Positions 1 through 39,455 of a stretch of 39,455 nucleotides of DNA are shown here, piece after piece. The notes under the pieces were generated by a model. That model worked only from the letters and a program-made list of their open reading frames with translations. It did no database searches and had not been told where the DNA came from. How positions within the stretch are numbered: the stretch's first letter is position 1; each line of letters begins with the position of its first letter. The stretch is from positions 1 to 39,455 of IMG/VR virus record IMGVR_UViG_3300047095_000688. One strand, written 5' to 3'. The DNA is from a virus. A program made the translations under genes and the position numbers.

Positions 1-161
1 CGGCTTTCGCCAGTATTGTATCGTTGCCCACTACCCAGCCATAGACAAACTATGGACGTAAAAAAACCACGACTATCGGGCGCGGGGCTATCCGCTTCGA
101 GAGGTGTGTTCAGCACCTGAGCGAAAGGATAATCCCGATTAAGTACGGTTGTCAAATTCAT
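1..161 (-). CDS. Partial leftward ORF at the window edge, function unknown
   Basis: An ATG at 161 follows a purine-rich ribosome-binding stretch (GAGAGAAG) at good spacing and opens a frame that runs off the left edge. The visible N-terminus begins MNLTTVLNRDYPF and shows no recognised domain. The start touches the stop of a five-codon ORF (ATG 176, TAA 164-162), so translation may be coupled to upstream ORFs. It is the last visible gene of the leftward early operon. A run of seven T lies inside it, and the frame beyond the run reads oddly while another frame there reads like protein (VYGWVVGNDTILAKA). A frameshift or sequencing slip is therefore possible. Function cannot be assigned. Confidence 0.45.
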   Translation of the reverse strand, partial: MNLTTVLNRDYPFAQVLNTPLEADSPAPDSRGFFTSIVCLWLGSGQRYNTGES

Positions 162-178
162 TTATTCTTCTCTCATGA

Positions 179-214
179 TTAGGCCACCTCTGCATTTTGT
201 CTAAAGTCGTTCAT
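179..214 (-). CDS. 11-codon micro-ORF with strong Shine-Dalgarno (possible leader peptide)
   Basis: The frame ATG 214 to TAA 179 encodes MNDFRQNAEVA. It is preceded by AAGAAGGAGAACCACA, one of the best ribosome-binding sites in the window, placed directly after the methyltransferase stop at 229. Two nucleotides after its stop lies a four-residue ORF whose stop abuts the ATG of the next gene at 161. This chain suggests translational coupling or a leader peptide. There is no homology evidence, and it could also mark a mis-assembled or truncated gene start. Confidence 0.35.
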   Translation of the reverse strand: MNDFRQNAEVA

Positions 215-228
215 TGTGGTTCTCCTTC

Positions 229-1734
229 TTAATAAGTAGTTAATTTCAAAAGAATCGTATCAATGCTGGTTCCTGAAAATTCATTCTCGTAGACTTTTGA
301 CCATTCATGCTTCAGTCCCTCCACGATTAATTTGTTTCTATACCCGGTCGGTAAAACAGCAATCAAGATTCCATCTTTGCTTAGTAAGCTTGCGGCGTGC
401 TTAACATGCGCGATTGCACGCCCTTCGCTAAATGGTGGATTCATGACGATGCGATCGAATTTTATTGCGATGCTGAAAGTTAAAAAGTCTTGGTTATGAA
501 CAACATTGAAGCCTTTTGCTTTCAGAACTTCGCAATGCAGTTTGCTGATCTCAACGCAGGTGGTAAATCCCTTGGGCATGTAATCAGCAATGCCGCCTTG
601 ACCTGCCGAAGGCTCCAGGCAAAGATCGATGCCGTCGCGTATCTGCGCAATTGCCACTGCATCACGAGCAACATTTTCTGGCGTCGGGTAATATTGATGG
701 GATCTTTGCTCGGGGATCATTCCGGTGCGGCAAATCTCATCCACGACGATATCCGCCTGATAATCGAATATGAAATGATCTTTTTCAAATACGCCGCCGA
801 TGTACTGCAATACTCGTTTCACTGCATCGGAATAGTTTGACGCCCAGCATCTGCGCCCGTAATTTTCAAATCTCAAACGAAGCAATTCGCCGACAACCTT
901 GAAACTGAGCAAATCGTAATTAAGATCGAATTCCTTTGGCTGCTTCTTCGGAGGCGTCCGAAACTCGTTCGGAATCGCATGCGGGTGAAGGTAAGCGAGC
1001 GTCTGATTCAGCCGGTATGCTATTTGCGGGTGAACCTCCATGTGCGCCGTACCTTTTTTGTACAGTCTGATTTTCCACGCGCCGCCATCGAAGCGGTACC
1101 ACTTCCCATCCAGCGGTAATCGATTAATATCGCTGTACGTTGTCTGCGAATCGGAGCATTCACGTCCCATGAATTTTGCTATCACAACACGCAAATCATG
1201 GATGTATTCTGATTTCCGATAATCAATCGAACAATATGACCGCATATAACCCATGATGAAACGCTTGCCGAATCCCTGCGGTTCATTGGTTATGTGCGAA
1301 TGCGATAAATTACTGAATATCCCGTCGACACGCTCCGCTAAAAACATCTCGCGGCTGCCGATCAAGCTTTTCATCGTATCGAACACAATCCCGCGCTCGA
1401 ATGCCGGTGTTTTATGCTTTCTTATTTGCTCATGCCATTCATTGCGCTTTTTTGCGGGCATGTGATCTAGCACGTCGGTCATCTTGATCGTTTTGCTCCA
1501 GAACTCCGCGTCAAGCGCTTTGATTGCTTTCTCCGGCTGGAATATCTCGTGAGTGCTGTACGACGGCCCCCTGCAATCATTAGCGGCAGCGGCGCTGAAG
1601 TAATAATCTATGGCGTCGCTATCCAGCGCATTTTTTACTGCAATGATTCGCTCTTTCCGATTTTCGTAATCGCCGAACAGCGCATCGATTGGGCTGTACA
1701 GATCAATATCTGATTGTTGATTCCGAGTTAACAT
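229..1734 (-). CDS. DUF4942-type N6-adenine DNA methyltransferase
   Basis: 501-residue protein with two parts. The N-terminal ~350 residues match the DUF4942 layout found in front of phage methyltransferases. The C-terminal part is a Rossmann methyltransferase with SAM-binding motif I LEPSAGQGG (about residues 373-381) and catalytic motif IV NPPF (about 431-434), the pattern of amino-group adenine methylases. The N-terminus includes a YYPTPENVA segment just before motif I, typical of this class. It probably methylates phage DNA to evade host restriction or to regulate replication. It lies downstream of recT in the leftward early operon, separated by 21 bp, and has no clear Shine-Dalgarno sequence, so it may rely on readthrough coupling. 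No cognate restriction gene is visible. The family call is firm; the target site is unknown. Confidence 0.88.
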   Translation of the reverse strand: MLTRNQQSDIDLYSPIDALFGDYENRKERIIAVKNALDSDAIDYYFSAAAANDCRGPSYSTHEIFQPEKAIKALDAEFWSKTIKMTDVLDHMPAKKRNEWHEQIRKHKTPAFERGIVFDTMKSLIGSREMFLAERVDGIFSNLSHSHITNEPQGFGKRFIMGYMRSYCSIDYRKSEYIHDLRVVIAKFMGRECSDSQTTYSDINRLPLDGKWYRFDGGAWKIRLYKKGTAHMEVHPQIAYRLNQTLAYLHPHAIPNEFRTPPKKQPKEFDLNYDLLSFKVVGELLRLRFENYGRRCWASNYSDAVKRVLQYIGGVFEKDHFIFDYQADIVVDEICRTGMIPEQRSHQYYPTPENVARDAVAIAQIRDGIDLCLEPSAGQGGIADYMPKGFTTCVEISKLHCEVLKAKGFNVVHNQDFLTFSIAIKFDRIVMNPPFSEGRAIAHVKHAASLLSKDGILIAVLPTGYRNKLIVEGLKHEWSKVYENEFSGTSIDTILLKLTTY

Positions 1735-1755
1735 TTTGTTTGAAGGGCTTCGGTA

Positions 1756-2568
1756 TTATTCGATTTCAAGCGACTCAGGATTGTCTTTTTCTTTCTTTTC
1801 AGGCGTCGGGGTTTCTTCCTGTTTAGCCTGATTCGCTGCCGGTTGAGGATCGGTAGGCTTTGTTTCGTTGGCTTCGCCTTCGATTATTTCGCCGGTTGAT
1901 TCGTCAACAGGTTGTTGTGGAGTATTTTTTAACTCATCAATATCAACAGAATATGTCCCATCAGAACTTTTCTTTGCTTCAAAAACATCGGCGGCTTCGT
2001 CAGCGGTCATTAACCCCATCGACAACTCAGGAGCGTAAGCGCGAACCCACCATGCACCAGCGCGATACATGAGCATTTGTTGTGGTATTGATTTCCATTT
2101 GCTGCCATTTTTTTCGTACCATCCTTCTTTCTTTGCGATGGAAATAGTTACATCCGATCCAACCAGTTTTTCACCTGTTGAGTGCTCTATTGCCCATGCT
2201 CGGCATCCCCAACTATCATTTCCTTTGTCTCCAAAAAACTCGAAACGGATAGCGGAGAAACGACCGCACATATTCGCTGTTGCGATTAAGTATTGTGATG
2301 ACCATGACGGTTTTCCATACACAATGACTAGGTTTTGCATAACCATCAACGGATCGCCACCAATTCGTTGAGCTAGGTTTAGTGCGATCATGCAGTTACC
2401 AACATTGTTTTGATAGTCTTTTGGCACCAACGACGATGACGCAAAGCCTTTGGCTATACGCTGCATCAATTCAAACGATTGCAGGTTAAAAAATCCAGCT
2501 TGTACTTGCGGCATTAATGATTCCGCTGGCTTTTGCTGTTTTAATTCCGCTAAATTTGCTGCTGCCAT
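1756..2568 (-). CDS. recT: RecT-family single-strand annealing protein
   Basis: 270-residue protein of the RecT family. It anneals complementary single strands during phage recombination, normally working with an exonuclease. The core reads through QNNVGNCMIALNLAQRIG, the PSWSSQYLIATAN segment and the C-terminal core IPQQMLMYRAGAWWVRAYAPEL, all typical RecT signatures (about residues 50-185). The tail after residue ~200 is acidic, Pro/Glu/Lys-rich and low complexity. A good ribosome-binding site (AAAGGAGA) precedes the ATG. The gene sits four bases after the nuclease gene that supplies the likely partner exonuclease, so the pair forms a Red-like system of RecE/RecT type rather than lambda Exo/Bet type. 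Confidence 0.93.
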   Translation of the reverse strand: MAAANLAELKQQKPAESLMPQVQAGFFNLQSFELMQRIAKGFASSSLVPKDYQNNVGNCMIALNLAQRIGGDPLMVMQNLVIVYGKPSWSSQYLIATANMCGRFSAIRFEFFGDKGNDSWGCRAWAIEHSTGEKLVGSDVTISIAKKEGWYEKNGSKWKSIPQQMLMYRAGAWWVRAYAPELSMGLMTADEAADVFEAKKSSDGTYSVDIDELKNTPQQPVDESTGEIIEGEANETKPTDPQPAANQAKQEETPTPEKKEKDNPESLEIE

Positions 2569-2571
2569 TTT

Positions 2572-3387
2572 TCAATCTCCTTTAAATGTGCATGATTTGT
2601 AACGTGGACAGTACTTGTCACTACAAAGCAGTGATTTTGGATTGGGATAAAACCGGCCAGTCCGGAACATATCCGCAGCGAATTCGATCAAGCCGGGGTT
2701 GTCCTGGTCGCCGGTCATGATTCGTTTTGCATTGCTTATGGTTCCGGTTGCTATTTCTGCCGCGCCTTTTGTTTTGAGACCGATGATTTCGGCTTCCGAT
2801 GTGATCGATTCGCCGGTTGTGTGCTCGAACAGCAACTCATAAGTCCCAACCTGAGCACCGTGTCCTTTGGTAACCGCAACGCCTTTTTGCACCGCTGCCG
2901 ATCCGCTTTTGAGGTCAGCGATACCAATCCCGTGCGATGATTTTTTGATGCGCGCCCGATCCATCGTGCCGGTCAGGCGGATAACCGTGTTATTGCCACA
3001 ATCGATGTCTAGCGGCTTGGTTTCCATTTCCACGGCAACAAAGTGATATTTCGGCGAAACTTCGCCGCAATATTTGGTGAGTAGCGATATGCCGATGCTT
3101 TCAGCGTCCCGCATTGTGAGATCGTCCTTTGCCGGGTCAAATTCGTTTTCCGGATCGCGCAACTTGTCCACCAACACACCGGCCGCGTCATTTGCGGTGA
3201 CCGTATCGCCGGAAATGCGCGCCTGATCGAATGCCGCAGAACCGGCATGAATTGCTGTTCCGAGCGCCGCCCGTAGCCCTACCGTGTTCTTCATGCCAAG
3301 CAGATGGATTCCCTCGAATCTGTAAGCGCAGTCGAATAGACCAGCCCACGCTGATGCCCTAATCGTTATTGATGGTTCACTCATCAT
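2572..3387 (-). CDS. PD-(D/E)XK RecB/Cas4-type nuclease with Fe-S-like cysteines
   Basis: About 271 residues. The PD-(D/E)XK core is visible as TGTMDRAR (acidic motif II) followed by IADLKSGS (D-x-K motif III), the order seen in RecB, AddB and Cas4 nucleases. One cysteine near the N-terminus (FDCAYRFEG) and three at the C-terminus (C-x4-C-x5-C, CSDKYC then CPRYKSC) match the arrangement of a 4Fe-4S cluster in AddB and Cas4. It probably makes 3' single strands for the adjacent RecT. Three ATGs stand in a row (3390, 3387, 3384) behind GGGAGGAAG; 3387 gives the best spacing. A longer upstream frame to 3480 exists but overlaps the preceding gene and lacks a ribosome-binding site. It overlaps the upstream gene's end by 11 bp. 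Confidence 0.82.
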   Translation of the reverse strand: MMSEPSITIRASAWAGLFDCAYRFEGIHLLGMKNTVGLRAALGTAIHAGSAAFDQARISGDTVTANDAAGVLVDKLRDPENEFDPAKDDLTMRDAESIGISLLTKYCGEVSPKYHFVAVEMETKPLDIDCGNNTVIRLTGTMDRARIKKSSHGIGIADLKSGSAAVQKGVAVTKGHGAQVGTYELLFEHTTGESITSEAEIIGLKTKGAAEIATGTISNAKRIMTGDQDNPGLIEFAADMFRTGRFYPNPKSLLCSDKYCPRYKSCTFKGD

Positions 3388-3667
3388 CATCTTCCTCCCA
3401 ATACTTACGCTCTTCGATAAATCCATCACGCCACGCTTCGTATTTGTATCGCTCCGTTCCAATTGAATACGGGTTATCAATCAGTTCTTTGTCATTTTGA
3501 TAGGCAAGCTCGCCAAGACGTGTTGCGTGCGCAATAAGCAAAGCTCTTTTTCTGATAATTATTTGTGTCATTGCAAGATGCAAGGATTCCGAAAGAGAAA
3601 ATCGCTCTTTCAAACACCAAGCCACGTCACAGAGAAAAAACCAATTCAACTTGCAAATGATGATCAT
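3377..3667 (-). CDS. Small Rmf/CrpP-like phage protein
   Basis: About 96 residues. The C-terminal half carries a pattern like that of ribosome modulation factor and CrpP-like proteins: A-x-x-LGELAYQND, then NPY, then EAWRDGF. Such proteins are small, basic-to-mixed and RNA- or ribosome-associated in the cases studied. The start at 3667 is preferred because AAGGA lies eight bases upstream; an internal ATG at 3572 would leave just the conserved 64-residue part but has a poor ribosome-binding site. The C-terminus is very acidic (WEEDDDE). Its stop overlaps the start of the nuclease gene, so the two are probably translationally coupled. The family link rests on motif resemblance only. Confidence 0.6.
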   Translation of the reverse strand: MIIICKLNWFFLCDVAWCLKERFSLSESLHLAMTQIIIRKRALLIAHATRLGELAYQNDKELIDNPYSIGTERYKYEAWRDGFIEERKYWEEDDDE

Positions 3668-3703
3668 TTTTTCAATCCTTCCCAATATCATGCTCATTTG
3701 GTT

Positions 3704-3862
3704 TCAAAACCCAAAGTAATTAAAAACTTGTTCCCAACACATTTCCGCCACCAGGTACGCGCCGATTATTGCCGCCAGAGACACGGGCCACGATCCGAAT
3801 TCGTCATCATTGCCGCTTTTCATAATTACACCTCGATCCCGTTTAGAAGCAAAATTAATCAC
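3704..3862 (-). CDS. Small predicted membrane protein of the early leftward operon
   Basis: GTG start at 3862 gives 52 residues and overlaps the previous stop in a GTGA arrangement, with GGAGGTGA just upstream. An alternative ATG at 3823 has its own GAGGTG site and would give 39 residues. The middle (WPVSLAAIIGAYLVAEMCW) could form one transmembrane helix. No family is recognised. Its place second in the operon suggests an early host-directed accessory role, but this is inference. Confidence 0.55.
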   Translation of the reverse strand: MINFASKRDRGVIMKSGNDDEFGSWPVSLAAIIGAYLVAEMCWEQVFNYFGF

Positions 3863-4008
3863 CGGATCACCTCCACGCGAACACAGCAAATCTCGCCCAC
3901 GATCTTGATCGCCTCCATCACAGCGTCCGATGTTGTTTTGAACATCCCCACGTGTTTTCTGACCCCGGACACCGTTCTGATCGTTATTCTGCATTTCAGT
4001 AGTTTCAT
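3859..4008 (-). CDS. Small basic phage protein, first gene of the PL operon
   Basis: The frame from ATG 4008 to TGA 3859 encodes 49 residues (MKLLKCRITIRTVSGVRKHV... SDAVMEAIKIVGEICCVRVEVIR). GGAG lies six bases before the ATG. The end overlaps the next gene by four bases, typical of packed phage early operons. The protein is basic and has a ...TTSDAVMEAI... helix pattern common in small phage ORFs. No function is assigned. A longer reading in another frame across the same DNA (3704-3994) has no ribosome-binding site and a biased composition, so this frame is preferred. Confidence 0.6.
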   Translation of the reverse strand: MKLLKCRITIRTVSGVRKHVGMFKTTSDAVMEAIKIVGEICCVRVEVIR

Positions 4009-4122
4009 GATCGTCTCCAATTAATGCCTGGCTTCCACAGGCTCCACCGAGTGCACGGCTTAAGGAGGTAATCTTTTCAACCTCGTCTACGCTTACGATT
4101 TATGAGTCAGTTGATTGGAGTA

Positions 4123-4165
4123 AATTTACCAAATGGTAAATAATATGTCAATACCAAATGGTAAA
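4123..4165 (-). promoter_or_regulatory. Leftward early promoter PL with two repressor operators
   Basis: On the minus strand, -35 TTGACA (4151-4146), a 17-bp spacer and -10 TAAATT (4128-4123). One operator, TTTACCAAATGGTAAA (4125-4140), lies over the spacer and -10. A second, sharing the core TACCAAATGGTA (4152-4163), overlaps the -35 upstream edge. Arms TACCA/TGGTA are perfect inverted repeats around a 2-bp centre. The same arrangement is found at PR (5604-5646). This should be the CI-repressible promoter of the leftward operon. Confidence 0.85.
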
Positions 4166-4242
4166 CTTTTTATATTGCCCTGCTATTTTCGAGGCGATGG
4201 TTGATTTGGCTGGTTTGCCGGGGGGGGGTGAGTTGGGCGAAT

Positions 4243-4272
4243 TGGGCGAAAAAATTCCGCCCAGGTTTTTTA
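4243..4272 (+). terminator. Possible weak rightward terminator in a non-coding stretch
   Basis: Stem TGGGCG/CGCCCA (4243-4248 with 4258-4263) followed by a T run at 4266-4272 on the plus strand. The interval 4166-4379 holds no convincing gene; it contains this hairpin, a run of nine G (4220-4228) and the leftward terminator. No rightward transcript that would need it is obvious. Confidence 0.35.
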
Positions 4273-4303
4273 ATCGTGATGGAACTTTTTGGATTTTAGG
4301 CAA

Positions 4304-4325
4304 TAAAAAACCCGCCGAAGCGGGT
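4304..4325 (-). terminator. Intrinsic terminator of the cI/moron transcript
   Basis: Read on the minus strand: ACCCGC, loop TTCG, GCGGGT, then TTTTTT. It lies about 55 bp after the stop of the secreted-protein gene and before PL, so it ends the lysogenic transcript. Confidence 0.85.
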
Positions 4326-4379
4326 GGGGTTGGATGTTTGGCGCAGCCACGAATATTATTTCATCGATTATCTAAATAT

Positions 4380-5030
4380 TCATTGTGATATTTTATAAAT
4401 AATATTGTCTCCAGAGCTTTTGATTACCATTATTTCTTTGTTTGGTTCTATAGACTCCATGTACAGCCCAGGTAATGCGGTGTATCCACCGGCACCAGAT
4501 ATGCTTGACCTAAATATCGATTTTCGCAAAACAAATTCGCCGAATGCTGGTTTGTAATCAAAGATCAAGGTATAGCTTAGATTACCAAATGCGCTGGTAA
4601 GAAATGAATAGGGATAATCACTACTATTAGAAAAACCGGTTTTAGTGCTCCTAATGTAATCAATCATTATAATTAATTCCGCGCCATTGAAATAGCCAAC
4701 GCCATCGACATAATTGGACAGATCAGGAAACGACGACAAACCTTCAAAATCAGGGGACGGAAATTCTGCGTTATGCCCAAGAAATGTGTCGATGCAAACA
4801 TTCCCGGAGTTATCGAACCGTGGGAATCCTCCGCTTAATCTAATCTTGTATGTTGAATCAGTTAGTGTTTGAGTTACTGAAAAATTGCTTTGCACTTTAA
4901 TGTTTGTGGTAGAAACATCGCTTAATTGATGATCTTGTGCGCACATTAATCCATTCATCCTAATAGACGTGGCGAGCAATTCTGTTGATATAAACAGAAA
5001 CAACACCGCAGCAACAAGTATCATTTTCAT
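4380..5030 (-). CDS. Putative secreted moron protein between cI and PL
   Basis: 216 residues. The N-terminus has a short basic start and a hydrophobic stretch (LVAAVLFLFISTELLA) ending in small residues: a classic Sec signal peptide with likely cleavage near residue 20-22. The mature part is rich in Ser, Gly, Asn and aromatic residues and looks like a beta-rich periplasmic or exported protein; two cysteines (CAQDHQ and VCIDTF regions) could form a disulfide. No family is recognised. It follows the repressor gene in the same direction and ends at an intrinsic terminator, so it is expected to be expressed in the lysogen, the usual setting for lysogenic-conversion genes. Its DNA looks more AT-rich than the neighbouring recombination genes. 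Function unknown. Confidence 0.75.
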   Translation of the reverse strand: MKMILVAAVLFLFISTELLATSIRMNGLMCAQDHQLSDVSTTNIKVQSNFSVTQTLTDSTYKIRLSGGFPRFDNSGNVCIDTFLGHNAEFPSPDFEGLSSFPDLSNYVDGVGYFNGAELIIMIDYIRSTKTGFSNSSDYPYSFLTSAFGNLSYTLIFDYKPAFGEFVLRKSIFRSSISGAGGYTALPGLYMESIEPNKEIMVIKSSGDNIIYKISQ

Positions 5031-5116
5031 GAGTTAATCCCTTGTATTATTTAGCAAATTATCACTTCCTGCATTTGCAGTATTTATCACAGCACCAATC
5101 CGATAATTGCACAATT

Positions 5117-5569
5117 CTATTCGCCGTTGCCTTCTTTTGTGCTTTCTTCTGTTTTTTTGGCGTCGTATTTGCGCTCAGGTTGATTGATCTCATGAAGTAT
5201 GCGAGCAGATCCGTCGACAAATCTTTTATCAATAAGGCCGGAATATTTAATCAATGTCACTCTTTGCTCATCGACTTCATCGTCAGGTAGCGACAATATA
5301 AATTTTATTAAGTCTTGTTTTTTTGTGTTGCTGGTTTCGAATATTTCTCGGTCGTCTTCTGTGTCGAACCAGCCTTTTTTAAGCTTGAGTTTTTCCTCAA
5401 TCAAATTTTTCATGTCTTCCCCAATTCCCTTGCTTCCCGATGCGTAACGTGAAACAAGACTGGGCGATATTTCTAGGGCGTCGGCCATAGCCACTTGAAC
5501 GCCTTTAAATTGCTCTACAAGTAATTTATTAAATTTTTTATTCCTATGCGGTTTCTTTTCGATGGCCAT
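5117..5569 (-). CDS. CI-like phage repressor (HTH, no peptidase domain)
   Basis: About 150 residues from ATG 5569. Residues ~15-60 form an XRE/lambda-repressor-type helix-turn-helix: VQVAMADALEISPSLVSRYASGSKGIGEDM. The C-terminal half lacks the Ser-Lys self-cleaving domain of LexA/CI, so induction probably follows another route than RecA-stimulated self-cleavage. The tail is charged and low complexity (KKTEESTKEGNGE). It lies between PR and the secreted moron, divergent from the Cro-like gene, and should bind the TACCA-NN-TGGTA operators at PL and PR. The start is uncertain: no Shine-Dalgarno precedes 5569, and an in-frame ATG at 5611 lies within an operator, so translation may start near the mRNA 5' end. 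Confidence 0.82.
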   Translation of the reverse strand: MAIEKKPHRNKKFNKLLVEQFKGVQVAMADALEISPSLVSRYASGSKGIGEDMKNLIEEKLKLKKGWFDTEDDREIFETSNTKKQDLIKFILSLPDDEVDEQRVTLIKYSGLIDKRFVDGSARILHEINQPERKYDAKKTEESTKEGNGE

Positions 5570-5603
5570 ATTTGCATGATCAATTTTAATAACCAATAAG
5601 TAA

Positions 5604-5646
5604 ATAACCATTTGGTATTGACATAAAGATTACCAATTGGTAAATT
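5604..5646 (+). promoter_or_regulatory. Rightward early promoter PR with two repressor operators
   Basis: -35 TTGACA at 5618-5623, 17-bp spacer, -10 TAAATT at 5641-5646. One operator (core TAACCATTTGGTAT, 5605-5618) abuts the -35. The second, TTACCAATTGGTAA (5630-5643), is a perfect 14-bp palindrome covering the spacer and part of the -10. Sequence and geometry mirror PL. The expected start point is at or next to the A of the ATG at 5653. Confidence 0.85.
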
Positions 5647-5652
5647 ACGGCC

Positions 5653-5910
5653 ATGAATAAATTACGACAACACATAAATTCCTTATCTATTGATGAGCAA
5701 AACGAATTTGCTAATTCGTGCGGAACATCAATTAGCTACATAAGAAAAATACTCTCATCAAACGGCAAGCTTTTTTTCGGGCCTGCTATTTGCAGAAGAA
5801 TTGAAGAAAATACTAGCAGTCTTGTAACGCGCAAAGACCTTCGCCCCAACGACTGGCGCGAAATCTGGCCAGAATTAGCCCAACAAGTTAAATCGGATAA
5901 GGCCGCGTGA
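5653..5910 (+). CDS. Cro/YdaS-like regulator, probably from a leaderless mRNA
   Basis: 85-residue DNA-binding protein. The helix-turn-helix (NEFANSCGTSISYIRKILSSNGK) is followed by ICRRIEENTSSLVTRKDLRPNDWREIWPEL, the typical ending of YdaS/Cro-superfamily regulators. It is the first rightward early gene and the functional Cro equivalent, expected to bind the same operators as the repressor. There is no ribosome-binding site: the -10 element ends six bases before the ATG, so transcription should begin at the start codon. Confidence 0.85.
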   Translation: MNKLRQHINSLSIDEQNEFANSCGTSISYIRKILSSNGKLFFGPAICRRIEENTSSLVTRKDLRPNDWREIWPELAQQVKSDKAA

Positions 5911-5979
5911 TTTTTCATGCTTACCAGATTACTAATTTCCACAGACAAAGTAAGGCGAACAAACAATGAGGATCGCTAA

Positions 5980-6447
5980 ATGAAAGACAGATTGAGGACG
6001 ATCAAACAGGATTACCGGGCGCTATTTTTGGCGCTCCAGGCCGATGCAAAAAAATACCCCGGCGGAATCCGAGCGCTGGCTGAAATTATCGGCGTTAATG
6101 GAACAACGCTGGCTAATAACCTGAACCCGGATCACGAGGCATCGCCGCCATCGTTTGCGACGGTACTTGAAGTAATCAATCACGCGCAGGCCAAGTCGGC
6201 TGTTTACACGATAGCCAACCTTGTCGGCCAAGTGCCGATGGATATTCAGGGCTACTGCGATTACAACGAAAAAGACCAGATCAAGCATTTCCTGGGATTG
6301 GTTTCAAGCGCATCCTTGCTGCTCAATCACGGCTCGGAAGCCGCAAAAGATTTCCGTTTCGATGCGCATGAAAAACAGCAATTGCGGCCGCTCCTAATCG
6401 ATCTGATTAAAACATCGGCGCAACTATTTAGATCGCTGAACGATTAA
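5980..6447 (+). CDS. CII-like phage regulatory protein
   Basis: 155 residues. The pattern ALAEIIGVNGTTLANNLNPDHEASPPSFATVLEVI matches the phage CII/CP76 family, whose N-terminal helix-turn-helix is followed by a long helical region. In related phages these proteins activate lysogeny promoters or modulate early transcription. GAGGAT lies eight bases before the ATG. It is second in the PR operon, the usual cII position. Immediately downstream the structured RNA region begins. Which promoter it activates is not evident. Confidence 0.78.
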   Translation: MKDRLRTIKQDYRALFLALQADAKKYPGGIRALAEIIGVNGTTLANNLNPDHEASPPSFATVLEVINHAQAKSAVYTIANLVGQVPMDIQGYCDYNEKDQIKHFLGLVSSASLLLNHGSEAAKDFRFDAHEKQQLRPLLIDLIKTSAQLFRSLND

Positions 6448-6488
6448 ATGATTAACCATCACTACCTCCCTAGTGAATGCACACCGCA

Positions 6489-6530
6489 GCGACCAACGCA
6501 TAAAGCATCATGCGTAGTTCGGATGGTCGC
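6489..6530 (+). ncRNA. 5' compound hairpin of the structured-RNA region
   Basis: GCGACCA (6489-6495) pairs perfectly with TGGTCGC (6524-6530). Directly stacked inside, ACGCAT (6496-6501) pairs with ATGCGT (6510-6515), leaving an 8-nt 3' internal bulge and an 8-nt loop. Thirteen uninterrupted pairs on the 5' strand are unlikely by chance. It lies between the CII-like gene and the first tRNA, and may be the 5' domain of a larger RNA or a processing element. Confidence 0.6.
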
Positions 6531-6542
6531 AACTATTTTCAT

Positions 6543-6634
6543 GGTCAAGAGGCAAATATTAGATAAGTTGCCCCGGTCTGTAAAACCGGAGTCGTCACGA
6601 ACGGGTGTTGGTGCAATTCCAACCTTGACCACCA
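6543..6634 (+). tRNA. Divergent phage tRNA-Tyr (anticodon GTA)
   Basis: All four stems pair: acceptor GGTCAAG/CTTGACC (7 bp), D stem GCAA/TTGC, anticodon stem CCGGT/ACCGG with loop CTGTAAA (anticodon GTA at 6580-6582), long variable arm of 17 nt with an inner TCG/CGA stem as in class II tRNAs, and T stem GTTGG/CCAAC. Discriminator A and an encoded CCA end the gene. Unusual points: position 8 is A rather than T, the D loop lacks the GG pair, and the T loop is TGCAATT, with G at position 55. The isotype is well supported, but function as a normal elongator tRNA is less sure; it may be a decoy or degenerating copy. Confidence 0.75.
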
Positions 6635-6639
6635 TAAAA

Positions 6640-6719
6640 GCGCTTGTAGCTCAGTTGGTAGAGCCGACGATAGACGTATCGCCAATGTGTCGCTGGTTCG
6701 AGTCCAGCCAAGCGCGCCA
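6640..6719 (+). tRNA. tRNA-like gene with aberrant anticodon arm, isotype undetermined
   Basis: Acceptor GCGCTTG/CAAGCGC (7 bp), TA at positions 8-9, canonical D arm GCTC-AGTTGGTA-GAGC, variable loop GTGTC, T arm GCTGG-TTCGAGT-CCAGC, discriminator G and encoded CCA are all standard. The anticodon region (6665-6686) is about four nucleotides too long and does not make a normal 5-bp stem with a 7-nt loop; the best local fold is CGATA-GACG-TATCG. No anticodon can be assigned safely; a forced fit would give AGA. It starts six bases after the tRNA-Tyr. It may be a tRNA pseudogene, a tRNA-like structure or an edited/inserted anticodon arm. Confidence 0.6.
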
Positions 6720-6757
6720 AAGATTTTTTGTGCCAGCAGCCACCGCTGCAACTCAAT

Positions 6758-6795
6758 GCCAGCAGGTTTTTACCCTTCCTGCTGGCTATTTTTTT
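6758..6795 (+). terminator. Terminator-like hairpin after the tRNA pair
   Basis: GCCAGCAGG (6758-6766) pairs perfectly with CCTGCTGGC (6778-6786), followed by TATTTTTTT. It looks like an intrinsic terminator for the early/tRNA transcript, although replication genes lie downstream, so it must be read through, antiterminated or bypassed by another promoter. Confidence 0.8.
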
Positions 6796-7337
6796 GGAAG
6801 AACTAACAAGAACAGGCTTTGGCGAAACATCAGAACTCACAAGCCGATGCTGCAAAACGCTAGAGCCTGTCCTTGTTGGTTTGATGCACGATGCTGACGT
6901 GCAATGAAAAAGGTTTGCGATAAAGCAAACCAAGCCGAGATCAGCTCCGGCAACCACCGCGTTCCTCCGGCGATACGGAGGGCTAAGAAGGAAGATGCGA
7001 CGTTGATGGAAACGTGTCCGTTTGAAGTTGCAAACAAACGGATGAGGCTGACTAAGAGCATGCGCTAATTATCGATTAAACGCTTCAAGACATGCCGCTA
7101 TCGAACAATCGCGAATAATTTCGATAGTCCTCAGCAAGCTACGGCTTGCCATCTTCCTTGTTAGCAACCGCCGGAATTGTTTGATGGTTTATTACAACGA
7201 ATACGATAAATGGATATGTTGACAAATTACGCTCTCCAGGATTATTCTTTCTCTGCCACGGAAAAAAACGTGGACAGGGGTCGAAGCCTGATTTGGAGCG
7301 GTGAAGAGCCGCAAATTTATTTTGAGCGGCTTTTTTT
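6796..7337 (+). ncRNA. Candidate large structured non-coding RNA (GOLLD/ROOL-like setting)
   Basis: About 540 nt without a credible ORF but dense with perfect helices: a 16-pair stem with one mismatch (6803-6819 with 6863-6879); TGCACG/CGTGCA (6885-6903); GGTTTGC/GCAAACC (6912-6931); GCCG/CGGC (6934-6951); CCTCCG/CGGAGG (6964-6981); ACGTT/AACGT (7000-7015); CCGTTTG/CAAACGG (7018-7041); GCATG/CATGC with inner GCG/CGC (7058-7095); CTATCGAA/TTCGATAG (7098-7127); GCAAGC-TACG-GCTTGC (7134-7149); CCACG/CGTGG (7257-7274), nested in CAGG/CCTG and CGCTC/GAGCG. A long-range helix joins 6982-6997 to 7150-7165 (15 pairs, one G-G mismatch) and encloses five hairpins. It ends at an intrinsic terminator. 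Large ornate RNAs of the GOLLD and ROOL classes are known from phages next to tRNAs; membership here is inference. It may start as far upstream as 6489. Confidence 0.7.
7306..7337 (+). terminator. Strong intrinsic terminator ending the structured RNA
   Basis: AGCCGC (7307-7312) and GCGGCT (7326-7331) form the stem around a 13-nt AT-rich loop, followed by an unbroken T run to 7337. Confidence 0.88.
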
Positions 7338-7360
7338 ATGCGTTGGTGTGCTCAGTTTAT

Positions 7361-7437
7361 GGGTAGCCAAGCAGAGGGAGCCGAAAGGCTCGCCGGTGCT
7401 CCATCGGTCTTCGAACCTCTGCTTTGGTTGCCCACCA
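7361..7437 (+). ncRNA. 77-nt three-way-junction RNA ending in ACCA, in a gene leader
   Basis: A 17-pair stem with one bulged T (7361-7377 with 7416-7433) carries two perfect hairpins: GAGCC-GAAA-GGCTC (7378-7391) and CCGGTG-CTC-CATCGG (7393-7407, one G-U). The strand ends with ACCA, and the element has the length of a tRNA, though the pairing is not a cloverleaf. Two further hairpins follow, CCAGTT/AGCTGG (7435-7450) and GTGATT/AATCAC (7454-7468), before the ribosome-binding site of the next gene. It could be a tRNA-like mimic, a regulatory leader or a second small RNA. Confidence 0.6.
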
Positions 7438-7482
7438 GTTTCGAAGCTGGCGGGTGATTCTCAATCACTAATGGAGCGCATC

Positions 7483-7797
7483 ATGAGAACCAAATCCACA
7501 AGCACGTCCGCAACACTCAAAACACGATTACGCAGCAAATCACTTAGTATCAGCCCCAAAGTAATAGCCAATATCGTTCATCTTTCATATGAGCGCAGAG
7601 AGGCTTCTGCCAAAGAAAAATGGCACACCGCATTGAAGGTGTACATACGTTCTCTAAATAGCCGTGAATTCGATATTGCCAAGCATGTGCTGATGTTTAT
7701 CAGCCAAAAGCCATGTCTTGTTGATCCTGAGTATTCCTGCGAAGTGATTCCTTTTCCTTTAACTGAAGAACATATCGCTGCGGAGGCTTCAAAATGA
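7483..7797 (+). CDS. Phage protein of unknown function after the structured RNA
   Basis: 104 residues from ATG 7483, chosen because GGAG lies six bases upstream; the same frame extends upstream to 7210, but that part crosses the terminator and the hairpins and reads as random sequence. The N-terminus is basic and Ser/Thr-rich (MRTKSTSTSATLKTRLRSKS), followed by helical sequence with PKVIANIVHLSYERREASAKEKW. No family is recognised. Its stop overlaps the next ATG (ATGA), so it starts the replication gene block. Confidence 0.65.
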   Translation: MRTKSTSTSATLKTRLRSKSLSISPKVIANIVHLSYERREASAKEKWHTALKVYIRSLNSREFDIAKHVLMFISQKPCLVDPEYSCEVIPFPLTEEHIAAEASK

Positions 7798-7934
7798 AGC
7801 AGGCGAGCGCTTATTTATCAGGTTATATCTCACAGTTAATCGCGCAAATCGAAGCAAAGAAACGTCATAAAGTGGTTTCTATGGCCGAGTTTAAAGCTAA
7901 GAAACAGTTGAAAAGGTTTGTTGCTAAAAAATGA
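7794..7934 (+). CDS. Small basic phage protein
   Basis: 46 residues (MKQASAYLSGYISQLIAQ... AKKQLKRFVAKK), strongly basic and helical. It overlaps the preceding stop and the following start by four bases each (ATGA on both sides), a tightly coupled arrangement that supports real translation. No domain is recognised; nucleic-acid binding would fit the charge but is only a guess. Confidence 0.6.
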   Translation: MKQASAYLSGYISQLIAQIEAKKRHKVVSMAEFKAKKQLKRFVAKK

Positions 7935-8680
7935 GCGTTAGAGTCATGTCATTAGTTTGGGAAAATTTTAATCGAGGCGGAAGCGAGAAGCTAGCAATGC
8001 TTGCTCTTGCAGATTGGTGTAATGATGATGGAGGTAGTCTGCATCCGTCAATTTCTGCTGTGGCAAGAAAGATCAATGTAAGCGAAAAACAAGCGCGACG
8101 CATTCTGCATAAATTTATAGAAGATGGTTATTTATTAGTTACGGCAAATCATCATGGCGGTGACCCTGGGCAATCAAGGCATTATAAATTAAATATCAGT
8201 TTATTAAAGATTACTGCCCCTCCCGTGGATGTCACCCCTCCCGTGGATGTCACCCCTCCCGTGGATGTCACCCCTCCCGTGGATGTCACCCCTCCCGTGG
8301 ATGTCACCCCTCCCGTGGATGTCCCTAGACCCCTCCCATGGGTGTCCCTAGACCCCTCCCATGGGTGGGAGCCTAACCACCATAGAACCATCATAGAACC
8401 ATCAGATATATCCATCGATAAAAAAAATCGAAGAAAAATCGATACCACCACCAAAACAAAAAAAACACTATCAGAGTTTCCTGGGAAATTTCAGGTCACA
8501 GAAGAAATGTTCAATTGGGCAGTTGCAGAAGGAATACCGGAAGATCACGTCAAATTTGAAACTCAGAAATTCAAAGACAACGCTTTGGCGAAAGGATTGA
8601 AATACAAAGATTGGATAGCCACTTGGCGTAATTGGATGAGAAATGCGATCCATTTTAATGGATACAAAAAGAGAGCATAA
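7931..8680 (+). CDS. O-like phage replication initiator, winged helix, with iterons in the gene
   Basis: 249 residues. The N-terminal ~95 residues form a helix-turn-helix/winged-helix domain typical of phage replication proteins (EKLAMLALADWCNDDGG, HPSISAVARKINVSEKQARRILHKFIEDGYL). The middle is a PPVDVT hexapeptide repeated six times (about residues 97-132), then two PLPWVSLDPSHGW-like blocks, then a Lys/Thr-rich linker. The C-terminal ~65 residues (FPGKFQVTEEMFNWA... DWIATWRNWMRNA) are the conserved tail found in phage O-like and DnaT-like proteins that recruit helicase. It directly precedes dnaB, as O precedes P in lambda. The repeated DNA inside the gene is probably the replication origin bound by this protein. 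Confidence 0.82.
   Translation: MSVRVMSLVWENFNRGGSEKLAMLALADWCNDDGGSLHPSISAVARKINVSEKQARRILHKFIEDGYLLVTANHHGGDPGQSRHYKLNISLLKITAPPVDVTPPVDVTPPVDVTPPVDVTPPVDVTPPVDVPRPLPWVSLDPSHGWEPNHHRTIIEPSDISIDKKNRRKIDTTTKTKKTLSEFPGKFQVTEEMFNWAVAEGIPEDHVKFETQKFKDNALAKGLKYKDWIATWRNWMRNAIHFNGYKKRA
8219..8326 (+). repeat. Six 18-bp tandem iterons, probable phage replication origin
   Basis: Unit CCTCCCGTGGATGTCACC is repeated from 8219; five copies are perfect and the sixth differs only in its last codon. Two 22-bp repeats containing CCCTAGACCCCTCCCATGGG follow (about 8324-8367), then a strongly A-rich stretch to about 8470. Iterons followed by an AT-rich segment inside the initiator gene copy the layout of the lambda origin in gene O. 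The A-rich stretch would be the unwinding element. Confidence 0.72.
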
Positions 8681-8682
8681 GC

Positions 8683-9960
8683 ATGATAAATAATGATTTT
8701 GTAATTGACAGCGAACAAGCGTTACTCGGGTGCGTAATTTCCGAAAATGGTTCGTTCGATGACATTGAAGGATTGCAATCACATGAGTTTTACTTGGAAA
8801 GCCATCGACTAATTTTCGCTACGATTTCTGATTTTTTGGATAACGGAAAGTCGGTTGATTTAATTTTGCTTGCAGAGGCGTTACAAAAAAACGGCGATCT
8901 TGAAAGAGTCGGTCAGTTGAAATATCTCGGTGAATTGGTTCAGTCATCGTCGTCACGTAAAAACATCAAGTGGCATGCAAAACGTGTTTCAGAAACATTC
9001 AAGCTTCGCAAACTGAAGGTATTGCTTGCGAGTTTGAGCGATGCAATTGGTGAAAGGAATGACTTGGATTCAATCACAGAAATGGCTGAATCAGGATTAT
9101 TCGACCTACTTGAAGGAAAGCACGAAGAAAATTTCCAGCACATTGGTGATGCTGTCGTCGAGGCAGTTGATTGGGAAGATCAAGACCAGAAAGGCTTGCA
9201 AACCGGTTTGAGGGATCTTGATCGCATGACGGGTGGATTTAAAAACAGTGAGTTGATTATCGTTGCCGGACGCCCGAGCATGGGGAAAAGCACGCTTGCA
9301 ATGCAGATTGGTGAGCATGTGGCGCGCAATGAGTCTGTGATTATTTTTTCGCTCGAAATGGCTAATCGTCAGGTTGCTGCCCGGTTTTTGAAACATCACG
9401 AATCGGTGATAGGAAAATCACAAGCAATCGCTCATTTAAAGTCATTGAGGCTTCACTCCGATCAAACCCCAGCAATCACTATCGGGCATATCCGCAGCAA
9501 ATGCAGGGCAATCAAACGCAAATACGGTTTGAGTATGATCGTGGTTGATTATCTGCAATTGATGCGCGGCTCTGGTGATAATCGAAATCAAGAAATCGGA
9601 TCAATTTCGCGCGGTTTAAAGGGTATAGCGAAAGAGTTTGCTATGCCGGTTGTGTGTTTATCTCAGTTAAGTCGAAAGGTTGATGATAGAGCAGATAAGC
9701 GCCCGATCATGTCAGATCTGCGCGAATCGGGAGAGATTGAGCAAGATGCTGACGTGATTTTATTCATTTATCGAGACGAAGTTTACAACAAAGAAACCAA
9801 CGATGATGGATTAGCAGAAATCATTTGCAGAAAAAATCGCAATGGGTCAATCGGTGAAATTGTTACGAAGTTTTCGGGTGAAACAACACGATTCAGTGAT
9901 TTTAACGGTGAACGCAAGCCAAGCAATGCGCATAGCAATAAGCGCGGATTCGATGTTTAA
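8683..9960 (+). CDS. dnaB: Replicative DNA helicase, DnaB family
   Basis: 425 residues. The N-terminal DnaB domain (residues ~5-100: SEQALLGCVISENG, YLESHRLIFATI) is followed by a RecA-like ATPase with Walker A GRPSMGKST (about 196-204), Walker B IVVDYLQLM (about 287-295), SLEM and the LSQLSR and DLRESGEIEQDAD motifs typical of the family. It is slightly shorter than host DnaB (~470), mostly in linker regions. It unwinds phage DNA at the fork after loading by the upstream initiator. No separate helicase loader gene is visible, so the initiator's C-terminus may load it. Confidence 0.96.
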   Translation: MINNDFVIDSEQALLGCVISENGSFDDIEGLQSHEFYLESHRLIFATISDFLDNGKSVDLILLAEALQKNGDLERVGQLKYLGELVQSSSSRKNIKWHAKRVSETFKLRKLKVLLASLSDAIGERNDLDSITEMAESGLFDLLEGKHEENFQHIGDAVVEAVDWEDQDQKGLQTGLRDLDRMTGGFKNSELIIVAGRPSMGKSTLAMQIGEHVARNESVIIFSLEMANRQVAARFLKHHESVIGKSQAIAHLKSLRLHSDQTPAITIGHIRSKCRAIKRKYGLSMIVVDYLQLMRGSGDNRNQEIGSISRGLKGIAKEFAMPVVCLSQLSRKVDDRADKRPIMSDLRESGEIEQDADVILFIYRDEVYNKETNDDGLAEIICRKNRNGSIGEIVTKFSGETTRFSDFNGERKPSNAHSNKRGFDV

Positions 9961-10028
9961 AAACCTGTTTCCCACATGCCCAAGCGCGCAGTGCGGATTC
10001 GCCGGAGCGTAACCGGCACATATAGCTG

Positions 10029-10235
10029 ATGCCATGCTACTGCGAGCAATGTACCAGCGCATCTTCGCCGACATATACCGATGATTTCAGGCACAAGTGC
10101 GAGGTGAATTACGTCAGTGCGCAATCGGGAGAATGGATACGAACCTACTTGGATGGTGTCCGGAAGAAGCGGGGAGATGCTGCTTGGTGCAAGTTGCGGT
10201 GCGATGTTGCGAATAGATGGCGCGGAGGAAAATGA
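10029..10235 (+). CDS. Small Cys-containing phage protein
   Basis: 68 residues. The segment CEVNYVSAQSGEWIRTYLDGVRKKRGDAAWCKLRCDVANRW has a pattern seen in small phage proteins of unknown function located near replication and recombination genes (CE-x-R/N-YV ... YLDGV-x-KKRG-x-AA-x-x-L). The N-terminal CYCEQC could bind metal with the later cysteines. No clear ribosome-binding site precedes the ATG. The 68 bp before it hold no feature I can support. Confidence 0.6.
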   Translation: MPCYCEQCTSASSPTYTDDFRHKCEVNYVSAQSGEWIRTYLDGVRKKRGDAAWCKLRCDVANRWRGGK

Positions 10236-10278
10236 TATGAGGCGCTCGGGGAAATATACAGGATGAGTTGGTGATTCA

Positions 10279-10758
10279 ATGGGGCAAGCGGCAGTAAAAA
10301 TAAAGCGAGAGCGTGTTTATCTGCGTGTTATCAAAGGCGGACTTGTCCCCGCTGATAATTATGCAGAGAGTCAGCTTCGAATCAAGAAACTGAAGATCGG
10401 CGATGTGATCGGAGCGCAAATAACAAAGCTCAGGAATCCGAAGTTCAATAGGCTGGTGCATAAGCTCGGTATTCTGGTTACACAGAACATAGAGGCGTTT
10501 TCCGGTTTGGATGCTCACAAAGCAATAAAGCGATTGCAGATAGAGGGTCGCATTGCTTGCGATGAGATCGGCGTAATGGTGCCAGGTTTTGGGATGGTGA
10601 TCCAATTCATTCCGCGCAGCCTGAGTTTCGATAGCATGGATGAAGCAGAATTCAACGACGCGGCAAAACAGATATGCAGGCTGATTGCTGATAGGTATTG
10701 GCCAAGTTTAGATCCAGAGCAGATTGAGCAAATGGCTGGGTGCATGGTCGATGAGTAG
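10279..10758 (+). CDS. DUF1367-like phage protein
   Basis: 159 residues. GGLVPADNYAESQLRIKKLKIGDVIGAQITKLRNPKFNRLVHKL matches the start of the DUF1367 family found beside phage recombination and Holliday-junction genes; the C-terminus (MVIQFIPRSLSFDSMDEAEFNDAAKQICRLI) also fits. The biochemical role is unknown. It precedes the Ref-like and RusA-like nucleases in one run of closely packed genes. Confidence 0.75.
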   Translation: MGQAAVKIKRERVYLRVIKGGLVPADNYAESQLRIKKLKIGDVIGAQITKLRNPKFNRLVHKLGILVTQNIEAFSGLDAHKAIKRLQIEGRIACDEIGVMVPGFGMVIQFIPRSLSFDSMDEAEFNDAAKQICRLIADRYWPSLDPEQIEQMAGCMVDE

Positions 10759-10763
10759 CGCTA

Positions 10764-11048
10764 ATGAATAAGCCAGAAAAAACTCACGTCGATGCCGTGG
10801 CTCGGATCGGATGCGTAATTTGTCGCGAGTTTTATGCAACGCAAACCGATTGCGAGATACACCATATTGGCGAAGGCAGCGGACACAGAAGCGATTTTAT
10901 GGTGGCTGGATTGTGCCAATCGCATCACAGAGAAAGCGCCGGGCTGCACGGCATGGGCGTGAAAGCTTTTTTGCGGTTATATAAATTACCTACGGAATAC
11001 CACTTGCTGGATCTGGTGAATAAATTTCGTGCGCAGGATGGGGTTTGA
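10764..11048 (+). CDS. Ref-like HNH nuclease (RecA-dependent type)
   Basis: 94 residues. Metal- and HNH-type motifs are visible: CVIC near residue 17, EIHHIGEGSGHRSD, and GLCQSHHRES, with LHG after. This matches the compact Ref family of phage nucleases that cut DNA in RecA filaments (P1 Ref is the founding member). The role is probably recombination-linked cleavage. It starts six bases after the DUF1367 stop, and its stop lies just before the RusA start. Confidence 0.8.
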   Translation: MNKPEKTHVDAVARIGCVICREFYATQTDCEIHHIGEGSGHRSDFMVAGLCQSHHRESAGLHGMGVKAFLRLYKLPTEYHLLDLVNKFRAQDGV

Positions 11049-11049
11049 A

Positions 11050-11475
11050 ATGAATGAAATTCAATTTGTGGTGCCGGGTCAGCCGGTTGGAAAAGGCAGA
11101 GCGAGAGCGGCGCGCAGAGGTAATTTCATAACGATGTATACGCCGGAGAAAACCGCGAATTATGAATCATTAGTGGCACATGCTGCGCATGTCGCAATGG
11201 CTGGGAAATCGCTCATATCAGGAGCGGTCGCGGTCGATTTGGATATCCGGCTTCAGATCCCGGCCTCGTGGTCAAAAAAGCGCAAGGAAATGGCGGCGCA
11301 GGGATTGATTGCGGCCACAAAAAAGCCCGACTGCTCGAACATTCTTAAGGCAATCGAGGACGGAATGAATGGCATTATTTATAACGATGACGTGCAGATT
11401 GTTCAATCTTCTCAGCGCAAACGTTACGCCGAAACGCCGGGCGTTGTTGTGATTGTGCGAGAGTTGGGATTGTAG
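11050..11475 (+). CDS. rusA: RusA-like Holliday-junction resolvase
   Basis: 141 residues from ATG 11050; in-frame ATG 11038 and GTG 11029 are alternatives. VVPGQPVGKGRARA is the RusA N-terminal signature and KKPDCSNILKAIEDGMNGIIYNDDVQIV contains the acidic catalytic residues. It resolves four-way junctions made during phage recombination and replication, before packaging. It follows the Ref-like nuclease and lies upstream of small regulatory genes. Confidence 0.93.
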   Translation: MNEIQFVVPGQPVGKGRARAARRGNFITMYTPEKTANYESLVAHAAHVAMAGKSLISGAVAVDLDIRLQIPASWSKKRKEMAAQGLIAATKKPDCSNILKAIEDGMNGIIYNDDVQIVQSSQRKRYAETPGVVVIVRELGL

Positions 11476-11499
11476 AGTTTATTAATAAAGGAGAGAGTT

Positions 11500-11697
11500 A
11501 TGAGGTCAAGCAGTAGCGGTGTGGGGGTTATTGGTCTTCTCGGTGTTTCGTTCGTGGTACTTAAATTGTCCGGCATTATCGATTGGTCTTGGTGGCTGGT
11601 AACTATCCCGTTTTGGGGCGGCCTCGCTTTGGTATTAGCGATTATGATAATCGGTTTTCCAATTTATTGTTTTGTGACACGCAAAAAGAAGGGGTGA
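11500..11697 (+). CDS. Small two-helix membrane protein
   Basis: 65 residues with two predicted membrane helices: VGVIGLLGVSFVVLKLSGII and WWLVTIPFWGGLALVLAIMIIG, joined by DWSWW. The VLKL-x-G-x-IDWSWWWV pattern is widespread in phage proteins annotated as transmembrane proteins of unknown role. AAAGGAGAGAG before the ATG is a strong ribosome-binding site. Inner-membrane location with a basic cytoplasmic end (TRKKKG) is likely. Function unknown. Confidence 0.72.
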   Translation: MRSSSSGVGVIGLLGVSFVVLKLSGIIDWSWWLVTIPFWGGLALVLAIMIIGFPIYCFVTRKKKG

Positions 11698-11735
11698 TGG
11701 ATAAATTGAGAGTGGGAATATGGATTCTAATATAA

Positions 11736-11924
11736 ATGGACGACATTGATTATATAAACGAACGCACACAGGCCGACGAGGAAAACGCGATTTCCGAGGC
11801 GAGAAAACGCGCGGCATTGATTCCGATAGGAGTACCGGGCGAATGTGAATATTGTGGTTTCGAATTCGAGCGGCTGGTTGGTGGGGCGTGTGGTAGATGT
11901 CGGGATGAGTTTAAACTTAATTAA
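11736..11924 (+). CDS. TraR/DksA-like C4 zinc-finger protein
   Basis: 62 residues: an N-terminal acidic helix (MDDIDYINERTQADEENAI) followed by a zinc finger with CEYC and CGRC (about residues 45-56). This is the short DksA/TraR form common in phages and plasmids, which binds RNA polymerase and alters promoter choice in place of DksA and ppGpp. Being just upstream of the candidate late regulator, it may help the switch to late transcription. The ribosome-binding site is weak. Confidence 0.8.
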   Translation: MDDIDYINERTQADEENAISEARKRAALIPIGVPGECEYCGFEFERLVGGACGRCRDEFKLN

Positions 11925-11929
11925 ATCAA

Positions 11930-11942
11930 TTACCAAATGGGT
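11930..11942 (+). promoter_or_regulatory. Operator-like site upstream of the late-regulator candidate
   Basis: TTACCAAATGG followed by GTG matches ten contiguous bases of the PL operator core TACCAAATGGTA. It lies within the few bases before the TTG at 11948. It may be a degenerate repressor or Cro site, or chance. Confidence 0.35.
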
Positions 11943-11947
11943 GACTA

Positions 11948-12496
11948 TTGTTTAGATCAGCAGAATCGGCTTTGATGTGGGCGGCGCAAGTTAGGGAAAC
12001 TTTGATTTTCAAAGCGCCATCGATCAGCAGGATGTGCGGAAAGCCTCCGCGACCAACGAACAATGATTTATTGATCGGGTTATCGCCGGAAGAGGTGCAT
12101 CGTCAAGCCGATAATATCTACTCGATGGTTATCAATCCTAAAGATCCGGTCGGCCCGGTATCGGAAGCTTATTTGTTGTGCCGGTATTTCGGAGACGCTG
12201 AGTTTTCGCGTATTGTGTCGCGCGTGCACATTCAGCTATCGGATCGCTCAAAGGATTTGACTATATTGATTTTGGCGTATCTTGGTGTGCAAATAAATTG
12301 CAGAGATATTACCGCACGAATGATGAGGGATGCGCTGCATTGCGATGCAAATAGAGTGGCCGATTATCGTAATTTGGTTTACGGGATCATGGATAAAATA
12401 CATGCGCAGGCCATCGATCAAATTGAATGCAGGATGAGGCATGCAGGGTTGGTTGAAGATGAATATTCTTCTGGGGTTGCGGCGCTGAGTAGATGA
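11948..12496 (+). CDS. Candidate late regulator (antiterminator position), unrecognised family
   Basis: 182 residues from TTG 11948, or 173 from ATG 11975; neither has a clear ribosome-binding site. The protein is helical and mixed-charge, with conserved-looking blocks such as LMWAAQVRETL, AYLLCRYFG, RDITARMMRDALHCDANRVADYRNLVYGIMDKIHAQAI. No cysteine-pair zinc motif or HTH is obvious; the C-terminal part could be a sigma-like helical domain. The position, last rightward early gene before the late promoter and its terminator, is where lambda-like phages carry Q. The role is inferred from context only. Confidence 0.6.
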   Translation: MFRSAESALMWAAQVRETLIFKAPSISRMCGKPPRPTNNDLLIGLSPEEVHRQADNIYSMVINPKDPVGPVSEAYLLCRYFGDAEFSRIVSRVHIQLSDRSKDLTILILAYLGVQINCRDITARMMRDALHCDANRVADYRNLVYGIMDKIHAQAIDQIECRMRHAGLVEDEYSSGVAALSR

Positions 12497-12757
12497 TTAT
12501 TGTTTTTCTGCCGCCCGGCAACGCGGATCGATTACTAGCTCCGCCTGTCCGGTTTTGAACAAAAAATACTCAAACAACGCCGGATGCATGCGCCGGTCGC
12601 CATCCTCCCAATGCTGCCAAGTGCGCAACCCGGCATGGACAATTTCGGCGGCTTGCTGCTGAGTGATACCGGCATTGATGCGCATGCCAATGATCTCATC
12701 CGGATGCGGATTGCTCGCCGGGCTTTTCGCCCGGCTGCGGTTTGGGTGGTTAGGCAT
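12497..12757 (-). CDS. HTH transcriptional regulator of a small leftward operon
   Basis: 86 residues. An XRE-like helix-turn-helix is visible at about 20-65: PDEIIGMRINAGITQQQAAEIVHAGLRTWQHWEDGDRRMHPALFEYFLF. The WQHWEDG ending of the recognition region resembles phage regulators that bind as small dimers. It overlaps the end of the preceding leftward gene by eight bases, suggesting coupling. A palindrome inside the operon promoter (13252-13264) is a natural candidate target, which would make it autoregulatory. Confidence 0.75.
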   Translation of the reverse strand: MPNHPNRSRAKSPASNPHPDEIIGMRINAGITQQQAAEIVHAGLRTWQHWEDGDRRMHPALFEYFLFKTGQAELVIDPRCRAAEKQ

Positions 12758-12995
12758 CTTTTGTCGGTATGCTGCGCAAATGCTCTGGCACCAGATCCAA
12801 CACTTCCTGAGGAGCCATTAAGTCTCCGCCCTCAGGATTAGATTGGCCATAACTAATCATCCATTCTGCTGCTTTTGCTGCCGCTTCGAACGGCTTTAAT
12901 CCACACCGAGCGCCCTGGAATCCACCGCCGAACTTGCCTGATACAGTGGCAATGTAGCCTTCGCCTCGCTTGCTTATGATTACTGTTGATCTCAT
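12750..12995 (-). CDS. Small phage protein of unknown function
   Basis: 81 residues from ATG 12995, with GGGGAT upstream; an in-frame TTG at 13007 is less likely. Sequence MRSTVIISKRGEGYIATVSGKFGGGFQGARCGLKPFEAAAKAAEWMISYG looks like a small alpha/beta fold in which two strands are followed by a helix, as in many phage proteins resembling HicB-type partial folds. No catalytic motif is visible. It overlaps the HTH gene downstream. Confidence 0.6.
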   Translation of the reverse strand: MRSTVIISKRGEGYIATVSGKFGGGFQGARCGLKPFEAAAKAAEWMISYGQSNPEGGDLMAPQEVLDLVPEHLRSIPTKDA

Positions 12996-13043
12996 GTTGA
13001 TCCCCAAAGATAAGGCCGCGCATGGCGGCCTATTGGTTGTTAG

Positions 13044-13154
13044 TTATCCAGCCATTGCGACGATGATCCTATCTTTATAGATGTGTGCAACGTATTCGCT
13101 GTCGTAGATACCTACTTGCACATCTTTGGTGATTGTTTGTTTTGGTGTTGCCAT
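13044..13154 (-). CDS. 36-residue ORF, first gene of the leftward HTH operon
   Basis: ATG 13154 to TAA 13044 encodes MATPKQTITKDVQVGIYDSE... KDRIIVAMAG. AGGGG lies nine bases before the ATG, and a near-consensus promoter is ~90 bp upstream. Length and even composition suggest a genuine small protein. No function is known. A GC-rich hairpin (about 13013-13030) separates it from the next gene. Confidence 0.55.
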   Translation of the reverse strand: MATPKQTITKDVQVGIYDSEYVAHIYKDRIIVAMAG

Positions 13155-13245
13155 GATCTGTTACCCCTATCTTAGTCCCGAGACTTTAGCGGCCTGGAGC
13201 GCTCTTGATATGATCGGCTATCAAGTACCGTACTGCATGAAAATC

Positions 13246-13273
13246 ATTATACGCCCATTGGGCGCAATGTCAA
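13246..13273 (-). promoter_or_regulatory. Near-consensus leftward promoter with palindromic spacer operator
   Basis: Minus strand: TTGACA (13273-13268), 16-bp spacer, TATAAT (13251-13246). Both hexamers are perfect sigma-70 consensus. The spacer holds the 13-bp palindrome CGCCCATTGGGCG (13252-13264), a likely operator. It drives the 13154-12497 genes. Confidence 0.85.
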
Positions 13274-13295
13274 TGTTTTTTTACAAATACTTTTA

Positions 13296-13324
13296 TTGCA
13301 CAAACTCAATAACAAGAGTATCCT
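13296..13324 (+). promoter_or_regulatory. Candidate late promoter (pR'-like)
   Basis: TTGCAC (13296-13301), 17-bp spacer, TATCCT (13319-13324), pointing to the late genes and divergent from the consensus leftward promoter. A terminator lies ~70 bp downstream. Apart from the two promoters, the terminator and hairpins, 13155-13440 holds nothing recognisable. Confidence 0.55.
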
Positions 13325-13393
13325 ATTATTTGTAGAGTGGATTTATTGTAAGCATAACAAATGAATCCCTAAGTAATTCAGCAAGTTAACATC

Positions 13394-13423
13394 AAAAGCC
13401 CAAGCCAAAAACTTGGGCTTTTT
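13394..13423 (+). terminator. Intrinsic terminator just before the late operon
   Basis: AAAGCCCAAG (13395-13404) pairs perfectly with CTTGGGCTTT (13412-13421), with a T run to 13423. It sits between the late promoter and the first late gene, so late expression needs readthrough, as with lambda tR'. Confidence 0.88.
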
Positions 13424-13440
13424 CTATTTCTGGGGGCTAA

Positions 13441-13779
13441 ATGGATGTAAATTCAAACGGCGCTGTTGCGGGATTGCAGGTAGCGACAAATCCGCAGTCG
13501 CTTTTGATGGTGTCCGGGCGCAACGTTTCTGCTACCGATATTCATGTTCAATTGCATGATTCGGCATCGGTTCCGGCGAATGGAGCCACAGCAATCCTTT
13601 CAATAAAAGTTCTGGCGCAAGAAAATTTTAGCATTTCCTATCCGGTGACCGCATTGTCAGTGGGCCGAAAATTCTCAAATGGCGTATACATCTGCTCGTC
13701 GACAACCGATACAACAAAAACATTGAGCGCAACCAATGATATTGCGTTTGATGTGCAATTACATGGGGCTGTGAGATGA
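13441..13779 (+). CDS. Beta-rich late protein, function unknown
   Basis: 112 residues, first late gene, with GGGGG four bases before the ATG. Composition is Ser/Thr/Ala/Val-rich with alternating hydrophobic residues (MVSGRNVSATDIHVQLHDSA, ATAILSIKVLAQENFSISYPVTA), which suggests a beta-sandwich. One cysteine. Similar small proteins in other phages are virion-associated, but no family is recognised. It overlaps the next gene by four bases. Confidence 0.6.
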   Translation: MDVNSNGAVAGLQVATNPQSLLMVSGRNVSATDIHVQLHDSASVPANGATAILSIKVLAQENFSISYPVTALSVGRKFSNGVYICSSTTDTTKTLSATNDIAFDVQLHGAVR

Positions 13780-14498
13780 CCGGGGGGATACAAACTAGCG
13801 GGGGACTGAGATCGCCGAAAATCCTCGGGGAGATAAGCGGCAGCAACCTATCGTATGTAGCTGCAGCGGCAACATTTACGTCTCTGAGTTATGCAAACAA
13901 CGGCGGCAAGGTGCAGCTAAGCTCGGCGGGTGTGCACGGATTAACGACGTCTCCAGCCGTCGGCAACCGAGTGTATGTATCTTGGTCTGGCGGCACGGGC
14001 GTGTCTGGGTTTTATAATATTCTGACGGTAGACACAACGCTCGCTATTACAATCGATCTGACGTACGCAGTTGGCCTCGGTACGCCGACGGTAGCGCTGG
14101 CTGGGACGGGCGCGACGTTGACGGAGACACTAACAGTTTCTGCAAATGCGATGGGCGCGAATGGGCGAATCGAAATTGCGGCGATGGTCGAAGTAGTCGC
14201 ATCGACTAACCAAAAACTAGTCCAGACACTGTTTGGCGGCCCTACATTTAATCTCGTTAATACGTCTGGCGCGACAATTAGCGCCTCAACGATGCGCCAG
14301 TTGATCGCAAATAATAATTCCGCGAGCGCACAAAAATGCAACGGCGTAAATAATTTTGGCAACACGGCCAACGTGTTCGTTACCGGCGCTACAGATACGA
14401 GCCAATCAGTAACGATTGCGTTCAGATTGACTCCGGCTGCCGCAAATGAGCCGATCCGCATAATACATCTAGGAGCAGTGCTCTATGCCAGTAATTAA
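13776..14498 (+). CDS. Beta-rich late protein, possible virion decoration or surface protein
   Basis: 240 residues, rich in Gly, Ala, Thr, Ser and Asn, with no charged clusters. Strand-turn patterns dominate (VGNRVYVSWSGGTGVSGFYNILTVD, GNTANVFVTGATDTSQSVTIAFRL) and the protein ends IRIIHLGAVLYASN. This looks like a virion surface, decoration or fibre-tip domain rather than an enzyme. No family is recognised. It overlaps the genes on both sides. Confidence 0.6.
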   Translation: MTGGIQTSGGLRSPKILGEISGSNLSYVAAAATFTSLSYANNGGKVQLSSAGVHGLTTSPAVGNRVYVSWSGGTGVSGFYNILTVDTTLAITIDLTYAVGLGTPTVALAGTGATLTETLTVSANAMGANGRIEIAAMVEVVASTNQKLVQTLFGGPTFNLVNTSGATISASTMRQLIANNNSASAQKCNGVNNFGNTANVFVTGATDTSQSVTIAFRLTPAAANEPIRIIHLGAVLYASN

Positions 14499-14652
14499 TT
14501 TTCCGCAATTGACCGATGCTGTCTACGAACAATTTCCACGCGCCGTGCCGGCAGCGGATCTTGCGCAAATAAATATCAATGCAGACGGATCGGTAACAGT
14601 CAAAACCGGCACGGATCGCGACGATCTTGAGCAACCGCAGGGGCAGGTTTAA
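14485..14652 (+). CDS. Small late protein, function unknown
   Basis: 55 residues (MPVINFPQLTDAVYEQFPRAVP... GTDRDDLEQPQGQV), acidic. AGGAG lies upstream at nine bases, and the start overlaps the previous gene. No domain is visible. It may be structural, given its position between the beta-rich protein and the lysis genes. Confidence 0.6.
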   Translation: MPVINFPQLTDAVYEQFPRAVPAADLAQININADGSVTVKTGTDRDDLEQPQGQV

Positions 14653-14666
14653 AACATGCTGAGTGT

Positions 14667-14993
14667 ATGAGTATGCCAGAAAAAGATCCGACTAATTGGA
14701 CGTTGGCGACGTGGGCGCTTGGTTTTTTGATGGCAGTAAGCGGCGGTATAGTTAATTGGTATGCGCGAGTTAAACGTGGGCACACGAAAGCGTTCAATGT
14801 CATCGAATTGGCTGGAGAGGTGCTTACGAGCGGATTTGTCGGAATGATTGTTTTTATGGCGCTCAATGCGCTGGATCAGCCAATTGGGTTGTGCGCCGCA
14901 GCGGCTGGCGTCGGTGGACATATGGCAACCAGATTATTATTTGCAATTGAAAATGTTTTGGAGTCTAGGCTAAAAAGGATGGAGAAGAAATGA
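14667..14993 (+). CDS. Holin, LydA/phage-holin-3 type
   Basis: 108 residues. The N-terminus MPEKDPTNWTLATWALGFLMAVSGGIVNW and the body VKRGHTKAFNVIELAGEVLTSGFVGMIVFMALNAL...LCAAAAGVGGHMATRLLF match the LydA-like holin family. Three membrane helices are predicted (about 14-32, 50-70, 75-95). It forms inner-membrane lesions that trigger lysis. It is the first gene of the lysis cassette. ATG 14667 and 14673 are both possible starts and might form a dual-start holin/antiholin pair. Confidence 0.85.
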   Translation: MSMPEKDPTNWTLATWALGFLMAVSGGIVNWYARVKRGHTKAFNVIELAGEVLTSGFVGMIVFMALNALDQPIGLCAAAAGVGGHMATRLLFAIENVLESRLKRMEKK

Positions 14994-15202
14994 GAAAGAT
15001 AATTTTGATGTTTGCGATGGTTTTTTTGCTTGCCGGATGTTGGGATGGTGTGAAGGAATTGAATGAGAAATACTGCGCAGAAACGAACGCGGCAAAACGT
15101 GAATTGCTGTTGAAAGCGATCCGTTTGAAATTCTCTGATTATCCTGACGGCGGCTTATGTACGATCGAAGACAAGATCAAGGTCGTGATCGGGCAAAGAT
15201 GA
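14990..15202 (+). CDS. Small lipoprotein of the lysis cassette
   Basis: 70 residues with a lipoprotein signal peptide: MRKIILMFAMVFLLAGCW, lipobox LAGC with Cys at 17. The mature part is charged and short, with two further cysteines. It overlaps the holin stop by four bases and the next start by four. In a lysis cassette it could be an outer-membrane spanin component, but it lacks the proline-rich body of Rz1, so this is not established. Confidence 0.68.
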   Translation: MRKIILMFAMVFLLAGCWDGVKELNEKYCAETNAAKRELLLKAIRLKFSDYPDGGLCTIEDKIKVVIGQR

Positions 15203-15603
15203 TGGGTAAATTTCAGTCGACGTTGCGTGTCGAGAAACTCGGGGAGCGCGAATGGCAGTTGCTCGAGCCGTTGATTTATAAATCGGACAATATCGGATTG
15301 ATTGTTGTTGACGCCGGGTTTGTGACAAATTTTGCGTCAGTGCCTAGATTACCATTTATGTACCTGCTATTTGGTGGCGTCGGAGACGAAGCAGCGACGC
15401 TGCACGATTGGCTATATCGTGAAGAGCACACACAATCGACTGGCAGCGGTGTCAAGATCGACCGAAAAACAGCAGATAAGGTTCTGCGCGGCGTGATTAT
15501 AGAGTGCCTGACGCAAGATGGCATCGGTTTGTTTCGCGCCAAAGCAACAGCCTGGGCGATGTGGGCAGGCGTGCGCCTTGGCGGGGCATCGCATTGGGAG
15601 TAA
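15199..15603 (+). CDS. DUF1353 phage protein
   Basis: 134 residues. GLIVVDAGFVTNFASVPRLPFMYLLFGGVGDEAATLHDWLYREE is the hallmark of DUF1353, small phage proteins near lysis genes; the family function is not firmly known. Two ATGs in a row (15199, 15202) are possible starts. It overlaps the lipoprotein gene by four bases and ends three bases before the HNH gene. Confidence 0.82.
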   Translation: MMGKFQSTLRVEKLGEREWQLLEPLIYKSDNIGLIVVDAGFVTNFASVPRLPFMYLLFGGVGDEAATLHDWLYREEHTQSTGSGVKIDRKTADKVLRGVIIECLTQDGIGLFRAKATAWAMWAGVRLGGASHWE

Positions 15604-15605
15604 AC

Positions 15606-15935
15606 GTGTCGACAAAACTGATTTTTATATGCATGTTGTCAGTGATATGTTTATCGAGCAGTGCTATTGCTCAGAATGACATTCGATATTGCGGCGATCC
15701 GCAACGAGCAGCGTCCGGGAAAATCAAGCGAAGCGCAGCGGTGTTGCGAGATTTTGAGAGCATGTATCCACTTCCCGCCGGATATAAGCGCAGCGAGTGG
15801 CAAATCGATCATGTAATACCGCTTGCCGTTGGCGGATGCGATGCGCTGCATAATTTGCAATGGTTACCGAAAGTGATCAAAACGTGTGCGGAAGATCATT
15901 GCAAGGATCGATTCGAGAGAATTATCTATAAATGA
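15606..15935 (+). CDS. Exported HNH endonuclease in the lysis cassette
   Basis: 109 residues from GTG 15606, chosen because GGGAG lies five bases upstream. The N-terminus is a Sec signal peptide (VSTKLIFICMLSVICLSSSAIAQ, cleavage near AIA-Q). The mature domain carries an HNH pattern: WQIDHVIPLAVGGCDALHNLQWLP, followed by cysteines. The enzyme should cut DNA in the periplasm or outside the cell. It may degrade host DNA at lysis, reduce lysate viscosity or attack superinfecting DNA. It overlaps the endolysin start by four bases. Confidence 0.8.
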   Translation: MSTKLIFICMLSVICLSSSAIAQNDIRYCGDPQRAASGKIKRSAAVLRDFESMYPLPAGYKRSEWQIDHVIPLAVGGCDALHNLQWLPKVIKTCAEDHCKDRFERIIYK

Positions 15936-16537
15936 TAAATTACACCGCGCTTAAATCCGCCCTGCCAGCAGCGGCATTCGATAATCTGGAGTCGTGCGCA
16001 ACGCGATTTCAGATTAATACTCCGCTGCGGATGGCGCACTTTCTCGCTCAATGCGCGCACGAGTCAGGCGGGTTCCGGCGGACAACAGAGAATCTAAATT
16101 ACTCCGTAGATGGGTTGCTAAAAACATTTAAAAAATACTTTAACGAGGATACGGCACAGAAGTATGCGCATCATCCTGTTGCGATTGCGTCACATGTTTA
16201 CGCAAATCGCATGGGAAATGGCGACGAAGAATCGCAAGAAGGCTGGATTTATCGGGGGCGCGGGTATATACAGCTCACCGGAAAGGATAATTACACCGCG
16301 TTTGATTTGATCGCGCCGGAAAACATTGTGGCAAATCCTGATTTGGTGGCGACACAATATCCATTGTTGTCTGCGGCGTGGTTTTGGGATTCGCGCAAAT
16401 TGAATCAGATTGCAGATCAGGGCGCAACCGAAAATGAGATCGCAGCAATAACAAAAAAAATAAATGGCGGCATGAATGGGATTGCTGAGCGAACAGAGTG
16501 GTTTTATAGGTTTTATGGGTTGCTGGCGACTCAATGA
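15932..16537 (+). CDS. Endolysin, glycoside hydrolase family 19
   Basis: 201 residues of the GH19 chitinase/lysozyme family. The catalytic region AHFLAQCAHESGGFRRTTENLNYS holds the first glutamate in HESGG and the second in TEN. YRGRGYIQLTGKDNY and KKINGG are family signatures. It cleaves peptidoglycan between N-acetyl sugars. No signal peptide is present, so it depends on the holin for release. It overlaps the terminase small subunit start by four bases. Confidence 0.94.
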   Translation: MINYTALKSALPAAAFDNLESCATRFQINTPLRMAHFLAQCAHESGGFRRTTENLNYSVDGLLKTFKKYFNEDTAQKYAHHPVAIASHVYANRMGNGDEESQEGWIYRGRGYIQLTGKDNYTAFDLIAPENIVANPDLVATQYPLLSAAWFWDSRKLNQIADQGATENEIAAITKKINGGMNGIAERTEWFYRFYGLLATQ

Positions 16538-17118
16538 AAGAGACTGAGATTATTGATTGGGCGGCGGTGGAAGCAGACTATCGTCCAAATAAATTGTCTC
16601 TCAGAGAGATTGGTAAGAAGCACGGGTGCACCGAAGGGGCGATAAGAAAGAGAGCCAAGAAAGAAGGATGGGTCAGAGATTTATCAGAAAAGATTAAAAA
16701 CAAGGCCGATGATCTGGTACGCAGAGAGGCGGTACGCAGCAGTACGCAGAATGAGAGCGATATTGTTAATGCGAACGCATTAAATAGCGCGACGATACAA
16801 ATCAATGAGCGCGAGGACGTAACAAAAGCCAGAGCGATAGCCATGACTCTATTGAGCGAGCTTGAGAGCCAGGTAACGAGCACAGAGCTGTACGAAAATC
16901 TCGGCGAGTTATTGCAGTCACAGGACGAAAAAACGCCAGCTAAATTGAATGACCTTTATCAGAAAGTGATCTCGTTTCCGGGCCGGGTCGACGGCATGAA
17001 AAAACTCAGCGATGCTTTGAAAACCCTGATTGATTTAGAGCGCAAGGTTTATAAGATCGATGATGTGGATTCTGAGAAATCAAGCCAAAAAGTGTTTGTT
17101 GAAGTCAGTTTCGAATGA
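16534..17118 (+). CDS. terS: Terminase small subunit
   Basis: 194 residues. The N-terminal HTH (NKLSLREIGKKHGCTEGAIRKRAKKEGWVRDL) recognises packaging DNA, as in other small terminases; the middle is a helical oligomerisation region and the C-terminus binds the large subunit. The end overlaps the large-subunit start by four bases. Length and layout are normal. Confidence 0.9.
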   Translation: MKETEIIDWAAVEADYRPNKLSLREIGKKHGCTEGAIRKRAKKEGWVRDLSEKIKNKADDLVRREAVRSSTQNESDIVNANALNSATIQINEREDVTKARAIAMTLLSELESQVTSTELYENLGELLQSQDEKTPAKLNDLYQKVISFPGRVDGMKKLSDALKTLIDLERKVYKIDDVDSEKSSQKVFVEVSFE

Positions 17119-18407
17119 GCGACGATATAAAGAGAGTTTCTGCTAAATTCCCTAAGAAGCTCGATTTCTTGTTCCGTCCCAGCAGATACAAGGTTGCGTA
17201 CGGTGGCAGGGGATCTGCTAAAAGTTGGTCATTCGCAAGGGCGTTATTGATTCAAGGCGCAGACAGGCCGCTTCGCATTTTATGCACACGAGAAGTGCAA
17301 AAGTCGATTAAAGATTCTGTCCATAAATTGTTGCAGGATCAAATTGAAGCGCTTGGTTTGGGCGGGAAATATCAGGTTCTGGATACTGAAATACGAGGGC
17401 ATTTAGGTACTGAATTTATATTTGCCGGGCTTTCGAATCAGACCAGAGAGTCGATGAAATCCTATGAGGGTATCGATATTGTGTGGGCTGAAGAGGCGCA
17501 CGCTATCAGCAAATCGTCGTGGGATATATTAATCCCGACTATTCGCAAAGATGGCTCGGAAATATGGATTAGTTTTAATCCGGAATTGGATACAGATGAA
17601 ACGTATTTGAGATTTGTTGTTAATCCTCCGCCGAATTGTATTTCTGCTCTGGTTAATTATAGTCATAATCCGTGGTTCCCCGAAGTTCTGGAACAAGAGC
17701 GGCAGCATTGTAAATTAGTTAATCCGGACGATTACGAAACAATATGGGAGGGGAAATGTCGCGCTGCAGTTGTTGGGGCGATTTATGCCAAAGAGGTTGA
17801 GTTGGCGGCACGCGAGGGGCGTATCTGCAACGTTCCGTACAATCCTATGCTAAAAGTTCACGCGGTTTGGGATTTGGGCTGGAACGATTCAATGTTTATT
17901 ATTTTGGCGCAGAAAATACGCTCGGAAATTGCAATCATTGAGGTGATTGAGGATAGCCATAAAACACTGGATTGGTATGTTGGGGAATTGCAGAACAGGC
18001 GATATAACTGGGGTTATGATTATCTGCCGCACGATGCCGAGCATGGGAACTATCAGACGGGTTTGAGTGCAAAGAAAATTATAGAAAACTTCGGCAGAAA
18101 AACAAAGATCGTACAAAATATTGGCGTCGAAGAGGGTATAAAAATCACCCGCATGGCATTCCGGCAAATGGTATTTGATCGCAACAAAGCCGCTCGATTG
18201 TTAGAGTGCGCGAAAAGGTACAAGCGCTTTATCAGTAAAAATGGCGAGCCTGGATCGCCGGTGCATGATGAATATTCGCATGGCGCGGATACACTTCGTT
18301 ATTTGGCGTTGGTAGCGGATCAAATGACGAATGAAGATGAAAGTAAAGGCACTTATTTTAGAAATTTCAACACATTCAAACCGACAGTAATTGGATTTGG
18401 CGGCTAA
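17115..18407 (+). CDS. terL: Terminase large subunit, PBSX/Terminase_3 type
   Basis: 430 residues. Walker A GGRGSAKS (about 30-37) and Walker B DIVWAEEAH (about 121-129) form the packaging ATPase; the nuclease half carries WDLGWNDSMFI and YLPHDAEHGN acidic residues, and a later HDEYSHGADTLRY. It cuts concatemers and pumps DNA through the portal. Family PBSX/Terminase_3 often packages headful style. The 43 bp to the portal gene hold no other feature. Confidence 0.95.
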   Translation: MSDDIKRVSAKFPKKLDFLFRPSRYKVAYGGRGSAKSWSFARALLIQGADRPLRILCTREVQKSIKDSVHKLLQDQIEALGLGGKYQVLDTEIRGHLGTEFIFAGLSNQTRESMKSYEGIDIVWAEEAHAISKSSWDILIPTIRKDGSEIWISFNPELDTDETYLRFVVNPPPNCISALVNYSHNPWFPEVLEQERQHCKLVNPDDYETIWEGKCRAAVVGAIYAKEVELAAREGRICNVPYNPMLKVHAVWDLGWNDSMFIILAQKIRSEIAIIEVIEDSHKTLDWYVGELQNRRYNWGYDYLPHDAEHGNYQTGLSAKKIIENFGRKTKIVQNIGVEEGIKITRMAFRQMVFDRNKAARLLECAKRYKRFISKNGEPGSPVHDEYSHGADTLRYLALVADQMTNEDESKGTYFRNFNTFKPTVIGFGG

Positions 18408-18450
18408 GTGATTATTAATTGATACATAAACCTGGAATAAATTCAAGATA

Positions 18451-20700
18451 ATGCAAATTTCCGAAGATCAAGTTGCTGATGATATGCGGTCTATTATTGA
18501 GGCCGTAAAGGATCTCAAGGAAAAGAAGCGCGAGCGTGATCAAGAGAGGTTTGATGCATTATGCAAACTCATATCAGGGAAGCGCGATGAGGCTGTTAGG
18601 GCAGTCAAGGCCTCTGGGATCGAGGCTATACGTCGGGAAGACGATGAATATTACGAGGGAATCGATGAATATAACAGAAAAAATATCCGATTAAACAAAC
18701 CGGCGTCGCCAGATGGGCCATTAAGCTACGAAGCAGCTAAGAATAATGACACGCAATGTACTGCGTTTTTTAATATAACGCGGCAGTTCGTTGACGCTGC
18801 CTCTGCTCGTTGCGGCGATATCCTTCTGAGTGACTGGAATTGGGGGGTGAAGAAATCTCCGATATCCGATGATCCGGCGGGTCAGAATAAATCACTAGAG
18901 GCGGCAGCGAATGAAGCCATTGCTGCTAATAAAGTCAGGAAAGGAGAGCAAAGATTAAAAGATTGGCTGGTTGAGGCTGGATACAATAAAGAATACCGGA
19001 AAGCATTAGAATCGGCGGCCAGAATTGGCACGGGAATTCTGAAAGGCCCGTATCCTGTTGTGAAAACATCTAAAGCGATCATCAACGGTCAGGTAGTAAC
19101 CGAACGGAAGATTGTCCCGGCAACTAAAGCGATCGATCCTAATAATTTTTTCCCGGATATGAATTGCGGAGATGATATTCAGAAGGGCGACTATGTATTT
19201 GAGCGTGATTACCTTACCTACAAACAGTTATCGGATCTTAGATTAACCGATGATTATATCAATGATGCTATTGATAAGGTTTTGAAAGAAGGCCCTGGGC
19301 GCAAGTATTCGGAACAAAAAAAAGAACATTCGGAGAGCGATTTATTTGAAATATGGTATTTCACCGGCAATATCGATGTTGCCGATCTGGATCTAATGGA
19401 TGATCGGTATCAAAGAGATATTGAATTAAACCAAAACGAAGATGGTGTATTTGAGATATGCGGTTGTGATGAGACTGAGAGAGGTAAAGAATTTGTTTCT
19501 ATGGTTGTTGCAATCGTCAATGACACAGTTATCAAAGGGCATTTAAACCCTCTTGAGGATGGATCATATCCGTATGATGTGCTGGTTTGGCAGCGTGTGG
19601 CAGGCTGTCCTTTTGGGATAGGTGTCAGCAGGCAAGGTAGAGTGCCCCAACAATTGTTATTATCCGCAGGACGCAATCTGGTCGACAACATGGGGCTTTC
19701 TGCAATGCCTATGCTCGCCATGAGTAGGACAGGTGTTTCCCCTGTAGACGGGCAATGGGAAATCAAGAAAGGGAAAGCGTGGTGGATAAATAGCGAAGAA
19801 ATTAAATCTCTTCAAGAAGCGATTCAGACATTGCAAATACCGTCGTTGCAAGAAGAGCTAATGAATATCATGATATTCGCTGGAAAACTGTTCGAGGATG
19901 CCACTGGTGTTAATTCTCTATTGCAGGGTCAACAAGGCGCAGCACCGGATACTGTTGGCGGGATGGAGTTGCTGCACAAAAACGCATCCGCCCTTCTCAG
20001 GCGTATAGCCAGATTATGCGATGAAAGCACTGAATCACATATACGACGCTATTACGATTGGCTTTTGTTGTATGGAGAAGATGATGAGAAAGGCGATTTT
20101 GAAATCGAAGCAATCGGCTCTTCTATCCTGGTTGAAAGAGAGATTGACGCAATGCAGGCGCAGGTGTTATTGAATTATGCGGCCGATCCTGCTTACAAGC
20201 TTTCTAAATCTAAGATTATGTCCAAGATCGTCAAGTCATGGGGCTGGGAGCCTGACGAAGTATCTATGGACGAAAACGAACGGCAGCAACTTACCAAAGA
20301 ACAATCTAACATCGATCCACGGCTGGCGGCAGAAAAGATTAAGTCCGATACTGCGTTGCAAATAGCGGATAAGCGCGCCCAAGTCGATGTTATGAGGCTA
20401 AAGAAAGATGTCGATAGAGACGCATTATTTGCACAGGGAGTTACTGAGCGCAATCAAATAACGTACCAGGCACACATTGAAGAATTGCGACTCAAACGAG
20501 AGTTGGCGATGTTTGAATATGCAAATCGTGAGAAAACGAATTTGGATAGCATCAAAGCGAAATTGGCAGATACCAGCATAAAAGTGAATGCTCAGAAACA
20601 ATTGGCGGCACAAGACGATGCCGCTCCGGCAAAGCAAATGCTTACGCCACCGACTGAGCCGCCGCAGCATGCGCGTGATGGGATGGCATATCAAGAATGA
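18451..20700 (+). CDS. P22-type portal protein
   Basis: 749 residues, close to P22 gp1 (725). The N-terminus is helical and charged, followed by the crown and core (INGQVVTERKIVPATKAIDPNNFFPDMNCGDDIQKGDYVFERDYLTYKQL; QGRVPQQLLLSAGRNLVDN). The long C-terminal helix rich in Ala, Gln, Lys and Glu (about residues 600-720) matches the P22 barrel region. It forms the dodecamer through which DNA enters and leaves. A terminator follows. Confidence 0.9.
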   Translation: MQISEDQVADDMRSIIEAVKDLKEKKRERDQERFDALCKLISGKRDEAVRAVKASGIEAIRREDDEYYEGIDEYNRKNIRLNKPASPDGPLSYEAAKNNDTQCTAFFNITRQFVDAASARCGDILLSDWNWGVKKSPISDDPAGQNKSLEAAANEAIAANKVRKGEQRLKDWLVEAGYNKEYRKALESAARIGTGILKGPYPVVKTSKAIINGQVVTERKIVPATKAIDPNNFFPDMNCGDDIQKGDYVFERDYLTYKQLSDLRLTDDYINDAIDKVLKEGPGRKYSEQKKEHSESDLFEIWYFTGNIDVADLDLMDDRYQRDIELNQNEDGVFEICGCDETERGKEFVSMVVAIVNDTVIKGHLNPLEDGSYPYDVLVWQRVAGCPFGIGVSRQGRVPQQLLLSAGRNLVDNMGLSAMPMLAMSRTGVSPVDGQWEIKKGKAWWINSEEIKSLQEAIQTLQIPSLQEELMNIMIFAGKLFEDATGVNSLLQGQQGAAPDTVGGMELLHKNASALLRRIARLCDESTESHIRRYYDWLLLYGEDDEKGDFEIEAIGSSILVEREIDAMQAQVLLNYAADPAYKLSKSKIMSKIVKSWGWEPDEVSMDENERQQLTKEQSNIDPRLAAEKIKSDTALQIADKRAQVDVMRLKKDVDRDALFAQGVTERNQITYQAHIEELRLKRELAMFEYANREKTNLDSIKAKLADTSIKVNAQKQLAAQDDAAPAKQMLTPPTEPPQHARDGMAYQE

Positions 20701-20723
20701 GAATAGAAAAGCTTACAAACCCA

Positions 20724-20746
20724 AGCCCGCCTAGTGCGGGCTTTTT
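20724..20746 (+). terminator. Terminator after the portal gene
   Basis: AGCCCGC, loop CTAGT, GCGGGCT, then a T run. The core CCCGCCTAGTGCGGG recurs twice at 33047-33095. Confidence 0.8.
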
Positions 20747-20758
20747 ATTGCTTTGAAT

Positions 20759-20968
20759 ATGTCTGAAATAATTCAACCGCCGGAGGATTTCTCGCTAACT
20801 GACAGCGAGAGGAATTCGCAAGTATGGAAGAAGTTGAAGAGGTATTTGGAAGAAGCGAACGAATCGGATCGCAAAAAAAATGACTCAATGAGTCTTGGCA
20901 ATAAACAAACGCGGAATTTAAGGGCAATGATTGCGGCAAGAAAGTCATTGCTCCAACTGGATCGATAA
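20759..20968 (+). CDS. Small charged late protein, function unknown
   Basis: 69 residues from ATG 20759; a TTG at 20753 is possible. Highly charged and helical (SERNSQVWKKLKRYLEEANESDRKKND... RNLRAMIAARKSLLQL). It lies between the portal terminator and the scaffold. It could be a head accessory or scaffold-associated protein. No ribosome-binding site is obvious. Confidence 0.6.
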   Translation: MSEIIQPPEDFSLTDSERNSQVWKKLKRYLEEANESDRKKNDSMSLGNKQTRNLRAMIAARKSLLQLDR

Positions 20969-21001
20969 CAACTGACCGAGAGGCCAAAGGGTAGAACCAC
21001 C

Positions 21002-22030
21002 ATGAGCAATATCGAAATAATGAATTATGAAGATGAAGTAGTTGATTCGGGAAAAGAGCTTGAGATTATCAATAGCGCTGCTGCGAAAGAAATGGCGAGG
21101 ATCGCCGGTGCCGAATTACCGACGCTGGAACCAAAACCAAAACCAAAACCAGAAGATAATCCGGGACAAAAGGCGGAATCAAAAGCTGATGATAATCCTG
21201 AAAACGAGAAAGTAGAACAAAAAACATACTCGATCGAAGATCAGGTTAAACAGCTATTCGATGAGAATCAGAAACTCAGAAGAGCTTTAGATACGACCAA
21301 TGGCCGTTACGGAAGTGAACTGCAGACTCTCAGATCGCGTCTTGAATCAATTAATACTAATCCTAATATCAATGCGATATTTGAGCAAATTAATATTGAT
21401 AATCCCGCTTTTGAAGAGCTTAGGGAAGAATTCCCCCAGCTTGCTGAGTCGCTGGTCAACGGTTTTCGTAATGCGCTGATCGGCAAGGCTGTTAAACAGC
21501 AAGAGCAACAAGAGCAACAAGAGCAAAATCAAAAAACAGTTATTGAGAATGCACCATCACCGCAAGTAGAAAAACAGGAAATTATCAAACAAGACCCCTC
21601 TGTCAACAGACTGGCCTTGGAGAGACTTAATACCAATCATCCTGATTTTGGAGAAATTGGCGGCTACACAACAAAAGTTGTGGCTCCTGGCGTGGTGAAT
21701 ATTGCATGGAAGAATCAAGAATTTGGTAAATGGGTTGAGTCAATGCCAGATGAGATTAGGGAGGCGATTATTGTTGGGGGATCTACCGACAATCCAACAG
21801 CCGATCAAATATTCAAGATTAATGACATTCTGACAGAGTTTAAAAAAACCAATACCAAACAAGAAGAACCAGATTTAAAAGTCAAAGAGTCACGTCCCAA
21901 ACCTGATTTAAGTCGCTCATTGCTTCCAGATGGTCGTCAGCAAGGAAAAACAATTTCCCTTACTGCGGAAGAAATCATCGAAGATGCAAAAAAAAGGACA
22001 TTGAAGCAGGTTATGGAAGGGACTGGGTAA
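21002..22030 (+). CDS. Capsid scaffolding protein
   Basis: 342 residues, acidic and helical with coiled-coil character, rich in Glu, Lys, Gln, Asn and Pro: PKPKPKPED near residue 45, QEQQEQQEQNQ near 167 (encoded by 9-bp tandem repeats about 21499-21530), and charged helices (DQVKQLFDENQKLRRALDTTNGRYGSELQTLRSRLE). The C-terminus EEIIEDAKKRTLKQVMEGTG resembles scaffold capsid-binding helices. Position between portal and major capsid gene is the standard scaffold position. No protease is visible nearby. Confidence 0.8.
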   Translation: MSNIEIMNYEDEVVDSGKELEIINSAAAKEMARIAGAELPTLEPKPKPKPEDNPGQKAESKADDNPENEKVEQKTYSIEDQVKQLFDENQKLRRALDTTNGRYGSELQTLRSRLESINTNPNINAIFEQINIDNPAFEELREEFPQLAESLVNGFRNALIGKAVKQQEQQEQQEQNQKTVIENAPSPQVEKQEIIKQDPSVNRLALERLNTNHPDFGEIGGYTTKVVAPGVVNIAWKNQEFGKWVESMPDEIREAIIVGGSTDNPTADQIFKINDILTEFKKTNTKQEEPDLKVKESRPKPDLSRSLLPDGRQQGKTISLTAEEIIEDAKKRTLKQVMEGTG

Positions 22031-22053
22031 AATCGCATATATTGTTAATTAAC

Positions 22054-22077
22054 AAGCCGCTTTCGAGCGGCTTTTTT
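22054..22077 (+). terminator. UUCG-hairpin terminator before the capsid gene
   Basis: AAGCCGCT (22054-22061), loop TTCG, AGCGGCTT, then T run to 22077. It sits only 17 bp before the capsid start, whose ribosome-binding site TAGGAGG follows the T run. It may partially terminate or protect the capsid mRNA 5' end. Confidence 0.82.
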
Positions 22078-22093
22078 ATTTTAGGAGGCACAA

Positions 22094-23173
22094 ATGCCTA
22101 TTCAAAGTTACGGATTAAGTCCAGAGCGTATCGGTACGTCGCTTGGCCGCATTGAGGGACATGCACAGCCAATGATCGTTTTGGGCGTCTTGGGTCAGAA
22201 AGATAATCGCAAAAAAAATACTGGTCAAAAAACCAAGTATCGCCGTTGGTTGCCTAAGGGCGCTACTGCTGCGAATCCAAATCAGTTCTTCCAAAATGGC
22301 ACCGGAGATCGTACCGCAGCCTATGTGGCACAACACCAAATTAGTGACGGTATTACCCCAATGGCGGAAACGATCGTTCCCCAAGATATTGAGGTGGATC
22401 AAAAAGAGTTTGGCATGGTGTACGGCTTCACGAACCGCACTCAGGATATGAGCGAAGATCCAATCCCCTCTGTAATGGAGGAAATGCTGGGTGAGCGTAT
22501 CGGTCTTGTGCGGGAAATGGTTCTGTACGGTGTACTGAAAGGGTGCACGAATAAGTTTTACGGTGGAACCGGCACTTCTCGCGCAACTGTCAATGGCCGT
22601 CTGACGCTATCAATGCTGCGTAAAGTTGAGCGCAGCCTGAAGATTAATCATGCACAACCGGCGCGCAAACTGCTTCAGCCGGTCAAGGCATCCGGCAATT
22701 ACAACACATCCCCAACGGATGCATGTTTCCCGGTATTCATTAGCTCTGACTTGGCGAGCGATGTTCGTGATTTGCCAAAATTCATCGAGAAAGAAAAGTA
22801 CGGTGACAGCATGAAGGCCGTGGCCGGTGAAATCGGAGCTTGTGAAGAGTTTCGTTTTATTGTTTCACCGGAATTGGTTGCTGTTCAAGATTCCGGTGCT
22901 GCGATAGCTGGCACTGTTCCCGCGCTGTATTCGACATCTGGAACTTATGCTGATGTATACCAAGTCATTGTTGGTTCTGCCGATGCCTGGGGGCATTTAG
23001 GTTTGAATCTTACGGCTGATGACATTGCCTTGGTGCCGACGAGTCAGAAAGACAAAACAGATCCATTGGGGCAACGTGGCTATGTTGGCGCTAGATTCTA
23101 TTACAACGCCGTTCGCCTGAATGAAGGGCAGATGGCTGTATTGGAAGTGGCTGCCAACGCCCTGACTGACTAA
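22094..23173 (+). CDS. Major capsid protein, N4-gp56-like family
   Basis: 359 residues. Family-like features: YRRWLPKGATAANPNQFF, DGITPMAETIVPQDIEVDQKEFGMVYGFTNRTQDM, the conserved LREMVLYG / GTSRATVNGRLTLSMLRKVERSLK segment, a RDLP-x-FIEKEKY block and CEEFRFIVSPEL with GQRGYVGARFYYNAVRLNEGQMAVLEVAA at the end. This is the HK97-fold subunit that forms the head. The strong ribosome-binding site fits its high expression. Confidence 0.88.
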   Translation: MPIQSYGLSPERIGTSLGRIEGHAQPMIVLGVLGQKDNRKKNTGQKTKYRRWLPKGATAANPNQFFQNGTGDRTAAYVAQHQISDGITPMAETIVPQDIEVDQKEFGMVYGFTNRTQDMSEDPIPSVMEEMLGERIGLVREMVLYGVLKGCTNKFYGGTGTSRATVNGRLTLSMLRKVERSLKINHAQPARKLLQPVKASGNYNTSPTDACFPVFISSDLASDVRDLPKFIEKEKYGDSMKAVAGEIGACEEFRFIVSPELVAVQDSGAAIAGTVPALYSTSGTYADVYQVIVGSADAWGHLGLNLTADDIALVPTSQKDKTDPLGQRGYVGARFYYNAVRLNEGQMAVLEVAANALTD

Positions 23174-23220
23174 CTGATATGACGGCTGTAATGGCCGTTG
23201 TGTCTTAAGAGGACAAAATC

Positions 23221-23739
23221 ATGATGCAGAAATTAACACAGCAATTATCCGGGTTTTCAGACAATATGGCTGCGTATGCTTTACAGATACTACTTGAGCC
23301 GATATTTAACCGTTTTAAATCGTGCGCATTATCTACTGCCGGGTTGGTGATTAAAGCTGGCGGTTCGGCGTTGGTAAAGACCGGCGCGGCGGTTACGCAT
23401 TATGTGGCAAATGGTATTAAAGGCCGTATCGCCTCTAGTACGGATATGCCAGCGCTTGTCGGGACGGTCACAAACGCAAAGTTTAATGTGTTTGTGTTTA
23501 CGGTGGATCGCCAAGGTACAGCCCGTGTTCAGATGGGCGTCGAGGGAGCGACCGAGGCGCAAATCAAATGGCCGGAATTAGATCAGACCCGCGCCATTTT
23601 GGGATTTATTGTCGTCAATCCGACCGGCACCGGCAACTTTATTGGCGGCACAACCGCTTTGGACGACGCTACAGTTGTGCCTAATGTCGCTTATATCAGT
23701 CCAATTGGCATGTTCGATCCAACAACACGTATCAATTAA
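23221..23739 (+). CDS. Virion-associated protein after the capsid gene
   Basis: 172 residues; hydrophobic/Gly/Ala/Val-rich with beta-strand patterns (GLVIKAGGSALVKTGAAVTHYVANG, KFNVFVFTVDRQGTARVQMGVEGATEAQIKWPEL). The position right after the capsid gene fits a head decoration or minor capsid protein. ATG 23221 and 23224 are adjacent, with AAGAGGA upstream. No named family is recognised. Confidence 0.7.
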   Translation: MMQKLTQQLSGFSDNMAAYALQILLEPIFNRFKSCALSTAGLVIKAGGSALVKTGAAVTHYVANGIKGRIASSTDMPALVGTVTNAKFNVFVFTVDRQGTARVQMGVEGATEAQIKWPELDQTRAILGFIVVNPTGTGNFIGGTTALDDATVVPNVAYISPIGMFDPTTRIN

Positions 23740-23753
23740 AGGAGTAAACAAAA

Positions 23754-24218
23754 ATGCTAGAAAGAACTTTTTGTACAAAGGTAGCCGGTTTAGCCGCCGG
23801 AACTACCACAACATTCACTACCGCCAATGCAATCGATTATTGTATTGATGGCGAAGGATACACGCTGGCAGCGCAAACCAACGCCGCAACACCTACTACG
23901 GATGTGAATACCGGCGCTGCTTTTGTTGGGGTGGCCGCCAACAAGGGATCTATTTTCGTTTTTGGTGCCAATGCGGCAGGATCGGTTAAGGTCGCTCAAG
24001 GCACTATCGAAGATTTGGACTCGGGCGGGAATTTCGTTAGAGCGCCAGAATATCCGCCTTTACCGGCAGACTTTTGCCCGTTCGGCGAACTGATCGTGCA
24101 AGTTGGGTCAAGCGGTTCTACGTGGACGTTCGGGTCTAGTAATCAATCCGGCGCAACAGGTGTCACTTACACTCGCAATAACCTGATGATGCTGAAATCA
24201 CGTCCACATTTGTCTTAA
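23754..24218 (+). CDS. Head decoration-like protein
   Basis: 154 residues, Gly/Ala/Thr-rich and beta-patterned (TKVAGLAAGTTTTFTTANAIDYCIDGEGYTLAAQTN, STWTFGSSNQSGATGVTYTRNNLMMLKSRPHLS). AGGAG lies well placed upstream. The gene ends before a strong terminator, so it closes the head-protein transcript. A decoration or head-fibre role is plausible but not shown. Confidence 0.65.
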   Translation: MLERTFCTKVAGLAAGTTTTFTTANAIDYCIDGEGYTLAAQTNAATPTTDVNTGAAFVGVAANKGSIFVFGANAAGSVKVAQGTIEDLDSGGNFVRAPEYPPLPADFCPFGELIVQVGSSGSTWTFGSSNQSGATGVTYTRNNLMMLKSRPHLS

Positions 24219-24251
24219 TGACGAACGTTGTTAAATAGCACAAAACCAGGA

Positions 24252-24274
24252 GGGGGGCTTTTAGCCCCCTTTTT
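24252..24274 (+). terminator. Terminator between head and head-tail genes
   Basis: GGGGGCT, loop TTT, AGCCCCC and a T run. The next gene's ribosome-binding site GGAG lies just beyond. Confidence 0.85.
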
Positions 24275-24290
24275 TCATTTGGAGAACCTT

Positions 24291-24776
24291 ATGAATAGAC
24301 CAAAGATAACAACTCAAGATGTAGCGCCGACAATTAACCACGACATTGATTTATCTTCGAATATCGCAACAGATGACATTGAGCGCCCCGATCTGGCAAT
24401 TGCTACCGAAACGAGCATGACCGATCCAGTTACGCGGAAATATGTAAGAGACCTTGCGTTCATGGAAGAAATCGTGGAATTTGTTGTCGCTAAGACACAT
24501 GACAAGAATGAGCCAAACCCTATTATTGCTGGCGTGAACGGCATACCCAAGGTCATTGAACGAGGCGTTAGATATAAACTGCCAAGAAAATTCTTGAACG
24601 CATTAATCAATACAGTGACCGATACTAATACGCACGAGTATTTGGATCAGGATGGATTGAAACAAACTCGCATCGAAACCATTACATCGCCATCGTTGCA
24701 GATCCAGTTGATAAGCGATCCATCCGGTCAATCTGGGATGCAGTGGTTCGCTCAAGCGCAACATGGCGCTTATTAA
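24291..24776 (+). CDS. Virion-region protein of unknown function
   Basis: 161 residues from ATG 24291, chosen for GGAG at six bases; the frame extends upstream across the terminator to 24228, which is unlikely to be translated. It is acidic with helices (YVRDLAFMEEIVEFVVAKTHDKNEPNPIIAGVNGIPKVIERGVRYKLPRKFLNALI). In related phages small proteins at this point link head and tail. Its stop overlaps the next ATG (TAATG). Confidence 0.65.
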   Translation: MNRPKITTQDVAPTINHDIDLSSNIATDDIERPDLAIATETSMTDPVTRKYVRDLAFMEEIVEFVVAKTHDKNEPNPIIAGVNGIPKVIERGVRYKLPRKFLNALINTVTDTNTHEYLDQDGLKQTRIETITSPSLQIQLISDPSGQSGMQWFAQAQHGAY

Positions 24777-25456
24777 TGAATCGGCTGGAATTAGCGCAAC
24801 AATTGCGCAGAGACTGCGGTATTTCTGGCAATGAAACCACGACCATCAATGCAAGCGGCGAATGGGGCGATGTTGTTAATTGGGTTGATCGAGCATGGCG
24901 TGACATCCAATTGCGCCACCCCGATTGGCTATGGATGCGCCGATCTTTTTCATTTGCAACGGTAGCACAACAGTCCGAATATGCACCAGGATCTGCGCCA
25001 CTAAGTTTGGCCGATTTCGCAAGCTGGGTTCCTAATTCATTCCGAATTTATAAAGACAGTATTGCAAATGAAACGCGACTGAATCATTGGTTCAGTTATG
25101 AGAACTTTAGAAATCGTTACCTAATTGGCTCATTGAGAACAAGTTATAGTCAACCAACAGAGATAGTGATTTCTCCAAACAGATCTTTAATCCTCGCACT
25201 TCCACCAAACGACGCAAGCTACACAGTATCCGGAGATTATCAAAAAATACCTACTGTAATGACGCTAGATACAGATACTCCAGACATGCCGGAGCGTTTC
25301 CATATGGCGATCATATATCGGGCAATGTTTTTTGCTGGGGTAAAAGAAAGCGCCGGTGAATTGATTGAAGCAGGAAACCTTGAATATAGAAGGCTGCTTG
25401 ATCGGCTGGAATTAGATCAGTTACCGCCTATCACGACTAACCGGAGTTTCCTGTGA
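24776..25456 (+). CDS. Head-tail adaptor protein
   Basis: 226 residues. The pattern ELAQQLRRDCGISG...TTINASGEWGDVVNWVDRAWRDIQLRHPDWLWMRR and PDMPERFHMAIIYRAMFFAG matches adaptor proteins of podoviruses and siphoviruses (P22 gp4-like position). It attaches below the portal and carries the tail hub. Start at 24776 overlaps the preceding stop by one base. Confidence 0.82.
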   Translation: MNRLELAQQLRRDCGISGNETTTINASGEWGDVVNWVDRAWRDIQLRHPDWLWMRRSFSFATVAQQSEYAPGSAPLSLADFASWVPNSFRIYKDSIANETRLNHWFSYENFRNRYLIGSLRTSYSQPTEIVISPNRSLILALPPNDASYTVSGDYQKIPTVMTLDTDTPDMPERFHMAIIYRAMFFAGVKESAGELIEAGNLEYRRLLDRLELDQLPPITTNRSFL

Positions 25457-27522
25457 GATTCCGCCCGCTGCAATCAGATCCGTTTCCGCTGATAGGTGGA
25501 CTTGATCTTGTCACGATCCCGGCAATGGTTAAGCCTGGACGTGCGTTATCAGCGGTAAATTTTGAGCCTGATAACAACGGAGGCTATACCAAGATGCGCG
25601 GCATGGAAAGATTCGACGGCAGGCCAAGGCCATCGGACGCCGATTATTATGTCGTTGAGTGCGCCATTACCGGAACCGTTGCTGTTGGCAATACAATCAC
25701 AGGGGTTACGAGCACCGCAACTGCAAAGGTGATTGCGGTAGTAAGTTCCTCTCAAATCATCGTAACCAAGGTCGTTGGAACATTTGTTAGTGAGACATTC
25801 AATGTCGGAGGATCGCCGCAAGGGACATTAACGAGCGTTTCTGTCAATTCCGAGCCAACGGTTTTGCTGCACGCGACATACAAAAATCTGGCCGCAGACG
25901 AATACCGGGCGGACATATCTTTGCCTCCTGGCTCCGGAAGGATTCGCGGGGTTAAATATTTCCTCGGTGAAAAATATGCTTGGAGAGATAACGCCGGTGG
26001 AACTGCTTGCGTTATGTACAAAGCGACAACCAGCGGATGGACTGCTATTGTATTCGGTAAAGAATTGCAATTTGACGGGGCTGTAGGGGAAATTCTTGAA
26101 GGGCAAACCGTAACCGGACTGACATCCGGCGCGACCGGCGTTGTCAAAAGAGCGCTACTGAGAACCGGAACTTGGACGGTATCCGGTGTCGGTACTCTGG
26201 TATTCGATTCAATTACCGGAACGTTCCAGGACAACGAAGCCATACAGGTTGGCGGCGTCACAAAGGTTACGGCTAACGGCACGCAAACAAACATATCGTT
26301 GTTGCCTGGCGGTAAATTTGAATTCGACATTATTAATTTCTTCGGAACGGCTGGAACTGAGCGGCTTTATTGCGCGGACGGGGTAAATCTGCTCGGGGAG
26401 TTTGACGGAACACGATGGGTTCCGATACGCACCGGGTCAACACCAGATGCGCCGAAGTTTGTTAAAGAACATAGAAAACACCTTGTAGTCGCCATAGCCG
26501 GGTCTATCCTAACCTCCGGCACCGGCGCGCCCTATTCATGGACTGTACTAACAGGGGCGTCTGAACTGGCAACAGGTCAAACAATCGCCGGTCTTTCGCC
26601 AGAAGTCGGCGACGGCATATCCGGTGCTTTGTTGGTGCTAACCGACGAGAAAGTTTTTATTTTATACGGTACATCCACATCCGATTTTTCTCTGGTTCTG
26701 CACTCGCCAAATAGCGGCGGCAAGGCATACACAGTACAGAATCTAGGGTATTCGCACTTTCTCAGTAATCGCGGTGTTACCCAGCTAATGGCTTCGCAAG
26801 CATTTGGAAATTTTCAGTTAAGCGTACTCACAAACGATATTCAACCGCTGATTGACGAAAAACGCGGTAAAGAAATAGCAAGCTGCGTGGTTAGAAATAC
26901 CAATCAATATTGGATATTTTTCAACGATGGCACCGGCGTCATTATGCAGGTGCGTCAAAGCAGCAATGCAAATGCGCCAACGATAGGCGCATCGATGATG
27001 TTCGATTACGGTGAAGATTATGTCATGAACGTTGTCGACTCATTTGTTGATGAAAACGGCGTAGATCGTGTTTTGGCAGGCGCGAACAATGGATATGTTT
27101 ATGAGCTAAATTGCGGCGCATCGATCGATGGAGCGTCGATGAGATTCCATATCATGTTGCATTTCAATCATTCCAAAGCGCTCAGGCTGCGCAAGCATTA
27201 CGTCAGAACCATATTGCAAGTTGAATCGCAAGGCTATGCAGAATTTAAGGTTGGGTATGACCTTGGATTTGGTAAGCGTGGAATCTCTCAAAGCGATCTA
27301 GTTAGCAAAACATTATCCGGCGCGGGCGGATTTTGGGATTCGCATTCGTTTGTGTGGGATTCATTCGTTTGGGATACGCCTTTCGTCGATGAAATTAATG
27401 TGCATACCCCAGGCAACGGGGACAGCATCGCAATCCTGGTTTCAGGCGATAGCGAAATAACAGAGCCGTTCACCCTGCAAATGTGCATCCCGTACTTCAA
27501 GATCAATAGAACGGAGAGGTAA
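25453..27522 (+). CDS. Tail hub / nozzle protein (P22 gp10 position)
   Basis: 689 residues, beta-rich with propeller-like repeats and Gly/Thr/Val turns (TVAVGNTITGVTSTATAKVIAVVSSSQIIV; GEILEGQTVTGLTSGATGVVKRALL). The segment FWDSHSFVWDSFVWDTPF is an internal aromatic repeat. The middle and C-terminal region (YGTSTSDFSLVLHSPNSGGKAYTVQNLGYSHFLSNRGV) resembles proteins that form the short-tail nozzle. It overlaps the adaptor gene by four bases. Assignment rests on length and context. Confidence 0.75.
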   Translation: MRFRPLQSDPFPLIGGLDLVTIPAMVKPGRALSAVNFEPDNNGGYTKMRGMERFDGRPRPSDADYYVVECAITGTVAVGNTITGVTSTATAKVIAVVSSSQIIVTKVVGTFVSETFNVGGSPQGTLTSVSVNSEPTVLLHATYKNLAADEYRADISLPPGSGRIRGVKYFLGEKYAWRDNAGGTACVMYKATTSGWTAIVFGKELQFDGAVGEILEGQTVTGLTSGATGVVKRALLRTGTWTVSGVGTLVFDSITGTFQDNEAIQVGGVTKVTANGTQTNISLLPGGKFEFDIINFFGTAGTERLYCADGVNLLGEFDGTRWVPIRTGSTPDAPKFVKEHRKHLVVAIAGSILTSGTGAPYSWTVLTGASELATGQTIAGLSPEVGDGISGALLVLTDEKVFILYGTSTSDFSLVLHSPNSGGKAYTVQNLGYSHFLSNRGVTQLMASQAFGNFQLSVLTNDIQPLIDEKRGKEIASCVVRNTNQYWIFFNDGTGVIMQVRQSSNANAPTIGASMMFDYGEDYVMNVVDSFVDENGVDRVLAGANNGYVYELNCGASIDGASMRFHIMLHFNHSKALRLRKHYVRTILQVESQGYAEFKVGYDLGFGKRGISQSDLVSKTLSGAGGFWDSHSFVWDSFVWDTPFVDEINVHTPGNGDSIAILVSGDSEITEPFTLQMCIPYFKINRTER

Positions 27523-27524
27523 TA

Positions 27525-29924
27525 ATGACAGATTACACGCCGACAGGTAAGCCACCAGAAGATACCAGGGGCATAGCGAAGCAAATGCGCGACGAATTTG
27601 CGTTAATTCAAGCCGCGATCAATTCAAAAGGGAATAGTAATCTTCTGGTGTTTGGTGGCACAGAAGCGCAAGGTGCTACGGTTAATGATTATGTTTTAAC
27701 AGTTACACCAGCCATTACATCGTATACACCGGCATCTTTGATTCTTTGGCAAGCGAATCACACAAGCACCGGCGCAGCAACATTTAAAATAGGTTCCTTG
27801 GCTACTCTTTCTTTAAAGAGCGTTGCCGGGGGCGCGTTGGCCGCAAACGATATTATATCCGGGCAATGGTATTTGTCGTTATACACAGGATCGGAGTTTA
27901 GGCTGGCGGCAGTAACGAAAAATTATATCGACCAATTGGCTTTTTTGACCGCTCTTCCGGCGCAAATAGTTGACGGCATAACAAGGGCCTTACGCTCGCT
28001 GAATGGATCTGCGTTTTGGGTAATTCCGTCTGGAGACGGCGCAGAAACCCGCACAACATCCACCACGCTGACTGCTGCCAGTGCAGCAGTGCAGATACTC
28101 AACATGTCCGGTTTCGGCAAGGCGCTTACCTTACCTGATGCAAGAACACTCACAAAAGGTGCAACTCGCTTCGTAGCTAATAATCTGCGCGGCAAGTACC
28201 CCGGCGGAATCATTGACGGTAGCGGGCGCGTGCTCGGGCAGGTGAATGACGGCGAGTTGGCCGAATTCCATCTCGACGACAATTCAACCGCCGCCGGGGT
28301 TTGGTCGTATACCGGCAACCTAGATCCGTGGTTTATCGACTCCGATACGGGTTTTTCGATTTCGTCGGCTGGGACTGTCTCGACGACAAATATCGACGCT
28401 ACGCGCGGATTGCTGTTTTACACAAAGCCAACAACAGGCTACCCTGCTGTCCGCCTAATCAAAGACAATGGCAACGGCGTTGCGCCGACGGTCAGCAACG
28501 AGTTAATCCTGAAATCCGCAGCTACAACGGTAGATAGCGACAACGTTGTACTGGTCGGCACGAGCAATCGGCTGCTTGTACGATTAAACGATAGCTCAGT
28601 GGTTTGTGTCGATATATCCAATCCAGCGAGCATTACCGGCGGTACGGATGCGGCGCTGACGTTTACCGGCGGCACGCTCTATGGCATTCGGGCACTGGAT
28701 AATCAGTATCTTGCTGCGGTTGTAGCCGATTCCACAGCGACACTGTCTCGCGCAAAATGTATCGATTGCGGCGCTTCCGGCACTGCCGTTACCGTGGGTG
28801 CGGAGGCCAATACAGCAAGCTACGCATTTGCCCCAACTTTTTATTACACTGAAAAAGCCAATTCGACGACGCTCGGGGTTTTCGGTCAGTTTAGCAATGG
28901 TGCGTCTAAAAAGGCGATTTTGCATTCGTTAACGCGCACATCCGGCACAACGTTATCCTGGTCAGCAAATGCAGGCGATCCGACCGGATATCGGACAGAT
29001 AACACAACGCAACTCACCGCGACCTTTTCCCTGGCGGCTGACAAAATTATGCTGCCGTTTTATGCAAACACAGACGCCGGGCGCTATGTGGTTGTGACAT
29101 TTGCGGCATCCGCTACGCCGACGTTTGGCACTGTTGCAAATAGCGGCGTGACCGCATCGGGGCGTACGTTTTCAGTTGCCGGATCGCCAGATCGAACAAA
29201 ATATATTGGCTATGCAAATGGTGACGCCTCTGCGACTAGCATCGAGATTGCAACCATCTCAGGCACAACGGTCACCGTCGGCACAGCGGCGCCGGTTACG
29301 GCTGGCGGCATTAATGTTACTGCCAATATGCAGGCGGCTATAGATAACAACGGGCGAGGTTTTGTGACGTGGAAGTCCTCAATATGGGGTTCCGGCGGCA
29401 ACGACAAAATCAGGCTGTTCACAACATCCGGCACGACGCCGACATTCGGCACAGAGCCGACCGGAGCGCCGGCCGGACAATTAAATGGACTCAGTACAAG
29501 TTTCTCTGTCCAGGATTATCAGATCTACTGCGGATCTGGTGTTTTTTATAAAAATGCGTATATCAACGGCGTTACAGCGCTGCACCAGTTGTTTACGGTC
29601 AAAGCCGATGCAACAGAAAATTTGCTTGCGGAGGCCCCGTCATTCTCGAGCAGTTTGGCATTCCGAGAGATTGCAGGCGGTGTCGCCGGAGTGTATGTGG
29701 CAACCGCAACCAATAACGCAGCATTCCCACCCAAACAAGATTTCGCGGTATTTTCTGGCGGCGGCTACAAGATGGGCACGAGCAAATACTGGGGCGTTGG
29801 GTTGAGCTTCTTGAACAATTTAGCCAGCCCAAACAGCCGACCGTTGCGGCTGAGCTTTCAGCATCCGGACACAAAGGGCATCCGGAACGCAACTATCCGT
29901 ACGTATCGATTTGCAGAGGTATAG
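27525..29924 (+). CDS. Tail fibre or spike protein
   Basis: 799 residues, beta-rich, low in charge and Thr/Ser/Gly-rich. The N-terminal ~110 residues (TDYTPTGKPPEDTRGIAKQMRDEFALIQAAINSK...) look like a virion-attachment domain; SSLSGAFWVIPSGDGAETRTTSTTL-type blocks precede repeating strands of a long fibre or beta-propeller body. No depolymerase catalytic motif is evident. No diversity-generating repeat or reverse transcriptase is nearby. The following small gene is probably its assembly partner. Confidence 0.75.
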   Translation: MTDYTPTGKPPEDTRGIAKQMRDEFALIQAAINSKGNSNLLVFGGTEAQGATVNDYVLTVTPAITSYTPASLILWQANHTSTGAATFKIGSLATLSLKSVAGGALAANDIISGQWYLSLYTGSEFRLAAVTKNYIDQLAFLTALPAQIVDGITRALRSLNGSAFWVIPSGDGAETRTTSTTLTAASAAVQILNMSGFGKALTLPDARTLTKGATRFVANNLRGKYPGGIIDGSGRVLGQVNDGELAEFHLDDNSTAAGVWSYTGNLDPWFIDSDTGFSISSAGTVSTTNIDATRGLLFYTKPTTGYPAVRLIKDNGNGVAPTVSNELILKSAATTVDSDNVVLVGTSNRLLVRLNDSSVVCVDISNPASITGGTDAALTFTGGTLYGIRALDNQYLAAVVADSTATLSRAKCIDCGASGTAVTVGAEANTASYAFAPTFYYTEKANSTTLGVFGQFSNGASKKAILHSLTRTSGTTLSWSANAGDPTGYRTDNTTQLTATFSLAADKIMLPFYANTDAGRYVVVTFAASATPTFGTVANSGVTASGRTFSVAGSPDRTKYIGYANGDASATSIEIATISGTTVTVGTAAPVTAGGINVTANMQAAIDNNGRGFVTWKSSIWGSGGNDKIRLFTTSGTTPTFGTEPTGAPAGQLNGLSTSFSVQDYQIYCGSGVFYKNAYINGVTALHQLFTVKADATENLLAEAPSFSSSLAFREIAGGVAGVYVATATNNAAFPPKQDFAVFSGGGYKMGTSKYWGVGLSFLNNLASPNSRPLRLSFQHPDTKGIRNATIRTYRFAEV

Positions 29925-29926
29925 AA

Positions 29927-30376
29927 ATGGACATTTTGATTACGCAAACAGGCGAGGTTGCAGCAATAGATATTGAGATAAGCGCGCATCCGGCAGGGGG
30001 CTATATGCTGAGCGACGGTACATTTTACCCGCCCGGCCTGACGCTGATAAAAAACGCATCGCCGCCGAGTAACGGGAATGCGGTGCGATTGCAGTATATC
30101 GATGGTGTTTTTAGCGAGCTCCCATCATTACCTTCGCCGCCACTGCCCGTGCCGCAATCGGTTGATCCACTGCGAGCAATCTACCTATTGGATCAGATGG
30201 GACTGAGCGCGGCTTACGCCGCTTGGAGAGATGCGCCGGGGCGAACGGTGCTTGAGCAGGAAACATTGCTCCGCGCGAAAGTGTGGGAACGCGACAACCC
30301 GGTTTTGATTGCCGCAGCGACTGCCATGGGCATTACACCAGAACAACTCGATCAAATGTTTATTGCAGCACAATAG
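29927..30376 (+). CDS. Probable tail fibre assembly chaperone
   Basis: 149 residues: an N-terminal beta part (AGGYMLSDGTFYPPGLTLIKNASPPSNGNAVRLQYIDGVF), a Pro-rich linker (SLPSPPLPVPQ) and a C-terminal helical region (LRAIYLLDQMGLSAAYAAWRDAPGRTVLEQETLLRAKVWERDNPVL). The two-domain layout after a fibre gene resembles fibre chaperone proteins. Exact family uncertain. Confidence 0.6.
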   Translation: MDILITQTGEVAAIDIEISAHPAGGYMLSDGTFYPPGLTLIKNASPPSNGNAVRLQYIDGVFSELPSLPSPPLPVPQSVDPLRAIYLLDQMGLSAAYAAWRDAPGRTVLEQETLLRAKVWERDNPVLIAAATAMGITPEQLDQMFIAAQ

Positions 30377-30385
30377 GAGGAAATA

Positions 30386-31867
30386 ATGGCGCTACTTAAT
30401 TCGACTTACAAGTCTCCGCAAGCAAACATATTGTTTGGCGCTGGCAATTCATCGATCACAGATAAGCAGATAAAAGATTTTATTAGCACTCCAGGAAGAT
30501 CCAACGATGAAATAAAGGGCGCTGCATTGGATAATAATATTAACGTCGATCAAATATCAAGAGCTATGGCTGGACACCAGGCATACTCTCCAGAAAGACT
30601 TGAGGGTTATTTAAAAGGCCAAGGAATTACAAAAGAGCCGCTTTTATTGCAACAAGAGGCCCCTCCACAAGCTATTGCATATCAACCGGCCGCCGCTCCG
30701 GCTCAGGTAAATCCAACTCCTATAACCATTGACCCAACAAAGGATACGGTTGCCGGGCAAATGGGTGGACTAATAAGTGATAGCAATAATCCGTTAAATG
30801 TCCAGGCGCAAACTTTCGGCAATCAGCAAGCAAACCGCCGTGGATTATTAAATTCAAGCATTGCGACTTCTGCGGCTCAAGATGCGATGTATAAGAACTT
30901 GATGCCAATTGCGACGCAGGACGCAGGGACTTATTACGACTCAAAAAGAACCAATTCTGCTCAGGGTTTGCAAGCAGGAATGTTTAACGCCGATCTTGGC
31001 TCAAGGGTTGGTATGTTTAACGCCGATCAAGGTTTGCGCGCCGGGATGTTTAATAACGAAATGGCGCGCGATTATGCGAACATCAATAAGGATTATTTCA
31101 CGTCAACGCTCGATGCGAATACCCGGATGAATGTGGCAAACATGCAGGTTCGATCTGCTGAGACCGGGATCATGGGGGATTTGTCTAAGACCTACATGGA
31201 GCTTTATGCCAGGATAGCGGCAGATCCAAATATGTCACCCGATGCCAAAAAGGAGGCCGTGGCAAATGTGCAATCCGCTTATACATCAACCATTGGCCTG
31301 ATGGACACGCTTGCAAGCGCCGCGAAAAAAATAGGGGCCACATTTGGCGGGGACAACTTAGGATCTGCGGCTTCACCGGGTGGTGATTCAACATCGGGTG
31401 GCATTGCAAATGCCGGGGGAAATCAACAAGCAAGCGATCCGTTAGATCCAAAAGGAATGGCTGGAGGCGGCGCAATACCATCCGGGGCAACCTCAACAAC
31501 CCGAAACGATGGAGCGCGAGCGTATATGCCAGGAAATTCTCCGGCAGCAACCGGCGCCGTATTCCCGAAATCCGATGGAAAGGGATATATCGTAAAAGCG
31601 AAGCAGGGATTAAGGCCGTTCAATATTGACACATCAACAATTGCATTAGATGTTAACGATTTGGCCAACATATCCGTTCTGGAACAAAATATCGGCGGAA
31701 AAATAGATCCACAGGATGTCGTTCCAAGTTCGCTGATAGAAAGCATACAAACATCTTACATACAACTAGGGGATTCGTATGCGCCGATACCGGTGCCAGG
31801 ATCAAAGCGAGGCGACAATATTTTATTGAATATCTGGAAGGCCGCGCTGCCTAAATATCAGAAATGA
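30386..31867 (+). CDS. Internal virion / ejection-type protein with GMFNAD repeats
   Basis: 493 residues. The N-terminus has helical segments; the middle contains a GMFNAD(L/Q)G repeat (about residues 198-225) and a Gly/Ser/Pro-rich low-complexity region. The C-terminus (YIQLGDSYAPIPVPGSKRGDNILLNIW) is better ordered. No enzymatic motif is visible. Its place between tail fibre and the membrane-like ejection proteins fits an internal or ejected protein. GGAGG precedes the ATG. Confidence 0.6.
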   Translation: MALLNSTYKSPQANILFGAGNSSITDKQIKDFISTPGRSNDEIKGAALDNNINVDQISRAMAGHQAYSPERLEGYLKGQGITKEPLLLQQEAPPQAIAYQPAAAPAQVNPTPITIDPTKDTVAGQMGGLISDSNNPLNVQAQTFGNQQANRRGLLNSSIATSAAQDAMYKNLMPIATQDAGTYYDSKRTNSAQGLQAGMFNADLGSRVGMFNADQGLRAGMFNNEMARDYANINKDYFTSTLDANTRMNVANMQVRSAETGIMGDLSKTYMELYARIAADPNMSPDAKKEAVANVQSAYTSTIGLMDTLASAAKKIGATFGGDNLGSAASPGGDSTSGGIANAGGNQQASDPLDPKGMAGGGAIPSGATSTTRNDGARAYMPGNSPAATGAVFPKSDGKGYIVKAKQGLRPFNIDTSTIALDVNDLANISVLEQNIGGKIDPQDVVPSSLIESIQTSYIQLGDSYAPIPVPGSKRGDNILLNIWKAALPKYQK

Positions 31868-32331
31868 AGTACGAGATAACGCACGATGAGGCGTTCATTC
31901 ATCGCTGCCTGACCGATCCTGTGTTATGGCGATTGGGGAAAGATGATGCACTGGCCGGGGTTAATCCCCGGCTTTTTTTTGCGCCGGTGGACGGCAGCGT
32001 GCTTTATGTTAAGGCCGGTGAGTATGGGCTGTTAATTGGCAGACCAGTGAATTGCATAAGTCTTGATGTGCATATTGCTCTATTGCAGGAAGCAAAAGGG
32101 AAGGCGGTAGATATATGCAAGGGAGCGATAAATTGGGTGTTTGAAAATTCTCAAAAGCCGCTTCGGATTACCGCGTCGATTCCAGAATACAACAAGCTTG
32201 CAATTCGGCTCGCCCAAAAAGTCGGCATGGAATTTATCGGGGTCAATCGCAAATCGTTTCTAAGAGAAGGTGTTTTGTACGATCAACATTTGTTTGGGAT
32301 AAGCGAGGAGGATGTATGCCGCAAGCAATAG
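31864..32331 (+). CDS. GNAT-like acyltransferase-fold virion-region protein
   Basis: 155 residues. The C-terminal half reads NKLAIRLAQKVGMEFIGVNRKSFLREGVLYDQHLFGIS, the helix-strand-helix ending of GNAT acetyltransferases, and the centre CISLDVHIALLQEAKGKAVDICKGAINWVFEN fits the acceptor region. Related short proteins occur in phage ejection-protein clusters. The cofactor-binding loop (R/Q-x-x-G-x-G/A) is not obvious, so catalysis is uncertain. It overlaps both neighbours. Confidence 0.72.
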   Translation: MKYEITHDEAFIHRCLTDPVLWRLGKDDALAGVNPRLFFAPVDGSVLYVKAGEYGLLIGRPVNCISLDVHIALLQEAKGKAVDICKGAINWVFENSQKPLRITASIPEYNKLAIRLAQKVGMEFIGVNRKSFLREGVLYDQHLFGISEEDVCRKQ

Positions 32332-33017
32332 GGGCAATAGGCGGGGCTATTATGTCGGCAGGAACCGCAATCGGTTCTGCTGTTGGTGGATTAACATTAT
32401 CCGGATTAGCTACGGGAGCATCCGTGCTTGGCGCTGGCTTGACCGCTGTTGGGGCAATTACCGGCAGCAAAACATTGCAGAAAGTTGGCATGGGTTTTGG
32501 TATCGCCGGTGGAGCCGGACTGCTTGCTAATGGTTTACGCGGAGCTTCTGCTGTTACGGGGAGCATATCAAAATCAGGATCGTTGCTTCAGTCAAATAGC
32601 ATTGATGATATTTTGTCTGCGCCATTGAAGGGGTCTAAGCTTTCAGGTGCGGCTAAGGATAGTTTTTCTAAAGTTGATTTTATGAACAACGGCGCTGCGC
32701 TTACTGCTGCCGATTCGTTCAAGAGCAACACAAACAAGATCGGCTCAAATTTTAGTTTCGATCCTGATATTGAAAAATCATTCTTTGAAAGAGCGAATGA
32801 CACGCTGACGAAATATAACCCAATGCTGAATATTGCCGGTGGCATGGGGCAGGCGTATTTAATGAACGAACAATTCAATCTTCAAAAAGACCTTTGGGAT
32901 AAGCGACTCAACTTTGACCAACAGCAAGTTGACTTGCAAAAACAGGCGGCGCAACCGATCGGTCTTACATTCACCCCGCCACAATTCACGCGCAAGCCGC
33001 TACTGCTTCAGCAATAA
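32316..33017 (+). CDS. Membrane-active internal/ejection protein
   Basis: 233 residues. The first ~75 residues are Gly/Ala/Ser/Val-rich and glycine-zipper-like (AIGAIGGAIMSAGTAIGSAVGGLTLSGLATGASVLGAGLTAVGAI), a pattern of ejection proteins that enter host membranes. The rest is charged and helical with a Gln-rich C-terminal coiled segment (FNLQKDLWDKRLNFDQQQVDLQKQ). It begins inside the preceding gene's end and precedes tandem terminators. Confidence 0.72.
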   Translation: MPQAIGAIGGAIMSAGTAIGSAVGGLTLSGLATGASVLGAGLTAVGAITGSKTLQKVGMGFGIAGGAGLLANGLRGASAVTGSISKSGSLLQSNSIDDILSAPLKGSKLSGAAKDSFSKVDFMNNGAALTAADSFKSNTNKIGSNFSFDPDIEKSFFERANDTLTKYNPMLNIAGGMGQAYLMNEQFNLQKDLWDKRLNFDQQQVDLQKQAAQPIGLTFTPPQFTRKPLLLQQ

Positions 33018-33045
33018 CCTATCGCAATAAAATTAGAAAGAACCA

Positions 33046-33106
33046 GCCCGCCTAGTGCGGGTTTTTTTGTTTCCATCGAACCCGCCTAGTGCGGGTTTTT
33101 GTTTTT
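33046..33106 (+). terminator. Two tandem copies of the same terminator hairpin
   Basis: CCCGC-CTAGT-GCGGG at 33047-33061 with a T run to 33068, and again at 33081-33095 (flanked by AA/TT) with T runs to 33106. The same hairpin core follows the portal gene at 20724. The pair should terminate efficiently before the last virion genes. Confidence 0.85.
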
Positions 33107-33121
33107 CTGAGGATCAAAAAT

Positions 33122-33730
33122 ATGCAACCCATTCAATCGATTCCTTCGCAACAACCCGCACAGTCGCAGCAAATGCCCGATGACATGAATCCGAACGCCA
33201 TCGAAAACGAACAATCGGGGGGCGGATTCACCATTGACGCCGATTTGATCGAAGAACACGTCAAGCAGCAAATGGACAAAAACGATCAGAATAAACTTGA
33301 TCGATTGCTTGAAGAAGGCAATGAATTATTGTTCGGCAAAGAGACGCATTACAAGATGCTGGAAGGCATTGAGAACAGCCAAAACATTAGCAAGGATCTA
33401 GGCGAAGGCGCTTACAGCATGATGATGCTTCTAATCAAGCAAGGCGCTAATATCCCCGGAGAGATAATCCCGCCAGCGGGAGCGATTCTCATCGCGCGAG
33501 TTGCGGATTTCTTAAATCAGTCCGGACTAAATAAAGTCAGTGACGAAGATTTTTCAAATGCTGTTGAGACATTCGGCCACTTGATTATGCAGCATGATCC
33601 GCAGTTCATGGAGCGAATGAAGCAAAACACCGGCGGGCAAGATGCGGCAGCTATGCAACAGGATCAGCAAGCGCCGCCTATGCCGCAGCAAGGCGGAGGC
33701 GGGTTGTTAAATATGACAGGAAGATCGTAA
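33122..33730 (+). CDS. Acidic late protein, function unknown
   Basis: 202 residues from ATG 33122 (the frame starting at 33089 lies inside the terminator hairpin). GAGGAT precedes. The body is acidic and helical (IDADLIEEHVKQQMDKNDQNKLDRLLEEGNELLFG; GAYSMMMLLIKQGANIPGEIIPPAGAILIARVADFLNQSG), with a Gln/Pro/Gly-rich tail. A hydrophobic stretch near residue 115 could be membrane-associating. No family is recognised. Confidence 0.65.
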   Translation: MQPIQSIPSQQPAQSQQMPDDMNPNAIENEQSGGGFTIDADLIEEHVKQQMDKNDQNKLDRLLEEGNELLFGKETHYKMLEGIENSQNISKDLGEGAYSMMMLLIKQGANIPGEIIPPAGAILIARVADFLNQSGLNKVSDEDFSNAVETFGHLIMQHDPQFMERMKQNTGGQDAAAMQQDQQAPPMPQQGGGGLLNMTGRS

Positions 33731-33751
33731 TACAAAAAATAGGAGAACGAT

Positions 33752-34018
33752 ATGGGGATGTTCAGAAAAAAACCAGTAGTGATTGAGGCGCGGCAATATT
33801 TGAATAATGCAGATAGTTTGGATCTTCTGAATTGGATAAACGAAGGGCAAGCAGCGAATGGCAAGGAATTTGCAAGATGGGAAAATAACTTATTAGAAAT
33901 CCCTACACTAGAAGGATTGCACACTGCGAATATTGGAGATTGGATAATCAGAGGTGTTGCAGGAGAACATTACCCGTGCAAACCGGATATTTTTGCGGCA
34001 ACGTATGAGGAAGTATGA
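33752..34018 (+). CDS. PGDYG-like phage protein
   Basis: 88 residues. KKPVVIEARQYL ... TLEGLHTANIGDWIIRGVAGEHYPCKPDIFAATYEE is the conserved pattern of a widespread small phage protein (PGDYG-type domain) of unknown role. It starts with AGGAGA upstream. It sits in the late operon among possible internal proteins. Confidence 0.82.
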   Translation: MGMFRKKPVVIEARQYLNNADSLDLLNWINEGQAANGKEFARWENNLLEIPTLEGLHTANIGDWIIRGVAGEHYPCKPDIFAATYEEV

Positions 34019-34040
34019 CTAAGTGACGGAGGAACAAAAA

Positions 34041-34223
34041 ATGTTTGGAATACTTGAAGATTTGACCAAAGCAGCACTTGGAGTTGTTGTTGAAACGCCT
34101 GTTGCAATCGCGGCAGACACACTCACTTTGGGCGGAAGCATCACTGACAAAGACGAACCATACACAGCCACCGCACTTAAGAATGTGATGAAAAACATTG
34201 AGAATGTCACCAAGCCGGAATGA
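34041..34223 (+). CDS. Small conserved phage protein
   Basis: 60 residues from ATG 34041, with GGAGG eight bases before it; the GTG at 34023 lies before the ribosome-binding site. MFGILEDLTKAALGVVVETPVAIAADTLTLGGSITDKDEPYTATALKNVMKNIENVTKPE is a pattern common to late phage genes of unknown function. Possibly virion-associated. Confidence 0.75.
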   Translation: MFGILEDLTKAALGVVVETPVAIAADTLTLGGSITDKDEPYTATALKNVMKNIENVTKPE

Positions 34224-34235
34224 GGGGGATAAATC

Positions 34236-34868
34236 ATGGGATTACTCGGAATGCTTGTTGCAGGCGGTGCTATGGGCGCTCGCGATGCATCTAATCAAAA
34301 CGTGCAGGCTCAAAATCAGCTTGAGATAGAAAATGCGAGGGAGTCGATCCGCCAGCAATTCTATGATCGCAGATACCAGCAGCGTCGCGCTGACAATATG
34401 GATGCAATGAAATCCAAGGCTTTATTAGATCAGTCTATGTACGAGCGGAAACGCGCAGATCAAATGACTGACACTGAGTTAAAGCATCAACTGGAGATGG
34501 CAAAGATCGGCGCAAATCTGAAGGGCAAGATGGCCATTGAGGACAGGCGCGACAAGCGAGCGTTGCTGAAAAATAACAGCGGATCTGCCGAGGATGGCGG
34601 ATTTAATCCAAGAAGCATGGAAGGAAAGAGGGCGGCAGACCTCGTTGAATCTGGCAGGGCAACGGATTTGAACGATGCTTACGATCAAATGCAAGAAGCC
34701 GGTCTATTTTCGAATTTGGCGCGCAATCAATTCTTGGGTAGCCCAAAGGCACTATTCGATTTTATCGATGATTACAAGCGGCAAAAGGCATCAAGGGGCG
34801 GAGGTATTCAGCAAAATCCATCCGCTCAAAATATTCTAAAATACAATCCCCAAACAGGCGGGTTCTAA
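34236..34868 (+). CDS. Internal-type virion protein, coiled
   Basis: 210 residues. An N-terminal Gly/Ala/Met stretch (MGLLGMLVAGGAMGARDASNQNVQAQNQLE) is followed by long charged helices (RESIRQQFYDRRYQQRRADNMDAMKSKALLDQSMYERKRADQMTDTELKHQLEMAKIGANLKGKM). This fits a small internal protein. Its stop overlaps the ATG of the giant polyvalent gene (TAATG), so the two are probably co-translated. Confidence 0.65.
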   Translation: MGLLGMLVAGGAMGARDASNQNVQAQNQLEIENARESIRQQFYDRRYQQRRADNMDAMKSKALLDQSMYERKRADQMTDTELKHQLEMAKIGANLKGKMAIEDRRDKRALLKNNSGSAEDGGFNPRSMEGKRAADLVESGRATDLNDAYDQMQEAGLFSNLARNQFLGSPKALFDFIDDYKRQKASRGGGIQQNPSAQNILKYNPQTGGF

Positions 34869-37800
34869 TGGCGCAAAGAGTCGAAGCGTTCGGCAAAATA
34901 CTGGAATTCCCGGATGATATGCCACACGATGCAATGGCTAAGGCTATTCGCGACAACGAGCATTTGCTGAATCCGGATTACAAACCACCGGAACCAGAAG
35001 CATTAGACTATGCAAAAGTGTTCGCCGCAGGTGCGAATAGACTTGTTTCTGGCGCCGGTTATCTTATGGAAAAAGCTGGGGCGAAGTCGACGGGCAAAGC
35101 TGTTCGTGCGTTCGGTGATCGTGGCGCTGATTATTGGAATAAAACGATGTCTCCGGGCGGCAAAGCTGCGTCAGAGTCTCAGGTATTTGTTGATGATGAA
35201 GACTCGATGCTTGGTGTGAGATTAAGCGATGAATGGGGTAAAGCGTTAATGATGGGCGCGGCCCAATCAGCCCCGACCATGTTTGCTGCCGCTATCCCCG
35301 GCGCACTGGCGGCAAAGGGTATTCAGGCGCTGGCAAGATTAGGTTTGGCCGGAGGATCTGGAGCCACTATCCCATTGTTGGCTGGTACTGCCGCCCCTGT
35401 CGGGGTTACTTCAAACATAATTGCAAGAGCGCCAGCGGCGATTGGCTTTGGTGCCGCCGAAGGATTGACTGCTGGCAGCATGAATGCAGCCGCATTAAAA
35501 ACTTCTATGGAAGAAATGCCGGAAAGCGAAAGAGAGAAGTCTCCGGTTTACAATGCTCTCGCATCTATTCATGGCAAAGATAAAGCATGGGAACTTATAA
35601 CAGATCAAGCAACCTCGGATCTTTTTGGTAAAACCGCAGTATCAACCGGTACTATTGGCGCATTAACCGGCGGTGGCGCATTAGGACAGGCTTATCAAAA
35701 AGCAGCGGGTGCCACCAAGGGCGGCATATTAAAACAATCCGGTAAAGGCGTGGTATCGGAATTTATACAAGAAACGCCACAATCTGGCGCTGAAAAGTAT
35801 ATTGAGAACATAGTAAAAAAAGAATACTTAGATCCTTCCATAGATCCAATGGATGGCGTTGTGTCCGGCGCATTAAGCGGCGGTGCTATTGGCGCTTTTT
35901 CAGGTGGAATTGTGGGGGGCGCTGGTGCAATTAATGTTACCAAATCCAGAGAAGAGAGAATATTAGAAGAAAAGCGGAAATTAGCAAAACAAAAAGCAGA
36001 CGCAGCAAACAAACAAAAAACACAAAAAGACGTCGGCGACATCATGGGCGCTGGTTCTGTCGATGAGGCAATAAATGCCGCAAGCAATTCTGCATCGCAA
36101 AATCCAATCCATCAAGACGATGTGTTGCGAACGGAAGACCCCACTCTTGCCGATATTGAGCGCCTGACCGGACTAAAACCGACAGAAGCGATTGACCAAG
36201 CAATTAATGAAGCTCGCAACAATGTCGCCGAGAGCGTCCCCGGCTCTAATTCTGCGCCAAATTACGATATTTCACGCAAATTAAATCCAAGAGATACTGA
36301 TATTGTTCTGCCGGACGGAACCACACTAAAAGCACAATGGGATGTTGTCGACGCAGATTCCATATCGGCATCGATCAAGGAGGGCGTCAATCAGCCACGC
36401 GACCGTACAAGAGCCGCTTCGGATATTCAGATCCAAGGCATTGCAAACAATCCGGATTATCGGAGGCTATCCGATAGCCCGGTGATGGATGTCGGCGCTC
36501 CCGTTCTAAGTAACGACGGATTAATTGTTGGCGGCAATGGAAGGTTTGAAGGCATAGCGCAGGCGCATAGTCAGGGTACGGTAAACGACTATTTACGCAC
36601 TTTAAAAGAGGATGTAATAAATAAAGGCATCGATCCATCGATTGTCGACACAATGAAGAAGCCTGTTTTGGTGCGCAGAATAACGCAGCCGTTCGATACA
36701 AGGGCATTGGCTATTGCATCGAATTCAGGAACAAGCTTGCAATATTCCGGGCTGGAATTAGCGAAAATAGATTCCGAGCGCATGAAGGGAATCGAGGATC
36801 TTGATATAACGGACACCGGGGACATTGCGTTAACCGGGGAGAATTTTCAGAAACTCAGACAATCGTTAAGCGACTACAATCCATCGGAACTTGCTGCGCT
36901 CACGGATAACAGCGGAATGCTGTCGCAAGATGGCGTGCGGCGCATTAGAAACGCTATGCTGGCAAAGGCGTATGGCAAAAGTGAAACGCTCGGCAGGCTG
37001 GTTGAATCAACCGATTCCGATATGCGGAATGTGCTCGGGGCGCTGACAAAATCATCCGGCTCCGTTGCAAAAGCGCGCGCACATATCAATGCCGGTGGCG
37101 CACCGAAACAAATCGATGTCACAGATAACCTGCTGCAAGCTGTTGAGACATTCGGAAAGATTCGCGCAGTAAACCAGCCACTTGATAATTACCTGGCGCA
37201 GCAGAACATATTCAACGATGGAATAGACGCAGACAGCAAAGAGATTCTACAATTTCTGCACAACAACGTTCGCAGTCAGAAAAGATTGACCGAATTTATC
37301 AAGAGCGTTTATGATCAAATCTCAACGATCGATCAAAAGACCGATAACCTATTCGGCGATAATGCACCACCAACCAAGCGGGAATTGATAGAAAATGCAA
37401 AACAAAGAGCAGCCGGGAACACAGCAGAAAGAGCCGATAACGAATCTGGTCGACCAAATGAACCAAAATCCGGTACTCAAAAGGATTATGCTGGAAGCGG
37501 CCAGAAAAGCGAACCAGATACCGGAGGAGCAAATTTCTCCAGATCCCCTGAAGAAAGACTGAAAGACCGTGAACGATCAAGACAACTCGAAAAAGCGCTC
37601 AATAGAACATACAAATTCACCATCACGCCAAGAGATGTGCGGCTGGGCGCTACTGCAAATGGCCGAGGAGAAGAGGCTGCAACAGCAGAAAGAATCGCAA
37701 AAATCTTCAGAAAACGAGTCACCTGGATTGATGCCGAAGGAGACTTCCCGATAAATGGCGTTATGGTGCCCGGTATCTCGGACACCATCTTCATTGACAC

Positions 37801-39455
37801 AAGAACCAACAAATACGCTCATGCGGTAATCGGTCACGAATTATCGCACCACCTCGAACAAGATAATCCGAAAGCATACCGCGATATGGTCATCGCTTTG
37901 ATGCCGATTATTAAAGACGCCGAGGCATATCGAAAGAAAAAGGATCTTGATGAGCTATCTGAAGCGACTCTCATTAAAGAGATTGTCGGCGACATCATGG
38001 GCGACAATTTCACCGACCAGAAGTTTTGGAACAAGGTCGCCGAACACAATCCGAACGCATTCAGAAAGATCGCCGATTCTATAATCACATGGTTAAAACG
38101 GCTGGTTACGAATGCGAAGATTCGCGGGCTTGGATCTGAACAATGGGTTACTGATGTTGAGAAGGCGCAGGATATTGTTGCGAAAGCTGTTGCTCAATAC
38201 ACGCATGCAGAACCATCGGAAGAAGGATCGAAGAGTGAAGCCAAGCTTTCAAAGCGCAACACTTTTGAGAAGGCGCAAGGAAGTTTGTTTGAGGACAATA
38301 GCAACCTAGTTAGCCAAGAAGAATTACTCAGGGAAAACTATGCGCGCAGCGGGGATCTGTTTTCTGATACAGAGGACAGTCCCGATAAAGACCCAGGCAA
38401 GCAAGGCGGGAAAATAGATGATTTCGGGGAGAAATTAGGGCGCGCTCGCAAAGACATGGCCACAGCCATGCGCAAAGAATATAGCGATGATGATATTGCC
38501 GCATTGCCGCTCAGCAAGATATGGCCTGCTTCTGAGGTGGATGCAATAGAGGACAAATATGTTGCGGCCACTGCCTTTGCTGCCCGAGAAGAAATTCCGG
38601 TAAAGCCACGGGTGAGCTACAAAGTGGCATCGTGGGTGCAGAAAGTTAAGAGCCTGAGAATGCTTGCCAGCTTTGTTCTTGACGGGAAAATCACAAAGGA
38701 AAATTTCAAGAAAAGACTCAAAGAGTTTTCTTATTCGTTGAATCAATTTGCCGCAAAAGTTGATTTGTTGGAGCGTATTGATAGAAGCGACTGGAAACGT
38801 ATCGGAGCGGTTGCTGAATATCCTGATGCGTACAGATACGACTCATCGGGGACTAAGATTCCATCGCCATTCGTAAGCGTTGACATCGATGGCAGATACA
38901 AACAATTCCATGGTGGGGATGGCACAATTCCGAGTGTTATTGATGAGATTAACGCTCTATTGAGTGAGCGGCAAGCCGAAGCAGATCAAACCAAACGGAT
39001 GCAATTCGAAGTTAGAGGGCGAGAAGGCAACCTGTTTATCAACAAGAAAGGTGACCGAGAATATCGAAAACTCAAAACATTCACCTCAACAAAAGAAGCT
39101 TTTAATTACATAAAAGACAATTACGACGAATTGGTTGAGGCGTGGGAAGCGGTAAAAGAAAGCGATAACGTTAAAAAAACAGACGTGCGGCGCGATGAGA
39201 ATCGCCCAAGAACCGGCAAGGATTGGCGCGAAGGCAAAGACGTAACACCGGAACAATTCGACGATGAATTTGGATTCAAAGGGGTGGAATTTGGCAATTG
39301 GGTTTCACAAGGCGGCGACAATAAAGAGCGTCAAGGCATGCTTAACCAGGCCTATGATGCATTAATGGATTTGTCCAATATCGTCGGCATTCCTCCTAAA
39401 GCTATCTCTCTGAATGGAAGTCTTGGTTTAGGATTCGGTTCGCGCGGCAAAGGGT
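34868..39455 (+). CDS. Giant polyvalent ejected protein (partial): ParB-like, HExxH, LPD domains
   Basis: Open to the right edge: ATG 34868 starts at least 1,529 codons without a stop. Domains in order: Gly/Ala-rich membrane-like segments (about residues 130-210 and 260-350); a DdrB-like ParB-type domain (about 470-640, with GGNGRFEGIAQAHSQG near 555); a metalloprotease-like region with HELSHH near 990; an LPD5-like block (REGNLFINKKGDREYRK, EAVKESDN, DENRPRTGKDWREGKDVTPEQFDDEFGFKGVEFGNWVSQ) about 1,370-1,480; and the start of an LPD1-like block (LNQAYDALMDLSNIVGIPPKAISLNGSLGLGFGSRGKG) at the edge. Such polyvalent proteins of phages and conjugative elements carry several effector activities into the host with the DNA. 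It follows the internal proteins, consistent with ejection. No function has been tested; catalysis of HExxH is inferred. Confidence 0.85.
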   Translation, partial: MAQRVEAFGKILEFPDDMPHDAMAKAIRDNEHLLNPDYKPPEPEALDYAKVFAAGANRLVSGAGYLMEKAGAKSTGKAVRAFGDRGADYWNKTMSPGGKAASESQVFVDDEDSMLGVRLSDEWGKALMMGAAQSAPTMFAAAIPGALAAKGIQALARLGLAGGSGATIPLLAGTAAPVGVTSNIIARAPAAIGFGAAEGLTAGSMNAAALKTSMEEMPESEREKSPVYNALASIHGKDKAWELITDQATSDLFGKTAVSTGTIGALTGGGALGQAYQKAAGATKGGILKQSGKGVVSEFIQETPQSGAEKYIENIVKKEYLDPSIDPMDGVVSGALSGGAIGAFSGGIVGGAGAINVTKSREERILEEKRKLAKQKADAANKQKTQKDVGDIMGAGSVDEAINAASNSASQNPIHQDDVLRTEDPTLADIERLTGLKPTEAIDQAINEARNNVAESVPGSNSAPNYDISRKLNPRDTDIVLPDGTTLKAQWDVVDADSISASIKEGVNQPRDRTRAASDIQIQGIANNPDYRRLSDSPVMDVGAPVLSNDGLIVGGNGRFEGIAQAHSQGTVNDYLRTLKEDVINKGIDPSIVDTMKKPVLVRRITQPFDTRALAIASNSGTSLQYSGLELAKIDSERMKGIEDLDITDTGDIALTGENFQKLRQSLSDYNPSELAALTDNSGMLSQDGVRRIRNAMLAKAYGKSETLGRLVESTDSDMRNVLGALTKSSGSVAKARAHINAGGAPKQIDVTDNLLQAVETFGKIRAVNQPLDNYLAQQNIFNDGIDADSKEILQFLHNNVRSQKRLTEFIKSVYDQISTIDQKTDNLFGDNAPPTKRELIENAKQRAAGNTAERADNESGRPNEPKSGTQKDYAGSGQKSEPDTGGANFSRSPEERLKDRERSRQLEKALNRTYKFTITPRDVRLGATANGRGEEAATAERIAKIFRKRVTWIDAEGDFPINGVMVPGISDTIFIDTRTNKYAHAVIGHELSHHLEQDNPKAYRDMVIALMPIIKDAEAYRKKKDLDELSEATLIKEIVGDIMGDNFTDQKFWNKVAEHNPNAFRKIADSIITWLKRLVTNAKIRGLGSEQWVTDVEKAQDIVAKAVAQYTHAEPSEEGSKSEAKLSKRNTFEKAQGSLFEDNSNLVSQEELLRENYARSGDLFSDTEDSPDKDPGKQGGKIDDFGEKLGRARKDMATAMRKEYSDDDIAALPLSKIWPASEVDAIEDKYVAATAFAAREEIPVKPRVSYKVASWVQKVKSLRMLASFVLDGKITKENFKKRLKEFSYSLNQFAAKVDLLERIDRSDWKRIGAVAEYPDAYRYDSSGTKIPSPFVSVDIDGRYKQFHGGDGTIPSVIDEINALLSERQAEADQTKRMQFEVRGREGNLFINKKGDREYRKLKTFTSTKEAFNYIKDNYDELVEAWEAVKESDNVKKTDVRRDENRPRTGKDWREGKDVTPEQFDDEFGFKGVEFGNWVSQGGDNKERQGMLNQAYDALMDLSNIVGIPPKAISLNGSLGLGFGSRGKG

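Follow-up and report, generated by a model that had tools for sequence, protein, structure and literature searches.

The early region of this phage raises the question of what is encoded between its tRNAs and its replication genes. Large structured RNAs are a known kind of phage product. We know of very few of them, none with a settled function. The material is the IMG/VR virus record IMGVR_UViG_3300047095_000688, analyzed over all of its 39,455 bases and here called the window. A first-pass annotation, made from the letters alone, proposed that 6796-7337 encodes one large RNA in a setting resembling that of the GOLLD and ROOL RNAs, which could be a member of such a class, a divergent relative or an unnamed class. 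The surroundings are arranged as follows:

5980-6447: CII-like regulator gene (CP76)
6488-6527, + strand: GCGCA..UGCGU-AGUCGGAUGG, a conserved hairpin element of small size, set between the CP76 gene and the tRNAs
6543-6719, + strand: tRNA-Tyr and tRNA-Ser (ARAGORN)
6758-6796, + strand: hairpin resembling an intrinsic terminator, 3' of the tRNAs and 5' of the RNA (from the sequence)
7483-7797: small gene 3' of the C4 RNA described below, followed by a replication gene and the DnaB helicase gene

Fold and extent of the RNA

Folding of 6796-7337 results in a minimum free energy (MFE) of -196.5 kcal/mol, compared with -147.5 +/- 5.6 kcal/mol for shuffled sequences (z -8.7). When the whole record was scanned in 200-nt pieces, the lowest z of 393 was that of 6801-7000 (z -8.3), level with the piece containing the C4 RNA. 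The structure that had been described here is thus borne out and exceeds chance. The ORFs that cross the RNA are short, run through the tRNAs and do not keep their reading frames in the homologue described below, in agreement with the earlier statement that there is no credible gene. The structural parts are:

6800-6882, + strand: P1, a long hairpin with the invariant loop CACAAGCCGATGCTGCAAA (fold and alignment, with a two-sided G-C/A-U change)
6870-6961, + strand: core domain, composed of a closing helix (~6877-6881/6952-6956), P2, a variable P3 and a last hairpin (covariance model match)
6885-6903, + strand: P2, hairpin GCACG-AUGCUGA-CGUGC, family consensus GCGCA-GGCUGA-UGCGC (compensatory pairs)
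6912-6931, + strand: P3, a lineage-specific hairpin within the core's variable part (stem of 7 pairs in the MFE fold)
6934-6951, + strand: last hairpin, GCCGAGAUCAGCUCCGGC, in the family GCCGGAGAUCAGCACCGGC (GAUCAG..CCGG conserved in the window, the homologue and phage members)
6964-6981, + strand: hairpin CCUCCG..CGGAGG (sequence; CCUGCC..GGCAGG in the homologue)
6982-7165, + strand: 3' domain, with the long-range helix 6982-6997/7150-7165 as its closing stem (compensatory double changes in the homologue)

The long-range helix is exactly as had been described: it consists of 15 pairs interrupted by a single G-G mismatch, and the predicted ensemble gives these pairs probabilities of 0.98-1.0. 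In the window the MFE fold prefers an extended P1. This takes up bases of the closing helix 6877-6881/6952-6956, whose pairing is also possible; the two are therefore mutually exclusive alternatives.

The same RNA was found in G036, a genome of the family Nitrosomonadaceae (contig 216), where the RNA is 86% identical at the ends (over 6733-6887 at the 5' side) and has diverged freely between them. The G036 copy folds independently into the same arrangement. The alignment of homologues that the first-pass annotation had proposed shows compensatory changes in several helices: three pairs of P2, the last pair of P1, the hairpin 6964-6981 and the hairpin 7000-7015. In the long-range helix, which is kept, two pairs are changed on both sides and one G-C pair is replaced by G-U. 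A second long-range pairing had been suggested between CTAACAAG (6803-6810) and CTTGTTAG (7157-7164); these segments are indeed complementary, but only 6 of the 8 pairs are retained in G036, and conservation of this pairing is unsupported. Taken together, the fold z-scores and the compensatory changes in G036 show that ~6800-7173 encodes a conserved structured RNA with a modelled length of ~374 nt, shorter than the ~540-890 nt that had been expected.

The terminator-like hairpin 6758-6796 is also kept in G036, where the alignment shows the compensatory change CCAGCAGG to CCAGCGGG. No clear promoter was found between this hairpin and the RNA. Since a terminator lies directly 5' of the RNA, either read-through, antitermination or an undetected promoter must be assumed. 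G036 carries no tRNAs at this place (as seen at locus L033) and has an sRNA-Xcc1 where the window has its C4 RNA, which indicates that neither neighbour is part of the RNA.

An immunity module downstream

The strong terminator near 7337 had been taken as the 3' end of the large RNA. Our analysis assigns it to a separate unit:

7219-7248, + strand: sigma-70-like promoter TTGACA-18-TATTCT, assigned to the isrK/C4 unit (kept in G036 by alignment)
7255-7336, + strand: isrK-like/C4-target leader, ending in the terminator near 7337 (Rfam RF01394 and DNA matches)
7355-7439, + strand: C4 antisense RNA (immunity), RF01695 with 53.7 bits against a cut-off of 45

The leader scores 31 bits with RF01394 (E 1.3e-4), below the cut-off of 50, and has DNA matches to family loci in which both isrK and c4-a1b1 pass their cut-offs (relatives L034, L036 and L042); the name isrK-like thus refers only to its position and homology. 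Both C4 RNA and IsrK belong to the known regulatory RNAs of phages (PMC2864571; PMC4825925). The pair of isrK-like leader and C4 is found again in many Nitrosomonadaceae genomes, there unaccompanied by the large RNA, and it differs from the large RNA in having its own promoter-like site and its own families, and in being dispensable to other members of the family described next, even though both are phage RNAs and the module lies directly 3' of the RNA in this phage. The interval 6796-7337 therefore joins two things, the large RNA and a part of a separate, known immunity module.

A phage RNA family without an Rfam entry

Is this RNA peculiar to two Nitrosomonadaceae elements, or does it belong to a wider family? 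Blastn with the whole region against phages, plasmids and E. coli returned tRNA matches only, and exact DNA patterns (the P1 loop, the P1 3' arm and GGGCTAAGAAGGAAG) gave only chance matches in IMG/VR. R1, a model of P1 and P2, found G036 only among 125 Nitrosomonadaceae and 399 genomes of the same order, as its strict filter hid divergent members. When applied to loci with C4 or Xcc1 it gave one divergent match (locus L055 of genome G033) and none in 58 others, so that C4 is not regularly accompanied by the RNA.

The family was reached by searching outward from divergent matches, followed by blastn with members. Its core consists of a sequence-variable closing helix, the hairpin AAUGCGC-AGGCUGA-UGCGC, a variable stretch and the hairpin GCCGG-AGAUCAGCA-CCGGC, and both hairpins are near-invariant. 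Blastn with members leads to PY54, PAJU2, phiEt88, CSP3, EPP-1 and the Pantoea phage PA-1. With PAJU2 as the query, D3 and many Pseudomonas phages are matched, and with phiEt88 as the query 175 phage records are matched, including HK620, HK633, mEp460, several Klebsiella phages and the BASEL phages Bas77-80. The same phiEt88 query finds the family in 1035 of 5426 complete E. coli genomes, at 1224 places, 250 of them on plasmids. The phage total is thus at least 175 records, and both the phage and the E. coli counts are of blastn pieces over the conserved core, with structure not checked record by record. The family is not rare, being present without annotation in such classical laboratory phages as HK620, D3 and PY54 as well as in E. 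coli, and this wide occurrence makes studies of expression, deletion and partners feasible at once in ordinary laboratory strains.

In order to place the window, we used R2, a covariance model of 15 members from which the window and G036 were left out. It matches G036 with 48.6 bits (E 4.4e-10) and finds the exact place in the window, 6870-6961, with 17.5 bits (E 0.018); as the latter score is weak, membership of the window rests partly on G036. Divergent copies in G054 and G033 are also matched (E 0.03-0.05). With strict filters, in which weak matches are lost, R2 has hits in 9 of 398 sampled Pseudomonadota genomes and in 9 of 125 Nitrosomonadaceae genomes. The R2 alignment shows family features in the window, namely P2 with a GGCUGA-type loop (AUGCUGA) and the last hairpin with GAUCAG. 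P3 is not conserved across the family. P1 stems equivalent to that of the window are located upstream of the core in phiEt88, IME207, mEp460 and G097, and end directly before the closing helix. The 3' long-range domain has so far been seen in the window and G036 only. Judged from these sequence comparisons, the window core belongs to a widespread phage RNA family, and the long-range domain of this Nitrosomonadaceae phage would be an example of a lineage-specific ornate domain.

Rfam 15, searched with the window and its relatives, contains no family for this core, so that of the three options offered earlier the unnamed class was the right one. The resemblance to GOLLD and ROOL is not supported: their covariance models gave no match at E <= 5 in 6400-7500 with permissive filters, none at gathering score across the window and none in the relatives at E <= 1. 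All of these RNAs are borne by phages or prophages, have an elaborate conserved fold, have no assigned function and are sometimes found beside tRNAs, as described for both GOLLD and ROOL (PMC12286853). Yet many GOLLD members exceed 800 nt (PMC12286853), compared with a family core of ~100-150 nt plus variable additions (374 nt here), and the core has a simpler architecture and a near-invariant sequence of its own that differs from the conserved sequences of GOLLD and ROOL. That the RNA is a divergent form of either is very improbable. The family was not found in the open-access papers searched, including searches with a conserved 20-mer and for an HK620 non-coding RNA; supplements such as those of PMC8040213 may hold it as an unnamed candidate.

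Covariation and the nature of the structured element

In an alignment of 15 members (A5), two-sided changes occur in 15 cells where 4.1 are expected, a number reached in 0 of 500 shuffles. With 27 members (A6) they occur at 14 of 19 pairs, including four of the five pairs of P2. The A6 covariation score is 0.296, against 0.098 +/- 0.012 in shuffles (0 of 500), and drops to 0.025-0.113 in a control where the partners are slid by 1-3 columns. Since A6 was fitted to the structure and its sequences are related, these figures are strong indications and not probabilities.

The changes are almost all from one Watson-Crick pair to another, and of the ~471 paired cells in A6 only 7 hold G-U. This is low for an RNA and leaves room for a role at the DNA level. 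The element might then be a structured single-stranded DNA serving as a site of priming, packaging or recombination, an idea for which the STAXI motif near C4 RNAs is a precedent (PMC2864571) and with which the position of the CSP3 copy, ahead of a gene for a single-stranded-DNA-binding protein, would agree. STAXI, a candidate ssDNA structure, resembles our element in being structured and occasionally near C4; it does not appear among the Rfam matches here. However, at the loci examined the element is co-oriented with the adjacent tRNAs or accessory genes, and in the window the large, RNA-like, lineage-specific domain folds at z < -8 on this strand. We regard a DNA structure as improbable and retain an RNA as the preferred reading.

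Genomic settings and proposed function

The members are found in very different places. In HK620 the element is flanked by the annotated pR'/qut on one side and the late terminator on the other. In PAJU2 and phiEt88 it directly follows Q, in PY54 it lies between the DNA methylase and lysis genes, and in mEp460 and one E. coli prophage between the repressor and yfdP. The members of D3, Bas80, phiEt88 and IME207 adjoin tRNAs, that of the window lies beside C4, and that of CSP3 precedes the single-stranded-DNA-binding protein gene mentioned above.

One possible option is that the element acts in cis, as a leader or attenuation element that governs read-through into the following genes (a late leader or an antitermination site), much like an enlarged lambda 6S leader. 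HK620, HK633, PAJU2 and phiEt88 have their members downstream of Q, where the lambda 6S/late pR' leader also lies, and the bases shared by P1 and the closing helix in the window would permit a switch. Unlike that leader, many members (those beside C4, those in regions of tail genes or tRNAs, and those flanked by repressor and yfdP) are far from Q and the late promoters, the family has a strong conserved fold of its own, and the downstream genes have nothing in common. Such a role is unlikely, as the variation of settings and of downstream genes argues against control of one next gene and for an action in trans.

The tRNAs deserve similar attention, since large phage RNAs were said to lie beside them, as here. 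This stands insofar as the window has two tRNAs and 6 of 20 family members examined have one within 2 kb; it fails in G036, the closest homologue, which has none, and in the window itself a terminator separates the tRNAs from the RNA. The element could be degenerate debris of a tRNA array, well folded by descent and functionless; several members adjoin tRNAs, and CSP3, EPP-1 and Magnus have hairpins resembling T-arms close to the core. But few members have such hairpins, and near-invariant loops and compensatory changes are maintained across distant phages, which makes this origin most unlikely. Mimicry of tRNA as a general feature was also considered and dropped, the T-arm-like hairpins outside true tRNAs being limited to these three members.

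A mechanism that would fit the settings is that of an accessory, trans-acting phage RNA with a conserved core, and we consider it reasonably probable. The RNA would be transcribed together with tRNA genes or with early or late leader genes. Its two hairpins, AAUGCGC-AGGCUGA-UGCGC and GCCGG-AGAUCAGCA-CCGGC, joined by a closing helix whose sequence is free to vary, would form a fixed platform that serves one host factor common to Pseudomonadota; the 3' long-range domain, like the variable inserts, would be a lineage-specific addition. Like other ornate RNAs of phages, for which this has been proposed, it would act during infection; it would not be a switch that controls the next gene. The near-invariant loops, together with the independence from neighbouring genes, point to one conserved target. 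More tentatively, the family may be an undescribed mobile class of phage RNA, one that has spread through phages of Pseudomonadota, among them Lederbergvirus, Hendrixvirinae, Detrevirus and Ackermannviridae, and through the prophages of roughly one in five complete E. coli genomes. During infection its members would act in trans on a host target that is conserved, and they would carry ornate domains specific to their lineage.

Further observations on the locus

The small hairpin element 6488-6527 aligns between the window, G036 and locus L009, and is also present at the prophage loci L040 and L058. It has no Rfam family and is possibly a short RNA or an antitermination site. The slot between this element and the terminator holds tRNA-Tyr and tRNA-Ser in the window, a single tRNA-Leu at L009 (5560-5634) and no tRNA in G036, and appears to be a hot spot of tRNA exchange.

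One further feature lies between the RNA and the isrK-like leader:

7192-7230, + strand: mini-ORF MVYYNEYDKWIC* (sequence, compared with the ORF start at L009 5770)

This mini-ORF looks like a phage DNA methyltransferase cut off within its N-terminus; the methyltransferase gene is intact at the corresponding place of L009, and the mini-ORF is perhaps a leftover of such a gene that was replaced in the window. At the start of the window, positions 1-165 (minus strand) match the leader and sRNA-Xcc1 region of G036 in reverse with 81% identity, and seem to be a cut second immunity-type RNA upstream of a DUF4942 gene.

Related immunity loci have further elements. The Nitrosomonadaceae prophage locus L055 contains tandem C4 RNAs (1382-1466 and 1615-1699, with 41.7 and 64.3 bits), and L040 appears similar. 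An element of ~100 nt at L055 1273-1375, with a terminator at its end, is repeated in several Nitrosomonadaceae genomes. At L011 (3950-4045), two copies of the 28-base repeat ACAACCCCCCGCGCGAGGGGCTACACCG are located just upstream of a C4 RNA, an arrangement that resembles a minimal CRISPR array.
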